DNA of 64,000 nt from the NCBI RefSeq assembly GCF_030730865.1, contig NZ_JAVALZ010000001.1:1302001-1366000 (forward strand). The letters run 5' to 3'. The DNA is from Uliginosibacterium sp. 31-16 (GTDB lineage: Bacteria > Pseudomonadota > Gammaproteobacteria > Burkholderiales > Rhodocyclaceae). The notes below the pieces were generated by a model. It saw only the letters and a program-made list of their open reading frames with translations. It did no database searches and was not told where the DNA came from. Positions 1 to 64,000 of this stretch are shown piece by piece (positions within the stretch are counted from its first letter, which is position 1; each line of letters starts with the position of its first letter). Made by a program: the position numbers and the translations under genes.

Positions 1-1281
1 TCGATCACGGCCATTCTGGTCAATCTGCCGGGCGAGTCGTCGTCGGTGGTGACCTGCCTGGATGGTTACCAGATGGCGCGCAAAGGGCGCGCCGGCGCGG
101 CGCTGGCGATTGCGGCGCTGGGCTCGTTTTTCGCCGGCACGGTAGCCACCTTGATCGTGGCGGCGTTTGCCACGCCCCTGACAGAACTCGCCAGCAGTTT
201 TGCCTCGGTCGAGTATGTGGCGTTGATGGTGCTGGGGCTGGTCGGAGCGGTCGTGCTTGCGCATGGCTCGCTGCTCAAGGCGCTGGCGATGATCGTGCTG
301 GGTCTGTTGCTTGGCACGGTGGGAGCCGATGTGAATTCGGGCACGGCACGCTTTGCCTTCGATGTGCCGGAGCTGATGGATGGCTTCAATTTCGTGGTGG
401 TGGCGATGGGCCTGTTCGCCTTCGCCGAGATCATCCGCAACCTCGAATCGGTGGAAGCCGGCCAGACCGTGCTGCAGAAAGTCGGTAGCCTGTGGCCGAC
501 GCGGGCCGAGTTGCGCGCGGCCTGGCCCGCGGCCTTGCGTGGCACCTTCCTGGGGTCGTTGCTGGGGGTGTTGCCGGGCGGTGGAGCGGTGATGTCTTCG
601 TTTGCTTCGTACTCGCTGGAAAAGAAACTGGCGCCTCACCCTGAGGAATTCGGCAAGGGCGCTGTCGCCGGTGTAGCCGGGCCGGAATCGGCCAATAACG
701 CCGGTGCACAGACTTCCTTCATTCCGCTGTTGACGCTGGGTATTCCCCCCAATCCGGTGATGGCGCTGATGATCGGCGCGATGACCATCCACAGCATTCA
801 GCCCGGCCCGCAGGTGATGACCAGCAACCCGGATCTGTTCTGGGGGCTGGTTGCCTCGATGTGGATTGGCAACGGCATGTTGCTGGTGCTCAACCTGCCG
901 CTGATCGGCGTGTGGATTCGCATGCTGTCCTTGCCTTACCGCCTGCTTTATCCGGCGATCCTGCTGTGCTGTGCGATCGGCGTTTACGGCATGCAGAACA
1001 ATCCGGTCGATGTGCTGCTGATCCTGCCTTTCGCTGTGCTCGGCTACCTGTTTCACCGGCTGGGCTGCGAGCCCGCGCCGCTGCTGCTGGGCTTCATCCT
1101 CGGCCCGCTGCTGGAGGAGAATCTGCGCCGGGCGTTGCGTCTATCGCGTGGTGACCCGACGGTGTTCCTGACCCGGCCGGTTTCACTCGTGCTCCTGCTG
1201 CTCGCAGCCGGACTGCTGCTGGCCGTGTTGCTGCCGAAAGTGCAGCGCGGGCGTGAACAGGTGTTCGTGGAAGAGGATTAG
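1..1281 (+). CDS. tctA: TctA-family tripartite tricarboxylate transporter permease (5' truncated)
   Basis: The large membrane subunit of a TctABC-type transporter, which imports carboxylates with a periplasmic binding protein. The frame is open from base 1, so the start lies outside the window. The visible 426 residues begin inside the conserved TctA region ([20 protein letters not shown]), and full-length members are about 500 residues. About ten hydrophobic segments follow, with the family's glycine/proline-rich [14 protein letters not shown] and [14 protein letters not shown] stretches. The end is a short charged tail (REQVFVEED). TctB and TctC are not seen; they may lie upstream. Family call is firm, substrate unknown. 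Confidence 0.9.
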
Positions 1282-1320
1282 CCTGTCTGGAGAGCCGCAT
1301 GTGGCGGTCTTCTTCGGGCA
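1281..1320. repeat. Bulged intergenic hairpin (family member 1)
   Basis: Directly after the tctA stop codon, GGAGA (1289-1293) pairs with TCTTC (1308-1312) and CCGC pairs with GCGG around a 5-nt loop. It has the same layout as hairpins near 5566, 11649, 23608 and 32136. There is no U-tract, so it may act as an RNA processing or termination element. Confidence 0.45.
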
Positions 1321-1386
1321 TGCATCTTGCAGAGCAAGGCGGGACGCGGGTCTGCAGGAAGGTGCATCAGGCTGCGCCTGCGCCGG

Positions 1387-1392
1387 TATAAT
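1387..1392 (+). promoter_or_regulatory. Candidate -10 box for the sodium:solute symporter
   Basis: A perfect TATAAT stands out in GC-rich DNA 53 bases before the symporter ATG. No good -35 hexamer is visible at 16-18 bp spacing, so an activator or another sigma factor may be needed. Inference only. Confidence 0.4.
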
Positions 1393-1445
1393 CGGCACGA
1401 AATTTCTTGTGGGCCACAGAGCCTGTTTTCCGGGGTTTTCCGTCA

Positions 1446-2987
1446 ATGCTGATCGCATTTGTAGTGCTTTATCTGCTGGTGTCCATCGCCATCGGTCTGT
1501 ACGCCGCCACGCGCGTCAAGAACTCGACCGACTATGTCACCACGGGTCGTCACCTGCCCTTCTACATCACGGTTGCCACGGTATTTGCGACCTGGTTCGG
1601 CGCCGAGACGGTGCTGGGCATTTCGGCCACCTTCGTGCGCGAAGGCATGTCCGGCATCGTGGCAGATCCCTTCGGGTCTTCGGCAGCGCTGATCTTCTTC
1701 GGCCTGTTCTTCGCCCTGCCCTTGTACCGCATGAACCTGATGACCCTGGGCGATTTCTATCGCCGCCGTTATGGCCGTGCGGTGGAAATCATCACTTCGA
1801 TCGTCATCACGATTTCCTATCTTGGCTGGGTGGCCGCGCAGATTTCGGCGCTGGGTCTGGTGTTCGCGGTGCTCTCGCGAGGTGCGATCACGCCGGAATG
1901 GGGCATGGTCATTGGCACCGGCGTGGTGCTGCTGTACACGCTCTACGGTGGCATGTGGTCGGTGGCACTGACGGACTTCATGCAGATGAGTGTGATCGTC
2001 ATCGGCCTGCTCTACATCGCGTATGCCGTAGGCGACATGGCGGGAGGTGTGGGCACCGTGGTTGATCACATGGCTCTTAACGGCAAGCTGCAGTTCCTGC
2101 CCAGCGGCGGGTTTCTGCAGTGGGTTGCCTTCATCGCCGCGTTTTCGACCATGGCGCTCGGCTCGATGCCGCAACAGGACGTGTTCCAGCGCGTGAATTC
2201 GGCACGCAACGAGACCGGTGCGGTGTGGGGCACGGTCACCGGTGGCGTGGGCTACTTCTTCTTCGCCTTCGTGCCTCTGTTCATTGCCTACTCGGCCTCC
2301 ATCGTGGCGCCGGATCTGGTGGCCACGCATCTGGCCGAGGGCGGGGATTCGCAGATGATCCTGCCACGCCTGGTCCTTGATCACATGCCGATTCCGGCAC
2401 AGGTGATGTTCTTCGGCGCATTGCTGTCGGCCATCATGAGCACCGCTTCGGGCACCTTGCTGGCGCCTTCGGTGACCTTCTCCGAAAACGTGCTGCGCGG
2501 CTTCATGCCCGGCATGAATGACGCGCACTTCCTGCGCATGACCCGGATCATCGTGGTGATCTTCACCGCGCTGGTGCTGGTGTTTGCGCTCAATAGCGAA
2601 GCGACGATCTACCAGATGGTCGAGCAGGCCTACTCGGTGACCCTGGCGATGGCTTTTGCGCCGCTGGCGTTCGGTCTGTACTGGAAGCGGGCCACCAATC
2701 AGGGGGCGATCTTTGCCATCGTGTTTGGCGGGCTGGTGTGGCTGGCCCTGTTGCTGCCGATGATCGGCTGGGTGCCGGCACCAGAGGGCTGGGTCGAGCT
2801 GGCCAAGACCGTGCCACCGCAGTTCTTCGGTCTGCTCGCGAGCATCGTCGCCATGCTGGCGGGCTCGCTGCTGCCGCAGTGGATTCGCACGACGCCGGAG
2901 CTGCTGCACGACCACGCCCGCAGCCACCACGACGAGGGGCATGCCCACGCCAGCGCGGCCACGCAACATACGCCGCGCAAGCCGTGA
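1446..2987 (+). CDS. Sodium:solute symporter (SSS) family transporter
   Basis: A 513-residue inner-membrane protein with about 13 hydrophobic helices, predicted to couple solute uptake to sodium entry. The SSS fold is supported by an N-terminal helix followed by a DYVTTGR motif, a TWFGAETVLG segment, LGDFYRRRYG and a GALLSAIMSTASGTLLAPS helix. The ATG at 1446 is preferred over the upstream codon at 1407 because the product then begins in the first membrane helix (MLIAFVVLYLLVS). The C-terminus is unusually histidine-rich (HDHARSHHDEGHAHAS), which could bind metal. Substrate cannot be told; proline, pantothenate and acetate carriers share the fold. Confidence 0.88.
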   Translation: MLIAFVVLYLLVSIAIGLYAATRVKNSTDYVTTGRHLPFYITVATVFATWFGAETVLGISATFVREGMSGIVADPFGSSAALIFFGLFFALPLYRMNLMTLGDFYRRRYGRAVEIITSIVITISYLGWVAAQISALGLVFAVLSRGAITPEWGMVIGTGVVLLYTLYGGMWSVALTDFMQMSVIVIGLLYIAYAVGDMAGGVGTVVDHMALNGKLQFLPSGGFLQWVAFIAAFSTMALGSMPQQDVFQRVNSARNETGAVWGTVTGGVGYFFFAFVPLFIAYSASIVAPDLVATHLAEGGDSQMILPRLVLDHMPIPAQVMFFGALLSAIMSTASGTLLAPSVTFSENVLRGFMPGMNDAHFLRMTRIIVVIFTALVLVFALNSEATIYQMVEQAYSVTLAMAFAPLAFGLYWKRATNQGAIFAIVFGGLVWLALLLPMIGWVPAPEGWVELAKTVPPQFFGLLASIVAMLAGSLLPQWIRTTPELLHDHARSHHDEGHAHASAATQHTPRKP

Positions 2988-3003
2988 GGCGGCGGGCAGC
3001 CCG

Positions 3004-4059
3004 ATGACACACTCCAGCCGGCTGCCCCGTTACCTGTGTGCCGCCTGGGCGCTGCTGACCCTGTACGCGTGCCTGCATCCCTTTTCGGGCTGGACGGATT
3101 CGGGGGTCAGCCCCTGGGCGTTCCTGACCGCGCCCTGGCCGAAATACAACCAGCCTTCGGACATCGTCCTGAATGTCGCGGGCTTCCTGCCCCTGGGCTT
3201 CTTTTTTGCTGCCGCGCTGCACGACCGTCGCCGTGCCGGTCGCGTGGTGCTGGCCGCGCTGCTGCTGAGCGGTCTGCTCAGCTTTGCGGTCGAATTCCTG
3301 CAGAACTATCTGCCTACTCGCGTGGCGTCCAATCTTGATCTGGCAGCGAACATCCTGGGCGGGGGGTTTGGCGCACTGCTCGGATTGCGCTGGGGCGGTG
3401 TGTTTGACGAAGGCGGTCGCGTGCAGCGCTGGCGCGCGCGGCGCGTTCTGCCCGGTCACATCGGTGAAACCGGCATGCTGCTGATCGCGCTGTGGTGGCT
3501 CACCCAGCTGGAGCCGACGACTACCCTGTTCGGGGCCGGTGACCTGCGAGTGCTGTTTGACCTGCCCGCGCCGCTGGCCTTTTCGGCACGGCGTTACCTG
3601 CTGCTGGAGATGGCGATTGCGGCCAGCAGCACGCTGGCCCTGGGCTTGCTCCTGTTGCGTGGCATGCGCGAGTTCAGTGCCGGATTCCTGTTCTTCGTGC
3701 TGAGCGTCGGGCTGGCCCTGCATTCGCTGGCCGACTACATTTTCCTGCTCCCGGCTGATCCCCTGCTGTGGGCCAGCAGCGGCGCCCTGCGCGGTCTGGT
3801 GCTGGGGCTGGTGCTGCTGGCGGTGGCGAAGCGCCTGCCGCGCTGGAGCCAGCACAGTCTGGCCAGCCTGACCCTGCTGATGGCAACCGTGCTGGTCAAC
3901 CTCGCGCCCGACAATCCTTTTGTGGACGCTTCGGTGCGCACCCTGCAGCAGGGCCATTTTCTGAATTTCTACGGTCTGACCCAGCTTGCCGCTGCCGTGT
4001 GGCCCTTCCTCGCACTGGCCTGGCTATCGGCCCAGGCGGCGGTGACCCGGCGTTACTGA
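3004..4059 (+). CDS. VanZ-like family membrane protein
   Basis: A 351-residue polytopic membrane protein. The N-terminal 120 residues fit VanZ-like proteins: an early helix, a PSDIVLNVAGFLPLGFF segment, then EFLQNYLPTRVASNLDLAAN. VanZ gives low-level teicoplanin resistance in enterococci; proteobacterial relatives are of unknown function. The C-terminal half adds more helices. I start at ATG 3004 because the longer frame from 2941 runs through the end of the symporter gene. Its 3' end overlaps the convergent kinase gene by 7 bp. Confidence 0.75.
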   Translation: MTHSSRLPRYLCAAWALLTLYACLHPFSGWTDSGVSPWAFLTAPWPKYNQPSDIVLNVAGFLPLGFFFAAALHDRRRAGRVVLAALLLSGLLSFAVEFLQNYLPTRVASNLDLAANILGGGFGALLGLRWGGVFDEGGRVQRWRARRVLPGHIGETGMLLIALWWLTQLEPTTTLFGAGDLRVLFDLPAPLAFSARRYLLLEMAIAASSTLALGLLLLRGMREFSAGFLFFVLSVGLALHSLADYIFLLPADPLLWASSGALRGLVLGLVLLAVAKRLPRWSQHSLASLTLLMATVLVNLAPDNPFVDASVRTLQQGHFLNFYGLTQLAAAVWPFLALAWLSAQAAVTRRY

Positions 4060-5408
4060 GCGGCGGGGATTTCCACGACCAGTTCAGCGCCGCCGCCGGT
4101 TTGATTGCGGGCGAAAATGCGTCCGCCGTGGGCCAGCACGATGCGCCGGCAGATCGCCAGCCCGAGTCCGGTGCCGCCTGCGCCGGTGTTGCTCTTGCTG
4201 CTCTGGACGAATTCATTAAACACGGCATCCAGTTCGGCGTCCGGGATGCCAGACCCCTCGTCGCACAAACGCAGGCGCAGCAGCTGGCTCCCCTCTTCCG
4301 TCGGCAGGCTATCCAGAGTGATGCTGATGCATCCGCCTACGGGTGAAAACTTGAGGGCATTTGACAGCAGGTTGCGGATGACCTGGCTGAAGCGCAGGCT
4401 GTCCAGCGCCGCAAGCGGCAGGTCTGGCGCCTCGCTGAGCTGGACCCGCAGGTGCTTTGCGCTGAGCAGGCTGTCGATTTCGAGCAGAGCGGCATCAATC
4501 AGGGGGCGGATCGCCTGTCGGCTGCAGTTCATTTCCATATGACCGGCTTCGAATCTGGACAGGTCGAGCAGATCGTTGATGAGCGACAGCAAGCGGGTGC
4601 CGCTGGCGGCGATGCGTTCGAAATAATCCCGCAGCTTGGAGTCACCGGTCTTGCTGCTGCCCAGCTGCGAGAAGCCGAGAATGGCGTGCATCGGGGTGCG
4701 CAGTTCGTGTGACATGTTGGCAAGGAACAGGCTCTTGGCCTGATTGGCATCTTCTGCATGCCGCCGGGCGAGCTCTGCGGCATCGAGGGCCGCGGACAGA
4801 CGCAGGCGCAGCTCGATGGCCTGACGCAGGCTGGACGCCGCAATCCGCCCGCCGGCCAGCAGGGTGAAGGTGAAGACCAGCAGGATGAAGCCGGTCCAGC
4901 GCTCCAGCGAACTCTGCTGCATGGCTTGCACGAAGACCGACGGTACGAGCAGGCAGATGAAAAATGCGTTGTAGGCAGCAGGCAGGCTGGCCAGCGACAT
5001 GACGCCACCGGCGGCGACGCCCAGCACACACAGGGGCGCTAGCGCCTGCAGCGAAGGCGAGATGAAGGCGTACAGCAGCGAGCCCAGAGATCCCCAGATC
5101 AGACCGGACAAACCGGCCAGCAGGGCGATGCGCCTCACCCACAGCCTGCCGCGCGCCAGCCGGCGCGCGTCACGCTGCCAGCGCAGATCAAGCAGCAGGC
5201 GCAGGATGGCCACCAGATTCACCACGCCACCCCATCCGTACAACAGGCCTGCCGGAGCGATATCGTCGTGGAAGGCCAGCATGACCAGCAGGCTGGCCAT
5301 GAACGAAGCCGCCAGCGCCCGGCGTGTGCTGTCCAGATGCTGACGGATCTGTATTTCCTGTACCCGCGCGGCGAGTGTCTGATCGAGTTCCGGGATAAGC
5401 CCTGTCAC
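4053..5408 (-). CDS. Membrane-bound sensor histidine kinase
   Basis: A 451-residue sensor kinase. Residues about 30-190 hold six or so hydrophobic helices forming a membrane sensor without a large periplasmic domain. A short coiled region leads to the HisKA domain with H-box SHELRTPMHAILGFSQ (phospho-acceptor His234). The ATPase domain has an N-box (IRNLLSNALKFSP), G1 DEGSGIP and G2 GTGLGLAICRR. No receiver domain is fused and no response regulator gene is adjacent, so it is an orphan kinase here. It converges on the VanZ-like gene. Signal unknown. Confidence 0.88.
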   Translation of the reverse strand: MTGLIPELDQTLAARVQEIQIRQHLDSTRRALAASFMASLLVMLAFHDDIAPAGLLYGWGGVVNLVAILRLLLDLRWQRDARRLARGRLWVRRIALLAGLSGLIWGSLGSLLYAFISPSLQALAPLCVLGVAAGGVMSLASLPAAYNAFFICLLVPSVFVQAMQQSSLERWTGFILLVFTFTLLAGGRIAASSLRQAIELRLRLSAALDAAELARRHAEDANQAKSLFLANMSHELRTPMHAILGFSQLGSSKTGDSKLRDYFERIAASGTRLLSLINDLLDLSRFEAGHMEMNCSRQAIRPLIDAALLEIDSLLSAKHLRVQLSEAPDLPLAALDSLRFSQVIRNLLSNALKFSPVGGCISITLDSLPTEEGSQLLRLRLCDEGSGIPDAELDAVFNEFVQSSKSNTGAGGTGLGLAICRRIVLAHGGRIFARNQTGGGAELVVEIPAAQ

Positions 5409-5565
5409 ATCATTCTCCAGTCAGCCTGTCCACGGCGGGCGGCAGGGCGGACTTGATCCGTTCAGATGGGTATGTTCCGGCCTTGCCCGGAGAGGCGCTT
5501 GCGACAAGCCTGTGCAGATGGGCAAGGTGCACAGCAAGGATGGATGGGCCTGAGCGGGAGGCCGT

Positions 5566-5598
5566 GCTGGAGAAGGCCGCCAGAAGCGGCTCTCCAGC
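5566..5598. repeat. Bulged intergenic hairpin (family member 2)
   Basis: An 8-bp outer stem (5566-5573 with 5591-5598), a 2-nt bulge, a 5-bp inner stem (GCCGC/GCGGC) and a CAGAA loop. It abuts the stop codon of the minus-strand maf gene, so it would be in the 3' end of the maf message. Confidence 0.5.
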
Positions 5599-6222
5599 CT
5601 ATACGGTGATGCCGAATTGCCCGAGCAATTCCGCCGTCTCAAACAGTGGCAAGCCCATGATGCCGGTGTAGGAGCCGCTGATCTCGGCGATGAAGACTGC
5701 CGCGTGGCCCTGGATGCCATAGGCGCCGGCCTTGTCGAAGGGCTCGCCGGTGGCGATGTAGCGCCGGATATCTTCGTCATCGAGTTCGCGGAAACGCACC
5801 GTGCTGATGTTCAGGCGGTATTCGAGGCGGTTCTCGTCGGCCACCGCCACGGTGGTGAGGACGCGGTGGGTGCGGCCGCTGAGTTTGCGCAGGATGGCGT
5901 CGGCGTGATGTTCGCTGTCCGGCTTGCCGATGATTTCGCCATCCAGTTCCAGCGTGGTGTCGGCGGACAGGATCGGTTGCGGGCGCATCCGCCGCCAGCC
6001 GATGCGGCGCAGCGCGCCCTCGGCCTTGGCGCAGGCGACGCGGACGACATAGGTTTCGGCGTCTTCGCCGGGCAGCACGTCTTCAGCGATGTCTTCGTCG
6101 TCACGCGGCGGTGCGCGGAACATCAGGGTGTCGAAATCCACCCCGATCTGGTGCAGCAGTTCGCGCCGGCGCGGGCTGCGCGAGGCCAGATAGATGCGGG
6201 GCGGCACATTCGAGTAAGGCAT
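5599..6222 (-). CDS. maf: Maf-like nucleoside triphosphate pyrophosphatase
   Basis: A 207-residue cytosolic house-cleaning enzyme that hydrolyses non-canonical or excess nucleoside triphosphates to monophosphates. The family signature is seen as YLASRSPRRRELL near the N-terminus, the SADTTLELDGEIIGKP segment with acidic catalytic residues, and GEPFDKAGAYGIQG near residue 160. The sequence looks like the YhdE (dTTP/UTP) branch, though that subtype call is inference. It is last in a minus-strand series after rlmH, 8 bp downstream. Confidence 0.9.
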   Translation of the reverse strand: MPYSNVPPRIYLASRSPRRRELLHQIGVDFDTLMFRAPPRDDEDIAEDVLPGEDAETYVVRVACAKAEGALRRIGWRRMRPQPILSADTTLELDGEIIGKPDSEHHADAILRKLSGRTHRVLTTVAVADENRLEYRLNISTVRFRELDDEDIRRYIATGEPFDKAGAYGIQGHAAVFIAEISGSYTGIMGLPLFETAELLGQFGITV

Positions 6223-6230
6223 TTGCGGGC

Positions 6231-6701
6231 CTATTCGCGGTGGTAGGGGTGGTTGCTGTGCAGGCTCCAGGCGCGATACAGCGCTTCGGCCAGCAGCGGG
6301 CGCACCATGGCGTGCGGCAGGGTCAGGCTGGAGAGACGGATCTTCTCATGCGCCTCGGCCTTGAATGCCGGGTCCAGCCCGTCCGGGCCGCCGATCACGA
6401 AAGCCACATCGTCGCCCAGCCCCATCCATTTCTGCAGGCGTTCGGCGAGCTGTTTCGTGGAAATGTCGTCGCCGCGCTCATCCAGCACTACCAGGCGGCG
6501 GCGCGCCGGAATCGCCGCGCGCAGGCGCTCGGCCTCGGCCGCCATCATCGCGGCCGGGGTCTTGCCGGTGGTGCGTGGCTCGGCCTTCACCTCGACAAGT
6601 TCCAGCGGGCAATCGCGCGGCAGACGCTTGGCGAATTCGGCATAGCCGCTCTCCACCCAGCCCGGCATTTTCGTGCCGACCGCCGCGATGATCAGTTTCA
6701 T
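6231..6701 (-). CDS. rlmH: 23S rRNA (pseudouridine1915-N3)-methyltransferase RlmH
   Basis: A 156-residue SPOUT methyltransferase that methylates pseudouridine 1915 of 23S rRNA in assembled 70S ribosomes, using S-adenosylmethionine. The [13 protein letters not shown] start, [16 protein letters not shown], the knot-forming [10 protein letters not shown] and the C-terminal [21 protein letters not shown] are diagnostic, and length matches the family. The ATG at 6701 overlaps the rsfS stop as ATGA, implying translational coupling; a longer frame to 6845 only re-reads rsfS. Confidence 0.96.
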
Positions 6702-7072
6702 TGATTGTGTGCAGCCTCGTTGGCGGCAATCAGCTTGCCGCGCTTGGACGGCGTGGTGGACCACAGTTCCTCGAGGTTGTAATAGGCGCGGATGGCCGGC
6801 TGCATCACGTGCACCACGACGTCGCCCAGATCCACCAGCACCCATTCACCGGTGTCCTCGCCTTCGGTGCTGAGCACTTCGCCGCCGGCTTCCTTGACCT
6901 TCACCACCACGTTGTTGGCGAGCGCCCGGGTCTGCCGGTTGGAGCTGCCGCTGGCGATGATCACGCGATCAAACAGCGAGGTGAGCTTGGTGACGTTGAT
7001 GACTTCGATGTCGGTGGCTTTGACGTCTTCGAGGGCATCGACGACGATTTTCTGGAGCTTGGTGGTGTTCAT
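6698..7072 (-). CDS. rsfS: Ribosome silencing factor RsfS
   Basis: A 124-residue RsfS/Iojap protein that binds ribosomal protein uL14 on the 50S subunit and blocks subunit joining during nutrient limitation. It shows the family core: [19 protein letters not shown], a [13 protein letters not shown] segment and [16 protein letters not shown]. It sits between nadD and rlmH, the usual order in proteobacteria, and its stop overlaps the rlmH start by 4 bp. Confidence 0.96.
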
Positions 7073-7084
7073 GCGGTGCGAGGG

Positions 7085-7741
7085 TCAGCGAGAGTAGAGG
7101 TGATGGGTCTGAATATAGTCGAGAACGGCGGGAGGCAGCAAAAAGCGCGCGTCCTCGCCGTGGGCCAGTGCATGGCGGATCAGGGTCGCGGAGATTTCCA
7201 GCGAGGGGATCGTGAACGGCACGATGGCGCCGGCTGCTGCCGCACGCAGGGCCTGCGCATCCTGAGTCAGACGTTGCGGGCACTCGTCGGCCAGATCGCC
7301 GCCGTACAGCGCATCGGCCAGAATGTAGCCAGGACGCGTGGCCACCGCGATGTGGGCGAGGCCGAACAGCTCGCGCCAGCGGTGCCAGCCCGGCAGGCCG
7401 AGGAAGGCGTCGGCGCCGAGAATCAGCACCAGTGGCTGGGCCGGACCGAGCTCGGCACGCAGGCGTTCCAGCGTGGCCACCGTGTAACTGGTCTGCTGGC
7501 TGCGTACTTCAGCCGGGTCGACTTCAAAGCCGGGTAGCTCGCTGGCGGCCAGTTCGGTCATCGCCAGACGGTGCTCGGCCGGCGTGCCGGGGCGTGCGCG
7601 GTGCGGCGGCTGGCCGGCCGGGATCAGGCGGATCGAGGCCAGACCCAGGCGCTGGCGCGCCTCGATACCCAGGCGCAGATGGCCGTGATGGATCGGGTCG
7701 AAAGTGCCGCCGAGAATGCCCAGCGCGGCAGGTGTGCTCAT
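7085..7741 (-). CDS. nadD: Nicotinate-nucleotide adenylyltransferase NadD
   Basis: A 218-residue enzyme that joins nicotinate mononucleotide and ATP to give deamido-NAD, an essential step of NAD synthesis. GGTFDPIHHGHL near residues 11-22 is the nucleotidyltransferase HxGH region, and the C-terminal SLEISATLIR is the second ATP-binding motif. The ATG at 7741 overlaps the stop of the upstream membrane-protein gene (ATGA); the longer frame to 8068 is not supported. The rsfS start is 12 bp downstream. Confidence 0.95.
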   Translation of the reverse strand: MSTPAALGILGGTFDPIHHGHLRLGIEARQRLGLASIRLIPAGQPPHRARPGTPAEHRLAMTELAASELPGFEVDPAEVRSQQTSYTVATLERLRAELGPAQPLVLILGADAFLGLPGWHRWRELFGLAHIAVATRPGYILADALYGGDLADECPQRLTQDAQALRAAAAGAIVPFTIPSLEISATLIRHALAHGEDARFLLPPAVLDYIQTHHLYSR

Positions 7742-8508
7742 GCGATCGGCCACTCGCCGAAGATATCGCGCGCGCAGCTGTAGAGCGTGGCGCACAGCAC
7801 CGGGAACATCATCATCATCCAGACACCGGACAGCATCCCGGCAAACGAAGCGGAGAGCTGGCTGATGACGCCGAGCAGCAGTGCGGGCAGCAGATTGCCG
7901 AGCACGAAGAAGCTCAGCAGCATCACCAGCATGGGGCGCAGGTTCCGCCAGCAGGCCACGCAACTGAAGAACAGGGCCTTGATCAGCGGCGTGTTTTTCA
8001 GCGCAATCAGGGGCGCGGCAAAAAAGGTCGTCATCTGGATGGGAACGAAGAGCAGGCTTGCCCACCATACGAGCTTGCGGAGCTTGTCCTGCATTTCAAC
8101 CGGCAGCTCCGTGCCTTTGGCTGCGATGCTGGCAAAGCTGCCGAAGTCGAAACCGGTCAGCGCTGTGGCCAGCATGAAACACACCAGAATTGCCGCAAAG
8201 CTCAGCCCGGTGAGGGCAAACAAACCGGGCAGGCGAGCCTTGGTGAAGCAGGCAAACAGCAGCTTCGGATGCGCCCTGCGCTGCTGGGCGCAGCTGCTGC
8301 ATACGAGGAACATGCCGACCTGCAGCGGCAGGACCAGTGCAATCGCCAGTAGCGGCCCGATGCCGGGGATCAGCAAGGCGGACAGCAGCAGGCACATCAT
8401 CATCGTCATGGCCGAGCCCGTCAGGGGCAAGGGGGTGCTGCGCCACAGGGCAAAACCGGCTTGCAGCCAGACCCAGCCATGCAGAGCTGGAAAAGCATTG
8501 GCCTGCAT
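7738..8508 (-). CDS. Polytopic membrane protein, BPSS1780-like (paralog 2)
   Basis: A 256-residue protein with about six hydrophobic helices and a short cytoplasmic N-terminus. It contains a CSSCAQQ stretch in a loop, which could be redox-active or metal-binding, but this is unproven. It resembles the gene just upstream in length, helix spacing and a repeated N-terminal aromatic segment, so the two look like a tandem duplication. Function unknown. It is coupled at both ends: TGATG with its paralog and ATGA with nadD. Confidence 0.7.
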   Translation of the reverse strand: MQANAFPALHGWVWLQAGFALWRSTPLPLTGSAMTMMMCLLLSALLIPGIGPLLAIALVLPLQVGMFLVCSSCAQQRRAHPKLLFACFTKARLPGLFALTGLSFAAILVCFMLATALTGFDFGSFASIAAKGTELPVEMQDKLRKLVWWASLLFVPIQMTTFFAAPLIALKNTPLIKALFFSCVACWRNLRPMLVMLLSFFVLGNLLPALLLGVISQLSASFAGMLSGVWMMMMFPVLCATLYSCARDIFGEWPIA

Positions 8509-9314
8509 CAGGAGGCCTCGCTGTCAGGAGCGGCGAACAGGTCCTGATACGCCGCATGCAGCGTGCCGACCAGCAGCGGGATGTAGATCAGCACGCCCAG
8601 TCCCGCGGGAACCAGCGCCAGCACGAACAGCACGTAGAGACTGAGCCCCAGCAGCAGCACTGCGCCGATATTGCGCAGACTGGCGGCCAGCGACAGGCGC
8701 ATCGCCTCCAGCGGTGGAGCCTTGGCCTCCATGACCAGCGCCGGGGCAAACAGCATGGCCAGCAGGAGCAGACCCCACAGCAGCAGGAAAATGCCCAGGG
8801 CAATGCCCAGGTCGACCAGCATGCTGAGCAGTGAATTAGTGAGGTCGCCCAGTGCGCCGCCAACCGAATTGCCCAGCAGGCTGACCAGCAGGCCGCCACC
8901 CACCAGAATCAGGAGCAGGTGGATGAGGATCAATGGCAGGGCGTAGAACACGCCGATCAGGGCCAGATTGCCGGGATGCCGGCGGAAGCCCTCGAAGAGT
9001 TGCAGGAAATGCGCCTGCCCATCTTCCGCCTGGGTCGATGCGGCGTGCAGCATGCCGCCGAGCAGCAGGGTCAGCAGGATCGGGGGGAGCATCGGGCCGA
9101 TCAGGGGAATTGGGGCCAGCACGACCGTCGGAATGGCCAGCAGCGCAAAGGCGCACAAGGCCATCAGCACCCAGTCGGCGGGGTGGGCGGCAAACATGCG
9201 CCAGCCCGAGGCCAGCCAGGCAAAGCAGCGGGTGGCCGGTACGCGTTGCGGCACGGGCAGGTGGTGCCGGCTGTGGCGAGCAGGCGTGACAGGGGCGGGG
9301 ATGGGCGAATTCAT
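8508..9314 (-). CDS. Polytopic membrane protein, BPSS1780 family (paralog 1)
   Basis: A 268-residue membrane protein. After a basic N-terminal tail, the segment CFAWLASGWRMFAAHPADW and the following helices fit the BPSS1780-type membrane family of betaproteobacteria, whose role is unknown. About six helices follow, with a PPLEAMRLSLAASLRN amphipathic stretch between helices 4 and 5. It appears to start the minus-strand operon leading through its paralog, nadD, rsfS and rlmH. Confidence 0.75.
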   Translation of the reverse strand: MNSPIPAPVTPARHSRHHLPVPQRVPATRCFAWLASGWRMFAAHPADWVLMALCAFALLAIPTVVLAPIPLIGPMLPPILLTLLLGGMLHAASTQAEDGQAHFLQLFEGFRRHPGNLALIGVFYALPLILIHLLLILVGGGLLVSLLGNSVGGALGDLTNSLLSMLVDLGIALGIFLLLWGLLLLAMLFAPALVMEAKAPPLEAMRLSLAASLRNIGAVLLLGLSLYVLFVLALVPAGLGVLIYIPLLVGTLHAAYQDLFAAPDSEAS

Positions 9315-9490
9315 GGCCGGATAACAACTGAAGGGAGCCTGCGAAGGCTAGCACAGATTGCCTGCCCCTCCCATTTGCGGCGCCCGCCAGGCGGGACTCC
9401 CCTGTACATTTGTCGGCGGTGGACGGCGGGCACAAGGGGAAATTCCGGCAGCCAGCGCGGCTGTTTGTAAAAGCGTGACAAAGTTGTCAC

Positions 9491-9519
9491 TTGACGTATT
9501 CATTCGCCCTTTAGACTAT
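9491..9519 (+). promoter_or_regulatory. Candidate sigma-70 promoter for the TonB-dependent receptor
   Basis: TTGACG at 9491-9496 is a good -35. A weak -10 lies either at 9512-9517 (TAGACT, 15-bp spacer) or at 9514-9519 (GACTAT, 17-bp spacer). Either would give a leader of about 55 nt before the ATG at 9580. Confidence 0.45.
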
Positions 9520-9579
9520 GGTTCAAGTCGCATGTGCAAAGCTTCGACCCACCCTGGATACTGCCTCAAAGTTGAATTG

Positions 9580-11595
9580 ATGACCCAGCCTCTTCAGTGT
9601 TGCCTGCTCGGCCTTGCGCTCAGCGTGTTCGCCGCCCCTGTCAGTGCGGGCGAGGAGGTCTGGTTCGAGGATCTGCCCACGGTGCTGACCGCCTCGCGCC
9701 TGCCCCAGCCACTGAATGAAGCGCCTGGCGCAGTCACCGTGATCGAAGGCGAGCTGATCCGAGCGACCGGGTATCGTGATCTGGCGCGCATCTTCCGGCT
9801 GGTGCCGGGCATGCAGATCGGGCAGGAACGCGGCAACAGCTACTGGGTGACCTATCACGGGCTGGGGGCCAATTTCCCGTCCGAGTTGCAGGTGCTGGTC
9901 GATGGCCGCTCGGTGTATTCGATGGCCAATTTTGGTGGTGTCGACTGGACCACGCTGCCGGTTTCGCCGGAGGAGATCGACCGAATCGAAGTCGTGCGCG
10001 GGCCGAATGCCGTGACCTATGGCGCGAATGCCTTCATGGGGGTGATCAACATCATCACCTACCACACCGCGCAGAACCCCATCGACCGGGTGCGCAGCAA
10101 TCTGGGCAGCGCCCAGGTTCACGACTTTGAAGGGCTCAAGCACCTCAAGGCCGGTCCGGCGACGTTTCAACTGGCGGCCTCGACAAAACGCGATACCGGT
10201 TTCGACAATCTGCACGACGGGCGCCGCGTGAATGTCGGCAGTCTGCGCAGCGACTGGCGCGTTTCCAATCAGGATGAGCTGATGCTGCGTCTGGCGGCCA
10301 GTTCGGCGTTGCGTGGCGAAGGCTACGAAAACTCCCTGTTCAACAGCGTGGGGCCGCGTGACGCCAGCGCCCAGGCGCAGAGCCTGCACCTCAAGTGGAC
10401 CCGGACGCCGGCAGCGAATGCCGAAATGCTCGTGCAGTTCTATCACAACCAGGAACGCAATCGCGATGCCTGGATTGCGACCGTGCCGGCGGGAGTTCCT
10501 TACGGACCGACCGGCGCCGCCGTCAATCGTGACCGCAAGGGCACGCGTGACCAGCTTGAGTTTCAGTCCCGCCTGTCCAGCGCCGCTCGCCAGACCGTCT
10601 GGGGGGCTGAAGCGCGGCGCGACACGGTCGACTTCCCCTTCATGTATGCCGCTGGCAATCCGGAGCCAACCGACCTGTATCGCCTGTTCGGCAATCTCGA
10701 TGAGCATCTGACGCGCGATCTGCATCTGAATCTTGGCGCCGCGCTCGAAAAATATCGTGGCGAGCCCACCCATATTGCTCCGCGCGCCTTCCTGAACTGG
10801 CAAGTCCAGCCGATGCAGACCCTGAGGGCAGGCGCTTCGCGTGCCTGGGCACAACGCCCGACCTTCGAGAAAGAAGGCGAAACCCGCGTCATCGACCCGC
10901 TCACCGGGACCTTGCTGGTCCATCACCTGGCCAACCCGGATCTGCGCCAGGCCCGCATCGACAGCATCGAACTGGGCTACCTCGGGCGCTTCAAGCCAAT
11001 GGCCAGCAGTCTGGACGTACGCCTGTTCCGCGAGCGCGTGCGCGATTTCATCGTACGCAACCCGGTCAGCTCCACCGCGGCGCTGGAGCCCTGGATGAGC
11101 TCCCTGCAATATCAGAATCTGGCCAGCCCCATTACCTTGCAGGGCGTCGAATACCAGTTGCGCTTCAAACCCTGGAAAGAAGCGGACATCATTTTCAACC
11201 ACACCCTTATCCATCGGCATTCAGGCGATGCGCAGGTGGATGACCGGATTGCTCCCTACACGGCCAGCCTGGCCTGGCAGCAGCGCTGGACGCGGCAATG
11301 GTCGAGCATGTTCAGTGCCGTGCGCGTCGGCCCCATGGCGGGTGCCGATGGCATCGCCACCGGTACGCCGTATGTCACGAAGGCCTACACCAGCTTCGAT
11401 GCACGCATTGCCTGGAATGCCCGCACCGAGAGCGGGCGCAAATACGAAATCGCCCTCAATGCCATCAATCTTGGCAAACGCCATCAGGAAATCCCCGATC
11501 GCGGCGTGCAGGTGTACCGCGCTTATCTGGGCGACGACACGCCCGCCAATGCCGTGACGCCGACGGTCTACGTGTCGCTCAGCGCGGATTTCTGA
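9580..11595 (+). CDS. TonB-dependent outer-membrane receptor
   Basis: A 671-residue outer-membrane gated channel. From ATG 9580 the product begins with a clear Sec signal (hydrophobic core CLLGLALSVFAAPVSA, cleavage predicted after Ala23). The plug domain follows: LPTVLTASRLPQPLNEAPGA, ATGYRDLARIFRLVPGMQIG, LVDGRSVYS, and IDRIEVVRGPNAVTYGANAF. The rest alternates in beta-strand fashion and ends in phenylalanine, as expected for barrel insertion. An ATG at 9532 and a longer frame to 9358 are less likely because the signal would be internal. The plug resembles vitamin B12/colicin-type receptors; the ligand cannot be named. Confidence 0.88.
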   Translation: MTQPLQCCLLGLALSVFAAPVSAGEEVWFEDLPTVLTASRLPQPLNEAPGAVTVIEGELIRATGYRDLARIFRLVPGMQIGQERGNSYWVTYHGLGANFPSELQVLVDGRSVYSMANFGGVDWTTLPVSPEEIDRIEVVRGPNAVTYGANAFMGVINIITYHTAQNPIDRVRSNLGSAQVHDFEGLKHLKAGPATFQLAASTKRDTGFDNLHDGRRVNVGSLRSDWRVSNQDELMLRLAASSALRGEGYENSLFNSVGPRDASAQAQSLHLKWTRTPAANAEMLVQFYHNQERNRDAWIATVPAGVPYGPTGAAVNRDRKGTRDQLEFQSRLSSAARQTVWGAEARRDTVDFPFMYAAGNPEPTDLYRLFGNLDEHLTRDLHLNLGAALEKYRGEPTHIAPRAFLNWQVQPMQTLRAGASRAWAQRPTFEKEGETRVIDPLTGTLLVHHLANPDLRQARIDSIELGYLGRFKPMASSLDVRLFRERVRDFIVRNPVSSTAALEPWMSSLQYQNLASPITLQGVEYQLRFKPWKEADIIFNHTLIHRHSGDAQVDDRIAPYTASLAWQQRWTRQWSSMFSAVRVGPMAGADGIATGTPYVTKAYTSFDARIAWNARTESGRKYEIALNAINLGKRHQEIPDRGVQVYRAYLGDDTPANAVTPTVYVSLSADF

Positions 11596-11610
11596 GGATG
11601 CATGGGGTGT

Positions 11611-11641
11611 CTGTAAAGCCGCGCCCGGCGTGGCTTTACAG
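11611..11641. terminator. Hairpin between convergent receptor and uvrA genes
   Basis: A perfect 10-bp stem (11611-11620 with 11632-11641, CTGTAAAGCC arm) around an 11-nt loop, 15 bp after the receptor stop. No clear U-tract follows on either strand, so termination strength is uncertain. Confidence 0.55.
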
Positions 11642-11648
11642 CATGTCT

Positions 11649-11722
11649 GGCTGAAGAGGCTTGCTGCATGCGCCTCGGCAGGCAGACTGTCTGCCGAGGT
11701 CCGCCGCAAGCCGCTCTTCAGG
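11649..11722. repeat. Long compound intergenic hairpin (family member 3)
   Basis: The outer arms CTGAAGAG and CTCTTCAG match the hairpins near 23608 and 32136. GGCTTGC/GCAAGCC extends the stem, and a nested TCGGCAG/CTGCCGA hairpin fills the centre. It lies 3 bp from the uvrA stop. Confidence 0.5.
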
Positions 11723-11724
11723 CA

Positions 11725-14700
11725 TCAGCGCTTGTTGCGTTTCAGGAAAACCTGCAGCGCCTTGCCGGTGTGGGTTTTGGTTTTCAGCACTCCCGCCAGC
11801 GGGCCTTCATACACCACGCGGCCGCCCTCATCGCCGCCTTCGGGCCCCATGTCGATCAGCCAGTCGGCTTCGGCCATCACGTCCAGATCGTGCTCGATGA
11901 CCAGCGCGGTGTTGCCGGCTTCAACGAGGCGATGCAGCACGGTGATCAGCTTCGCCACGTCGGCCATGTGCAATCCGACAGTGGGCTCGTCCAGCACGTA
12001 GAGCGTGTGCGGGCTCTTGAACTTCGAGGCGCGTGCGGCCGGGTCGGTCTTCACTTTCGCCAGCTCGGTGACCAGCTTGATGCGCTGCGCTTCGCCACCG
12101 GAGAGCGTCGGCGAGGCCTGACCCAGCGTGAGGTAGCCGAGGCCCACGTCCTGCAGCAGACGAAGCGGATGGGAAACCTTGGGATGCGCGGCGAAGAACT
12201 CGACGGCTTCGTCGACTTCCATCGCCAGCACCTGCGCGATGCTCTTCTCGCGCCACAGGGCGGTGAGGGTGTCGGCGTTGAAACGCGCGCCATCGCAGAC
12301 TTCGCAATGCACTTTCACGTCCGGCAGGAAGCTCATCGCCACGGTCTGCACGCCCGCGCCTTCGCAGCTCGGGCAGCGTCCGTCGCCGGTGTTGAAGGAG
12401 AAGCGTGCGGCTTGCCAGCCACGCAGCTTGGCGGTCTCGGTGTTGGCGAAGAGCTTGCGGATCTCGTCCCAGAAGCCGACGTAGGTGGCAGGACAACTGC
12501 GCGGCGTCTTGCCGATCGGCGTCTGGTCCACTTCGAGCACGCGGCCGACTGCTTGCCAGCCGGTGATCGACGCGCAGCCCTGTATGCCGCTGGCAAGCTT
12601 CTCGGTGCGCGGCATCGGCTTGGCGGATTTGCGCCCGGCGGGCGTGGCCTTCTCGTCTTCGTCGCCGCCGATCAGGCGTTTCAGGTTGGCGTGCAGCACA
12701 TCGCGCGCCAGCGTGGATTTGCCCGAGCCGGACACGCCGGTGACCACCGTCAGGCGATTCAGCGGCACACGCACGGCCACGTTCTGCAGGTTGTGCAGCG
12801 TGCCACCGACGAGTTCGATGAAGGGATCTGCAGAGGCAGGCGCAGCGCGGCTGTGCAGCGGGTGCTGCAGCGGCTCGCGCAGGCATTGGCCGGTGACCGA
12901 ATCGTTTGAGGCGATCAGCTGTGCCGCCGTGCCTTGCGCGATCAGGCGCCCGCCGCGCGTGCCGGCGCCGGGGCCGAGGTCCAGTACTTCGTCGGCGCGG
13001 CGGATGGTTTCTTCGTCGTGCTCCACCACCACCACCGTGTTGCCCTTGGCGCGCAATGCTTCGAGCATGTCCAGCAGTACGCCGTTGTCACGCGGGTGGA
13101 GGCCGATGGAAGGTTCGTCGAGCACATAGCACACGCCGCGCAGATTGCTGCCGAGCTGCGATGCCAGACGGATACGCTGGGCCTCGCCGCCGGAGAGCGT
13201 GGGCGCGGCGCGATCCAGCGCGAGGTAGCCGAGGCCCACGTCGTGCAGGAAGGCGAGGCGGTGCTTGAGCTCGCTGATGATGTCGCGGCCGATGCCGGCT
13301 TCGCGGCCTTCGAGCTGCAGACCATTCACCCATTCGCCCAGCGCGTTGACCGAACGCTTGCTGTAGCCGGTGATTGATACGTCGCGATAGCGCACCGCGC
13401 GCGCCACCGGATTCAGGCGTTCGCCGTGGCAGCTGCGGCATTCGACTTCCGCGCCGTCCTCGTCATCGAGCCCGGCGAATTCCATTTCGGCGACGTCGAC
13501 CTCCGGGTCCTTCATCCATTTCGGAATCTCCACGCCGGTGCCGCAGCAGCTCTCGCACCAGCCGTGCTTGGAATTGTAGGAGAAGAGGCGCGGGTCGAGT
13601 TCCGGGAAGCTGGTGCCGCAACTCGGGCAGGCGCGCAGGGTGGAGAATACCGCGTCGCCACCCTCTGGCGTGATCACGCGGATCGTGCCCTTGCCGATGC
13701 CCAGCGCGTCGGCGAGTTTCTCGCGCAGCTCGGCTTCGTGGTTGGCATGCACATCCACATCGCATACCGGTAGCTCGATATTGTGTTCCTTGAAGCGGTC
13801 CAGGCGTGGCCAGGGCGAGACCGGCAGAAACTCGCCGTCGACGCGCAGATGGGTGTAGCCCTTGTTCTTGGCCCAGCGTGCCAGCTCGGTGTACAGGCCT
13901 TTGCGATTGACCACCAGCGGGGCGAGCAGGCCGATCTTGTGGCCGCGATAGTCGCGCAGCAGGCGTGCGGCGATGGCGTCCTGACTCTGCGGTTCGATCG
14001 CGCAGTTGCAGTCCGGGCAATGCTGAGTGCCGAGCTTCACGAAGAGCAGGCGCAGGAAGTGATGCACCTCGGTGAGCGTGCCGACGGTGCTCTTGCGCCC
14101 GCCGCGGCTGGTGCGCTGTTCGATCGCCACGGTAGGTGGAATGCCGTGGATCGCATCCACATCCGGCTTGCTCGCCGGCTGCACGAACTGGCGCGCGTAG
14201 GCGTTCAGCGATTCGAGATAGCGGCGCTGGCCTTCGGCAAACAGGATGTCAAACGCCAGCGTGGATTTGCCCGAGCCGGACACGCCGGTGACCACGGTGA
14301 ACTTGTTGTGCTGGATCGCCAGCGAGACGTTCTTGAGGTTGTGCTCGCGGGCGTGGGTGATCTGGATGGTGTCGGGTGCCTCCACCGGCAGGTAGCGTAC
14401 GCGCGGTTCGGCAGCCTTGAGGGGCGTCGCATCGAGCCGGTATTCCGCCAGCGCCCGCCCGGTATGCGAACGCGGCTCGGCGATCAGGTCATCAATCGTG
14501 CCGGCAACGAGAATCTCGCCGCCAGCGTCGCCGCCTTCCGGGCCGAGGTCGATCAGCCAATCGGCTGCACGCATGACATCCAGATTGTGTTCGACGACCA
14601 GTACGGTGTTACCGGCATCGACCAGCGCGCGCAAGGCGCGCAGCAGCTTCACGATATCGCCGAAGTGCAGGCCGGTGGTCGGTTCATCGAAGAGGAACAG

Positions 14701-17337
14701 GCTGCCTTTGGTGGAGGCTTTCTTCTTCGAGGATTTCGCCGCGTATTCCGCCAGATGCCCGGCTAGCTTGAGGCGCTGCGCTTCGCCGCCGGAGAGCGTG
14801 GGCACTGGCTGGCCGAGGGTGAGGTAATCGAGGCCGACGTCCACCAGCGGCTGGATGGCGCGCACCAGATCCTTGTCACCGGCGAAGAAGTTCAGCGCAT
14901 CGGCACAGGTCAGTTCCAGCACCTTGGCGATGTTCTTGCCTTGTAGTTGCAGCTCAAGAATCTCCGGGCGGTAGCGTTTGCCGTCGCAATCCGGGCAGCG
15001 CAGATACACGTCGGAGAGGAACTGCATCTCGACGTGCTCGAAGCCATTGCCGCCGCAGGTGGGGCAGCGGCCGTCGCCGGAGTTGAAGGAGAAGGTGCCG
15101 GCGGTGTAGCCGCGCTGTTCGGCATCGGGCAGAGCCGCGAAGCGCTTGCGGATCACGTCGAAGGCGCCGACGTAGCTGGCCGGGTTGGAGCGCGTGGTCT
15201 TGCCGATCTGGCTCTGATCGACCATGACAATGGCTTCGATCAGGTCTTCGCCGACAAGTTTCGCAAACGCGCCCGGAGCTTCGGTGGCTTCGCCCTTGGC
15301 CTTCTTCAGCGCCGGCCACAGCACGTCCTGAATCAGCGTGGATTTCCCGGAACCGGATACGCCGGTGACGCAGACCAGCCGCCCCAGCGGGATGGAGAGG
15401 TCCACATTTTTCAGGTTGTTGGCCGTGGCGCCGAGCAGCTTGAGGCGCGGGGTTTTAACTTCGACCTTCTGGCGAATGAGGCCGGCGTCGACCTGCTTGT
15501 GACCGCCCAGATATTGCGCTGTAAGGGTGTCGGTGCGGGCGCGCAGCTCGTCCGGTGTGCCGTTGAATACGATGTTGCCGCCAGCCGCACCGGGGCCGGG
15601 GCCGATGTCGACAATGCGATCGGCATTGAGCATTACGGCCGGGTCGTGTTCCACCACCACCAGCGAGTTGCCGGCGTCGCGCAGCCGCCGCATCACGCCG
15701 TTGATGCGGTCGATGTCGCGCGGGTGCAGGCCGATGGAGGGCTCGTCGAGCACAAAGAGCGTGTTCACCAGTGAGGTGCCCAGTGCGGTGGTCAGATTGA
15801 TGCGCTGCACCTCGCCGCCCGAGAGTGTGCGGCTCTGGCGGTCCAGCGTGAGGTAGCCGAGGCCCACCTCGCACAGGTAGCTGAGCCGCCCACGGATCTC
15901 GTTCATCACCAGATCGACCGCGTCGCCCGCGCTGCCTTCTATCTGCAGCTCGCGGAAGAAATCGCGCGCGCGTTCGATCGGCAGGCTCATCGCGTCGTGC
16001 AGCGACAGGCCGGGCAGGGCTTGCAGTTGCTCGTCGGCCAGACGCATACCCTTGGGGCGGAAGCGTCGCCGTTGCGTGCCGAGCGCGGCGTCAGCCTGCT
16101 CTTTCGAGCCCACGCGCCAGAGCAGCGAATCCGTCTTCAGGCGCGCACCCGCGCAGGCCGGGCAGTCGGTGTAGGCGCGGTAGCGGCTGAGCAGCACGCG
16201 GATGTGCATCTTGTAGGCCTTGGTTTCCAGCCAGTCGAAGAAGCTGCGCACGCCGTACCAGTATTTCGGCCAGGAGCGTTGCCAGCTCTTGAACTCGGGC
16301 TCGCCTTCCATGACCCAATGCCGATGTTCTGCGGGCAGATCGCACCAGGCGATGTCGGTGGCCACGCCGCGTAGGCGGCACATCTTCATCAGGTCGTCCT
16401 GACATTCCTTGTAGCTCTCGCTCTGCCAGGGCTTCACCGCACCACCGGCGAGCGTCTTCGATTCGTCCGGCACGATCAGGCCGGGGTCGATGCCAATCAC
16501 GCGGCCGAAACCCTTGCAGGTCTCGCAGGCGCCGACGGCGGAGTTGAACGAAAAGTTGGCCGAGGTGGGTGCGCTGTAGTGGATGTCGCACTCGGCGCAG
16601 TGCAGGTCGGCGGAGAACTTCCAGACTTGCCCGGCGAGTGCATCGATCAGGGCTTCGCCGCCCAGATGCACTTCCAGCTTGCCGTTGCCGAGTTTCAGCG
16701 CGGCCTCCAGCGCTTCGCTGACGCGCGCAGTTTCGGCATTGCCAAAGCGGAAGCGATCCACCGTCACCAGAATGCGTTTGCCATCTTCGGTGATGCGTGT
16801 GAAGCCCTGACGCTCCAGATGGCCGCGCATTTCTTCGACCGTGAAATTCTCGGGAACCGGCAGGGGCGCGACGATGGCCAGACGCGGGTCCTCATGCTGC
16901 GGGCAGCGCGTGGCCAGCGTGGCGAGGAGAGTCTGCGGCGTTTCTTTCTCGACCTTGGCACCGCAGCCCTTGCAATACAGGTGGCTGGCGCGGGCGTAGA
17001 GCAGCTTCAGGTAATCGGCCAGCTCGGTCATGGTGCCGACCGTGGAGCGCGAAGTGCGCACCTGATTGCTCTGGTCGATGGCGATCGCCGGCGGCACGCC
17101 CTCGATGGCGTCGACCTGCGGCTTGTCCATGCGGTCGAGGAACTGCCGCGCGTAGGGCGAGAAGGTCTCGACGTAGCGGCGCTGGCCCTCGGCATAGAGC
17201 GTGTCGAAAACCAGTGAGCTCTTGCCTGAGCCTGAGGGGCCGGTGACGACCACCAGCTCACCGAGCGGGATGTCGAGCGAGAGGTTCTTGAGGTTGTTCT
17301 GGCGGGCGCCGCGAATGCGGATATACGGGTGCGACAT
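11725..17337 (-). CDS. uvrA: Tandem (double-length) UvrA-type excinuclease ABC subunit A
   Basis: A 1,870-residue protein, twice the usual 940 residues of UvrA, which recognises damaged DNA in nucleotide excision repair. Two complete UvrA units are fused head to tail. The four Walker A motifs (GPSGSGKSS, then three of GVSGSGKST) map near 17220, 15350, 14275 and 12720. Four LSGGE signatures ([11 protein letters not shown] and three LSGGEAQR) and several CxxC zinc modules are present. The ATG at 17337 ([19 protein letters not shown]) fits the UvrA N-terminus. Such forms are known in proteobacteria beside a normal uvrA, so this is probably an accessory paralog; no normal copy is in this window. 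Confidence 0.93.
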
Positions 17338-17411
17338 GGCTGGGGAATCCGGCAAGTATTTTTTGGTGTGCCAGAATTGTCGCAGGATCACCCGATCAGG
17401 AGCCAATCGAA
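17338..17411. promoter_or_regulatory. Divergent intergenic region, uvrA / small ORF
   Basis: These 74 bp must hold the start signals of both divergent genes. AGGAG at 17398-17402 is a good ribosome site for the plus-strand gene. I see no convincing LexA-type palindrome. Confidence 0.4.
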
Positions 17412-17648
17412 ATGATCAATCTTCGTCACGCAGTCAAACACGCCCGCAGTGGCAACTGGGCCCGGGCGCATGAGATGGCTCAGGCCGATGATTCCCTTCT
17501 GGGGTCATGGTTGCACGGCATCCTGCATATCCATGAGGGTGATCTGGACAATGCCGGCTACTGGTACGCCAAGGCCCACCGAAACTTTGCCCAGCACGGA
17601 ACGGTGGAAGAAGAGCTCGGCAAGCTGGAAGCCGAGCTGCTGGATTAG
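17412..17648 (+). CDS. Conserved small hypothetical protein
   Basis: A 78-residue cytoplasmic protein, acidic at the C-terminus, with an AGGAG ribosome site 9 bp before its ATG. The text [21 protein letters not shown] and [20 protein letters not shown] reads like a single degenerate helical-hairpin (TPR-like) repeat pair. It is divergent from uvrA and 23 bp from the convergent gene on the other strand. Function unknown; the start and codon use suggest it is real. Confidence 0.65.
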
Positions 17649-17671
17649 GCGGCCTTGGCGGCGAGCTTCCG

Positions 17672-19108
17672 TCAGGCTGGTTCAGCGCGCTGACGCATGC
17701 GCGCGATGATCTGGCGCAAGCGTTGTGACTCCTCCACGCGCGGATGATCAGGGAAGCGGTTGGCCAGTGTCACGAAGAAACGCTCGGCCAGTTCGTCCTG
17801 ATTCAGGTCTTCGCACAGGATCTGGCCACCGAGGAAATACACCTCGGCCAGCAGAGGGCTGTTGCGGAAAGCCTTGTCGAAACCGTTGAGGATCTCCATC
17901 GCCAGCTTCGGTTCGCGCGCATGGCGTGCCGCTTCGGCCAGTTGCAGCACGGTCGCCGCGTCTTCCGGGCGGAATTCCGGCTGCTTCTCGCGGCAGCGCT
18001 TCCAGGCATCCAGCGCATTGCGCCGCTGCTCCTTGCGCAACAGCAGCGGAATCAGTTTCTGGCTGTGGTTGAGCAGGCGCTCATCCTTGCCCGCCAGGTG
18101 CAGTAGCTTGTTGTAACGTTCCTGCGCGGCCGTATTCTCCGGGTCCAGGCGCTGCGCCTCATAGGCGATTTCCAGCGCCTGATCGACCATGCCCTCGGCC
18201 AGAAACTCCGTGATGCGTGCCGAGTCCGGATCTTCCTTGGCCTTGGCAGCGGCTGAGCCCCCGCGCCGGCCGGGCAGCACTTCCACATCCAGCCCCAGCT
18301 GTTCATGGAACTGGTACAGCACGTAGCCCAGCATGTTGAAGGCGATCAGCGTGAAGTGCATGGCCACGCCAGTGATTAGCCAGACCGATCCTGCCAGACG
18401 CGGACGCAGGTTGGCGAAGAGCTTCTGCGAAGCTTCCATGGCGGCCGTGAAGGCCACTTCATCCTGCGACGCCATCGCCTGCTGCAGAGTCACCTGCAAC
18501 TCGCCCCACTTCTGCAGCATGGGCAGCAGTGAGCTCTCGAAGACCTTGAACATCAGGAACATCTGGCCCGTCGACAGGAAATACAGGAATATGCACAGCA
18601 GCAGATAAGGCGCGCCGATGCCGCTGATCAGGCTCCAGCCCGCCGCCGGATTCAGGCCGGTGCTCAGGCTGCGGCTCGTCACCAGTGCCATCAGCGCCGC
18701 CGGCGTGATCAGCATCACCGCGAAATTCGCCAGCATGCCCATGCCTTCGCCGAACAGGCCCGCCACCAGACCCACCGCGAAACCCGGGATGATGAACAGT
18801 CCCATGATCTTGTACGGCATGTGCGCCAGAGTCTCGTCCGGCAGCGGCGAATACTGCGTGGGTGACAGGCGACCCAGCGAAGTCTCCGACAGGACCCGGC
18901 TGCCGAAGCGCAGCAGGAACACCCAGCTCAGCAGCGACAGGCCGCCGATGCACACCATCATGGCTGGCAGGCTGGTGGCAAACGCCCCGAGTGCCGGCAG
19001 CGCAGCGAACACCACCACCCGCCACAGCACCGAGGGCGTCAGCGGAAACAGGAAGAAACGCGGCACCCGCGTCCAGAACGGCGGGATCAGGGGATTGCTG
19101 CTGGCCAT
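17672..19108 (-). CDS. Membrane protein with C-terminal TPR-like repeats
   Basis: A 478-residue protein not assigned to a named family. The first 270 residues hold about six hydrophobic helices in pairs, the last near ITGVAMHFTLIAFNMLGYVLYQF. After a basic, low-complexity linker (GRRGGSAAAKAKE), residues 300-478 are helical with repeat texture such as ALEIAYEAQRLDPENTAAQERYNKLL, typical of TPR hairpins. A membrane-anchored scaffold is a reasonable guess; nothing supports a more specific role. Confidence 0.6.
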   Translation of the reverse strand: MASSNPLIPPFWTRVPRFFLFPLTPSVLWRVVVFAALPALGAFATSLPAMMVCIGGLSLLSWVFLLRFGSRVLSETSLGRLSPTQYSPLPDETLAHMPYKIMGLFIIPGFAVGLVAGLFGEGMGMLANFAVMLITPAALMALVTSRSLSTGLNPAAGWSLISGIGAPYLLLCIFLYFLSTGQMFLMFKVFESSLLPMLQKWGELQVTLQQAMASQDEVAFTAAMEASQKLFANLRPRLAGSVWLITGVAMHFTLIAFNMLGYVLYQFHEQLGLDVEVLPGRRGGSAAAKAKEDPDSARITEFLAEGMVDQALEIAYEAQRLDPENTAAQERYNKLLHLAGKDERLLNHSQKLIPLLLRKEQRRNALDAWKRCREKQPEFRPEDAATVLQLAEAARHAREPKLAMEILNGFDKAFRNSPLLAEVYFLGGQILCEDLNQDELAERFFVTLANRFPDHPRVEESQRLRQIIARMRQRAEPA

Positions 19109-19230
19109 GCTGGGTGCTCGCGTGAGGGATCAATGACAGGCTGGATTATGCCTGCTGCACACAACAAGAACGAGGAAGAAATCCCGAAAACAGCCCGCCT
19201 GCCCGGACAGCCGCATGGGGATTGGGGCTG

Positions 19231-19320
19231 GCCGGAGAGAGGCTGAGGGTGTCTTCCGGCTGAGGCTTGGTAGCAGGGAACGCAGGCTTGGTGGTTCCCG
19301 CACTTCGGGCGGAAACCACC
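19231..19320. repeat. Two hairpins in the 19.1-19.4 kb intergenic space
   Basis: The 275-bp gap 19109-19383 shows no convincing gene. It contains a GCCGGA/TCCGGC stem (19231-19260) loosely like the bulged-hairpin family. A second structure near 19290-19320 has GGTGGTT and AACCACC arms with an inner CCGC/GCGG stem. Both lie downstream of the minus-strand HerA-like gene and may end its transcript. Confidence 0.4.
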
Positions 19321-19383
19321 GGGCTGCAAACGCGAGCTCCGCTGACTTTCCTCAGCGCTCAGTCCCCGGTGTTTCGCAACGCG

Positions 19384-20922
19384 TCACCGACGCCCGCCCA
19401 GAATCGAACCGAGTACGCCGCGAACGATCTCGCGGCCGACGGCACTGCCGATGGTTCGGGTCATGGATTTGGCGGCAGTCTGGGCGAGGCCGTCGTGGCG
19501 ACCGCCGCGCGGGCCGGTGGTGCCGAAGAGGATGCCGCCAAGAGCGCCGCCCAGCCCGCCTAGCAGGCCACCCCCCTCGCTTTGCGGCGCGGGCTGGACC
19601 TGTCCGGGCTGGTTGCCTGCAGAGCCTTGCTGGGTGCCGCTTACCGAGGGGGCCGCACGCAGCTTCTCAAAGGCGGATTCGCGGTCCAGCGCTTCTTCGT
19701 AGGCGCCGTAGACCAGCGAGTTGTTGATCGCCGCGTTGCGCTCGTCGGCGCTCATCGGGCCGATGCGCGAGGCGGGTGGCAACACGAAGGCGCGCTCGAC
19801 GATGCAGGGCGTGCCTTTCGCGTCGAGGAAGGAGATCAGCGCTTCGCCGACGCCCAGTTCGGTGATCGCCGCTTCGGTGCTGAATTTCGGGTTGGCGCGC
19901 ATGGTTTCGGCGGCGACCTTGACGGCCTTCTGGTCGCGCGGGGTGAAGGCTCTCAATGCGTGCTGCACCCGATTTCCGAGCTGGCCGAGTACGCTGTCCG
20001 GCACGTCGAGCGGATTCTGGGTGACGAAGTAAATGCCGACGCCCTTGGAGCGGATCAGGCGCACGACCTGTTCGATCTTTTCGAGCAGCGCCGCGGGCGC
20101 ATCGTTGAACAGCAGATGTGCTTCGTCGAAGAAGAACACCAGCTTGGGCTTGTCCAGATCGCCGGCCTCGGGAAGTTGCTCGAACAGCTCGGCGAGCATC
20201 CACAGCAGGAAGCTGGCGTAGAGCTTGGGCGCGTTGTAGAGCTTGTCGGCGGCGAGGATGTTGATGACGCCGCGGCCCTGCGGATCGGTCTGCATCAGAT
20301 CCATGATGTTGAGCATCGGTTCGCCGAAGAACTTGCCGGCGCCCTGTTCTTCCAGCGTCAGCAGGCCGCGCTGGATGGCGCCGATACTGGCGGCGGACAC
20401 GTTGCCGTATTTCGTCGTCAGTTCGCGGGCGTTCTCGCCGATCCACTGCACCATGGCGCGCAGGTCTTTCAGATCGAGCAGCAGCAGGCCGTTGTCATCG
20501 GCCACCTTGAACACGATCTGCAGCACGCCGGCCTGGGTTTCGTTGAGCGACAACAGGCGCCCGATCAGCAGCGGGCCCATGTCTGAAATCGTGGCGCGCA
20601 CCGGATGGCCCTGTTCACCGAACACGTCCCACAGCGTGGTCATGAACTTGGACGGCTCCCAGTCCTTCACGCCGAGCATGTCCAGCCGCTCCTGTAGCTT
20701 CGGCTTCAGCTCGCCCGCGGCTCCGAGGCCGGACAGATCGCCCTTCACATCCGCCATGAACACCGGCACGCCGATGTTGGCGAAAGATTCAGCGAGCTTT
20801 TGCAGGGTGACGGTCTTGCCAGTACCGGTGGCGCCGGTGATCAGGCCGTGGCGGTTGGCGAACTGGGGCAGCAGGGCAATTTCGGTGTCGCCGCTGCGGG
20901 CGATGACGAGGGGGGCGGTCAT
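19384..20922 (-). CDS. HerA-like / DUF853 ATPase (YjgR type)
   Basis: A 512-residue P-loop ATPase of the HerA/FtsK superfamily; the DUF853 branch has no settled function. Walker A GATGTGKT is at residues 30-37 and Walker B is [13 protein letters not shown]. Later family segments are [27 protein letters not shown] (read in parts) and [20 protein letters not shown]. The last 80 residues are glycine-rich. ATG 20922 follows a GAGAGA ribosome site and gives the usual [11 protein letters not shown] start; the ATG 18 bp upstream is less likely. Confidence 0.88.
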
Positions 20923-21032
20923 GTTGGTCTCTCCGTGCAAGAAACGTATTCAACCCGGATTATCCATCAGGGCGCGAGATGTGAATGATCGGGTTTATAC
21001 CTTCTACCGTCGGCCTTCTGTGCGGCCAGGGC

Positions 21033-21059
21033 AAAAAAACGGGCGCGATATACGCGCCC
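21033..21059 (-). terminator. Rho-independent terminator
   Basis: Read on the minus strand, a 7-bp GGGCGCG/CGCGCCC stem with a 5-nt loop is followed by a run of seven T. It lies 28 bp past the stop of the minus-strand cysteine-rich gene. Confidence 0.85.
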
Positions 21060-21086
21060 AAATCAGGGGGGGATGCTACAAAAACC

Positions 21087-21746
21087 TTACTTGCCGTTGC
21101 AGCCGGCCTTGCACTGGTCGAAGCTGCTCTGGCAGCTGCTGCCACGGCCACAGGCAAACAGTTTGTTGCCGCAGCCGAGCACGCAGGCGTTCCAGGCCGG
21201 GCTGGCGGTGGCACTGCCCATTTCGAGGACCGTGCCTTTGCTCCTGGAGGCGGGACTGCTCAGGACTTTGCCGCCGGCGCAGGCAGCGAGCTTGAGTTCG
21301 CGGCTCGGGCTGGGCAGTTGCGAGGCGCTGTCGGTGCTGGCCATGGCCAGATCCATCTCGATGGCTTCGAGGGCGCCGGCCTTGATCAGCTTCGAGCGGG
21401 TGAGGGTGTCAACCGCCCAGCAATCGGCGCGGCGGGCATTCTCGACACTGCGGTCAAGATCAATGGGCATGCCCAGGCGCGTCCAGGCGCACTCGTGGGC
21501 ATACAGAAAGGCGCGTGTCTCGGGCAGCAACTGGGGCAGGCGGCTGGGGTTGTAGAAAATCACCCGGTTGCCTTCTACCAGACGGGTTTCCACCAGCACG
21601 GCGAGCGCCGGGTCGGCCTGGCTGGCGACCGGCTTGTCGCGTGAATCGGTGCAGCCGGCAAAGCTGAAACTCACCGTATCAGCGGCAAGCGCCGTCTGCG
21701 CGAACAGGGTACAGGCGCAGATCAGGGCGCCAAACAATCGGGTCAT
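21087..21746 (-). CDS. Secreted cysteine-rich hypothetical protein
   Basis: A 219-residue exported protein of unknown family. Residues 1-21 are a Sec signal (MTRLFGALICACTLFAQTALA, read in two parts: basic start, hydrophobic core, ALA cleavage). The middle contains FLYAHECAWTRLG, an HE motif reminiscent of metallopeptidases but without a full HExxH. The C-terminal 50 residues are a compact cysteine-rich tail (CVLGCGNKLFACGRG, CQSSFDQCKAGCNGK) likely held by disulfides. It stands alone with its own terminator. Confidence 0.65.
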   Translation of the reverse strand: MTRLFGALICACTLFAQTALAADTVSFSFAGCTDSRDKPVASQADPALAVLVETRLVEGNRVIFYNPSRLPQLLPETRAFLYAHECAWTRLGMPIDLDRSVENARRADCWAVDTLTRSKLIKAGALEAIEMDLAMASTDSASQLPSPSRELKLAACAGGKVLSSPASRSKGTVLEMGSATASPAWNACVLGCGNKLFACGRGSSCQSSFDQCKAGCNGK

Positions 21747-21823
21747 GGTCTATCTCCGCATCGAATGTCCTTCAATCTAGCAGGCCCGGCCAGGCAGGCT
21801 GCCGGGCGGCTGATCGGCGGTTG

Positions 21824-21829
21824 TATAAT
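21824..21829 (+). promoter_or_regulatory. Candidate -10 box for yebC
   Basis: A perfect TATAAT lies 42 bp before the yebC ATG in GC-rich DNA. No strong -35 is visible. Confidence 0.4.
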
Positions 21830-21870
21830 CCAGACCTTTGTACGTATTCTGAATTTTTACAGGGGAAATC

Positions 21871-22596
21871 ATGGCCGGTCATTCCAAGTGGGCCAATATC
21901 CAGCATCGCAAGGGGCGTCAGGACGCCAAGCGGGGCAAGGTATTCACCAAGCTGATCAAGGAAATCACCGTTGCCGCGAAACTCGGCGGTGGCGATCTGG
22001 GCAGCAACCCGCGCTTGCGCCTGGCGGTGGAAAAGGGCAAGGCCGAGTCCTTGCCGAAGGACAACATCGAGAACGCCATCAAGCGCGGTACCGGTCAGCT
22101 TGAAGGCGTGGTGTACGAAGAAGCGCGCTACGAAGGCTACGGCATCGGCGGCGCCGCAGTGATGGTGGATTGCCTGACCGACAACAAGGTGCGGACCGTG
22201 GCGGATGTGCGCCATGCCTTCAGCAAGTACGGTGGCAACCTCGGCACCGACGGCAGCGTGGCCTTCCAGTTCAAGCACTGTGGCACCTTGCTGTTCGCGC
22301 CCGGCACCGATGAGGATGCGCTGATGGAAGCCGGCCTCGAAGCGGGCGCCGAAGACGTGGTGGCGAATGACGACGGCTCGATCGAGGTGATCACCGGCCC
22401 GTGGGAATTCACTGCCGTGAAGGAAGCGCTGGAAGCCGCCGGTTTCAAGGCCGAGTTCGGCGAAGTGACCATGAAGGCGCTGAACGAGACCGAGCTGAGC
22501 GGAGATGACGCCGTGCGCATGCAGAAGCTGCTCGACATGCTGGAAATCCTGGATGACGTGCAGGAGGTGTACACCTCGGCGGTGATGGACGAGTGA
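21871..22596 (+). CDS. yebC: YebC/PmpR family transcription/translation factor
   Basis: A 241-residue cytosolic protein of the YebC/TACO1 family, described as a DNA-binding regulator in some bacteria and as a factor easing translation through difficult motifs in others. [18 protein letters not shown] is the family N-terminus, and [19 protein letters not shown] and the C-terminal [14 protein letters not shown] fit throughout. ruvC, which often follows, is absent; an exporter gene follows after a terminator. Confidence 0.95.
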
Positions 22597-22623
22597 AAAC
22601 GTCCGGATGGTTTTATCTCTGAA

Positions 22624-22650
22624 GGCGACGCGCGGCGTCGCCTTTTTCTT
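22624..22650 (+). terminator. Rho-independent terminator after yebC
   Basis: An 8-bp GGCGACGC/GCGTCGCC stem with a GCG loop is followed by TTTTTCTT. It separates yebC from the exporter gene at 22671. Confidence 0.88.
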
Positions 22651-22670
22651 GTCTCTTTGAAAGTTGCAGC

Positions 22671-23534
22671 ATGCTTGAACGTTTTCTGGCGCCGGTGTTT
22701 GTCCTGCTCTGGAGCACCGGTTTCGTCGGTGCCAAATATGGCCTGCCGTATGCCGATGCCTTGCATTTCCTGTGCGCCCGCTACACCCTGGTGATCGTGC
22801 TGATGGGCCTTGCTGCGCTGATCTTCCGCGCGCCCTGGCCGCAGGACGGGCGCCGGGTTGCGCACATTGCGGTGGCCGGTGTGCTGATGCAGGCGACCTA
22901 TCTGGGCGGGGTTTTCGTGGCGATCCAGCTGGGCTTGCCGGCGGCATTGACGGCCCTGATCGTGGGTCTGCAACCCATCCTGACGGCGCTGTCTGCCGGC
23001 TGTTTGCTGGGCGAGGTGGTGTCCCGCCGCCAGTGGCAGGGGCTGGCGCTGGGCTTTGTCGGTGTAGTGCTGGTGGTGACCAATAGCCGCGCGCCGGGGC
23101 TGGGCAACCCATGGGCGTGGTCGGCGCTGTGGCCGGCCGTGATCGCCCTGCTGGGCATCACGCTGGGCACGCTTTACCAGAAACGCTTCTGCCCGAGCTT
23201 CGATCTGCGCAGCGGGGCCGTGATCCAGTTTGCGGCGAGTCTTGTGGTGACCTTGCCGCTGGCATTGCATTTCGAGCCGAAGCCCATCGAGTGGAGCGGC
23301 TCTTTCGTGTTCGCCTTGCTGTGGCTGGTGGTGATGCTGTCCGTCGGCGCGGTCAGCGTGCTCAACCTGCTGATCCGGCGCGGCTCGGCGGTGAAGGTGA
23401 CGAGCCTGTTCTACCTGACGCCCGCGGTGACGGCACTGTGCGCCTGGGCCTTGTTCGATGAGCGGCTGGGCGCGCTGGCGCTGCTCGGCATGGCCCTGGC
23501 GTCGTTGGGAGTCTGGCTGGCGCGTGCGCGCTGA
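22671..23534 (+). CDS. EamA/DMT superfamily exporter
   Basis: A 287-residue inner-membrane protein with ten hydrophobic helices in two EamA repeats of five. Members export amino acids, purines or other metabolites. The first repeat has FVLLWSTGFVGAKYGL and ALIVGLQPILTALSAG. The second has VKVTSLFYLTPAVTALCAW followed by ALASLGVWLARAR. The substrate is unknown. It begins 20 bp after the yebC terminator and is probably expressed separately. Confidence 0.85.
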   Translation: MLERFLAPVFVLLWSTGFVGAKYGLPYADALHFLCARYTLVIVLMGLAALIFRAPWPQDGRRVAHIAVAGVLMQATYLGGVFVAIQLGLPAALTALIVGLQPILTALSAGCLLGEVVSRRQWQGLALGFVGVVLVVTNSRAPGLGNPWAWSALWPAVIALLGITLGTLYQKRFCPSFDLRSGAVIQFAASLVVTLPLALHFEPKPIEWSGSFVFALLWLVVMLSVGAVSVLNLLIRRGSAVKVTSLFYLTPAVTALCAWALFDERLGALALLGMALASLGVWLARAR

Positions 23535-23607
23535 GCCGCACCGCGCCTTGCTCTGCGAGAGATATGCCGGAAGAGTGTTGTCGGACAAGGCTGAGCGAGG
23601 TAGCTGG

Positions 23608-23638
23608 CTGAAGAGGCCCGCCACATGCGGCTCTTCAG
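23608..23638. repeat. Bulged intergenic hairpin (family member 4)
   Basis: An 8-bp CTGAAGAG/CTCTTCAG outer stem, a 2-nt GC bulge, a CCGC/GCGG inner stem and a 5-nt loop sit between two convergent genes. This is the cleanest copy of the family and has no U-tract. Confidence 0.55.
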
Positions 23639-23648
23639 GGTGCGTCGC

Positions 23649-25031
23649 TTACAGGGCCTGAACCTGCGCGAGATGTTCGGGCGCGGCCAGCCAGCGGTTG
23701 ATGATGCGGTAGATGTCGACGTCGAAGTGGCGCGCGGGCGAATCCTCCAGCAGGCTAGCGAGTGTGCCTTCGTCCTGCGCGCTGCCCAGCAGGCACCACT
23801 GATCGAAAACATGGGTGGCGCTGCGCTGGCTGCCGGCGTGATGCTCGCGCACCAGAATCCGGCCGGCAAAGGGCCAGGGCTTCATACTCAGCGCGGCCAG
23901 CGCGGTGGCGAGCCGGGCATCGTGAATTTCGGTGGCCTCACGCCCTACACAGACGCCGGCGCAGCGCCCCAGATGCACGCCCTGACAAGGGCCGCCGCCC
24001 TGCTCCAGGCCGAGGCGCGTGGCGCATAGTCGGTGCTGGCGGGCCAGCTCCTGCAGGGCAATCGTGGCCTCGCGTTCTCCGCGCAGGCAGCCGAACACAT
24101 CCTGCCAGTCTGCCGGGTCACTGCCGAGCAGATCCGTCAGACGCAGCACCGGCGGCTGGGTGGCACGGCGCAACCAGCGCCAGCCGAAGGCGCGGGTGGC
24201 AGGCTGTTCGCGCAGGCTGCGCACGAGCTGCAATTCCTTCAGCTGCGCGCCGAGCTCGCCGGCGCAAGGCCAGGTTTCCACGTCGTGTACGGCGGCAGCG
24301 ATCTTCTTGTTCTTGGCGCTGGGGCGCAGTGCCGTGAAGAAGCCGAGCACCTGCGAGCGCAGGTCGCGGGCGCAGCCGATGTCCAGCAACTGGCCGGTGG
24401 CGCTGCGATAGACCCAGGCGCCGGGCGAATCCGGCAGGGCTTCCAGGTCGCCGCGCGGCAGGCGCGGCACGTTGTTGCTGGCCGAGGAGTGCGCCTTGTC
24501 CCAGGCCTTTTGCAGGCGTTCGGCATCGGCGCGTCGAAGCGAATCGGAGAGGAAGCGCCAGACGATCTTGGCGTCATCCAGCGCGCGGTGGCGGGCATCG
24601 ATGGTGTAGCCGTGGCGCTCGATCAACGCATCCAGGCCGTGGCGCGGGAATTCGGGATCAAGCGCGCGCGAGAATTTCACCGTGCACAGCACCGGCGTCG
24701 TCCACTGCATGTCGAGGCGTTCGAAGGCGGCACGCAGGAAGTTGTAATCGAAGCGTACGTTATGAGCCACGAAGACCACGTCGGAAAGCCGCGCCAGTAC
24801 TTGCTCTGCGAGCTGTTCAAAGGGAGGCGCGGCGGCCACCATCTCGTCGGTGATGCCGATCAGCTCCTGAATGCGTTGCGGAATCGGCATGCCCGGATTG
24901 ACCAGCGTGCTCCACTGCTCGATGAGTTCTTCACCCTCGGTGATCAGGATGGCGATTTCGGTGATGCGGTCACGGCTGGGGTCGGCACCGGTGGTTTCCA
25001 GGTCGACGATGGCAAGGCGGGGCAGGTGCAT
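23649..25031 (-). CDS. DEDDh 3'-5' exonuclease with UvrC/Cho-like C-terminal region
   Basis: A 460-residue fusion. Residues 1-170 are a DnaQ-type exonuclease with the DEDDh set visible: Asp10 and Glu12 in VDLETTG, Asp95 in HNVRFD, and His148 with Asp152 in HRALDD. Residues 200-290 align with the GIY-YIG domain of UvrC/Cho, but the signature is eroded (GAWVYRS and LDIGCARDLR replace the tyrosine motifs), so that nuclease may be dead. Cysteines follow in GPCQGVHLGRCAGVC. Such fusions occur in several bacterial groups; a repair role is likely but unproven. Confidence 0.85.
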   Translation of the reverse strand: MHLPRLAIVDLETTGADPSRDRITEIAILITEGEELIEQWSTLVNPGMPIPQRIQELIGITDEMVAAAPPFEQLAEQVLARLSDVVFVAHNVRFDYNFLRAAFERLDMQWTTPVLCTVKFSRALDPEFPRHGLDALIERHGYTIDARHRALDDAKIVWRFLSDSLRRADAERLQKAWDKAHSSASNNVPRLPRGDLEALPDSPGAWVYRSATGQLLDIGCARDLRSQVLGFFTALRPSAKNKKIAAAVHDVETWPCAGELGAQLKELQLVRSLREQPATRAFGWRWLRRATQPPVLRLTDLLGSDPADWQDVFGCLRGEREATIALQELARQHRLCATRLGLEQGGGPCQGVHLGRCAGVCVGREATEIHDARLATALAALSMKPWPFAGRILVREHHAGSQRSATHVFDQWCLLGSAQDEGTLASLLEDSPARHFDVDIYRIINRWLAAPEHLAQVQAL

Positions 25032-25035
25032 CGAT

Positions 25036-25120
25036 AGTGGGGAGTGGAGAGTGGGTAGTCGGGAGTCGGGTTACGGAGCTGGGTTTCCCACTTTCCACTT
25101 CCGGCTGTCCACTCCCTGTG
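25036..25120. repeat. Purine-rich GGGAGT-type repeat tract with inverted arm
   Basis: The gap between the exonuclease and DUF3460 genes is built from variants of GGGAGT and GTGGAGA. A GGGAGTGGA-like arm near 25041 finds its complement TCCACTCCC near 25104. It is not coding and could form a long imperfect stem. Confidence 0.5.
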
Positions 25121-25127
25121 AGCAGGC

Positions 25128-25313
25128 TCAGTTCTGCGAAAAGTAAGGATAGGGTTTCTGTGCGACTTTCGATTCGGCATTGGCCTGCTGCACGGCGGGG
25201 TCCTGCGGTTTGTCCCACCACAGGGCGCGGCCTTTCTGCTGCTCGTCGAGCTCTTCGGGATGCTGCTTCAGCCAGCCGTTGATGAATTTCGTGAAGTCGG
25301 ACACGTAGGGCAT
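25128..25313 (-). CDS. DUF3460 family protein
   Basis: A 61-residue soluble protein. DFTKFINGWLKQHPE, the EEQ-type turn (LDEQQKGRALWWDKP) and SKVAQKPYPYF match the short DUF3460 family, which is largely betaproteobacterial and of unknown function. It lies 23 bp downstream of spoT on the same strand. The short family length and the ribosome site GAGAGAACC support the call. Confidence 0.82.
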   Translation of the reverse strand: MPYVSDFTKFINGWLKQHPEELDEQQKGRALWWDKPQDPAVQQANAESKVAQKPYPYFSQN

Positions 25314-25336
25314 GGTTCTCTCTCTTGGTAGTGATT

Positions 25337-27607
25337 TCAGCGTTTGCCGGCGATCTTGTTGTCGCCGCTGCGTTCGCGCACGATGCGCACCACGTCGGGG
25401 ATGTGGCGCACTGCGCGCATGATGCGGGCCAGGTGAGGGCGGTTCTTCACCTGGATGGTGAAATGGATGATGGTGTCAGCGCCGCGCTCGCTTTCCATGT
25501 TCACATTCTGGATGTTGGCTTCCTGATCGGCAATCGTGGCGGCCACCCGAGCCAGCACGCCGCGGCGGTGATGGATCAGGACGCGGATGCCGACGTCAAA
25601 CAGGCGCTCGCTGCCGGCTTCCCATTCCACATCGATCCAGCGATCGCGCTCGGCCGAGTGATTGCGCGTCAATACCGGGCAGTCATTCAGATGCACCTCC
25701 AGCCCCTGGCCCTTCTTCAACAGACCCACGATCGGGTCACCGGGGATCGGGCTGCAGCAGCGCGCCATCTGCACCGCCATGCCTTCGCCACCCTGGATCA
25801 GGATCGGCGTGGGCGCACGCGGTTTGCTCGGCGTCACTTCGCCATCGGCGGCGGCCTGTTCATCCCGCAGATCGGCGAGACGACGGGCCACGACGGCTGC
25901 CATGCGCTTGCCCAGACCGATGTCGGTAAAGATGTCGTCGCGTGCCTTGCTGGAGAATTCCTTGAGGAAGCGTTCCCAGGCGATGGTGCCGATGTCCGCC
26001 AGATGCAGACCGAGATGGCGCATGGACTGCGACAGCAGGCGTTCGCCCAGGTGGGTGGCCTCTTCCTGTTGCACGGTCTTGAGGAAGTGACGGATCTCAG
26101 CGCGCGCCTTGCCAGTGCGTACGTAGGACAGCCAGGCCGGATTCGGGTGAGCGTGCTGAGCGGTGGTGATTTCGACCTGATCGCCGTTCTTCAGTTCGGT
26201 GCGCAGCGGGCGCATCTCGCCGTTGATCTTGCAGGCCACGCAGCGGTTGCCCACATCGGTGTGCACTGCGTAGGCGAAATCGACGGCGGTGGCGCCACGC
26301 GGCAGGTTGCGGATCTGACCGGCCGGGGTGAACACGAATACGTCGCCGGGGAACAGGTCGATCTTCACATGCTCGAGGAATTCCGAGGAGTCACCCGAGG
26401 TGGATTGCAGTTCGAGCAGGGACTGCAGCCAGTTGTGGGTCTTGCGCTGCAGATCGGTGAGCGACTCGGCCGTATCTTCCTTGTACAGCCAGTGCGAGGC
26501 GACACCGGATTCGGCGACCGCATGCATCTCGCTGGTGCGAATCTGCACCTCGACCGGCAGTCCTTGCGGACCGATCACCGTGGTGTGCAGTGACTGGTAG
26601 CCGTTGGCTTTGGGCAGGGCGATGTAATCCTTCATCTTGCCCGGCACCGGTTTGTACAGCTCGTGCAGCGCACCCAGCGCCAGATAGCAGCTGGCAATGT
26701 CTTTCACCAGGATGCGGAAACCGTAGATATCCAGCACCTGCTCGAAGGACAGATGCTTTTCCAGCATCTTGCGATAGATGCCGAACAGGTGTTTCTCGCG
26801 GCCATACACTTCGGCATCCACGCCCCAGGCCGGCAGGCGTTCGCGCATGTTGGTCATCAGCTTGGCGACCAGTTCGCGGCGGTCGCCACGCACGGTGCGC
26901 AGGGCCTGGGCCAGTACCCGGTAGCGCAGCGGGTAGGTGTTCTTGAACGAGAGTTCCTGCAGCTCGCGATACAAGGTGTTCAGGCCGAGGCGATTGGCAA
27001 TCGGCGCGAAGATTTCCAGCGTCTCGCGGGCGATGCGGCGACGCTTGTCCGGGCGCACGGCATCCAGCGTGCGCATGTTGTGCAGGCGATCGGCGAGCTT
27101 GATCAGGATGACGCGTACGTCGCGTGCCATGGCGAGGAACATCTTGCGATAGTTCTCGGCCTGCGCTTCCTGATAGGTCTTGAATTCGATGCGGTCGAGC
27201 TTGGAAACGCCATCGACCAGCTCGGCGGCGGTCTTGCCGAAACGGGCTTCAATGTCACTCTTGGTGACATCGCTGTCTTCCATCACATCGTGGAGCAGGC
27301 CGGCGATCAGGGCCTGAGCGTCAAGATGCCACTGCGAGAGGATTTCGGTGACTGCCAGTGGATGCGAGACATAAGGCTCGCCGCTGATGCGGAACTGGCC
27401 GGTATGCGCCTGCGAGGCTAGCGCATAGGCGGCTTCGAGGCGTTCCAGATCTTCCTGTTTGAGGTAACGCGCAGCCTGCGTGCGCAGACGGGCGAATTCG
27501 ACTGCCTCAACAAACTCGCCTGGTGCAGGCGTGCTGCCCGAGAAGTCGGTCAGGCTGGCAGGGGCTCGCGTAACGGTCGGGTCGGCAAGGGGGCTGGGCT
27601 CCATCAT
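25337..27607 (-). CDS. spoT: Bifunctional (p)ppGpp synthetase/hydrolase (RelA/SpoT family)
   Basis: A 756-residue stringent-response enzyme that makes and degrades (p)ppGpp. The hydrolase HD domain is at residues about 60-200, with intact HD motif GLLHDVMEDSD and ADRLHNMRTL. The synthetase domain follows with YGFRILVKD and NGYQSLHTTVIGP. A TGS domain (VFTPAGQIRNLPRGATAVDF) and a C-terminal ACT domain (LARVAATIADQEANIQNV) complete it. The intact HD motif argues for a bifunctional enzyme. Two adjacent ATGs (27607, 27604) follow a GGAG site. It is downstream of rpoZ, as in many proteobacteria. Confidence 0.95.
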   Translation of the reverse strand: MMEPSPLADPTVTRAPASLTDFSGSTPAPGEFVEAVEFARLRTQAARYLKQEDLERLEAAYALASQAHTGQFRISGEPYVSHPLAVTEILSQWHLDAQALIAGLLHDVMEDSDVTKSDIEARFGKTAAELVDGVSKLDRIEFKTYQEAQAENYRKMFLAMARDVRVILIKLADRLHNMRTLDAVRPDKRRRIARETLEIFAPIANRLGLNTLYRELQELSFKNTYPLRYRVLAQALRTVRGDRRELVAKLMTNMRERLPAWGVDAEVYGREKHLFGIYRKMLEKHLSFEQVLDIYGFRILVKDIASCYLALGALHELYKPVPGKMKDYIALPKANGYQSLHTTVIGPQGLPVEVQIRTSEMHAVAESGVASHWLYKEDTAESLTDLQRKTHNWLQSLLELQSTSGDSSEFLEHVKIDLFPGDVFVFTPAGQIRNLPRGATAVDFAYAVHTDVGNRCVACKINGEMRPLRTELKNGDQVEITTAQHAHPNPAWLSYVRTGKARAEIRHFLKTVQQEEATHLGERLLSQSMRHLGLHLADIGTIAWERFLKEFSSKARDDIFTDIGLGKRMAAVVARRLADLRDEQAAADGEVTPSKPRAPTPILIQGGEGMAVQMARCCSPIPGDPIVGLLKKGQGLEVHLNDCPVLTRNHSAERDRWIDVEWEAGSERLFDVGIRVLIHHRRGVLARVAATIADQEANIQNVNMESERGADTIIHFTIQVKNRPHLARIMRAVRHIPDVVRIVRERSGDNKIAGKR

Positions 27608-27645
27608 GCTCTCCGTCTCGTTGTGCGTAGCCCCTGAGGGCGCTG

Positions 27646-27852
27646 TCAGGACTGGCTGCGGTTGAGCATTTCGCGGCCGACCTTGCCGGCAGCGATTTCA
27701 CGCAGGGCCACCACACAAGGTTTGTCGCGATCAGCCTCGACCAGCGGAGTGTTGCCCGCGGTGAGCTGGCGTGCACGGTAAGTGGCCGCCAGAGTCAGTT
27801 CAAAGCGGTTGGTGATCGTGTGCAGACAATCTTCGACTGTGATGCGGGCCAT
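27646..27852 (-). CDS. rpoZ: RNA polymerase omega subunit
   Basis: A 68-residue omega subunit that helps fold and assemble the beta-prime subunit and contributes to ppGpp binding. [30 protein letters not shown] (conserved start, read in parts) and [17 protein letters not shown] are diagnostic. An AAGGAA site precedes the ATG. It lies between gmk and spoT, the standard order. Confidence 0.96.
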
Positions 27853-27870
27853 GGTATTTCCTTTTTCTAA

Positions 27871-28479
27871 TCAGACAGCAGGGAGAAAACTTTGCGGGTA
27901 GCGCACCCGGATCAGGGGGGTGCGCAGGCGTGCGGCACGGACGACGGTTGAGAGCTCGTCGAGCGCAACTTGCAAGTCATTGTTAATTATAACGTAGTCG
28001 AACTGATCCACCTGCTGCATTTCGTCACGGGCCCCGACAAGGCGCCGGGTAATGACCTCTTCGCTGTCCGTACCGCGGCCGCGCAGGCGGCTCTCCAGCA
28101 CCTCGAAGCTGGGCGGCAGGATGAAGATGCTGACCGCCTGCGGGAAGATCTGGCGCACCTGCGCAGCCCCCTGACAGTCGATTTCGAGCAGCACATCGTG
28201 GCCGGCGGCCAGTTGTTCTTCGAGCCAGTTGCGCGAAGTGGCGTAGTAATTGCCATGCACTTCGGCCCATTCGAGGAATTCGCCCCGATCCCGCCGGGCC
28301 AGAAAGTCCGGCACGCTGGTGAAGTTATAGGCGACGCCATTGACCTCGCCATCCCGTGGAGCCCGGGTGGTGAAGGAGACGGACAGGCGCACGGCGGCAT
28401 CGCGCGACAGCAAGGCGCGCACCAGCGTGGTTTTGCCGGCACCGGAGGGCGCGGCGACGATGAACAGCGATCCCGCCAT
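27871..28479 (-). CDS. gmk: Guanylate kinase
   Basis: A 202-residue essential enzyme converting GMP to GDP with ATP. The P-loop (APSGAGKTTL) is near residues 10-19. SVSFTTRAPRDGEVNGVAYNF is the GMP-binding region (read in parts), and LLEIDCQGAAQVR and IFILPPS follow. Length and order match the family. Only 3 bp separate it from yicC upstream. Confidence 0.97.
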   Translation of the reverse strand: MAGSLFIVAAPSGAGKTTLVRALLSRDAAVRLSVSFTTRAPRDGEVNGVAYNFTSVPDFLARRDRGEFLEWAEVHGNYYATSRNWLEEQLAAGHDVLLEIDCQGAAQVRQIFPQAVSIFILPPSFEVLESRLRGRGTDSEEVITRRLVGARDEMQQVDQFDYVIINNDLQVALDELSTVVRAARLRTPLIRVRYPQSFLPAV

Positions 28480-28482
28480 GGC

Positions 28483-29349
28483 TTACTCCAGATTCTGCAC
28501 TTGCTCGCGCATCTGTTCGATGTAGACCTTCAGGTCGACCGAAATTTCGGTGAGCTGGGGGGAGACTGCCTTGGAGCCGAGCGTGTTGGCCTCGCGATTG
28601 AGCTCCTGCATCAGGAAATCCAGACGCTTGCCGACTGCGCCACCCTTGGCGAGCACACGCTCGACTTCGTCAAGATGAGCGGAAAGGCGGGTGATTTCTT
28701 CGGCCACGTCAGCCCGCTGGGCGAACAGGGTAACTTCCTGGCGGATGCGGTCTTCATCAAGGCTGGCAACGGCTTCGCGCAGGCGGGCGGTCAGGCGCTC
28801 GCGGTATTCGGCGACGGCGGCGGGCACGATGGGCGTAGCCACGGCCACGCGCTCGCGGATCAGGGCGACGCGTTCACGCAGGCTGGTGACGAGCTTCGCC
28901 CCTTCGCGGGCACGCGAGGCGCGCAACTCTTCGAGTGCCGCCTTGGCGATGGCCTGTACAGCACCGGCCAGTTCGTCGCTTTTCAGGCCTTCATCGGCCA
29001 GTACACCGGGGTAGCGCAGGATCTCGGCTGTGCTGAGCGTAGCCGCATCGGGGAAAACTTCGCGCACCTTGCCCTGGGCAACTTTCAATTGCTCCAGCAT
29101 GCTGTTGTTGATGGTCAGCCCTGTTGTATTGGCCGCCACTGCCTGTAAAGACATTCGGCATTCGAGCTTGCCGCGTGATACGCTGGCATTGATCTGCTCG
29201 CGCACCAGAGGCTCTGCGAAGCGCAATTCTTCGACGATGCGGAAGGCCAGATCGAGGTAGCGCGAGTTCACGCTGCGCAGTTCGATCTGGAGGGATGCGT
29301 TGCCCACGTCGCGCGTAAGCGTCGCGTAGCCGGTCATGCTGAATACCAT
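28483..29349 (-). CDS. yicC: YicC family endoribonuclease
   Basis: A 288-residue YicC/YloC protein; E. coli YicC is an endoribonuclease reported to act in RyhB turnover. MVFSMTGYATLTRD, ELRSVNSRYLDLAFR and the C-terminal KRLDFLMQELNREANTLGSK are the family hallmarks. It begins a minus-strand operon yicC-gmk-rpoZ-spoT and diverges from the Ser/Thr kinase gene across 93 bp. Confidence 0.93.
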   Translation of the reverse strand: MVFSMTGYATLTRDVGNASLQIELRSVNSRYLDLAFRIVEELRFAEPLVREQINASVSRGKLECRMSLQAVAANTTGLTINNSMLEQLKVAQGKVREVFPDAATLSTAEILRYPGVLADEGLKSDELAGAVQAIAKAALEELRASRAREGAKLVTSLRERVALIRERVAVATPIVPAAVAEYRERLTARLREAVASLDEDRIRQEVTLFAQRADVAEEITRLSAHLDEVERVLAKGGAVGKRLDFLMQELNREANTLGSKAVSPQLTEISVDLKVYIEQMREQVQNLE

Positions 29350-29442
29350 CGGGATTCTTTCCAGGTACAGGCGGATCCGCCTTTACACAGCGCGGACAAA
29401 GCCTGAAAATCGATTAGAACTCGGATAATAACGCCCGGATAC

Positions 29443-30396
29443 ATGCCGTCTCAAGTTAATAGCGCTCTGCCACCCGGCTTCCAGCTGGAGCAATACCGCA
29501 TCGAACAGCAGCTCAGTCTGGGCGGGTTTTCGATCGTCTATCTGGCGACCGATCAGGACGGCAAGCCGGTCGCGATCAAGGAGTATCTGCCGAATTCACT
29601 GGCGCTGCGCAAGGCTGGCGAGATCGAGCCGCAGATCGATGAGGAGCATCAGGCTGCGTTTCGCTACGGCATGAAGTGCTTCTTTGAAGAAGGGCGTTCG
29701 CTCGCCAAGCTGCAGCATCCGAACGTGGTGCGCGTGCTGAATTTCTTCCGTGCCAATGGCACGGTATATATGGTCATGCAGTTCGAGCGTGGCCGCACCC
29801 TGCAGGACTTCATCCAGCGCAACAAGGGCCACATCAAGGAGCGTTTCATCCGCGGGGTGTTCACGCGCATGCTCAATGGTTTGCGCGAGGTGCACTCGCA
29901 CAAGTTGCTGCATCTGGATATCAAGCCCTCCAATATTTATCTGCGTAACGATGGCACGCCGGTGTTGCTGGATTTCGGTGCTGCGCGTCAGACCCTCGCG
30001 CAGGATCAGCCCATGCTCAAGCCGATGTACACCCCCGGCTTTGCTCCGCCGGAGCAGTTTACGGATCGCGAAAATCTGGGCCCGTGGAGTGACATCTACA
30101 GCACCGGTGCGGCGATGTACGCCTGTCTGGCCGGGGTGGCGCCGCAGCGCTCGGATGAGCGCATCAAGAAGGATCTGCTGGAGCCGGCGGTCAAGCGCTG
30201 GGCCGGCCAGTATTCCCCGCATCTGCTGGAGACCATCGACTGGTGTCTGCTGATCAACCCGCTGGAGCGGCCGCAGAGCGTGTACGCCCTGCAAAAAGAA
30301 TTGCTGACGCGCACGCGTTTCGTGGCGCAGGAAATCCCCACCACCTTGCTGGGCAAGATCGCCCAGCGTTTGCGAATCTTGATGGGTAAATCATGA
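29443..30396 (+). CDS. Hanks-type serine/threonine protein kinase
   Basis: A 317-residue soluble kinase with a complete catalytic core: glycine loop LSLGGFSIVYLA, catalytic lysine in VAIKEYL (Lys46), an HLDIKPSN loop (Asp159 as catalytic base, HLD in place of HRD), DFG at 177-179 and an FAPPEQ-type APE motif. There is no membrane helix or PASTA domain, unlike PknB. The stop overlaps the start of the PP2C phosphatase gene as ATGA, so kinase and phosphatase form a coupled switch. Substrates unknown; the locus is conserved beside gmk/yicC and rph in betaproteobacteria. Confidence 0.92.
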   Translation: MPSQVNSALPPGFQLEQYRIEQQLSLGGFSIVYLATDQDGKPVAIKEYLPNSLALRKAGEIEPQIDEEHQAAFRYGMKCFFEEGRSLAKLQHPNVVRVLNFFRANGTVYMVMQFERGRTLQDFIQRNKGHIKERFIRGVFTRMLNGLREVHSHKLLHLDIKPSNIYLRNDGTPVLLDFGAARQTLAQDQPMLKPMYTPGFAPPEQFTDRENLGPWSDIYSTGAAMYACLAGVAPQRSDERIKKDLLEPAVKRWAGQYSPHLLETIDWCLLINPLERPQSVYALQKELLTRTRFVAQEIPTTLLGKIAQRLRILMGKS

Positions 30397-31319
30397 AGTT
30401 CACGATCTACCAGGAAAGCCGTCCCGGCGCCCGCCCCAACAACCAGGATCGCGTGGCCTACAGCTACACGCGCGAAGCGCTGCTGCTGGTCGTGGCCGAC
30501 GGCATGGGCGGCCACCTGCACGGCGAGATCGCCGCGCAGATCGCGGTGCAGTACATCATCGAATCCTTCCAGCGCGCTGCCAAGCCGATGATCCAGGACG
30601 AGCTGATGTTCCTGTCGCGCTGTCTGGGCAATGCTCACGCCGCGATTCAGGACTATGCCTTCGACAAGAGCCTGCCCGAGGCGCCGCGTACCACCATCGT
30701 TGCCTGTCTGATCCAGAACAGCGTGGCGTTCTGGGCGCATGCCGGTGATTCACGTCTGTACCTGATCCGCCGTGGCCGTATCGTGCAGCAGACACGCGAT
30801 CACTCGCGTCTGCAGATGATGCTTGATCAGGGGCTGATCGACGAAGAGGCTGCAGCCCGTCACCCGGCCCGCAATCGCATCTTCAGCTGTCTGGGTGGCA
30901 CGCATTCGCCGCAGATCGAGTTCTCTTCGCCGGTGCCGCTGTTCGCCAACGACCTGATCGCGATCTGTTCGGACGGTGTCTGGGGCAATCTGACGCCGGA
31001 GGATTTCACCGACCGGCTGGGCGACTCCAACATTCTGGATTCCTCACCGCGGCTGCTTGACCTTGCCGAGGCCCATGGTGGCCTGACCTGTGACAACCTG
31101 TCGATGCTGGCGATGCGCTGGCACGATGATTATGCAGAAGAGCAGGCCTCGACGATCTCGACCGACACCATGCCACTCGACGGGATTACCACCAAGATGG
31201 AGGGCTTTGCCCGTAGCCGTCCCGAGGCGGGCAATCTGAGCGACTCGGACATCGAAACGGCGATCAACGAGATCAACCAGGCGATCCAGAAATACTCCAA
31301 GTTCGATCCGGGCAAGTAA
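30393..31319 (+). CDS. PP2C-type serine/threonine protein phosphatase
   Basis: A 308-residue metal-dependent phosphatase. [13 protein letters not shown] carries the metal-binding aspartate and glycines of motif 2, [14 protein letters not shown] is motif 5/6, and [15 protein letters not shown] and CDNLSMLAM give the last metal ligands. The N-terminal [14 protein letters not shown] (NQD) completes the metal site. An extra 60-residue C-terminal tail of low complexity could dock the kinase, which it follows with a 4-bp overlap. It probably reverses that kinase. Confidence 0.92.
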
Positions 31320-31340
31320 GCCGGGTTGTGCTGATGTGGC

Positions 31341-31376
31341 AAATGAACGGGGGCGCAGCAGCGCCCCCGTTCATTT
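31341..31376. terminator. Strong perfect-stem terminator between PP2C and rph
   Basis: A perfect 16-bp stem (31341-31356 with 31361-31376) has an AGCA loop and an A/T-rich base. The AAATG-type base gives short U-runs on both strands. It ends the kinase-phosphatase operon 21 bp after the stop. Confidence 0.82.
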
Positions 31377-31419
31377 GCGCGTTACCATTTCACCACTTTT
31401 CACTTTCCAGCCCTCCATC

Positions 31420-32139
31420 ATGACCCGTCCCTCCAGCCGCAAGCCTGCCCAACTGCGCGATGTGCGCATCACTCGCAACTACACCTGTCACGCTGAAGGC
31501 TCGGTGCTGATCGAGTTTGGCAACACCAAGGTGCTATGCACCGCTTCGGTCGAAGAAAGCGTGCCGCCTTTCCTGCGCGGCAAGGGCGAGGGCTGGGTGA
31601 CGGCGGAATACGGCATGCTGCCGCGTTCGACACATACGCGGATGGCGCGCGAAGCGGCCAAAGGCAAGCAGACCGGGCGTACGCAGGAAATCCAGCGTCT
31701 GATCGGCCGCAGCCTGCGCGCCGTGGTCGACCTGAAAGCCCTGGGCGAGCGCCAGATCACTATCGATTGTGATGTGTTGCAGGCTGATGGTGGCACCCGT
31801 ACGGCGTCCATCACCGGTGCCTGCGTGGCGCTGTACGACGCGCTGCAAGGTCTGGTGACGGCCGGCAAACTGCCCGCCTCCCCGCTCAAGGACTGGGTGG
31901 CCGCCATTTCGGTCGGTGTGTTCGAAGGCGAAGCCGTGCTGGATCTGGATTACCCGGAAGACTCGGCCTGCGATACCGACATGAACGTGGTGATGACCGG
32001 TGGTGGTGGCTTCGTTGAAGTGCAGGGCACGGCAGAGGGCAGCCCGTTTGCGCGCAGCGAACTCGACAGCTTGCTGGCGTTGGCGGATCAGGGCATCCAG
32101 CAACTCGTCGCACTGCAGAGGCAGGCCGTCGCTGGCTGA
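31420..32139 (+). CDS. rph: Ribonuclease PH
   Basis: A 239-residue phosphorolytic 3'-5' exoribonuclease that trims tRNA 3' ends. [48 protein letters not shown] and [15 protein letters not shown] are diagnostic, and the phosphate-site arginines are present. The ATG at 31420 fits the family start; the longer frame would begin within the preceding terminator region. The usual rdgB and hemW neighbours are absent, replaced by an MFS gene. Confidence 0.96.
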
Positions 32140-32166
32140 AAAGGCACGTCCAGCCTTGCTCTTCAG
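32136..32166. repeat. Bulged intergenic hairpin (family member 5)
   Basis: Arms CTGAAAAG and CTCTTCAG (one mismatch) begin at the rph stop codon. This is a degraded copy of the family with an irregular loop. Confidence 0.4.
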
Positions 32167-32263
32167 GCATCGTGCCGCGCAGTCTGCAGTTCCTTGCGGG
32201 CTTCATGCCCGCGCTTGAGTGTCAGCTTCGGTGAAGTTGTCTGACAATGTTAGAATTGCTGCC

Positions 32264-33460
32264 ATGCAGCTCTCGCGCAACCAGATCCAGATCTTTTCCC
32301 TCATTGCGGTTTCCATGCTGGCCCATGTCACGCTGGGGGGCGGGCGGATCGCCGCATCGTTGTTCATGCTCAAGCATGGCGGTTCCGAGGCGCTGGCCGG
32401 GATCGCCTATAGCGGCTACAGCCTGCTGCCCGCGCTGCTTTCCCTGCTGATGGGGCGCTGGATCGACAAGGTGGGGCCGCGCCGGGTGATGCGCACCAGC
32501 CAGTTGATCATGGTCGCCGGCCTGCTGGCCCCTGCCTTGCTGCCGAGCATGATCACCGTGCTGGCCGCGGCGGTGGTCTGCGGCTTCGGTTTTGCCAGCT
32601 ACATGCTCGCCGCCAATGTGGCGGTGAGTGTCATGCCCTTCGAGCGTGAAGGTGACCGTGTCGGCATGCTCGGCTGGCTGGGCATGGGAAATTCCGTGGC
32701 TGCGGTCGGCGGTCCGGCGTTGGCCGGCTTCATGATCGACCACGGTGGTTTCGCTGCCGCCTACGCTGCGATGGCACTGATCGTCGGCGCCAGTCTGGCG
32801 GTCTCTTTCTGTGTCGACGTGCCGGGAGGAGTGGGTGGTGCCCGCAAATCCTCCAGTACGGGCGGTGGCAGTGTTGTCCGCATGGTTTTTACGGACCCGC
32901 GCCTGCTGCGCATCTACCTCCTCGCCATGGCGGTGTCGATGGCGTACGACGGGTTTGCATTCATGACCCCTGTGCTCGGGAATGAGCGCGGCTTCACGGC
33001 CACCACCATCGGCATGATCATGTCGGCGTTTGCCGTTGGCACCTTTGCCGTGCGGGCCCTGCTGCCCTGGTTGTCACGGCGCCTGTCCGAATGGCGCATG
33101 ATGACGCTGGCCTTCGGCCTCACGGCCGGGGTCTTCCTGCTCTTGCCACTGGCGGAGCATGGTTACGTACTGGCGACCCTGGGCTTCATTTTCGGTCTTG
33201 CCGCAGGCGTCGGCCAGCCCAACATCCTCAGCCTCATCTACCGCGCCATGCCTGCAGGCAAGGCCGGCGAAGGCGCCGGGCTGCGGGCCATGATGGGCAA
33301 CTCCATGGGCCTGACCGCCCCCTCGGTTTACGGTGCAGTAGCCGGGTTGTTTGGCGCAGTGCCGGTCTTCATCGGGATTGGTTGCGTGGCCAGCTTTGCC
33401 AGCTGGCAGGCGAGTCGGGGACAGAAACTGAGTCTGGACGAGCCCGGACGGGATGTCTGA
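32264..33460 (+). CDS. Major facilitator superfamily transporter
   Basis: A 398-residue protein with twelve hydrophobic helices and the MFS loop 2-3 signature GRWIDKVGPRRVMR. The second half repeats the fold (FGLAAGVGQPNILSLIYRAMP). Its overall pattern looks like a drug or metabolite exporter, but the substrate is unknown. ATG 32264 is chosen from the helix start. A TAGAAT -10-like box at 32251-32256 would place the transcript start almost on that ATG, so a leaderless message or an upstream GTG (32231) is possible. Confidence 0.82.
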   Translation: MQLSRNQIQIFSLIAVSMLAHVTLGGGRIAASLFMLKHGGSEALAGIAYSGYSLLPALLSLLMGRWIDKVGPRRVMRTSQLIMVAGLLAPALLPSMITVLAAAVVCGFGFASYMLAANVAVSVMPFEREGDRVGMLGWLGMGNSVAAVGGPALAGFMIDHGGFAAAYAAMALIVGASLAVSFCVDVPGGVGGARKSSSTGGGSVVRMVFTDPRLLRIYLLAMAVSMAYDGFAFMTPVLGNERGFTATTIGMIMSAFAVGTFAVRALLPWLSRRLSEWRMMTLAFGLTAGVFLLLPLAEHGYVLATLGFIFGLAAGVGQPNILSLIYRAMPAGKAGEGAGLRAMMGNSMGLTAPSVYGAVAGLFGAVPVFIGIGCVASFASWQASRGQKLSLDEPGRDV

Positions 33461-33477
33461 TGGCTGTGTCGGAATAC

Positions 33478-33509
33478 AAAAAAGCCCGGTTCAGAGACCG
33501 GGCTTTTTT
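33478..33509. terminator. Bidirectional rho-independent terminator (original tRNA-Lys/MFS terminator)
   Basis: A 12-bp AAAAAAGCCCGG/CCGGGCTTTTTT stem gives a U-run on either strand. It ends the MFS gene. Read on the minus strand it lies just past the tRNA-Lys remnant, so before island insertion it probably ended the tRNA operon too. Confidence 0.88.
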
Positions 33510-33513
33510 GTAT

Positions 33514-33561
33514 TTTGGTAGGGGCAGTAGGATTCGAACCTACGACCAATTGATTAAGAGT
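33514..33561. repeat. attL-type direct repeat, remnant of tRNA-Lys 3' half
   Basis: A 48-bp sequence identical to 62987-63034. It contains the 3' part of tRNA-Lys from the anticodon loop through CCA (33516-33561, minus strand). Identity stops at 33562. It marks the left edge of the island. Confidence 0.93.
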
Positions 33562-33562
33562 G

Positions 33563-33700
33563 AGTTACATTAAGCATTTATTGATCCTCACCGGCCATTA
33601 AGCTACATTATTAGACATACAAATCAATGGCTTGCTGTACCACTATTCATGACAGCCCTAGCCCTACTTCGAACTAGACTGCTTACAAATAGCTTACATT
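33563..33700. promoter_or_regulatory. Candidate integrase arm-type repeats
   Basis: Four similar decamers lie between attL and the integrase gene: AGTTACATTA (33563), AGCTACATTA (33601), GCTTACAAAT (33681) and AGCTTACATT (33691). Short repeats beside an att core are typical arm sites for tyrosine integrases. Inference from position and similarity only. Confidence 0.4.
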
Positions 33701-33755
33701 TTTATGCGTCTGTCACGCCGGCGAACGCAGAAAGCCCGCAGAACGGGGCTTTTCG

Positions 33756-35021
33756 ATGAAAATCACCAAAAGCCGCATTGACGCCCTGCCAATCCCGGAA
33801 TCCGGTCAGCAGCTTCACTGGGACGACGAGCTAAAAGGCTTCGGTGTTCGCGTCACCGCCTCAGGCAAGAAGGTGTTCATCCTTCAGTACAGAATCCAAG
33901 GCAACACCCGCCGAGTCACACTCGGGCCATACGGCCCCATTACTTGCGACGAAGCACGGAAACGCGCGATCACCGAGTTGGCGGAGGTGTACAAAGGGAA
34001 CGATCCGGCGGACAAGAAAAAGGAAGCAGCGGTTCAGCGCGTGACCTTGCGCGAGGTGGCACAGAACTACTTGGACACAAAGACCACCAAAAACGGGCCT
34101 CTTCGTGCCGCAACCCGGAAAAGCATCGATTACCACATCACCAAAACCTTCTCAGACTGGGCCGATAAGCCTGTCGCAAGAATCGACCGTGACGGCTGCA
34201 AGAAGCGTTACCTTGAACTATCGAAGACTGCGCCTGTCCTGGCCAATCAAGCCTTCCGAGTGTTGCGGGCGCTACTAAACTGGGTGCGCGAGGAGTATTC
34301 GACGAAGGACGGCAGCTATCTCCTATTCGCCGAGAACCCCGTAACGCGGATGCTGAAGACTTCCCCGTGGAATCCAGAGCCTCCTCGCAACAATCGCAGC
34401 ATCCCCCTCGACAAGCTGGGCGAGGCATGGTCACTACTGCTCAACCAGCGCCTACTCACCACCAAGAACACGCGTTCGAACGTTGATCTTGTGATCTTCA
34501 TGCTGCTAACGGGAACCCGTATCGGCGAAGCCTCTCGCCTGACATGGGATCGTGTTTCCCTCGACGGGCCGCTTGGGTGGTTCAAGCTTATCGAGACAAA
34601 AAACCACCACGACATCACCATCCCGATGTCCCCAGTTCTTCGAGAACTTATGGCGCTCAAGCAAGTGGAAAGCGAGCCGGACAACCCTTATGTGTTCCCA
34701 GCCCATTTTGGCGGCGAGGGCCACATCAAAGACGCCCGGTCAGTTATGGAGAAAATATCGACGGTAGCGGGCAGTAATCTTAGCCATCACGACCTTCGGC
34801 GAACTTTCGTGGCCGTTGCGCACGCTTGCGGAATTGCGTCATGGAAAGTCGAAGTTTTAACCAACCACATCCCGCAAACAGTCACCATCAAAAACTACAC
34901 CCCCACCGCCGATTTGAAAGACATGCACGAAGAAGTAAACAAGATCGCCGCGTATATACTTGCCAAAGCGGCGGCCTTGGAAATCCAAGCAACAGCTGGA
35001 ACTCCCGCAGAGGCTGAATAA
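33756..35021 (+). CDS. int: Tyrosine-type site-specific integrase (tRNA-targeting)
   Basis: A 421-residue phage/island integrase with an N-terminal arm-binding domain (DUF4102-like, residues 1-90), a core-binding domain (95-200) and a catalytic domain. The catalytic set is visible: Arg255 (TGTRIGEA), Lys282, His345 and Arg348 (HHDLRRTF), His371 and nucleophile Tyr381 (KNYTP). It sits 195 bp inside attL and almost surely inserts the island into tRNA-Lys. A small hairpin (AAAGCCC/GGGCTTT, 33731-33752) with a T-run ends 3 bp before the ATG and could weaken expression. Confidence 0.95.
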   Translation: MKITKSRIDALPIPESGQQLHWDDELKGFGVRVTASGKKVFILQYRIQGNTRRVTLGPYGPITCDEARKRAITELAEVYKGNDPADKKKEAAVQRVTLREVAQNYLDTKTTKNGPLRAATRKSIDYHITKTFSDWADKPVARIDRDGCKKRYLELSKTAPVLANQAFRVLRALLNWVREEYSTKDGSYLLFAENPVTRMLKTSPWNPEPPRNNRSIPLDKLGEAWSLLLNQRLLTTKNTRSNVDLVIFMLLTGTRIGEASRLTWDRVSLDGPLGWFKLIETKNHHDITIPMSPVLRELMALKQVESEPDNPYVFPAHFGGEGHIKDARSVMEKISTVAGSNLSHHDLRRTFVAVAHACGIASWKVEVLTNHIPQTVTIKNYTPTADLKDMHEEVNKIAAYILAKAAALEIQATAGTPAEAE

Positions 35022-35081
35022 GCCTCGGTGAGTTTGGCTGGTAACGAGCCTTCACTATTGATTTCCGCGAGGTAACTGTTT

Positions 35082-35726
35082 GTGGGCATATTTGCCAAAT
35101 CCGATTTGCTCGACACGAAGGAAGCCGCTGTTTTTCTCGGGCTGACCGTTTCCACGCTGGAGTCATGGCGCTTGAAAGGATGCGGACCTTCCTACAAAAA
35201 GATCGGGCGCCTCGTCCGCTACTCCGAAGCTGATCTGCGTGCCTACATTGATTCATGCAGTCGGCAATCCACATCGGAATACCTGACAAAGACCAGCGAA
35301 CCATCCACAAGAGCGGTGCCATCCAAAGCAAGCACCTCGCCCCGCAAAGACTCCACTACAGACGATCCCAACAAACCGCGCAGAGGACGACCGCGCTCGA
35401 AACCGTCCTCGCCGGAGCAAGTAGAACCCTGCTCACAAGATACCGTGCCATCAGGCCTGCCGATAAAGCCTGAGCCTTCAAGCCCTGCGATTGCGAATGA
35501 ACGCTCACAGCCTCAGCCAGAGGCAAAATCGCCGGCAGCTATGCAAAACCCCGTCCGCACCTCGCGCCTGATGATCATTAAACCGGACATGACACAGGTC
35601 GCGCTGATCGGAAAACAAAGGGCATTCCAATCTGCCGCCAAAGCCAAGCCCCGCACCGTCAAACCTGGCGGGCCTCAAAATCAGTTGCCCAGCAAGAAGG
35701 GCGATTCCGGCGCGGACGAGCAATAA
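35082..35726 (+). CDS. Excisionase-like MerR-type HTH protein with long disordered tail
   Basis: A 214-residue protein starting at GTG 35082 after a GAGG site. Residues 8-58 (LLDTKEAAVFLGLTVSTLESWR, read in parts, then PSYKKIGRLVRYSEADLRAYI) form the helix-turn-helix of the HTH_17/AlpA-Xis type that binds island ends or regulates integrase. The remaining 150 residues are proline-, serine- and lysine-rich with no fold visible; most such proteins are only 60-90 residues. It follows int by 60 bp. A directionality factor is the likeliest role. Confidence 0.75.
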   Translation: MGIFAKSDLLDTKEAAVFLGLTVSTLESWRLKGCGPSYKKIGRLVRYSEADLRAYIDSCSRQSTSEYLTKTSEPSTRAVPSKASTSPRKDSTTDDPNKPRRGRPRSKPSSPEQVEPCSQDTVPSGLPIKPEPSSPAIANERSQPQPEAKSPAAMQNPVRTSRLMIIKPDMTQVALIGKQRAFQSAAKAKPRTVKPGGPQNQLPSKKGDSGADEQ

Positions 35727-36093
35727 GCTTGCTCTTCTGTACGGGTCAGACCGGCACCCTGACTGATCCCACACGGTATTGCAGCCCTCTTTTGATAGGT
35801 ATAGGATTGAAGCCGTCAGTCGGCTTCTGACGTCCTAGAGATGTACCACCGCCTCGTTCGAGGTCCGTGGCTTGAATAGACTGCGAACAATGGCTTGCCA
35901 TTGGCGTGCGTAAAAAAACGCACGTAGCGACCAAACCAACCAACCTAAAAATTCATGCGGCCTAACAAGTCTGCACAGGTCTTCCTGAGCATTGTTGGGT
36001 CATGGTTGTGTCATGTCGCTCAGTCTGTCTAGGCCACTTCGCTCCCATGGCTCATTCGATGCTCCAACTCATCAACGTTTGGAGTTATCCATC
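35727..36093. other. Non-coding stretch with hairpins in the replication module
   Basis: No convincing gene in these 367 bp. There is a perfect GAAGCCG/CGGCTTC hairpin (35809-35827, 5-nt loop) and a GTGCGT/ACGCAC hairpin around an A-run (near 35909-35926). Placed just before the Rep gene cluster, it might hold a replication origin or a promoter, but no nick site can be named. Confidence 0.4.
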
Positions 36094-36207
36094 ATGGATA
36101 TTCGAAAAGCCAGTTCCTCCGCTGCCTTGAAGGCAGCAAAGATGCATACCAAATCAGAAGCCAATCTCTACAGCGGGGATCACCAGCTGAAAGCGGGAGG
36201 GCGCTGA
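36094..36207 (+). CDS. Small basic protein (37 aa)
   Basis: ATG 36094 is preceded by GGAG with good spacing. The product MDIRKASSSAALKAAKMHTK is basic and helical in character and ends 1 bp before the next start codon, which has its own GGGAGG site inside this frame. The tight coupling makes it plausible. Family unknown; a small DNA-binding or leader role cannot be separated. Confidence 0.45.
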   Translation: MDIRKASSSAALKAAKMHTKSEANLYSGDHQLKAGGR

Positions 36208-36208
36208 C

Positions 36209-36823
36209 ATGACTGCTCGCTTTAAACGCAAGCCCATTCGCAAGTATCAAATCCCCGCACGTGTTGAGATTTCCCCGCAGGCAGAGCTGTTCAATCTGCA
36301 CAGCGACCCCGCCTTCAATTTTGAAGTCGATGCCAAGCTCTTGCCATACGAAGGCAAGATTGTTGTCGTCCAAAACATGCGGATTAAGCTGTCTCCACCC
36401 CCCAAGCGTCTCCAGACCGCCACTGGCACGGTGGTGGAGGCGTTGCGCATCTTCAACAACCACGTGTGCTTATGGCTGGAAAGCAACGTGACCTCCCGTT
36501 GTTGGGACATTGCGCCTGAGCAGAGTTTTCTGGTTGATCGCATTCGACTGATCAAGGTCAGTGAGCGTTCCAAGCAGGGGTCGCCTCGTCTGACCATCAA
36601 AGCAGATTACGACGCGGACACAAAGATTCTTAGCCTGTCACTCCCACATGAGTCTCGTTGGAGCGATTGCGGCCTCGGCTGGATGTGGAGCCATTACCCG
36701 TGCTGTGAGCGCAGCGCGAAGAACCCGCGTCCATGGGCCGGAAAAACGTGCGACTGCCAACGCATCAAGCGGCGTTCTGGAGTCAGCTCGCGCAACCAGA
36801 AACGCGCTGAGCGCCAATCATAA
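36209..36823 (+). CDS. Hypothetical protein of the Rep module
   Basis: A 204-residue soluble protein, strongly basic at both ends (MTARFKRKPIRKY and KRRSGVSSRNQKRAERQS). A CCERSAKNPRPWAGKTCDC stretch near residue 170 may bind a metal. The basic character and place directly before the Rep gene suggest nucleic-acid binding, perhaps an accessory or ssDNA-binding protein, but I do not recognise a family. Confidence 0.6.
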   Translation: MTARFKRKPIRKYQIPARVEISPQAELFNLHSDPAFNFEVDAKLLPYEGKIVVVQNMRIKLSPPPKRLQTATGTVVEALRIFNNHVCLWLESNVTSRCWDIAPEQSFLVDRIRLIKVSERSKQGSPRLTIKADYDADTKILSLSLPHESRWSDCGLGWMWSHYPCCERSAKNPRPWAGKTCDCQRIKRRSGVSSRNQKRAERQS

Positions 36824-36843
36824 TTCACGAGGTTTTTGCAGCC

Positions 36844-38238
36844 ATGATCGACACACTTACCCTCCAAGGCCCGCTCGGACCATATCAACCTAGCCAGTTG
36901 AAGCACCTGACGCGGATGACGATTGAGCAATATTTCACTGCAAAATCGAACACCATCAAGACTTACGTTGACTCACCACTCACTGGCGCCCAGATTGAGG
37001 TTTCCTACCACTGCGCAATGGGCTCTGCATATCTGAAAGTGAAGCTACCGCTCGCCTCTGCCGCCGTTGGGCACAACTACATCCATGCCGGTGCGGAGCA
37101 CGTCGATCTTGAGATCGATGCCGCGAACCTGCTGTGCCGCTTTGTTCTGACCGCGCTGGAGTTCAGCACAGCAGAAATCTCTCGCTGGCTGGGTTGCGCT
37201 CAAGTCATTGAGGCAGAGCTGACATGGCACACGGCTACTACTGGGCGGTCTGCGGCGCGCAAGCTCCTAAAAAAGTGTGAGGCCGCCTTCGAGGCGATGG
37301 AGCAGAATAGTTCCCGCCACGACGTTCCTGTTTGCGACGTTGATTGCCGCAAGAAAAATGGAGCCCAAGGCATGCTGGTGACCTTTAAGAGTGGTGATAG
37401 CTTCCGCCAGTACATCAAGGTCGAGCAGATCGAGGCTCGGGACCGAGCCCACCGCAAACGCAATCCAGGGATAAAGGGATACCTTGATCTGCCGGCCATT
37501 AAGGCGCAAATCGAGGGCCATGTTCGCAATGAAGCCATTCTGTGCGCGAAGACGCTTGAGAAGCTCGGTCTTGATGACCCGCGCCGGTGGAATCAGCAAA
37601 CCGCAGAGCACGCCATCCAAACTTTTTGGGCCAGCAACGTCGCTCAAACGGTGTGGATTGCAGAGGATGAACTCGCAGCTGTGATTGCGAAGAAAAGCCC
37701 GGAGGTGCAAGAGACCTACGCACGCTGGAAGAGTGGCGAATCCCCGCGCAGTTTCTTGACGGCCAGTCAGCTGACCCGCCATCGGCAAACCATCCTGACC
37801 AGCACCGGGCGCGACATTGACTTGTCTCCGCAGCAACAAAATACGCAGGGTCGCTGGGCGAAACAGATCGACTACGCCCGCCGAGAAGAGCCCCGCAATG
37901 ACATCCGAGACTTCGTCCTTTCTGAGCACACGACCCCCTCCATCATTGCTGAGTTGCGGGCAGGCATTGATCTCTTCACTGACGGTACGGTTCCCGAGCA
38001 GGCGCATGTTCCGTGGGGGCCGATTGATTGGCTGAAGGTGGCGGGTCGATATCGTTCTGGACGCGCATCAAATACGGCGGTGGAGTCCCCGTCCTTTGCA
38101 AGCCGTGCGTTGTCAGAAGCCGGCTCAACGAAACCGCGTGTCTCTGTACGCAAAGCACGCGGGATCGACACGGTTCCAGTTCGCGTGGGGCAGAAGCCAA
38201 TGCGCCTTGAGGTCAATGGTCAGGTAATGCAAGCCTGA
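36844..38238 (+). CDS. Phage/plasmid replication initiator, II/X family
   Basis: A 464-residue protein whose layout fits filamentous-phage gpII-type rolling-circle initiators: the MIDTLTL start, a GHNYIHAGAE segment near 76-85, VIEAELTWHTATTGRSAARKLL (read in parts) matching the usual metal-site and helix region, then FRQYIKVEQIEARDRAH, where Tyr190 is the candidate nicking residue. GHVRNEAILCAKTLEKLGL follows as expected. The C-terminal 200 residues are extra. It is 20 bp after the preceding gene and ends at a strong terminator. Family call rests on pattern, not a search. Confidence 0.7.
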   Translation: MIDTLTLQGPLGPYQPSQLKHLTRMTIEQYFTAKSNTIKTYVDSPLTGAQIEVSYHCAMGSAYLKVKLPLASAAVGHNYIHAGAEHVDLEIDAANLLCRFVLTALEFSTAEISRWLGCAQVIEAELTWHTATTGRSAARKLLKKCEAAFEAMEQNSSRHDVPVCDVDCRKKNGAQGMLVTFKSGDSFRQYIKVEQIEARDRAHRKRNPGIKGYLDLPAIKAQIEGHVRNEAILCAKTLEKLGLDDPRRWNQQTAEHAIQTFWASNVAQTVWIAEDELAAVIAKKSPEVQETYARWKSGESPRSFLTASQLTRHRQTILTSTGRDIDLSPQQQNTQGRWAKQIDYARREEPRNDIRDFVLSEHTTPSIIAELRAGIDLFTDGTVPEQAHVPWGPIDWLKVAGRYRSGRASNTAVESPSFASRALSEAGSTKPRVSVRKARGIDTVPVRVGQKPMRLEVNGQVMQA

Positions 38239-38267
38239 TCGCCTAAATGCCATTTAGGTAACTGCGC

Positions 38268-38312
38268 AGCAAAATGGGCCTGACTCTCACGAATCAGGCC
38301 CATTGCTTTTTG
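38268..38312 (+). terminator. Rho-independent terminator after the Rep gene
   Basis: An 11-bp perfect stem (38273-38283 with 38294-38304) is extended by AGCA/TGCT-type flanks and followed by CTTTTTGCT. It lies 30 bp past the Rep stop and also before the convergent small gene. Confidence 0.82.
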
Positions 38313-38345
38313 CTGACAGGCGCAACGTGTGCGCCGCCACTGCCT

Positions 38346-38594
38346 TTAGCTCAAGACATCCAGTTGCCAGCGCGTATCGGTCGGCAGGATGCGCGCCAAC
38401 TTCTGCTTGCACCAGGCGAACTTCGGTTTCAAGACTCCTTGAACGAGCACCGTGCCATTGGTGTAGATCGTGATCGTGGGGCCAACCCAGAGCTGCAGTT
38501 TGTGCCCGCTCGGCACTGCGTCTGAGTTGCGAATACGGAAGCGGCTGGTAAGCAGGGCAAGTTCGATTTCAGTGGCGAGGTCGAGTTTCGACAT
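38346..38594 (-). CDS. Small hypothetical protein (82 aa)
   Basis: A soluble 82-residue protein with a strong GGAG ribosome site 10 bp before its ATG. The core KLQLWVGPTITIYTNGTVLVQGVLKP (read in parts) looks like a beta-strand, turn, beta-strand unit reminiscent of TBP-like or RNase HIII N-terminal domains, but the match is weak. It faces the AbrB-type gene across 157 bp holding a GTACAG/CTGTAC inverted repeat (near 38620-38644). Confidence 0.5.
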   Translation of the reverse strand: MSKLDLATEIELALLTSRFRIRNSDAVPSGHKLQLWVGPTITIYTNGTVLVQGVLKPKFAWCKQKLARILPTDTRWQLDVLS

Positions 38595-38751
38595 GATTTG
38601 TTACTCCTGTATGTTGAGTACAGGCACCCCGTGTGTCTGTACCCGCAGCCTTTACAGGACCGAACCAAAACAGCCGCCGAACTGATTTTTCGCGCCAAGG
38701 TAGGCATACCAATTTCGCTGAGTCGTAATGGCTATCAACGGAGGTGTGTCT

Positions 38752-38964
38752 ATGCCCAAGCTCTGTGTGTGGGGGAACAGTCTCGGCGTTCGCCTGCCGA
38801 GTCACGTTGCCGAGATGACGGGTGTGCGAGCGGGCGACGAGTTGAACGTCCGCGTGTCCGATGCGGGGATCATCGAGATCACCCCTGCCAAGCTGAGGAA
38901 GACGCCAACGTTCGCCCGCGCTTCAGCCCCGCGTGCGCCACGGAAAAGCAGTGATGAGTGGTAG
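38752..38964 (+). CDS. AbrB/MazE-type swapped-hairpin DNA-binding protein
   Basis: A 70-residue protein. MPKLCVWGNSLGVRLPSHVAE and GVRAGDELNVRVSDAGIIEITP (each read in parts) are the beta-strand loops of the MazE/AbrB fold, so it should bind DNA as a dimer. GGAGGTG at 38740-38746 selects ATG 38752 over ATG 38728. MazE-like proteins are usually antitoxins; no MazF or PIN toxin is adjacent. The gene 75 bp downstream is unknown. Confidence 0.78.
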   Translation: MPKLCVWGNSLGVRLPSHVAEMTGVRAGDELNVRVSDAGIIEITPAKLRKTPTFARASAPRAPRKSSDEW

Positions 38965-39039
38965 GGCGCGCAAAGTTGAAGAAGTGAAGACAGGCCACCG
39001 GGCGTTCTGTACCGTGGCAATACACTTGTGGAGATACTT

Positions 39040-39438
39040 ATGAGCGAAGCGGAAGTAGTCCGCCAGTTGGACGAGTTGGCGAAAAGACGCCCGATTTGTT
39101 TTGAACTGGGCAGGGTCGAAGTGGCGTCAGACGTGCGGGACCATCTCCGCGCACTTGGCGTGCAGGTCGAGTCGGTGCTGTCCTGGCATCAGCGCTTGCT
39201 GCCAGATGTCAATGTCATGGACAGCTCTGATCACGCCATAAATCTGGCTGCCGCCCCCAAGAAGCGGATGGTTTTATCCGTGTACGCACTTGGCGAGCAC
39301 AGAATTGGAGAAGGAGTACGCAGCCTGTGGGTGGAAACCGCTGACGGGCACGAACACACCGTTATGCGGCTCCTGCCCCCGCTGCCGAAGGCAAGCAACG
39401 AGAAGTGGTTTCAGCGCGTAGCCCGGCTACTGGGGTGA
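39040..39438 (+). CDS. Hypothetical protein after the AbrB-type gene
   Basis: A 132-residue protein of unknown family starting at ATG 39040 after GGAG. It begins EAEVVRQLDELAKRRPICFELGR and contains a predicted alpha/beta core (VRDHLRALGVQVESVLSWHQRL). There are no catalytic motifs I can name. Same strand as the AbrB-type gene at 75 bp, so it is the only candidate toxin partner, without other support. Confidence 0.55.
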   Translation: MSEAEVVRQLDELAKRRPICFELGRVEVASDVRDHLRALGVQVESVLSWHQRLLPDVNVMDSSDHAINLAAAPKKRMVLSVYALGEHRIGEGVRSLWVETADGHEHTVMRLLPPLPKASNEKWFQRVARLLG

Positions 39439-39468
39439 AGCGGCAACTCTTCAGGAGTGGGATGTATG

Positions 39469-39491
39469 GGCGGGTTTCGTTAATACCCGCC
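39469..39491. terminator. Hairpin between convergent genes
   Basis: A perfect 7-bp GGCGGGT/ACCCGCC stem with a 9-nt loop lies between the stops of the 132-aa gene and the Abi_C gene. It has no U-tract, so it is a weak or factor-dependent terminator. Confidence 0.5.
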
Positions 39492-39500
39492 TTCAGTACA

Positions 39501-40301
39501 TCAAGCAGCCCCAAGCCAACGTTCCATCACGAAAATCACAATGGTGTGCGACGCATGAACGGCCAAACGAGCCTCTGACGGAACGATTTTCGGCGGCTCG
39601 ATGCCGCGCCCGTGTGCTGATCCGATGTGTGTGCGGTAGGCGCCAACACCATCCACTATCGACGCGAGCCCCTGCAATATTCGCTTCTGATCGTCTTGCA
39701 ACGTAGGATCGACATTGAGGCCAAGATGCTGCTGCACTACCTTCCAGAGAGGGCCTATTGTCTGCTTGGAAGGCATCTCCAGCTCGTGCATCTCAATATA
39801 GGTCTTGCACAGGGCCTCGATAATGGCGCTCGCCGCAGTGATCGCAGCATGCGGATCGCGGTCAACGTGTGAGATGGCGCGTTGGAACTCTGCTTCGATA
39901 GATGAAAAGTCGCCGATCTTGAAATAGTCCGCGAGTGACTTTGCCGCTGGACTCGCTCCCGCCAAAGTGATGACCCCATTCATCTGGTACGCCAACTGAT
40001 TTTTCGCCAGACTTGCCCGGATGCGCTCCTGTCCGGAGCCAATCTTCTGGTCCCCGTCGTTGAGCTCCAGATCCATGAACTTCTGAATGATCTGTCCAAG
40101 CACTTGCAGTGGATCGACGGCCGGATCATCGTTACACCGCCTGAGCCAACTGCTGCACTTCGTTTCGCAGTTTCCTTCGGGGACACCTCCCGGCGCGCCG
40201 CTCTCCATGAACAGGGCGTTCAATGTTGAATGGCTATAGTAATACTCGGCGAGAACAGAGGACACGGCGCCAATGACGGAATTGGGAATCCTATTGGTCA
40301 C
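39501..40301 (-). CDS. Abortive infection protein with Abi_C-type C-terminal domain
   Basis: A 266-residue protein. The C-terminal 130 residues (DPHAAITAASAIIEALCKTYIE, read in parts, then LQGLASIVDGVGAYRTHIGSAHGRG) match the Abi_C domain found in abortive-infection proteins; the RTHxGxAHG ending is its best mark. The start appears to be GTG 40301, 23 bp after the stop of the DUF3732 ATPase gene and in the same direction, so it is probably the fourth gene of the ABC-3C operon. An ATG 32 codons inside is an alternative start. Confidence 0.72.
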   Translation of the reverse strand: MTNRIPNSVIGAVSSVLAEYYYSHSTLNALFMESGAPGGVPEGNCETKCSSWLRRCNDDPAVDPLQVLGQIIQKFMDLELNDGDQKIGSGQERIRASLAKNQLAYQMNGVITLAGASPAAKSLADYFKIGDFSSIEAEFQRAISHVDRDPHAAITAASAIIEALCKTYIEMHELEMPSKQTIGPLWKVVQQHLGLNVDPTLQDDQKRILQGLASIVDGVGAYRTHIGSAHGRGIEPPKIVPSEARLAVHASHTIVIFVMERWLGAA

Positions 40302-40324
40302 GGCTCTTCACCCAGCTTTTCTGG

Positions 40325-42286
40325 TCAAGAAGTTAGTTGAGACATCAAGGGCCAGTCTTCCGGCACCAGTGCAGGCGGTTTGGTCCATGGCTGTTCAACC
40401 AAAGAATCTTGGAACCACTGGTCTCGAAGATTGGCATGTTCGGTCACTATGAGCTGGAAACCAGGGACGTCCTTCTTCGTGAAATTCAGCAATAACTCGA
40501 ACAAGCGACGGACTGCTGCCAGATCGGCATCTGCCTCCGTTTTCTGAACAGTTCCATCCGCTTCTTGGTAGACCTTCTCCGAAGGGAAATAGACTTGGGT
40601 TGGCTGGTCGATCAGCAGAAACTGAGGAATCGGGCAGTTATTCTTCGAGGCGAAAAGGTGCAGAGCCAGCAATGCCGAGAGGTGATAAGCCAGATGGTTC
40701 TCACCACCGCCGGTTCGGCTCATAGGCACCGGACGATCCGGGCGGTCGAAAACGATGGTGAGATGATTCAGGTCGAAGCGTGCAGGGAAGGCGCTGAACT
40801 CCGCTTCGAAAATCTGGATGTACCGTGATACCTGCGCAGAGATGTTGTTCAGAACTGAAGTTAATCGTTCGTGACTGTCGTCGGCACCGACTTTTTTCTC
40901 AAGTTCTTCGACCTTGAACTTCAGGCGGCGGTGCTCTGCTTCGCGCGCAATCAACTCCGCATTGGGAACAAGATTTTCCAAGAACAAGCTGATGCGACCG
41001 ACAACCCGTGCCGCCGCGTTGTTGCGCGTCCCCATTTGCGCGATCACTTCATTGGCTGCGATCGCAGCAGACAACTCCGCTTCCTTATTCTTTATCGCAT
41101 CCACGACCTCGCGTACCTTGTCATCCTGCTCGGCAAGGTACGCCTCCAATTTGGGGCGTTGGCCCACGACAATGCTCATTTCTTCGTCGAGTGTTGCTAG
41201 TTCTTTAAGGAGCACTTGTGCAACAGGAGACTCCAGAGCCAGGTTCGCTTCGCAGAATGGCCACTGCCATTCACCGGTCTCAGGGTTCTTGGGGAGGGCC
41301 TTAATGGACGCGAGTCGATCTTTTTGCTCCAGCGCCTCACTTTCAAAGCCGCCAGCTCGCTTAGAAAACAGGCGAGCGGCATCGACCTTAGATTGGGCCT
41401 CCCGTCTGTCCTTGCGCAACTGGCTAATCTCCTCTTCGAGCCGAGATATTCTTTGACCGTCGTCGTCGGGAACCGAGGCCGGCTTCCATTGCAGGGCAGT
41501 ACGCAGGGCGTCGATAACGCCGTCTGGCCCAGCCTGCTGATTCTCCGGCGTGATGATACCAACCACCTTGGCCTCCGAGAAAAGGCCGATTCCCTTCTGC
41601 TGGGACGTATCGATGGCATCACGCGCCTGTTCGAGGAGCTTTGCGCTGAGCTTCAGCTCACGCTGTGCTGCGCGTAGTTTGGCTTCCAGCTCATACCGGT
41701 CATTGGATGAAATGCCAAGAAGAATCGGCAAAGTGTCGCGGATCGCCTGCGGCTGAAACGCTTCATTCTGACGATAAAAAAGTTGGTCTTTGTTGGCGAC
41801 AATGCCCTGTTTCTGGAATAAGTAGTAGTACGTGTGCTTGACGTTCGCGTCATAGCTTTCCCGGCTGTGTTCTATCGCAACGTCAGTACGGTTCTCCGGG
41901 ATGCCCAACAGCCGCGACAGCAGTGCAGCCACCGCATCGTCATCGGTGTTGACCACCAATTCTCTAAAGTCGGGGATTGCCAGTTGATGCCCTCTTCGCT
42001 GCATGGCGGTGCTGCAGCTTATGGCACCAGCGCTAGGCGTGGGTTTTGCAATCAGTACTTGTTCCTGAGGGAACTGATAGATCACAACGAACCACGCCAC
42101 CTTGTCGCGAATGATGCCTTCTGGAACATTGAAGGTTGAGCGCCCCATGCAGTATTCGATGATCTCGGAGAGTGCTGATTTTCCGGTGGAGGAACGGCCA
42201 GTGATGACGTTCAGGCCATCCACTTTGAATTGAAGATCTCGGCGCTGCCCGTCGTGACTGTAGATATGAATCGATTTGATTTTCAT
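40325..42286 (-). CDS. ABC-3C system ATPase, DUF3732 (SMC/RecN-like)
   Basis: A 653-residue SMC-like ABC ATPase. Walker A is GRSSTGKSAL at 30-39. The middle (about 190-480) is coiled coil (EEEISQLRKDRREAQSKVDA) interrupted by an unusual hinge with WPFCEANL where a zinc-type cysteine pair is partly lost. The C-terminal head has signature SRTGGGENHLAYHLSA and Walker B PQFLLIDQPTQVYFP. In the ABC three-component systems described by comparative genomics, this ATPase is thought to sense invading DNA or complexes and license the effector. Its ATG overlaps the middle-component stop (ATGA). Confidence 0.85.
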   Translation of the reverse strand: MKIKSIHIYSHDGQRRDLQFKVDGLNVITGRSSTGKSALSEIIEYCMGRSTFNVPEGIIRDKVAWFVVIYQFPQEQVLIAKPTPSAGAISCSTAMQRRGHQLAIPDFRELVVNTDDDAVAALLSRLLGIPENRTDVAIEHSRESYDANVKHTYYYLFQKQGIVANKDQLFYRQNEAFQPQAIRDTLPILLGISSNDRYELEAKLRAAQRELKLSAKLLEQARDAIDTSQQKGIGLFSEAKVVGIITPENQQAGPDGVIDALRTALQWKPASVPDDDGQRISRLEEEISQLRKDRREAQSKVDAARLFSKRAGGFESEALEQKDRLASIKALPKNPETGEWQWPFCEANLALESPVAQVLLKELATLDEEMSIVVGQRPKLEAYLAEQDDKVREVVDAIKNKEAELSAAIAANEVIAQMGTRNNAAARVVGRISLFLENLVPNAELIAREAEHRRLKFKVEELEKKVGADDSHERLTSVLNNISAQVSRYIQIFEAEFSAFPARFDLNHLTIVFDRPDRPVPMSRTGGGENHLAYHLSALLALHLFASKNNCPIPQFLLIDQPTQVYFPSEKVYQEADGTVQKTEADADLAAVRRLFELLLNFTKKDVPGFQLIVTEHANLRDQWFQDSLVEQPWTKPPALVPEDWPLMSQLTS

Positions 42287-42771
42287 GGGCGTATTCCAAA
42301 TGTTGTGTACACCGTCACGCGGTCTGCGATGCGCGCGAATTCTTTTCCAACAATGCGTGCGACGCGCTGGCAGGAGATGGACTCATCGGTCCCTGTCACG
42401 GATTTCCGAACGCGTTTCGGCACAGTCTTCAATCGGCCATCTTGTGACACGACAAAACATCCTCGTTCCATCAGCACGCCAAAAGCTTCGAGCGCAAACG
42501 GCAGCAGGTCACGGGCGCGGTCGGCGAAGCCAACCAGCAACTGAGGATTCTTTTCAACGATTTTCAGAAGATAGCTGCGAGAACTGCCCGCGATCACTTC
42601 GCGAGAGTCTTTCTGCAAACACAGCGGCAACACCAGCAGCGCAAGGGAGAACGGCATCCCGTCCGGGTTCTCCTCCTCGTAGCCTTGCAATGCCCTGAAA
42701 AGGACCAGGCCGCAGAACGCGGGGTTGAAAAGATTTTTGACTTCAAATGGTCGTTGGTCCCATCTTTTCAT
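42283..42771 (-). CDS. ABC-3C system middle component
   Basis: A 162-residue protein of the MC type that links ATPase and effector in three-component ABC systems. The FNPAFCGLVLFRALQGYEEE start, the LALLVLPLCLQKDSR segment and the wHTH-like middle (LLVGFADRARDLLPFALEAFGVLMERG, in parts) fit that group. It overlaps both neighbours by 4 bp, so the three proteins are made together. Assignment to a numbered MC class is not attempted. Confidence 0.78.
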   Translation of the reverse strand: MKRWDQRPFEVKNLFNPAFCGLVLFRALQGYEEENPDGMPFSLALLVLPLCLQKDSREVIAGSSRSYLLKIVEKNPQLLVGFADRARDLLPFALEAFGVLMERGCFVVSQDGRLKTVPKRVRKSVTGTDESISCQRVARIVGKEFARIADRVTVYTTFGIRP

Positions 42772-43988
42772 TCTGCGGCCCCCAACAACTGGCCGACACG
42801 GTCAAGGAAACGTGGGTGCCAATAGACTCTTGGAAGCGGTCGGCTGTTTGCAAGAATATGAAATCCGCCGCGCACAACATAAGGCTCGGTCACACGCTCC
42901 CGAATGCGAAGTGCGCTGCTGTCACCACTCTCCAAATCAGCCCATCGATACAGCGCTTTGCCCGCTTCCAAGAGAACTGAATCCGCGCTGTCCTCATCAA
43001 GTTCCTCGAAGACCACATCCCGGTAGCGACTCCATTCATCCACAAGGCGGTCTTCGTATTCTTCCATTTCTCCCGAAACAAGAAGATTTTGGCGAGCCCA
43101 GGAAGACCGCTGCTCGAAAGCTCGGTAGTAGTCCAATATGGCATTGCGAATGCGGTTGGAGGCAATTCCAATTTCTCGCAGTTGGACAACAAACAGGCGC
43201 GGATCATTGTCTGCGTCGATTTCTCCTGCGGGCACCTTTCCTCGGAAGGTGATCGGGAGGTTGTCTGACTTGTACTCCTCGGCAAACGCGGAAAGCTTGT
43301 CTGAGATTTCGTAACCGAAGATGGCGTCTGTACGCTTTCCGACCAAAAGATTGACGATGGTGTCATTCCACCAACCTTCGAGGCGCTCGAAAATGGCGTC
43401 GCGGTTGTCACGCTGGATGCTGCGCATATGCTGGTCTTTGATGATTGAAGGCACATCGTCGATGCGCGGCCCTCCATCAAATATCACGATACGCGCAAGA
43501 AAATCATCCTTCTCGTCATCGTTGAGTTTGTGGAATTCGGTAGCGATTTCACCAATGAGTTTCGAATCAGACCTAGCCAGAGCGTCGGCAGCAACCTGTG
43601 ACAGGGATGCTCCCGCGTCGTCTGTCGGAGGTTCCGGCAAGAAGCGCTGTAAAAACGAGGTATTTGAAACGGTGCCCGTCGAAAACAGAAAGAAGCGGAG
43701 ACTCGCCTCGCTGCGCCCATCGCGATTGTAGCGAGCCAGCCAGATTCGGACTGACTTCCAGAAGTCCGTAGACAAGTCAGTCAGACGATCACCAACTCCC
43801 TTGTGTTTAAGTGAGGCGAGCGTTTTGACGCCACCCTTGTCAAGGAAGTCAAGGTCGTCGTCTTTTTCAATTAAAACCGATGTGCTCTCTGGCAACTGCA
43901 AGAGCCGAAGCAGTGCAAAGCGGGGCTGGTAGATGTACCCCAGTCCCTGCTCGCCGGCCGAATACTGGTCAGTAGAACTCTCCGCCAT
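42768..43988 (-). CDS. ABC-3C system effector with restriction-endonuclease-like domain
   Basis: A 406-residue protein. The N-terminus reads GLGYIYQPRFALLRLLQLPE, then IEKDDDLDFLDKGG and LASLKHKG. This is the Cap4/DUF4297-type nuclease pattern: Glu41, an acidic pair near 44-47 and a lysine at 61 in the xLK position. The C-terminal 200 residues end in GGFHILANSRPLPRVYWHPRF, as in ABC-3C effector C-terminal domains. ATG 43988 follows an AAGGA site and starts just before the nuclease domain; the frame from 44072 is less likely. Predicted to cut DNA when released by the ATPase. Confidence 0.78.
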   Translation of the reverse strand: MAESSTDQYSAGEQGLGYIYQPRFALLRLLQLPESTSVLIEKDDDLDFLDKGGVKTLASLKHKGVGDRLTDLSTDFWKSVRIWLARYNRDGRSEASLRFFLFSTGTVSNTSFLQRFLPEPPTDDAGASLSQVAADALARSDSKLIGEIATEFHKLNDDEKDDFLARIVIFDGGPRIDDVPSIIKDQHMRSIQRDNRDAIFERLEGWWNDTIVNLLVGKRTDAIFGYEISDKLSAFAEEYKSDNLPITFRGKVPAGEIDADNDPRLFVVQLREIGIASNRIRNAILDYYRAFEQRSSWARQNLLVSGEMEEYEDRLVDEWSRYRDVVFEELDEDSADSVLLEAGKALYRWADLESGDSSALRIRERVTEPYVVRGGFHILANSRPLPRVYWHPRFLDRVGQLLGAAE

Positions 43989-44350
43989 GCTCAAGTCCTT
44001 GCGTCCATTGTTAATGTTAGAGGGGGCGAAGGAATGAAAACCCGCCTCAACATGATATTGCCCTAAATTCATGCTAGGCAGCTAGTTTCAACCGGCGCTT
44101 TGCCGACCAAATTTTGCTAGCGGCCGAGAGGCCGAAAAGGCTGAACTACCTCACAAACGTAGGCCAGCCGAAGTTGAATCACGTTTGATCCACCCATACA
44201 CACTCTGACATGATGGTAGCGCAGCCGCATTCGTGACTGCGCCACCCCTCCTGCAGCACCAATCCCCACGCACTTCCCGCACCGCGCCAAGGCCCGCCCT
44301 TGGCGTTTTGCTTTGTGCTGCGCGGGTGGCTCACTTTCACAGGAGCCATC

Positions 44351-44668
44351 ATGGATCAACACCAATCTCAGCCCGCCGTATCTCGCCCTCTGTCACCGGC
44401 ACCGCTTTTCTCACTGGGCCAAGTCGTCGCCACGCCAGCCGTAATCGACCACCTGATGGAACACGGGATATCGGCACGTACCTTTCTCCACAGGCACCAA
44501 CACGGCGACTGGGGCGACGTGTGTAGCGAGGATGCGGCGACGAACGAATCCGCCATCAAGCACGGCTTTCGCATCCTGTCCTCTTACGAGTGCGCAGGCG
44601 AACGGCTGTGGATCATCACGGAAGCCGACCGAAGCGTGACTACCTTGCTCCGGCCGGACGAGTATTGA
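44351..44668 (+). CDS. Conserved accessory-element protein (105 aa)
   Basis: A 105-residue soluble protein with AGGAG 5 bp before ATG 44351. It has the pattern FSLGQVVATPAVIDHLMEHGI, RHQHGDWGDVCSEDAATNES and RLWIITEADRSVTTLLRPDEY (each in parts), seen in small proteins carried by plasmids and islands and sometimes mis-annotated as restriction subunits. Function unknown. It is 1 bp before the next gene and likely part of a three-gene unit ending in the recombinase. Confidence 0.65.
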   Translation: MDQHQSQPAVSRPLSPAPLFSLGQVVATPAVIDHLMEHGISARTFLHRHQHGDWGDVCSEDAATNESAIKHGFRILSSYECAGERLWIITEADRSVTTLLRPDEY

Positions 44669-44669
44669 C

Positions 44670-45071
44670 ATGGAAACCCTAAACGCTTTTCTGCGCGGTG
44701 TTCCATTACGTTCTGATCGGCCGATGTACGACCTGCTTCGCCAGCTTCCCTTGCTGAGTGCCGCACCAGGAGCAGCGGTCGATTACGAGGCCGCAGACGC
44801 AGCACTTCTCGTCTCGATTGCCGACAACGCCGAGACCGCCATGCAGGTTGTACATCGCGGCTTGCAGGCAATCGGCGTACTGCTGGCCAACTCCTCACCG
44901 GAGTACGAAACCAAGGAGCTGTCGGCAGCAACGGTCGAGGCCATTGGCTGGCTCATCGCTGAGTTGGCGGACGTTTCGGCGACTGCACATCTCTACTCAG
45001 CGGCGTGCCGACGCCACACGTTCGACTTCGATCCACCAGAGCCACGCGTTATCCCTCCAGCCATCCCATGA
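44670..45071 (+). CDS. Hypothetical protein (133 aa)
   Basis: A 133-residue helical, acidic protein. The centre (AADAALLVSIADNAETAMQVVHRGLQAIG) and ATVEAIGWLIAELADVSATAHLY read as a helical bundle. No family recognised. It is tightly packed between the 105-aa gene (1-bp gap) and the recombinase frame (its stop overlaps an ATG as ATGA), suggesting co-transcription. Confidence 0.55.
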   Translation: METLNAFLRGVPLRSDRPMYDLLRQLPLLSAAPGAAVDYEAADAALLVSIADNAETAMQVVHRGLQAIGVLLANSSPEYETKELSAATVEAIGWLIAELADVSATAHLYSAACRRHTFDFDPPEPRVIPPAIP

Positions 45072-45256
45072 GAGTCCATTCCGGGCTCTTTTCATTTCGG
45101 CACATCCAACGCGGGCAGCCTGCCGATTCCGCAGGCATTCGCCTCAATCCATCAATCATCGCCGCGTTTCACGGCAAGCCGCTGACGTACGAAAAATCGC
45201 AGTTTGCGAATCGCTGCCGGAGCCTCAAAAACGCTCAAAACGAAAGCAAAGCCAAC

Positions 45257-46174
45257 ATGACACGCAATACACGGCTGAGCGCCGAAACGCTCACAGAGGC
45301 CGATTTAATGGCAGCTGCACGTGCAGCCTCGACGCGCAGCGAGTACGCTAAGGATGTTCAATACTTCGCGGCGGCGGGGTACAGCATTCCCGCCACCGTT
45401 GGCGAACTGGCCGAGTACATCACCAAGGAGGCCGCACGTATCAAACCGCGCACGCTGGCAAGACGCCTAGTCGCAATTCATGTCGCACACACTGAGCGCG
45501 GGCACGCCAGCCCTGTGCATGCGCCACGGATCAAACAGCTCATGAAAGGCATTCGGCGATCAGTTGGAACGGCACCGCGTCAGGTTGCCGCATTGATGAA
45601 AACCGATCTGCTGGAGCTGCTGCTGGTGGCAAACAAAGGGCGGCCGATGCAGGCAGCGCGTGACGTTGCCTTGCTACTGGTCGGCTGGGTGGGGGCGTTC
45701 AGAAGAAGCGAGGTTGCTAGCCTGCGAGTGGAGGATGTGAGCTGGCTGGACGGCAGCGCTATTGAGATTCTGCTTCGGCACTCGAAAGTGGATCAGGAAG
45801 GGCAAGGCTACGTGAAATTCCTGCCAGCCTCGCATGGTGCATGGTGCCCGAGCAAGGCGCTCAAGCACTGGCTTGAAGTATCGGGCATAACCAGCGGTTA
45901 CATTTTCCGGCCGATCAATCGTCACGACCAGATCGGTGACGCAGCTCTAACGCCACACTCCGTGGCTCGTATCGTCAAGCGATTGGCCGAGCAGGCAGGG
46001 CGCGACCCTAGCGCCTACTCGGGGCATTCATTGCGCAGCGGCTTCGTATCGGCGGGGATTTTGGCGGGCGTGCCGAGTTACCAGTTGATGCAGGTGACAG
46101 GGCATCGAAGTGAGGCGACCTTGCAGAAGTACGTGCGGATCAGGGATCGGCGCAAGATTACATCCCTGCTGTGA
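45257..46174 (+). CDS. Second tyrosine recombinase
   Basis: A 305-residue XerC/D- or phage-like recombinase: core-binding domain (STRSEYAKDVQYFAAAG) and catalytic residues Arg150 (FRRSEVASL), Lys177, His257 and Arg260 (GHSLRSGF), His283 (TGHRSEATL) and Tyr292. It is about 40% like typical plasmid-borne integrases in layout only; no search was run. ATG 45257 gives a normal N-terminus; an ATG at 45068 would add 63 residues and is coupled to the preceding stop. It lacks the arm-binding domain of the main integrase, so it probably acts at a different site. Confidence 0.82.
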   Translation: MTRNTRLSAETLTEADLMAAARAASTRSEYAKDVQYFAAAGYSIPATVGELAEYITKEAARIKPRTLARRLVAIHVAHTERGHASPVHAPRIKQLMKGIRRSVGTAPRQVAALMKTDLLELLLVANKGRPMQAARDVALLLVGWVGAFRRSEVASLRVEDVSWLDGSAIEILLRHSKVDQEGQGYVKFLPASHGAWCPSKALKHWLEVSGITSGYIFRPINRHDQIGDAALTPHSVARIVKRLAEQAGRDPSAYSGHSLRSGFVSAGILAGVPSYQLMQVTGHRSEATLQKYVRIRDRRKITSLL

Positions 46175-46179
46175 AAAGC

Positions 46180-46464
46180 GCCGCCCGTGTTTTCATCGAC
46201 TGTTAGCTGTCGAATTGGAATGGCAAAGCAGGCCCTAATTCGACGTTTGAGGTGAAGGACGGAAGACTCGCTGAGTGTGTGGATGACAAAGCCATCGCGA
46301 GACAACTTAGCCACCGCTCAAGTACCCACTCATGCTATCTGTCATTTCTGAACGTCTGCACGCGAAGATACCGAAAAGTCTCTTTTTACGGAGACCAATT
46401 GCAACCATTGGTTACCCAGTGATTGAGGAGGAGCCGAGAGCCGTCCTTCAGGTCGGAGTTTAAC
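46180..46464 (-). ncRNA. Candidate DRT3-associated non-coding RNA
   Basis: This 285-bp space has no gene. On the minus strand, in line with and just after the second reverse transcriptase, it carries CACACAC (46275-46281), an ACCAAT/ATTGGT hairpin (near 46390-46413) and a GTCGAATT/AATTCGAC hairpin (46209-46244). DRT3 systems are reported to use a structured RNA; as I recall, an ACACAC template in that RNA directs one of the two polymerases. The end points and the RNA itself are inferred. Confidence 0.42.
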
Positions 46465-48420
46465 TCAGTACGCCTGCTTAAGCTCTTTTTTCTCAAGTGA
46501 GTTAAGCAAATCAACGTCAGCCCAATCGATCAGGGCACGACTTTGCCCTGTAGATCCCAGAAAAGCCTGCAGGCTAGCGGTATTCGGCTGCGCCTTCTGC
46601 AAGGTACGATACAAACTTTTCGTCCATGCAGACTTCTGAGCATCATCTACATAAGGACAAGAAAGTAGATCCAAAAACAGATACGCCTTTTCGCTATCCA
46701 TCAAAATATCGGAAAGGTCATTCAGCTTCATACAAGCCGCTTTGAGCAAAGCTTTTCGGATGTCCTTATATCGAGACTCGTCACGCACATAAAAAAGACA
46801 AGAAACTATCGTGAAATACGACAATTGCTTGCCTTGTATGAATAAATCGTTAATAACTTCAGGCGGCAAAAGATGTTCGGCTCCCAGCTCTCGGATTGCG
46901 AGAACGACATTAAGATACTCAAGATGCACAAATCCATCTATACCCTCAGCGTGCTTCACCCCACACTGCTCAAGCAGTAGCTCCGCAGAAAGATCATAAA
47001 TTCTCTGCGCTATTGTTGCAGAGTGCTCAGGCAGGTGGCGATTGCTAAACCTAAGCGAAAGGATAAGCGAAGTACTAAGTTTGTAAGATGCGCCTACCGA
47101 TGGAGAGACGCTATAGAGAAAGAAGAGCACATCCAAAAGAACCTCTAACGCCCCTAGGTACTCACTTTGATCGCCCGCGCCAGCACTGCCAGGAACATTG
47201 TTAACTAATCTTTTTATTCGCTCTGTAATAACAGATATCAGGAATGAAGCTATTTCGTCGTAGCCTGACTCAACAGAAGCGCAAAGAGACTTAATGGAAT
47301 CTATATAGCTCTTTGTCAGCTTCCAGTGAGAGTGAACTTTTATTGGAACAAGCTTTCCGACATCCGTCTGATGCAAAAATTTATCAAAAAAGTCGTTTGC
47401 CTGGCGCCCGGCATCGAATATCAGGCCAGACTTTGGCGTCAAAAAGGGTCTTCGAATCGTATCCGATTTCGCTGAATTTGCATGCAAATTGAACCCAACT
47501 AGCACGTCGGCGTATATGTCGTAAATTTTGCGTGCAACATCTTCGTTTCTGGCAAATATAAACACATCATCCACATACCGACGAAATGCGTAATCAACCC
47601 CATAATTGGAGCTCAGCAGTTCAATAGCCTTTCGATCAATTTCTTGAAACAGAATTTCTGCAAAAATCCGGCTAACCTCAGGTCCGATTGGAATTCCATT
47701 CGTCTCGTTGTGATTTCCGTGACGAATAACATGATCGAACTCTTGTGCGAATGTGGTAAATACAGACACATTCTCCTTCGTGAACGCTTTGTCCTTCACG
47801 CCCCAAGAGAGGCAGTGGGTGTATATGCTATCAAAGCATTTAGACACATCTAGTGTCATCAAAACTGAAAATCTTTTTTCCAGAGAAAAATAATCTCTAG
47901 AATTGAAAAATTTGTACAGTCGGTCGTATCCTCGATACGAAAAATAGGAAGGCGTGTGCTTTACATACCGATCAAGATTGTCGACGGAAACAGAACCGTT
48001 TTTGTACTGATTTATGTTTTCCCAAGAACTCTTTCTGTAGTAGCTACCCGCCACCCGCCTCGGGGCACGAATCGACGCCGGGCTTATCGAGCAGTAGTGA
48101 AGAATCAATCGCTCGTATTTTTCATAGAAGCCACGAATTTTCCACTGAGAAGACGGGTGCAGCAGAGCCAGTCTGCGAAATTCCTGAGCATTCTTTTTTA
48201 CTTTGTATAGATATGGAACCGTTGCGCTAACTGATTTGCCAGCCCCCTCGCCAAAAACCAGCGCCTGTATGATCGTTTTTCGTACATCACAGGCTTGATC
48301 ATACAAACCAATCTGCTCGTAAATACCGTCATTGGAAAAAATAATTGGGGTCTCGAACGGCAGGGTCTCGGTAATCAAAACCCTGTTATAGTCTCCGCGT
48401 TTTATTAGATTCTTCTTCAT
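46465..48420 (-). CDS. drt3b: Antiviral reverse transcriptase Drt3b (DRT type 3)
   Basis: A 651-residue protein. The reverse transcriptase core has the first catalytic aspartate in TLDVSKCFDSIY (Asp191), NGIPIGPEVSRIFAEI, and the polymerase box RRYVDDVFIF (282-285). The C-terminal 350 residues are helical. Size, order and pairing with the upstream reverse transcriptase match DRT type 3, which protects against phages; the Drt3b partner is reported to extend DNA without a nucleic-acid template. It begins 9 bp after drt3a. Base composition is far more AT-rich than the chromosome. Confidence 0.85.
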   Translation of the reverse strand: MKKNLIKRGDYNRVLITETLPFETPIIFSNDGIYEQIGLYDQACDVRKTIIQALVFGEGAGKSVSATVPYLYKVKKNAQEFRRLALLHPSSQWKIRGFYEKYERLILHYCSISPASIRAPRRVAGSYYRKSSWENINQYKNGSVSVDNLDRYVKHTPSYFSYRGYDRLYKFFNSRDYFSLEKRFSVLMTLDVSKCFDSIYTHCLSWGVKDKAFTKENVSVFTTFAQEFDHVIRHGNHNETNGIPIGPEVSRIFAEILFQEIDRKAIELLSSNYGVDYAFRRYVDDVFIFARNEDVARKIYDIYADVLVGFNLHANSAKSDTIRRPFLTPKSGLIFDAGRQANDFFDKFLHQTDVGKLVPIKVHSHWKLTKSYIDSIKSLCASVESGYDEIASFLISVITERIKRLVNNVPGSAGAGDQSEYLGALEVLLDVLFFLYSVSPSVGASYKLSTSLILSLRFSNRHLPEHSATIAQRIYDLSAELLLEQCGVKHAEGIDGFVHLEYLNVVLAIRELGAEHLLPPEVINDLFIQGKQLSYFTIVSCLFYVRDESRYKDIRKALLKAACMKLNDLSDILMDSEKAYLFLDLLSCPYVDDAQKSAWTKSLYRTLQKAQPNTASLQAFLGSTGQSRALIDWADVDLLNSLEKKELKQAY

Positions 48421-48429
48421 GGCAATGAA

Positions 48430-49698
48430 TCAATTCTTCCAGCACCGCTGTATGTCAGATATTCTCTGCCCTGAGAAGTGTACAAAACTCTTGGAGGCAT
48501 GCCCTCGGGCAAAACTATACTTTAGCAATTGGCGCTTTTGCTTGCCTTCTAGAAGCATTGCGGAATTTGAGAAAACCCTTCCACTATTTGCAAGTACTGC
48601 ATTTCTCAAGAATCGATCAAGCTCAAGAAGGCCTCCTGCGCTGACGGTAACAAGTGGGTAACTGTGATAAATCCCGGCAACTTTTTTCCCGCCAGCCTTT
48701 GGGTTGTATACGCTGAAATTTTGCGTCAAGAATGCAATCCGGTCACGAAGCAGATGCCAGTCATTGTTCTTGCTAAAATCAAAGAATGAACGGACGAGAC
48801 GCGTTTTAATTTTCTTTATTTTTCTGCTTGAGATGTCCACCCAAACAGATCGGCTCAAATCCCCGTCTTTCTTTTTCCCCGCTTCAGTTTTCGTCGGATT
48901 TGACACCGAAAAAGCATAGCCAAGATAGTCAAATTCGATCAACTTTACAGGATGAGAGCCGCCATCCTTGGCTACTTTTGTCAGTATTTCAACGATAGCT
49001 TTCTTGTCTGGATTTAGATCAAGCCCGCTAGGAAGTGCACCCCTTAATTCTCGAACAAAACAATCTTGCTTTTCCCTAGCGGACGTGACAATTATAATGT
49101 CATCAACATACCTAGAATAATAAAAAACATCACTTGCTGAACGGACGAAGTGGTCAAATCCTCTCATGAGGAGATCAGAAAGGACTGCGCTGAGCGCCAG
49201 CCCTCTTGGCACGCCGCTCCCCCCAATCGAGCCATGAGCATCGAGAACAGCTTCGATTAGTGATTTGCTCTGTGGGCTGAGACGCCGAAGGTCGCTCAAC
49301 ACTTTCAGCACTTCAGATTTCTGGAAAGATTCGTAAAAGCTTCGTATATCAAGACGATATACGCGATACGGAACCCCCTCTGCCAAAAGCAAGCGTAGAT
49401 TGGCTACGATTTGCGATCGCCCCTCTCCATTTCTCGGGACGCAATACTTCAAATTTTGAACCACCTTGCGTGCAAGCAGTTCGTCTTGTTTTCTCAGAAA
49501 TCGGTAAACAGGCTTCCCTTTCAATGGGAAGCTTACGAGAGGCTGATGAGGTGCATTGAACTTTGATAAGGCTGAAGTAACAGCCCCTGCCAGCACTTCT
49601 TCACGAAACGCAGAATGCGTGGCAGCCGGCAATTTCCGGAAGTCTCGCTTAAATAGCACGCGCTCTAACGTCTTCCGGCAAATAGACTGATCGTACAA
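48430..49698 (-). CDS. drt3a: Antiviral reverse transcriptase Drt3a (DRT type 3)
   Basis: A 422-residue reverse transcriptase. Start codon is TTG 49698, chosen because an AGAGGTGG ribosome site lies just upstream and the product starts MYDQSICRKTLERVL as in Drt3a proteins. Catalytic residues are Asp117 (YRLDIRSFYES) and the YVDD box at 197-200 (YSRYVDDIIIV), with GVPRGLALSAVLSDLLM between. A C-terminal thumb follows. No nuclease is fused. It is expected to copy an RNA template into repeat DNA with Drt3b. Confidence 0.86.
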   Translation of the reverse strand: MYDQSICRKTLERVLFKRDFRKLPAATHSAFREEVLAGAVTSALSKFNAPHQPLVSFPLKGKPVYRFLRKQDELLARKVVQNLKYCVPRNGEGRSQIVANLRLLLAEGVPYRVYRLDIRSFYESFQKSEVLKVLSDLRRLSPQSKSLIEAVLDAHGSIGGSGVPRGLALSAVLSDLLMRGFDHFVRSASDVFYYSRYVDDIIIVTSAREKQDCFVRELRGALPSGLDLNPDKKAIVEILTKVAKDGGSHPVKLIEFDYLGYAFSVSNPTKTEAGKKKDGDLSRSVWVDISSRKIKKIKTRLVRSFFDFSKNNDWHLLRDRIAFLTQNFSVYNPKAGGKKVAGIYHSYPLVTVSAGGLLELDRFLRNAVLANSGRVFSNSAMLLEGKQKRQLLKYSFARGHASKSFVHFSGQRISDIQRCWKN

Positions 49699-49785
49699 AA
49701 TAAAACCACCTCTTGTTGTCCATCGTAAACAACTGCGCTTCTAGGCGCGCCTCTGAACTAACCGCTTAGAAGGCCTCCGCTTTAC

Positions 49786-50108
49786 TCAGCACCCCATCCA
49801 CATCCTCGAATTTGCATAGATCGCTGGATTCCCACCCACCGCCAAAGCCTTGAAGTGTGCTCCGCCGCAAGTAAGGTTGCCGCCCTCCACGTTGCGCAGA
49901 TCGCCAGTGAATAGGCTACTCTTGGTTTTCACCACAAAGTCCAACCGCTCCTGCCGTCGCGCTCTACCAGCACAGTCCAATCGGGGTTGTAATTGCCTAG
50001 TTGCGTTGGCACCTTGAGCTAGCCGAGCGGTTTGGCGTAAGCCTTGATGGCATCGTTTTTCTTCAAGGCATCGGCAAAGTCGCGCTCGATGGTCGAATCA
50101 TGGGCTAC
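49786..50108 (-). pseudogene. Decayed 3' fragment of a type III restriction endonuclease (res)
   Basis: Read on the minus strand from 50108: VAHDSTIERDFADALKKNDA, a stop after KPLG, then KVPTQLGNYNPDWTVLVERDG, a frameshift, then RLDFVVKTKSSLFTGDLRN and CGGAHFKALAVGGNPA to a stop at 49786. This is the C-terminal nuclease region of Res subunits (PDW...FVVxTK active-site layout). The stop and frameshift make it dead. The rest of the 49.7-50.2 kb gap shows no gene. Confidence 0.8.
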
Positions 50109-50213
50109 GTACTAGTATCCGAATGAGATCGAGTATAACCATTGATTTCCACAAATATGACGACATCGAAGCGTCGAGGAGGGGCGCCACCGCAGATTTC
50201 TAACCCTTGTGAC

Positions 50214-51548
50214 CTATCTCAACTTCGTCATGAAATCGACCATGGACGGGGGTAGGCCTTCGTCTTTTACGATGCCATCGCCAGACGGCCGGAACAGTGC
50301 GGCAAGCACTGTTTTCAGATCCTCACCTGCTGGAAGCTTGTTCTGGCTGATCAGGGCAAGATAGGTTTCTGCCATTGTGACGCGCTCAGCAGCATCATTC
50401 TCAAGGTGCAAGTGGCTGAGGAATACGCGCACGACCAGGCGAATGAACCAGAAACTCAGGGTGGCGATCAGCACCAGTGCGGCGACCTCGAAATGCCAGG
50501 AGCTGCTGAGCGCCTCAACTGCTGCCGGGGCAGACGCCCCCGCTTTCGCAACCTTGGCGGCGGCATCTGCAAGCGCCGCATTCTGGGCGACCACATCACC
50601 GACCTTGCCAACTTTCCAGAAGAGCAGCCATCCAAGCAAGACCATCGTCACGGCGGACGCAATGCCGGACCCGAGAGCCCACTTCGCGTGACGCTCGCGT
50701 TTTTTCGTCCAGTAATGCACAGGCGCCTCAAGGCTCATATGCACGTGGTAGGTTTTTTCCAATGTCTCCAGTCGAGAGCGAGCATCGGCCAGCTCTTTCT
50801 CCCACGCTGCATTTCTGTCAGATTGGGCCTGATCCCAAGCTCCAGATCGCTCCTCTTCAGCGGCCTCGAAAGAAGATTGATTGGACGTCGTTTTTTCAAC
50901 CACGTCGGCGTCCAGTATCCGAAAGCGCTCAACTACTTCTGCATCCAGCGCATGGAAGCGCTCAACCATCTCCCGCTCAAACTCGCTGGACTTGGAAAGC
51001 CGCATACTGAACTCGGTAGCAAGCTTCTCCAAGGCCAAGCGCTCTTGCTTGGAACGATCCTTGTAGCCACGCTCAAAGAGTTGCAGCTCCAGAACACCTT
51101 CGACCACATCCTGCATGTAGTTCGCGTCATTGACGTTCTGGCCAAAGTAGATTGCAGCGACCACACAAGCAACCCGCCAGCGCCCTTCACCTTTCAGGCG
51201 TTCGATGAATTCAAGCTTGCTGGACTTGCTTACCAGCCAAGGAAAGGAATTGAACCAGCCCTGCATGCGATTCGCCGCATTCCGCAGGTTGCCTGCTGCG
51301 TGGTCTCGTTGCCCTTGACTCTCGTATTGCATCGCCTGCTCGATGAGGCTGCGACAGTTGTGCACTTGGCTGACCAAGGCATCCCAAGCCCTCGAACTGC
51401 CCGAAATGCCATGCTGGTTTAACCAGCTCCATTGGTTCTGCAGGTTACTTAGCCAAGCAATGAACTCTTGCCCGCTATTCCAAGTAAGCGTCGTGCCTGT
51501 TTCCGCGAGGGTCAAGGAGAGATAGGGCGTGGCTGGGGTTTCGCTCAT
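50214..51548 (-). CDS. DUF6161-type membrane protein of the type I restriction operon
   Basis: A 444-residue protein. The first 190 residues are soluble, followed by a coiled coil (about 180-270: VERFHALDAEVVERFRILDADVV repeats, in parts) and two membrane helices near 290-315 and 350-375. I assign it to DUF6161, a family of unknown role, on layout only. Its ATG overlaps the hsdS stop (ATGA), so it is made with the restriction enzyme; it may anchor or regulate it, or be a separate defence gene. Confidence 0.62.
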   Translation of the reverse strand: MSETPATPYLSLTLAETGTTLTWNSGQEFIAWLSNLQNQWSWLNQHGISGSSRAWDALVSQVHNCRSLIEQAMQYESQGQRDHAAGNLRNAANRMQGWFNSFPWLVSKSSKLEFIERLKGEGRWRVACVVAAIYFGQNVNDANYMQDVVEGVLELQLFERGYKDRSKQERLALEKLATEFSMRLSKSSEFEREMVERFHALDAEVVERFRILDADVVEKTTSNQSSFEAAEEERSGAWDQAQSDRNAAWEKELADARSRLETLEKTYHVHMSLEAPVHYWTKKRERHAKWALGSGIASAVTMVLLGWLLFWKVGKVGDVVAQNAALADAAAKVAKAGASAPAAVEALSSSWHFEVAALVLIATLSFWFIRLVVRVFLSHLHLENDAAERVTMAETYLALISQNKLPAGEDLKTVLAALFRPSGDGIVKDEGLPPSMVDFMTKLR

Positions 51549-52750
51549 GCGGCACCTGTGGGGGCGAAGGTCTGCGCCAGCAGCGCGTCAAACAGCTCAC
51601 GGCTCTTGGCAAAGGCTGCGGTTTGCTGGGCAATGATGCTTTGAGCTTCTGCCAGTCGGCTGGCAAATTCTTGCTGCAGGCTAAACGGCGGAATGGGTAG
51701 CACGAGTTCCATTAGCTTGCCCTGTGAAATATTCTTCATAGAGCCGCTCGTGCCAGAAGCAATCTGACTCAACTTGCTTCGCACGCTCTGGTTCTGAAAT
51801 AACGCGAGAACAAAGAGCGGCTCCATAGGAACATCATCCTTCCAGACAAAGCGCCATAATTTGTCTGGAAGAAGCGTGCCAGGGCTTTCTTCGAAAACGT
51901 AAGCAGTCGCCCCCACTAGTTCCTCAGTGTTAGCTCGGCTAAACAGCAGATCGCCTTTCCTAACAAAGTGGCTTTCCGGCGCGATGTATCCCTGCGGCAC
52001 AGGTTTGCTTTCCCCTGACCGATAGACGCCTTGGGTAACCGCGCTAACCTTCAAGATACGCAAAACACTTGCCGCCTCGTCTTCGCCAGCAGCTTGGAAA
52101 TTTTTCCCGCCTTGGAATGCGGCAACGAAGTCGGAAACCTTGCGCAAAGGCCACCCCTTCGGGTTCGTCGCCGGGTCGCCGAAATGCTCCACGAACAGCG
52201 CCGGGATCAGGGCTTTGGCACGGTCCAGTGCTTGCTGTTGCAGCCGCACAATACCTTCTGCGCGTGAGAGCACATCAACAATGCCTTGTTGTTTTTCTGC
52301 GGTAAAAAGGGGGATTTCCAGACTCTCAACAAATCCAGATTGGACACTGTGAACTGTCGCGCCTTTTTTTACGCCACGCTCTAGAACCTGTGATGCACAA
52401 GACCGAACAAACCAGTTTAGATATACGGGATCAATACGCTCGTCTGTGGAGATGAGAGCTTTGATGTCTTGGTTAAATGCCAGAGGGCGCAGGGCTCTTG
52501 CGACAGGAAAAGAATGCGCAAGGATGCCTGAGCGCACGACGACAAGCGTTGCGTCGGAAGGAACTACACACGTTGCAGACCGACCCACTGCTTCTTGAGA
52601 AATATGGTCACTGGCATCATCCAGCGTGGATGCCTTCATATCTTTGGGAGAGACCCAGGGGATATCTCCGCGCCAATAGGCTTCGTTTTCCTTGCTGGGA
52701 GTGCCGCCATGCCTTATCTGGCAAACAGCCTTCAGGGGCAATGAAATCAT
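51545..52750 (-). CDS. hsdS: Type I restriction specificity subunit HsdS
   Basis: A 401-residue DNA-recognition subunit with two target recognition domains (about 5-150 and 200-355), each followed by a long helix (EKQQGIVDVLSRAEGIVRLQQ and LQQEFASRLAEAQSIIAQQ, in parts). Motifs such as YWRGDIPWVSPKDMK and SGTSGSMKNISQGKLMELVLP are typical. Domain boundaries suggest a bipartite site that cannot be read from sequence. Overlaps hsdM by 4 bp (ATGA). Confidence 0.92.
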   Translation of the reverse strand: MISLPLKAVCQIRHGGTPSKENEAYWRGDIPWVSPKDMKASTLDDASDHISQEAVGRSATCVVPSDATLVVVRSGILAHSFPVARALRPLAFNQDIKALISTDERIDPVYLNWFVRSCASQVLERGVKKGATVHSVQSGFVESLEIPLFTAEKQQGIVDVLSRAEGIVRLQQQALDRAKALIPALFVEHFGDPATNPKGWPLRKVSDFVAAFQGGKNFQAAGEDEAASVLRILKVSAVTQGVYRSGESKPVPQGYIAPESHFVRKGDLLFSRANTEELVGATAYVFEESPGTLLPDKLWRFVWKDDVPMEPLFVLALFQNQSVRSKLSQIASGTSGSMKNISQGKLMELVLPIPPFSLQQEFASRLAEAQSIIAQQTAAFAKSRELFDALLAQTFAPTGAA

Positions 52751-54369
52751 TGACCGCCCTCTGCGAGAGCTGAGCGCAATGCCTCAACCTCTTCCGCAAT
52801 CTCAACCTGAATCGCCGCCAGCTCATCCAGAATTTCCTTCGGGCTGCGATGCACCGCGGCGGTTTGCGTCAGCGGGCGATAGCGTCCCGCCGAGAGGTTG
52901 AAGTCCGCTACCTTGAGCGCAGCCAGATCGGCAAACCACCACTTCTCGGGCCATTCGGCTTTGTCGTCGCGGCCTTGCCACTGGCGCAGCAGGTCGAAGC
53001 GGCTGGCATAGCAGGCGGCCAGTTGCGGCAGGTCGTCGGCTTCAATCGGGGTGTCGTGGTTGGCATCCAGTTTGAAACCGTCGTTGTCGGCTTGCAGAAA
53101 CAATACTTCGCGCGTGCTGCCACCTTTCTTGAAGAACAGCACCGAAGTCTTGACGCCGGAATACGGCTGGAACACGCCACCGGGCAGGCTGAGCACGGCT
53201 TCGACGGTGTTGTTTTCCAGCAGCATGCGGCGCAGTTCCTTGTGCGCACCGGTGGAGCCGAAGAGCACGCCTTCCGGGATGATGACGCCGCAACGACCGC
53301 CGGGCGCAAGGCTGTCGAGCATGTATTTAAGGAAGAGCAATTCGGTGGCGGTGGTGCTGCCGATCTTCACGTCTTCAACGATGCGGTCTTTGTCGACACG
53401 CCCGGAGAACGGCGGATTGGCGAGCACCACGCTATAGGTCTGCGGCAGGCCCAGCTCTTCGCGGCGGGAATCATCCAGCGTGGTGGTGAGCACGTTGCGC
53501 AGCAGGATGCGCACGTTCGGCAGGCCGCGCAGGGTGAGGTTCATGCTGGAGAGCCGAACCATCTTGGGATCAACGTCGTTGCCGTAGAAGGTGCGATTCG
53601 CCAGTGTTTGCGCGTCTTCGAGACTCAGGCGGTCGCCAATGCCGCGCAGCACCTGCTTGCCATCCACATCGGCCAGTTCGCGCCCAGCTTCGGATGAGTG
53701 CTGCAAACGGATGTGGTTGTAGGCGGCGACCAGAAAGCCTGCCGTGCCCGCAGCGGGGTCGTAGATGGTCTCGCCAACCTGTGGATTGACCATCTCGACG
53801 ATGGTGCGGATCACATGGCGCGGCGTACGGAACTGGCCGAGTTCGCCGGCCTGCTTGATCTGGCGAAGCACGTGTTCAAACAGGTCGCCCTTGGTGTCGG
53901 CGTCTGCTTCTTCCAGCCGCAAGCCATCGACCAGGGTGATGATTTGCGTGAAGACGGTCGGTTCGTCAATCGAGAGACGCGCCCCGGCCATGAAATTCAC
54001 GGCGGATTGCTGGGCGACCTCGCCAAAAAAGGCAAAGGCTTCATCGCGCACGAAGCGCACCAGCGCTTCGCCCGACAAACCCTTGGCCCACACCGACCAG
54101 CGGAAGCGACTCTTGGGAATGCTGAGCGCGCCGGGCTTATCGGCATTGAGCGGGTTTTTGAGCTGCCAATCACCTTCGAAGATCGAGGTGAAGGGCTGTT
54201 TGTACAACTCCGCCGTCATCTGGTTTTCGGCGTCGATGCCTTCGATGAGATAGAAGAAAAACAGGAAGGCGAGTTGCTCCGCGTTGCTCATCGGGTCGGG
54301 GTAGCCACCACCGAAAAGGTAATCCCGAATCTGGTCAATCTTGCGGCGCATGTCGTTGGTCAAGGGCAC
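52747..54369 (-). CDS. hsdM: Type I restriction DNA methyltransferase subunit HsdM
   Basis: A 540-residue N6-adenine methyltransferase. The N-terminal HsdM domain (MRRKIDQIRDYLFGGGYPDPM) is followed by the SAM-binding motif YDPAAGTAGFLVAA and the catalytic NPPF (VVLANPPFSGRV). GTG 54369 after AAAGGAAC is the best start. Forms M2S with HsdS for methylation and R2M2S for restriction. It lies 23 bp after hsdR. Confidence 0.94.
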   Translation of the reverse strand: MPLTNDMRRKIDQIRDYLFGGGYPDPMSNAEQLAFLFFFYLIEGIDAENQMTAELYKQPFTSIFEGDWQLKNPLNADKPGALSIPKSRFRWSVWAKGLSGEALVRFVRDEAFAFFGEVAQQSAVNFMAGARLSIDEPTVFTQIITLVDGLRLEEADADTKGDLFEHVLRQIKQAGELGQFRTPRHVIRTIVEMVNPQVGETIYDPAAGTAGFLVAAYNHIRLQHSSEAGRELADVDGKQVLRGIGDRLSLEDAQTLANRTFYGNDVDPKMVRLSSMNLTLRGLPNVRILLRNVLTTTLDDSRREELGLPQTYSVVLANPPFSGRVDKDRIVEDVKIGSTTATELLFLKYMLDSLAPGGRCGVIIPEGVLFGSTGAHKELRRMLLENNTVEAVLSLPGGVFQPYSGVKTSVLFFKKGGSTREVLFLQADNDGFKLDANHDTPIEADDLPQLAACYASRFDLLRQWQGRDDKAEWPEKWWFADLAALKVADFNLSAGRYRPLTQTAAVHRSPKEILDELAAIQVEIAEEVEALRSALAEGGQ

Positions 54370-54392
54370 TGCGTTGTTCCTTTGTGAGCTGC

Positions 54393-56525
54393 TTACAGCC
54401 GTGCGGAGAGCGGCTTGTTGTTATCGTCGATGTCTTTGAAGACGGTGGCGTTGAGCGCTGCAAGAAGCTGATTGAGCGCTTCTGCGCCGCCGAAAATTTG
54501 CACCCAGCGTGGCAGGCCGCCATTGTTCTTGAAGGCGGGAATCACGGCGAAGTGCTGCGGTTTGATTTCGCGGAACTGATCGGGGCTGGCTTTGATCTGC
54601 TCGCCCAATTGCAGCAGAAGCCGGAGCTGATCGCTATTGAAAGTGTTTTCCAGCAGCCAGGATTCGAAACGGGCACCCAGCAATTGGCGTTTCGCTTCGG
54701 CATCATCGAGCTGAACCATGTTCCCTGCCTCATCAATCGTCACCCAAGCGCGGCTGGTGGGATCAATGTGGTCAGTGATGTCGAGCATGAGTAACTTGCG
54801 AGGCTGCGACTTATACGGCTTGGCCTTTGGTTGCATGACGCCACCGTTCGCGTATTCAAGTTCGTCGCGGTGGTGATCCGTAACGCCCACGAAATCGAAC
54901 AGGGTGAAAACGGGTTTGTTCTTGGCCTTGCGCGTGCCGCGCCCCCGCATCTGCTGGTAGAGGATTTGCGAAGCGGTGAAGCGGGCAAAAATGAGATTGA
55001 CCACATCCGGGCAGTCGAAGCCGGTATCCAGCATGTTCACGCTGACCAGAATCTGCGGGTAGGTTTCCTTCTTGAAGCGCTTGATGATGGTGGCCGCATC
55101 GGGCGTGTCTTCACCATTGCCAAGATCGGACACCACGTAATCGGCATAGCGGATATCGGGGCTTGGCTTCTTGTCGGCAAAGGCTTCGTCAAACATGCGG
55201 GCCAAGGTTTCGGCGTGGCGCTTGGTGACGGCGAAGACGATCGTCTTGCCCATCAGGGGCTCGCGCTTGATGCCGCGATGATCAATAAAGCCGCCTTCGA
55301 GCACCTGCCGGTATTCGCGGACGATGGCACGGTTGCGCTCGGGGATGGTGAATTTGCGCTCCAGTGCAGCAGGCTCAACGATCATTTCGTCTTTGTCGCC
55401 AAAGGCCGCTTCGAGCAGGCGTCGCGTTTCGCCATCCACAGCAGACCAGTCGATTTCAGACTTTTTGACCGGGAAGCCGCCTTCTGCCGCCGTCTTGACC
55501 GTCTTGGCCTTGTAGATCTGGTAGGGCACAAGATGACCATCGGCGATGGCCTGGTGCATTTTGTAGCTGAAGGTAGGCTTGTCGACCTCGAAGAATTTGA
55601 GTGTGTCGCGCACGAAGGCGCCATCTTCCGCATCGCCGGATTCTTCAACGTTGGCAACGCAGGGCGTGGCGGTCAGGCCCACGGTGATGCCGTCAAAGTG
55701 CTTGAGCACCCCAGACCACTTGCCATAGATGCTGCGGTGGCATTCGTCGGTAATGATCAGATCGAAGTAGCCCGAGGAATACTCGTGGTACAGGTTGATC
55801 ATGCTCTGCAGGGTGGTGATGGTGATGCGCTTCTGGTCCTCAAAACGCCGCCCGGAGCGCAGTGTGTAGCAAGGGTAGTCGCGCAGGTGCTCGGCGAAGG
55901 CGTCTTCAGTCTGCAGGGCAAGCGGGATGCGATCCACCAGAAACAGCACGCGAGTGACCAGATTGGCATCGAACAGACGCTTGATGAAGGCAGCAGCGGT
56001 GCGAGTCTTGCCGGTGCCGGTCGCCATTTCGACCAGGAGCTTGCGGCGGCCTTGCTTGATCTCCTTACACAGGGTGTCGATGCATTCGAGCTGGTAATCC
56101 CGCTCAACGATGGTCTTGTCGATTTCCACTGTAAGCGGGTCGCGCTGGAGCTGGCGCGTGGCGACACGGCGTTCCAGATCGTCCTGTTTGAAGAAGGTGC
56201 TGACCGGGTGTGGATGTGCTTCGTTGCGCCAATCCCAGAAGCGGATTTCTTCACCGTTGCTCAGGAACACAAAAGGCACATTGAGCTGTTCGGCGTACCC
56301 GCGCCCCTGCATGGCGGCATCGGCAGGATTGATGGCGGCTTTCTTGGCCTCGATGACAGCCAAGGATCGGCCGTGCCGGTCGCACAGCACGTAATCTGCG
56401 CGAGTGCCATCCGGCAAAGTGTATTCATAACGGACACTCTGACCATCGTCCAGTTTCCAGCCAACGTCTTTCAGTTGCTGATCTATCTTGACGCGGGAGA
56501 AGGCTTCTTGCTGTCCGTTGGCCAT
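54393..56525 (-). CDS. hsdR: Type I restriction endonuclease subunit HsdR
   Basis: A 710-residue motor/nuclease subunit. The N-terminal nuclease has the D/E-xK site in RADYVLCDRHGRSLAVIEAKK (in parts). The helicase core shows Walker A MATGTGKTRTAAAF, DEAD-like TDECHRSIYG, LTATPC, and motif VI QMRGRGTRK. It is the first gene of the operon hsdR-hsdM-hsdS-DUF6161, an uncommon order. The frame appears intact. Confidence 0.94.
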   Translation of the reverse strand: MANGQQEAFSRVKIDQQLKDVGWKLDDGQSVRYEYTLPDGTRADYVLCDRHGRSLAVIEAKKAAINPADAAMQGRGYAEQLNVPFVFLSNGEEIRFWDWRNEAHPHPVSTFFKQDDLERRVATRQLQRDPLTVEIDKTIVERDYQLECIDTLCKEIKQGRRKLLVEMATGTGKTRTAAAFIKRLFDANLVTRVLFLVDRIPLALQTEDAFAEHLRDYPCYTLRSGRRFEDQKRITITTLQSMINLYHEYSSGYFDLIITDECHRSIYGKWSGVLKHFDGITVGLTATPCVANVEESGDAEDGAFVRDTLKFFEVDKPTFSYKMHQAIADGHLVPYQIYKAKTVKTAAEGGFPVKKSEIDWSAVDGETRRLLEAAFGDKDEMIVEPAALERKFTIPERNRAIVREYRQVLEGGFIDHRGIKREPLMGKTIVFAVTKRHAETLARMFDEAFADKKPSPDIRYADYVVSDLGNGEDTPDAATIIKRFKKETYPQILVSVNMLDTGFDCPDVVNLIFARFTASQILYQQMRGRGTRKAKNKPVFTLFDFVGVTDHHRDELEYANGGVMQPKAKPYKSQPRKLLMLDITDHIDPTSRAWVTIDEAGNMVQLDDAEAKRQLLGARFESWLLENTFNSDQLRLLLQLGEQIKASPDQFREIKPQHFAVIPAFKNNGGLPRWVQIFGGAEALNQLLAALNATVFKDIDDNNKPLSARL

Positions 56526-56540
56526 GCAGACTCCGAATGC

Positions 56541-56936
56541 TTAGTTCCAGATCTGGTCGAGATCAAACGAGAGTTGCCGGTGGTGGCGAACGGACAGTAG
56601 ATGCACCGTCTCATTCAGCCTCGCATACAGCAGCACGTAATGATTCAGGATGTATTCGCGCAACTCGGCATTATCCCCGATGTCATGGAGTTTGCCTTGC
56701 AGCTCATCAAGCCCACGGCTGACTTCGACAGAGCGCACAGGCCGCTCAAGGAAGGAACGCCCCATGTCGGGGAAGCGCTCAAGGTTGGGAATGACGGTGC
56801 CGGTCAGTTCGTCGAGCAACAGGTCGAAGGCGTTCGGTACATCAGCCTCTAGCAAGAACTGCTCGATGTCTGCAAGGTTGTGTTCGAAGTTGGCTGTGAG
56901 CTTGACGGTTATCTTCGGTGCGCCTTGACTCGCCAC
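56541..56936 (-). CDS. RelE/ParE-type toxin
   Basis: A 131-residue toxin of the RelE/ParE fold. It starts at GTG 56936, 2 bp after the antitoxin stop. Family traits are LTANFEHNLADIEQFL, IPNLERFPDMGRSF and the C-terminal YVLLYARLNETVHLLSVRHHRQ. The length is above the usual 90-100 residues. RelE members cut mRNA on ribosomes and ParE members poison gyrase; the sequence does not decide which. Confidence 0.82.
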   Translation of the reverse strand: MASQGAPKITVKLTANFEHNLADIEQFLLEADVPNAFDLLLDELTGTVIPNLERFPDMGRSFLERPVRSVEVSRGLDELQGKLHDIGDNAELREYILNHYVLLYARLNETVHLLSVRHHRQLSFDLDQIWN

Positions 56937-56938
56937 GC

Positions 56939-57238
56939 TCAGGCTCCCGTCTTGGCACGGCGGCGCTTGATGGCTTGCAGGCTGGCGCGGGCATCTTTGA
57001 CGCGACCGGCTGACACGTCGTCCAGCCCTTTGCTGGCCTCCGAGATAAGTAGCAGGTGAATGCGTTCGCGCTCCAGCTGGTGGTAGTAGTCAAGACGCCC
57101 GGCGTCGATCAGGGCGACATAGCTTTCGCCGTTCTTGGTGATGATTTTCTCGGAGCCGGCTCTGACCTGTTCAGCCAGATCTGAGAGCGTGGCACGTGCC
57201 TGAGAAAGGGGAATAACGTCACTTGCGGCGATGCCCAT
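56939..57238 (-). CDS. Phd/YefM-type antitoxin
   Basis: A 99-residue antitoxin. ATG 57238 follows AAGGAG at good spacing. The N-terminal DNA-binding half reads VIPLSQARATLSDLAEQVRAG and KIITKNGESYVALIDAGRL, classic Phd/YefM. The C-terminal part should cover the toxin. Expected to repress its own promoter at the inverted repeat upstream. Confidence 0.88.
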   Translation of the reverse strand: MGIAASDVIPLSQARATLSDLAEQVRAGSEKIITKNGESYVALIDAGRLDYYHQLERERIHLLLISEASKGLDDVSAGRVKDARASLQAIKRRRAKTGA

Positions 57239-57254
57239 GCTGGACTCCTTTTGC

Positions 57255-57309
57255 TGTACAAATGGTGCAAAACTTTGTACATCATATAGCCTGCGTGTTG
57301 CTCTGCCAA
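57255..57309 (-). promoter_or_regulatory. Promoter and operator of the toxin-antitoxin operon
   Basis: On the minus strand, TTGGCA (57304-57309) and TATGAT (57281-57286) with a 17-bp spacer make a strong sigma-70 promoter. An inverted repeat TGTACAAA/TTTGTACA (57255-57262 and 57274-57281) overlaps the start region, fitting antitoxin autoregulation. Confidence 0.7.
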
Positions 57310-57330
57310 GTTGCCCAACATGGGAGCCGC

Positions 57331-57355
57331 GCTCTCGGGAGAGCGTCCCGAGAGC
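57331..57355. terminator. GC-rich hairpin after the 192-aa gene
   Basis: A perfect 9-bp GCTCTCGGG/CCCGAGAGC stem with a 7-nt loop lies 13 bp past the stop of the gene at 57368. It lacks a U-tract. Confidence 0.45.
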
Positions 57356-57367
57356 TACGACCAAACA

Positions 57368-57946
57368 TCAAGTAGTACGTCTGCGGCGAATGTTTTCAAA
57401 CAGGTCAGCAAGGCCTTGAGCCGGATAGCCAAGGATTGTGCGGCTGCCGATCCTCGGGTTGTCGGAGCGAACAACGAAGGCCCCCTCTCGCAACATGAAG
57501 TCGGCGTCGTAGCCGACGAAGAAGCGTTCTGCGCTTTCTTCAATCACGAAGTCTTGTCGCCGCCCATGCCACGACAGACATAGCGCCAAGCCATCGTTAG
57601 CATCCAGAACCCAAGCATCTCCGTCTTCAGTCGAAAACAGCACACAGTGCTCCAGAGCAACAACATGGCTTTTGCCTGCCGCTGCCAAGCCAAGGATGTA
57701 TTCGACTTCCTTTAGGAAACTCACGTCGGACTGTTTGATGAGATCGGCGCGTAGCACCTCGCCAGCAGCCACTCGCTGAGCAGTCGCCTTCTGGCACCAG
57801 ATAACATGCCCCCAGTGGTTAAAGCCGTAGGCCCGCGCGACGCGGTCTTGTGCCTCCGCGAGCTTGATCTTCTTGAGACGGGTGGCTTTCTTGGCTGCTT
57901 GCCGCAGCTTTTCGACAAAGATGTCGGATGCAGGGATGAACCGCAT
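57368..57946 (-). CDS. Hypothetical protein with helical N-terminal motif
   Basis: A 192-residue soluble protein with GAGGAA before ATG 57946. The N-terminus (LKKIKLAEAQDRVARAYGFNHWGHV, in parts) resembles the short helical unit found before glyoxalase-like or ankyrin domains in proteobacterial proteins. The remainder shows beta-strand pattern (HVVALEHCVLFSTEDGDAWVLDANDG) without a known active site. Not recognised further. Confidence 0.55.
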   Translation of the reverse strand: MRFIPASDIFVEKLRQAAKKATRLKKIKLAEAQDRVARAYGFNHWGHVIWCQKATAQRVAAGEVLRADLIKQSDVSFLKEVEYILGLAAAGKSHVVALEHCVLFSTEDGDAWVLDANDGLALCLSWHGRRQDFVIEESAERFFVGYDADFMLREGAFVVRSDNPRIGSRTILGYPAQGLADLFENIRRRRTT

Positions 57947-58103
57947 GATGATTTCCTCATTCAGTGCGGATAGCACGGTGCCCGCTGCCGAGTCCGCAGA
58001 ATGGGATCTCATGTGAAGGTGTGAAGATCGTCCAATCCAGGTTCGCCGAGGCGGGCAGCAGGCGCCGATCAACGCCTGCAAAAATTCTACACCACGTGCA
58101 GGC

Positions 58104-58131
58104 AAAAAAGCCCGCAAGCGTGTGTGCGGGC
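58104..58131 (-). terminator. Rho-independent terminator
   Basis: On the minus strand a GCCCGC/GCGGGC stem is followed by six T, 17 bp past the stop of the C39-like gene. Confidence 0.82.
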
Positions 58132-58147
58132 TCATTGGGATCATTGG

Positions 58148-58651
58148 CTACTTGCCCTGCGTCTTGACCGTCGCCAGCCTCGTTACGCCGATGTACCAGG
58201 GCATCTTGAAGTCTTTCAGGTCACGGCGAACGTGATCCTTGGCGTCAATCCAGAATGCAGGGTCGATCACGCAGCAGTCACCAGTCTTGGCGCCCGGCGA
58301 ACTCGGGGTTCGGACAAACAGCACAGCACGCCCCAGCTCGGTCTCATCCGAGTAGTCGGTCAGGCAGATAGCGATGTTGTGTTCGATGTCCGTATAGGTT
58401 TCGCTGCTTCGCCAGATAGAAGCTGTCCAGCCGAGCGGCACGAGTACCTTAGCGAGCAGTGCATCATCGTGGAACCAGTAGGGTCCGTGCTCAGGAATAC
58501 GGCCGTAGTCAATCGCCACCTTCTTGACCTCCTCAATGGTCTTGCAGGTCAGGGCAGCAATACAGGCCCAGGCGCAGTCAAAGTCTGATTTCTGCTGAAC
58601 ACGCTTGTACGGAGGTTGTGCGGGTGAAGCGGTAGGTACGTTAGTGGCCAT
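58148..58651 (-). CDS. C39-like papain-fold protein, catalytic His apparently missing
   Basis: A 167-residue protein with a GGAG site. QQKSDFDCAWACIAALT gives the Gln20 and Cys26 of a C39-type cysteine peptidase, and CCVIDPAFW supplies the late aspartate (Asp130). Where the catalytic histidine is expected, the sequence reads LGRAVLFVR, so Arg108 replaces it. No signal peptide. It may be an inactive C39-like domain, an inhibitor or immunity protein, or a different papain-fold hydrolase. Confidence 0.55.
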   Translation of the reverse strand: MATNVPTASPAQPPYKRVQQKSDFDCAWACIAALTCKTIEEVKKVAIDYGRIPEHGPYWFHDDALLAKVLVPLGWTASIWRSSETYTDIEHNIAICLTDYSDETELGRAVLFVRTPSSPGAKTGDCCVIDPAFWIDAKDHVRRDLKDFKMPWYIGVTRLATVKTQGK

Positions 58652-58885
58652 GTTGGCGCTCCTTTTCAAAGTGAATGGGCGCACGACAACACCGCCGACT
58701 GGCAGAACGTCAGATGTGAGGCTGGGAGTGATGCTTGGCCGAATGAGTCCGAGCGGACCACCAAGCGGAATTGCTGTGCGATAGCCGGTTACAACCGGCC
58801 ACCGTTAGTAAGCCACGGGCAACGGCGAAGATCACGTATCGTTCAACTTTGCGCGCCTTGAGTTTTTCGCTGGCGACCATATAAC

Positions 58886-59680
58886 TCAGACGCAGTGATC
58901 GCATTTCACTTTCGGATTGCTGTACTGACTGAATCCAAAATGCGGATCACGGATACGAGCAGGATGTGTGTGACCAGCAATTAGTGCAGGCTCTATATCA
59001 CGGTACAGCACCAAACACGGGCTGCTATTAAATCCAAGATCATTTCCTGTGACAAACTGCCCCCATCCAGACAATACCGAACGGGTTAGCGAGATCATTT
59101 GGCTGTCCGGGAAGCAATCAATAGGCACGTGCGCCTCGAAAATCGTGGGTATTCCAATATCTCTGAGCCGAAGTCTGTAGTCCTCCCCGCGATGAATACG
59201 GCACAGACTTGCTGCCAGCGCCATAACGTACTCACTGCCTTGGATCAGATAGTGGCCGCAGTGTTGGACAAGTTCCTTTTCTTCCAGAAGGACCCATAGC
59301 TTTCCTTGCTCGCTACTTTTTCGATCTGAGAACTCATCAAGAGCCCTGTCCAAAGACTCTTTCGGAAGGTCCGCAAACACTTTGCGGAACGTAGCTTCGA
59401 TAGTGTTTGAAGACTGACCGAGGATGCCATCTGTTAAATAGGACCCCACATCGAGCGGCCGAGCCCCATGGAAACACCTGATGTGGGAGTAATGATCGTA
59501 AAACAGTTCAGCGAACAACGAATCTGCATCCTGCGGCTGCAGCCAATCGAAATTATCAGACCAACAGTCGGGCCGCTGCTTCTGAAGTCTCCTGACTGTT
59601 TTGCTCGTGAGTAATGACGATGCGTAATTTTGGACATCCGCCAGCCACTGCGTTCTTGAAGCCCAGTCGAACAGAACCAT
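58886..59680 (-). CDS. Hypothetical protein (264 aa)
   Basis: A 264-residue soluble protein with an AGGAG site. Not recognised. The segment SHIRCFHGARPLDVGSYLTDG resembles the HG(T/A)R start of ADP-ribosyltransferase-like folds, and a cysteine/histidine ending (KVKCDHCV) is visible. Both are weak hints. Divergence from neighbours and base composition suggest cargo. The 234-bp gap that follows (58652-58885) shows no gene. Confidence 0.5.
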   Translation of the reverse strand: MVLFDWASRTQWLADVQNYASSLLTSKTVRRLQKQRPDCWSDNFDWLQPQDADSLFAELFYDHYSHIRCFHGARPLDVGSYLTDGILGQSSNTIEATFRKVFADLPKESLDRALDEFSDRKSSEQGKLWVLLEEKELVQHCGHYLIQGSEYVMALAASLCRIHRGEDYRLRLRDIGIPTIFEAHVPIDCFPDSQMISLTRSVLSGWGQFVTGNDLGFNSSPCLVLYRDIEPALIAGHTHPARIRDPHFGFSQYSNPKVKCDHCV

Positions 59681-59763
59681 GATTCTCCTTGCGCCAAAAC
59701 CGTAGTCAGGGAGCCCTGACGTGGCAAGGATGCATCAACACTCCGTCATGAACAACTCAGGCG

Positions 59764-60498
59764 TTAGATTGGCCGAGCCATGACGATGATGTAGTCCCTG
59801 TCCTGGTACTTCAGATCAGACTTCGCAAAGTCAAAGCTGACAGCTTTCACGACGCCATCATCATCCGCGTAGAGGTTGAACGTGCCTGATCCTACGCCGG
59901 TTTGCTTCGGGCCGACCTTGAGGCGCGTGTCGTCGTCGCTCTTCGGGAAGTCGGACGAATCAATGATCTTCACTTGGTACTGCGTCAGGCTCCACGACTT
60001 CGAGAAGAACTTGTTGCTGACTCGCTTGGGCGCACCATCAAGCATCAGGGCATGACCATTGGCCTGCACTTTGCGCGTGTAGCCATCAGCGTACTTCCAC
60101 ATCACCACATCGCCGGGACGCAGTTCATCAATACGGGTCAGCTTGGTATAGAGCTGTCCAGCGCCAACGGAATCCACATAGTCGATGATGCTGTAGCGGC
60201 GCTCGAATTTCTTCGTCTGCGGCTTGGGCATGTCCTTGCCGTAGGCCATTTTCAGCAGGCTTTCGATGAAGCCGATGCAGTCCGTTTTGACGATGTACTC
60301 ACCGTTGGAGCCCTTGTCGGAAGGGCGCAATAGCGAACGCACCCCTTGAGCGTAATGCTCGTTGTTCTCTGGCTTTGTGTTCGCCAAGAACTCACGCGCC
60401 AACTCCAGATGCTTGGGAGCGACATCCTCTGCCAGTGCAATCGAACTGGAAGATACCGCCGCTAGACCGACAAACACCCATTTCAAAACTCGCTTCAT
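59764..60498 (-). CDS. Exported NlpC/P60-like protein
   Basis: A 244-residue exported protein: GGAGAGGG ribosome site, signal peptide 1-23 ending ALA. The NlpC/P60-like fold is suggested by Cys74 in KTDCIGFIESLLKMAYG and His149 in QANGHALMLDG, with RPGDVVMWK between, matching the Cys-His dyad of cell-wall amidases. The domain is diverged. A peptidoglycan hydrolase or effector role is a reasonable inference. Confidence 0.65.
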   Translation of the reverse strand: MKRVLKWVFVGLAAVSSSSIALAEDVAPKHLELAREFLANTKPENNEHYAQGVRSLLRPSDKGSNGEYIVKTDCIGFIESLLKMAYGKDMPKPQTKKFERRYSIIDYVDSVGAGQLYTKLTRIDELRPGDVVMWKYADGYTRKVQANGHALMLDGAPKRVSNKFFSKSWSLTQYQVKIIDSSDFPKSDDDTRLKVGPKQTGVGSGTFNLYADDDGVVKAVSFDFAKSDLKYQDRDYIIVMARPI

Positions 60499-60573
60499 AC
60501 CCTCTCCTGACTCGAAGTTCAAAAGCAGGCCACGCTGCTCGGAAGCCTGCCTACATCAGCATCGCAGAGGCCG

Positions 60574-60984
60574 TTAGCCTGCATTGCTCGCATTGAACAT
60601 ACCCGACCACGGCACGCTCAGTATGCGTCCGTCCTTGTCGGCATTGAAGTCGCCCTGATAGCCAAGGTAGTCGAGCTTCTGCTTGTCTTCATCGGCAGAC
60701 CAGCAACCATTGCCGACGATCTTGCCGGGCTGACCACCTTCATCTCTGTAGATCATGGCTTTTCGCAGGCCGAACCCCTCGGCACCTTTCAGCTTGCCGA
60801 TGTACTTGTGCTTGCAGGCTTCCTGCGTAAAGAGCACGAAGACGCCGTAAGAAGGCTTACTGCCGGGGATGTGCATGCCCCACGCGAACTTGTCGACGTT
60901 CTTCGCGTTCGGCTTTTCGTCTGCCGCACTGGCCGCAAAAGAGGCGAGCATCAGCGCGGCTACACAGAATGTTAGTTTCTTCAT
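60574..60984 (-). CDS. Small exported hypothetical protein
   Basis: A 136-residue protein with AAGGAG and a Sec signal (MKKLTFCVAALMLASFAASA). The mature part has three cysteines and a patterned core (SYGVFVLFTQEACKHKYIGK, GNGCWSADEDKQKLDYLGY). Family not recognised. It lies between the NlpC-like and LprI-like genes with the same orientation, so it is probably expressed with them. Confidence 0.6.
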   Translation of the reverse strand: MKKLTFCVAALMLASFAASAADEKPNAKNVDKFAWGMHIPGSKPSYGVFVLFTQEACKHKYIGKLKGAEGFGLRKAMIYRDEGGQPGKIVGNGCWSADEDKQKLDYLGYQGDFNADKDGRILSVPWSGMFNASNAG

Positions 60985-61007
60985 GAGTGCTCCTTGAGAT
61001 AGGTAGA

Positions 61008-61832
61008 TCAGTAACCAGCTAGCAGCCTGCCGAGCCAAGAACCGCCGCCCTTTTCCTCTTCCCGCTCCTTCTCCCACTCGCCTTGGCAGGCGTTGCACTG
61101 GTAGGCGAAGCGCATCGTCACGTAGGTGGTCTGCACCGTACGGGTTTTGTTCTTCCCGTTTCCGCTTGCCACCTGTTTCGTGCCGCGCCAGCGATCAGTC
61201 TCTTCGGCCGAGACGCGGCGGTACTTGGTTGATTTGCAGTGCGGGCAGCGGTTGCGGATTAACAAGTGCCAGCCAACGGCAGCCAATACCAGCACCACGA
61301 GTCCGATCAAGATGTACTTGTTGTTGTCCTTCTTTTGCTGGGCTTCGCGCTGAAGCTGTTCTTGCTGATTGCGCTGCTGGATGAGTTCGTACTTGCGATT
61401 CTCTTCCTCATAGCGGGATGGCGCCGCTGCGGCTTGCGGCTGGACTTGCGACGGAGCCTGCTTCTGCTGCTGGTCACTGCCTGCACTCGCCATCACGTTT
61501 TGCTTGATCTGCTCCCAGTTGCCACCGAGGGCTTCAATCTGGTTTTTGTAGGCCATGACCAAGCACTGCTTGTCCTGGCACTGGCCGAGGGTGTTTTGCA
61601 GCCAGTTAATCTGGCGCGCCTGCACTTGCGGATCGGTCGCGACCGCCAGGTCGTATTGCGCACCGAGGGCCTGATCGAGCTTTAGCAGCACCGGATCGGC
61701 ACAAATAGCTTTCTCGATTTCACTGGCGGCCCGTTCGCACTGAATCCCGGTCGCGTGGGCTACAGGCCCGGTCAGCAGCAAGCCAACCAGCGCCGCACTC
61801 AGAACAAGACTGCGTTGAAACTGCGCTTTCAT
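61008..61832 (-). CDS. LprI-like N-terminal domain, membrane helix and zinc-ribbon protein
   Basis: A 274-residue protein with a signal peptide (cleavage after VAHA, about 27). CERAASEIEKAICADPVLLKLD is the LprI-type (DUF1311) repeat known from lysozyme-inhibitor proteins. A Gln-rich linker follows, a membrane helix (ILIGLVVLVLAAVGWHLLI, about 173-192), then a zinc ribbon (CPHC and CNAC pairs). That layout of periplasmic lysozyme-inhibitor-like and cytoplasmic zinc parts is unusual. Confidence 0.72.
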   Translation of the reverse strand: MKAQFQRSLVLSAALVGLLLTGPVAHATGIQCERAASEIEKAICADPVLLKLDQALGAQYDLAVATDPQVQARQINWLQNTLGQCQDKQCLVMAYKNQIEALGGNWEQIKQNVMASAGSDQQQKQAPSQVQPQAAAAPSRYEEENRKYELIQQRNQQEQLQREAQQKKDNNKYILIGLVVLVLAAVGWHLLIRNRCPHCKSTKYRRVSAEETDRWRGTKQVASGNGKNKTRTVQTTYVTMRFAYQCNACQGEWEKEREEEKGGGSWLGRLLAGY

Positions 61833-61859
61833 GGTTCTCCCTTCAGGTTTGGAATACGG

Positions 61860-62372
61860 TTAAACGGACAGCTCTTGTTCCGACAAATGCGTTTTGTGCT
61901 GGAAGCCGAAAGGCAGCAGAACGACGTTGCCGGGAAACTGGGAAATCACAACGTTGTAGGAGCGGACGACGGCGTTGTACTGCTCGCGCCGCTTGACCAG
62001 ATCGGCCTCGACTTGAGCCAGCTCCTGCATCAGTAACTCGTAGAGGCTGTCTGCCTTCAGCTCGGGGAAATCCATTCGCAAGGACGCCAACCGTTCGACG
62101 ATGCCGGGCCTTGCTCGCTCGCGGCCCGTGCCGCCGAAGTCAGCCGAGACCCGTGTGCTGATAGAGCTTTCATGCAGACCGTAGGACTCGACGATGGAAA
62201 TCAGTCTGTCGATCAGATCACCACGCTTTTTGCGGAGCACCGCGATGTTGGAACTGACCTCAGGAATCATCATCAGCAGCCGCTGCACCTCGTTGTAGAG
62301 AGTGACGCCATACCCGGCGATCAGCAGCAGACCCACAACAGCCAGCCCAAAAACCAACTGCTCAGATGTCAT
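61860..62372 (-). CDS. LemA family protein
   Basis: A 170-residue membrane-anchored protein. An N-terminal helix (VFGLAVVGLLLIAGYGVTLYNEVQ, in parts) is followed by the LemA helical bundle: LRKKRGDLIDRLISIVESYG, SLYELLMQELAQVEADLVKRREQYN (in parts) and VVRSYNVVISQFPGNVV. An AAGGA site selects ATG 62372. LemA function is unclear. It heads the minus-strand cluster of exported and membrane proteins. Confidence 0.82.
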   Translation of the reverse strand: MTSEQLVFGLAVVGLLLIAGYGVTLYNEVQRLLMMIPEVSSNIAVLRKKRGDLIDRLISIVESYGLHESSISTRVSADFGGTGRERARPGIVERLASLRMDFPELKADSLYELLMQELAQVEADLVKRREQYNAVVRSYNVVISQFPGNVVLLPFGFQHKTHLSEQELSV

Positions 62373-62418
62373 CCCGCGTCCTTTCTTGGCGGATAAAAAT
62401 CGGCGAAATCCTTTAAAC

Positions 62419-62475
62419 CACACGCATAAGTGTGATTGTCGCGCACTTTAACGAAAATCACACGCATAGTGTGTG
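62419..62475. promoter_or_regulatory. Paired palindromic operator-like sites
   Basis: CACACGCATAAGTGTG (62419-62434) and CACACGCATAGTGTGTG (62459-62475) are near-palindromes 40 bp apart in the divergent space between lemA and the XRE gene. Spacing of about four helical turns fits cooperative binding by the XRE regulator. Confidence 0.6.
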
Positions 62476-62508
62476 GAGTTGCACCCCGGCGGACCGAAGA
62501 CTCCGGGC

Positions 62509-62763
62509 ATGCGCAACCAAACGGATAGTGTTGATCCCTGCCTAGTCGTCGCCCGGAACCTGAAGGCTCTGAGGAAGGCACGCGAACTGACGCAGGAACA
62601 GTTGGCCGAGAAGGCCGAACTGCACGTGAACTACGTGGGTGGGATTGAACGAGGCGAGCGGAACGCAACGATCCGCAACATCAAGAAACTCGCCAAGGCA
62701 CTGGGTGTGCCTATGAGTGTGCTGGTGGATGAATCAGCCACCGCACCGAGTGCGCAGCCGTAG
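62509..62763 (+). CDS. XRE-family HTH transcriptional regulator
   Basis: An 84-residue Cro/CI-type repressor. Residues 15-70 form the HTH: VVARNLKALRKARELTQEQLAEKAELHVNYVGGIERGERN (read in parts) and LAKALGVPMSVLVDE. ATG 62509 is used; a GTG at 62473 would overlap the operator. It probably controls itself and the divergent lemA cluster through the paired sites. The 225 bp after it hold no gene until the tRNA terminator. Confidence 0.85.
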   Translation: MRNQTDSVDPCLVVARNLKALRKARELTQEQLAEKAELHVNYVGGIERGERNATIRNIKKLAKALGVPMSVLVDESATAPSAQP

Positions 62764-62943
62764 TCGTTACTACGTTACAGGCTGCTGCGCCAAGACACCA
62801 TCAGCATTCAACTTCGGCAGACACGCAAGCTTCAGTCGCGGGGGTCTGGCCGTCAGCCGCGTTCGCACTTAGCCGTCACGCCGCTTTCACGCGCGCGCGA
62901 GAAGCAAAATCGCGTTTTCGGCTGATTACTATTTGCTTACACG

Positions 62944-62980
62944 AACAAAAACGGCTTACGTGAATTTCACGTAAGCCGTT
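62944..62980 (-). terminator. Terminator of the tRNA-Ala/tRNA-Lys operon, supplied by the island
   Basis: On the minus strand a perfect 15-bp arm (62950-62964 with 62966-62980) is followed by TTTTTG, just past the tRNA-Lys 3' end. It replaces the original terminator now separated at 33478-33509. Confidence 0.8.
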
Positions 62981-62986
62981 GATGTA

Positions 62987-63064
<78 letters not shown>

Positions 63065-63073
63065 AAAATCGTG

Positions 63074-63149
63074 TGGTGGAGAGGATGAGGATCGAACTCA
63101 CGACCTCCTGATTGCGAACCAGGCGCTCTCCCAGCTGAGCTACCCCCCC
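63074..63149 (-). tRNA. tRNA-Ala (anticodon CGC)
   Basis: A 76-nt cloverleaf with encoded CCA. Loop TTCGCAA gives CGC for codon GCG. G3 pairs with U70, the alanine identity element. It lies 9 bp upstream of tRNA-Lys in the same transcript. Confidence 0.92.
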
Positions 63150-63231
63150 ACGCGAGGCATGAATTCTAATGACAATCGGACAGGCTTGCCAAGCAGGTTA
63201 TCCTTGCAGGCTGTCATCGGGAGGGCTGGAC

Positions 63232-63957
63232 GTGGGGAGTTGGGATCATCTGGAGGGCGCCGGCAGCCGCACGGAGCTGTGGGCGGGGGTGCGGGCGGAG
63301 TTGCCCTTGCTGCTGGGCGTGGTGCCGTTTGGCCTGGTATACGGGGTTCTGGGCTTGCAGGCCGGCTTGCCGGTGTGGGCGGTCATCGCCATGTCTTCGG
63401 TGATGTTTGGCGGGGCTTCTCAAGTGGTGTTTGCGCAGTTGTGGGGTGCGGCCGTGCCGGCGCCGCTGATCGTGGGGACGGTGGGCGTGGTGAATCTGCG
63501 GCATGCGCTGTACAGCGCGAGTGTGGCGCAACTGCTGCGCGACTTGCCCCTGCGCTGGAAGCTGTTGCTGGCCTATCTGCTGACGGATGAGGCCTACATG
63601 GCGGCGGTGGGGCGCCTGATGAACGGCCCGCAGGGTGCACAGCGACACTGGTTCCTGTTTGGTGCCGGTCTTACGCTGTGGAGCGGCTGGCAACTTGCAA
63701 CGATTGCCGGAGTGCTGGTCGGGGCGGTGATTCCAGCCGGCTGGTCGCTGGATTTTTCGATCGCCCTGACTTTCATCGCGCTGCTGGTGCCGGGCCTGAA
63801 GCGCCGCAGTGAACTGGCGGCGGTGGCGGTGGCCGGCTTTACTGCGCTGGCGGCGCAGGGGCTGCCGTTCAAGCTGTGGATTGTGCTGGCTGCCACTGCG
63901 GGCATGCTGACGGGCATGCTGACACGGCGGCTGGATGCACGACGGGGGCAGGCATGA
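63232..63957 (+). CDS. azlC: AzlC-family branched-chain amino acid exporter subunit
   Basis: A 241-residue membrane protein of the AzlC family (large subunit of branched-chain amino acid exporters; AzlCD in Bacillus, YgaZ in E. coli). LLLGVVPFGLVYGVLGLQAG and SSVMFGGASQVVFAQLW (read in parts) and VGVVNLRHALYSAS are characteristic. GTG 63232 follows GGGAGG at 7 bp; the longer ATG frame from 63169 lacks such a site. Stop overlaps the azlD start (ATGA). Confidence 0.88.
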   Translation: MGSWDHLEGAGSRTELWAGVRAELPLLLGVVPFGLVYGVLGLQAGLPVWAVIAMSSVMFGGASQVVFAQLWGAAVPAPLIVGTVGVVNLRHALYSASVAQLLRDLPLRWKLLLAYLLTDEAYMAAVGRLMNGPQGAQRHWFLFGAGLTLWSGWQLATIAGVLVGAVIPAGWSLDFSIALTFIALLVPGLKRRSELAAVAVAGFTALAAQGLPFKLWIVLAATAGMLTGMLTRRLDARRGQA

Positions 63958-64000
63958 GCAATAACCTGATTCTGGGGCTGAGCATGCTGGCGGGTGGTCT
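63954..64000 (+). CDS. azlD: AzlD-like protein (3' truncated at window end)
   Basis: Starts in an ATGA overlap with azlC and reads MSNNLILGLSMLAGG before the window ends. Small hydrophobic AzlD subunits normally follow azlC. The call rests on position and the hydrophobic start. Confidence 0.55.
   Translation, partial: MSNNLILGLSMLAGG

Follow-up and report, generated by a model that had tools for sequence, protein, structure and literature searches.

In Escherichia coli, as reported in PMC13174585, DRT3a copies ACACAC, an experimentally tested template, into poly(dTdG), and DRT3b produces poly(dCdA) from Y666, with the base selected by E22 and R241. According to the same paper, the two products pair as duplex DNA and the system is restrained by RecBCD. 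For the DRT3 of Deng et al., a 6:6:6 RNA–protein complex is reported in PMC13314766 and PMC13213688, the latter of which names Glu26 and Arg253 as residues of the E. coli Drt3b.

The window analysed here (the whole stretch of 64 000 nucleotides from Uliginosibacterium sp. 31-16) carries a locus with the same two genes. A preliminary description of this DNA had put forward a model with an ACACAC template and a partner working without a nucleic-acid template, and this is the model reported for E. coli DRT3 in PMC13174585. The interpretation given in that description is supported by the present analysis. The locus very probably represents a DRT3 (UG3+UG8) defence operon together with its RNA, complete in sequence, which would be expected to work as E. 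coli DRT3 does.

Organization of the locus

Two adjacent minus-strand ORFs (49698–48430 and 48420–46465), both with YVDD, are separated by nine bases, drt3a being the first gene on the same strand:

48430..49698, minus strand: drt3a, 422 aa, class 2 (UG3) reverse transcriptase with a TTG start
46465..48420, minus strand: drt3b, 651 aa, class 1 (UG8) reverse transcriptase

The preliminary description had already reported two non-identical reverse transcriptases with intact YVDD boxes in the Drt3a/Drt3b order, and the ORF lengths and family assignments bear this out. It had also delimited a 285-bp gap, which corresponds to 46180–46464; the full gene-free stretch 3' of drt3b is 290 bp and extends to a convergent tyrosine integrase ending at 46174. 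The neighbours of the locus include a Lamassu-like three-gene set, a type I restriction system and a DUF6161 gene, and an AbiJ-like gene (a weak match, 40.3 bits) is also found nearby. At gathering thresholds, Rfam yields two tRNAs only in the window.

The comparison was based on a genome scan in which 489 relatives were confirmed. The best 80 of these 489 were combined with the window, L002 and seven loci from plasmids into 89 rows, 87 of which have at least 230 nt of downstream sequence. No tblastn match to the window's integrase (E up to 1e-5) was detected in the other rows of this set. Flanking direct repeats were considered as an island boundary and set aside, since no repeat family of at least 18 bases was present in 40000–64000, and a search of the genome with the segment 46100–46300 found it nowhere else (E up to 0.001).

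For a cleaned count, the 89 rows were supplemented from 28 further loci, comprising viral and E. coli loci and another Snodgrassella locus, the third; 10 of the 28, including E. coli L121, yielded no complete frame in the search, so that 107 loci entered the count. Removal of nine incomplete loci, among them E. coli L122 with its altered Drt3b end, left 98 loci in 86 Drt3b clusters, the best 80 of the 489 relatives being among the sources.

Family membership and key residues

Drt3a scores 380 bits against NCBIfam NF041747 (cut-off 200) and Drt3b scores 651 bits against NF041748 (cut-off 350), and both frames are open across nearly the full length of the family profiles. In PADLOC, the scores are 461 bits for Drt3a (next-best family 82 bits) and 727 bits for Drt3b (next-best family 131 bits), so neither protein falls outside the Drt3a/Drt3b clades, an outcome that would have spoken against the preliminary description by its own terms. 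The nearest solved chains are those of the E. coli proteins, namely PDB 9z6y_A for Drt3a (E 2.6e-84) and 9z6y_H for Drt3b (E 1.1e-164), with 26cz_A as a second solved match for Drt3b (E 1.2e-89). Judged by its sequence, the locus adds a member to a kind already known, DRT3 (UG3+UG8).

In the structure-chain alignments, residues E23, R82, R251 and Y651 of the window's Drt3b stand opposite E22, R71, R241 and Y666 in the numbering of Wang et al.; YVDD occupies positions 282–285, and Y651 is the last residue. The counterparts of D182, F187, Y276, V277 and D278 of Wang et al. are also present, and Glu26 and Arg253 of the E. coli Drt3b of Deng et al. align with E23 and R251.

The survey of these sites used complete Drt3b proteins grouped at 90% identity into 86 clusters, only proteins with a tyrosine among their last four residues having been admitted. 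The E22 site is occupied by E in 63 clusters and by D in 23, the R71 site by R in 85 of 86 (N in L037), and the R241 site by R in all 86. The first aspartate of YVDD is likewise present in 86/86, and the second is D in 81 and N in five. The presence of the Y666 site in 86/86 is partly by construction, because the set was filtered for a C-terminal tyrosine; with the filter removed, this tyrosine is found in 85 of 87 aligned rows, the remaining two being cut by contig ends.

Conservation of the ACACAC template

The CACACAC run that the preliminary description had placed in the gap 3' of drt3b is present on the gene strand at 46281–46275 and includes the putative template:

46275..46280, minus strand: ACACAC, putative template of the RNA, identified from the sequence

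Conservation of this motif in homologous loci had been proposed beforehand as a test, and it is indeed observed. Within 300 nt downstream of drt3b, ACACAC occurs on the sense strand in 84 of the 86 clusters and on the other strand in 4/86, and it is the most widely shared hexamer downstream of drt3b in these clusters. In 200 first-order Markov resamplings, it was found in a mean of 6.1 of 86 clusters (maximum 12). The excess over this expectation and the strand asymmetry argue that its presence is not due to chance. The count by rows, with the best 80 of 489 relatives included, is similar (83/87 on the sense strand and 4/87 on the other), and the motif is missing from this sense-strand stretch in two Snodgrassella rows (L057 and L059) and in two rows whose frames are broken or cut (L082 and L104). 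Template variants were sought in the 84 clusters and none was found, the first run being ACACAC in 78 and ACACACAC in six.

In viral contigs, which contributed 31 loci, ACACAC lies within 500 nt in all 22 loci whose Drt3b has tyrosine as its final residue or close beside it, a number that includes possible near-duplicates and two loci with short frames (L142 and L144). It is absent from the broken locus L133 and present in one of eight more distant reverse transcriptase loci, one of these eight being without downstream sequence. The four E. coli loci all carry the motif, 42 to 234 nt downstream. The survey shows the RNA template and the base-selecting residues conserved jointly in 84/86 Drt3b clusters from several phyla, as named in the records.

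Structure of the non-coding RNA

The RNA alignment comprised 16 RNAs chosen from the 23 downstream regions of the closer loci; L049, L050, L052, L061, L062, L063 and L107 were left out. The following features were assigned in the window, all on the minus strand:

46232..46467, minus strand: region of the DRT3 non-coding RNA, with approximate ends; the match to the model starts in the drt3b stop codon
46441..46449, minus strand: 5' arm of the P1 closing helix, GAAGGACGG, paired with 46262–46254; double changes in 8/9 pairs (16 RNAs)
46431..46434, minus strand: 5' arm of the inner helix, paired with 46269–46266; 79.7% of cells paired
46367..46372, minus strand: 5' arm of stem-loop 3, paired with 46326–46321; double changes in 6/6 pairs
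46321..46326, minus strand: 3' arm of stem-loop 3, from covariation analysis
46317..46320, minus strand: 5' half of the clamp, TGAG, paired with 46275–46272; a 4-bp clamp enclosing hairpin and template
46282..46316, minus strand: hairpin in the minimum-energy fold, candidate template boundary, ending directly 5' of the template
46272..46275, minus strand: 3' half of the clamp, CTCA, overlapping the final C of ACACAC with its own first base
46266..46269, minus strand: 3' arm of the inner helix, from covariation analysis
46254..46262, minus strand: 3' arm of the P1 closing helix, CCGTCCTTC, from covariation analysis

The consensus of the 16 RNAs contains 23 pairs in four helices, with double-sided changes in 17 of them. 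The covariation score is 0.519 vs 0.241 in shuffles (0 of 500 shuffles as high), and it falls to 0.125–0.157 when the pairing partners are slid by one to three columns. ACACAC is invariant in 16/16 aligned RNAs and always has the same position, with the hairpin on one side and the closing helix on the other. Conserved pairing is shown, on the sequence alignment, for the 16 chosen RNAs and for these only. Of the hairpins proposed in the preliminary description, the pairing is upheld by covariation (17/23 pairs), whereas the folding energy taken alone is unremarkable (z −1.14, with 24 of 200 shuffles folding equally well or better).

The TGAG:CTCA clamp receives no covariation support because its sequence hardly varies; by eye, it is not retained outside the closer group of loci. 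The hairpin at 46282–46316 is comparable, by its position, to stem-loop 4 of the E. coli DRT3 RNA as presented in PMC13174585, and in several related RNAs hairpins of differing sequence are seen, by eye, in the same position. A simple stem search found a hairpin of at least four pairs ending 0–2 nt before the template in 63 of 84 clusters (control 44.5%), which is a modest excess over the control and is not universal by this search.

Two covariance models were built, R1 from all 16 RNAs including that of the window, and R2 from 15 RNAs with the window held out. The covariance search of the gap 3' of drt3b, as suggested in the preliminary description, was fruitful: R2 matched 46467–46232 with 127.2 bits (E 8.7e-38), the sole match in the 64-kb window up to E 10. 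The second interval named there, 49699–49785, gave no match to the RNA model.

Among 73 sources outside the training set, R1 clearly recovered L056 (E 6.5e-5) and gave weak matches (E 0.021–0.31) in L107 (14.9 bits; Drt3b identity 55%), L063 (14.8 bits) and L103; the remaining 69 of 73 yielded no match up to E 1. Eleven loci searched singly gave E 0.12 or worse, five of the seven RNAs left out of the alignment (all but L107 and L063) were not found by R1, and the E. coli DRT3 RNAs were not found by it above chance. Beyond the closer group, the common features are position and template only.

Proposed mechanism and alternative explanations

By analogy with E. coli DRT3, the RNA would be expressed and assembled with the two proteins, and the DNA products would serve in defence. 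Drt3a would copy ACACAC of the RNA over and over, yielding poly(dTdG), and its reading is probably bounded by the hairpin that immediately precedes the template on the 5' side. Drt3b would prime DNA synthesis on its C-terminal residue, Y651, and would probably add dC and dA alternately, each chosen by E23 and R251 in a reaction without a template, producing poly(dCdA). The two strands would then pair to form a repeat duplex DNA, which is predicted to halt growth during infection.

The same parts could belong to an operon that is silent or decayed in its host, intact-looking but with its RNA not made, and the TTG start of drt3a, the position of the locus among other defence genes and the outcome of simple promoter and terminator scans, which found no site for the RNA, are compatible with such a state. 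We consider it improbable, given that the frames are open over nearly the whole profiles, that the catalytic, selecting and priming residues as well as the RNA helices and template have been kept, and that, in the alignment, residue 1 of the E. coli protein falls at the TTG start. A further alternative, in which ACACAC arose as a repeat by chance and the conserved RNA region acts in regulation, as a leader or a terminator, instead of as a template, is scarcely credible. The hexamer is expected by chance in approximately six of 86 such stretches, but the strand bias across the clusters and the single place of the motif in the 16 aligned RNAs argue against this explanation, as does its identity with the tested E. 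coli template (PMC13174585). A DRT3 defence operon, complete in sequence, is the preferred reading.

Host restraint and RecC

In the window's genome (completeness 99.75%), no recC match was detected (E up to 0.001; the E. coli control was positive), and the best recB match reaches 143.8 bits (cut-off 696). The host seems, from its genome sequence, to be without the enzyme thought to restrain DRT3. Because no RecC was found, RecBCD restraint cannot act here in its E. coli form, and the mechanism published for E. coli does not hold for this host in that one step as written. Such restraint is an observation made in E. coli and does not belong to the features that define DRT3. The genome encodes adjacent AddA-like and AddB-like proteins that score best to AddAB models, both under the curated cut-offs (450.8 vs 860.75 bits and 115.8 vs 486.5 bits, respectively). 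The genome also contains GreA (179 bits, cut-off 139), which serves as a host factor in E. coli. Restraint would have to differ in this host, with AddAB as the natural candidate, and given the absence of a RecC match, the repeat duplex would probably be cleared by an AddAB-like enzyme.

The RecC survey covered 50 genomes, mostly isolates, from the 80 genome loci (best 80 of 489 relatives). A recC match was obtained in 29 of 50 DRT3 host genomes (26 over the cut-off) and none in 21, single absences being weak evidence because many genomes are drafts. Among the RecC-less genomes (n=22, including that of the window), 20 have an AddA-type match (E up to 1e-30), 16 of these above 300 bits and four at 143–170 bits, where AddA and RecB are not separated; the other two have none. 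In RecC-bearing controls (n=8), an AddA-type match was found in three, none above 141 bits. This indicates that E. coli-type host restraint cannot be universal for DRT3, which makes the guard question directly testable.

Snodgrassella loci

Three Snodgrassella loci (L057, L059 and L157, two clusters) have both frames open, YVDD and the final tyrosine, and no ACACAC within 700 nt downstream. L057 contains no sense-strand ACACAC in its 10 kb, and L059 has a single one, at 8295. Between L057 and L059, dN lies below dS for both drt3a (0.34 and 1.45) and drt3b (0.29 and 1.16), which speaks for purifying selection on both genes, as judged from their sequences. The search for the RNA in the three genomes with R1 (best E 2.6) is uninformative because R1 is narrow.

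A joint reading of the Snodgrassella and RecC observations is put forward tentatively, as slightly less probable than its contrary. DRT3 would not be tied to RecBCD; AddAB would restrain the repeat duplex in this host as in numerous further hosts of DRT3, the trigger would be phage inhibitors of AddAB, and the guarded object would be the cell's main end-resection nuclease of either type, with Snodgrassella DRT3 using a different or distant RNA template. Within the collection of papers searched, none treats DRT3 together with AddAB, or DRT3 together with Snodgrassella.

Comparison with known systems

The E. coli DRT3 of Deng et al. (2026; PDB 9z6y and 9z6z) has the same two proteins in the same order as the window. 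It differs in sequence, in the length of the gap (147 nt, compared with a model match of 236 nt in the window) and in its RNA, which is not found by R1; the window's genome, in turn, lacks a RecC match. The 9z6y fragment used for comparison is contained in the Drt3b of E. coli GF3-3, and this strain resembles the window in carrying its ACACAC stretch between drt3b and a convergent integrase. The E. coli DRT3 of Wang et al. (2026), described in PMC13174585, shares with the window an ACACAC RNA downstream of drt3b and the counterparts of E22, R71, R241, YVDD and Y666. PDB 26cz is taken to be this system because E22, R71, R241 and Y666 fit with one offset, and its Drt3b is more distant from that of the window than 9z6y (E 1.2e-89 vs 1.1e-164).

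The same RNA fold and template as in the window are found in the Burkholderiales loci L039–L048 (Parapusillimonas, Pusillimonas, Comamonas, Acidovorax and Bordetella genomosp. 7 among them), with Drt3b identities, over the best segment, of 63–68% in eight of the ten and 53–54% in L046 and L047. DRT9 and DRT10 (see PMC13174585) resemble DRT3 in that a reverse transcriptase copies a short RNA template repeatedly; unlike DRT3, they have a single reverse transcriptase, without a Drt3b partner. The window's locus looks intact and is distantly related to a system in which the second polymerase works without a nucleic-acid template. The present analysis adds to this picture how broadly template and residues are conserved together, as well as two exceptions, the Snodgrassella template and the RecC-less hosts, which point to testable gaps in the published model.

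Genes and hairpin around the drt3 genes

The DRT3 locus is accompanied on its own strand by a hairpin on one side and by several genes, as follows.

46209-46244, minus strand: hairpin GTCGAATT/AATTCGAC, seen in the sequence between the RNA and the end of the integrase gene
40325-44072, minus strand: Lamassu-like set, with matches to LmuB, LmuC and LmuA
50214-51548, minus strand: gene for a DUF6161 protein, lying upstream of drt3a and read in the same direction
51545-56525, minus strand: type I restriction-modification genes S, M and R

On inspection, no T run follows the hairpin, which could act as a terminator devoid of such a run, or else belong to a recombination site. In the Lamassu-like set, LmuB is matched at 438 bits and LmuA at 235.5 bits, the protein concerned in the latter case also matching CTD7, while the LmuC match (55 bits) falls on a protein that is also assigned to the Pfam ABC-3C middle component MC3. 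The DUF6161 protein has a weak match to AbiZ (48.6 bits).

DRT3 loci of other genomes

The catalytic YVDD box of Drt3b is replaced by YVDN in L087, L092, L093, L110, L113 and L114, all of which retain the C-terminal tyrosine and the ACACAC motif. Within 700 nt downstream of drt3b, ACACAC was not found in the Snodgrassella loci L057, L059 and L157. One fragment of the Drt3b of L122 (E. coli CFSAN064035) has exactly the sequence of PDB 26cz, but the C-terminus of this protein is divergent and lacks the terminal tyrosine. In L120 (E. coli GF3-3), the drt3 genes have a phage polarity suppression gene on one side and, on the other, an integrase gene adjoining ssrA, a setting like that of a P4-like satellite.
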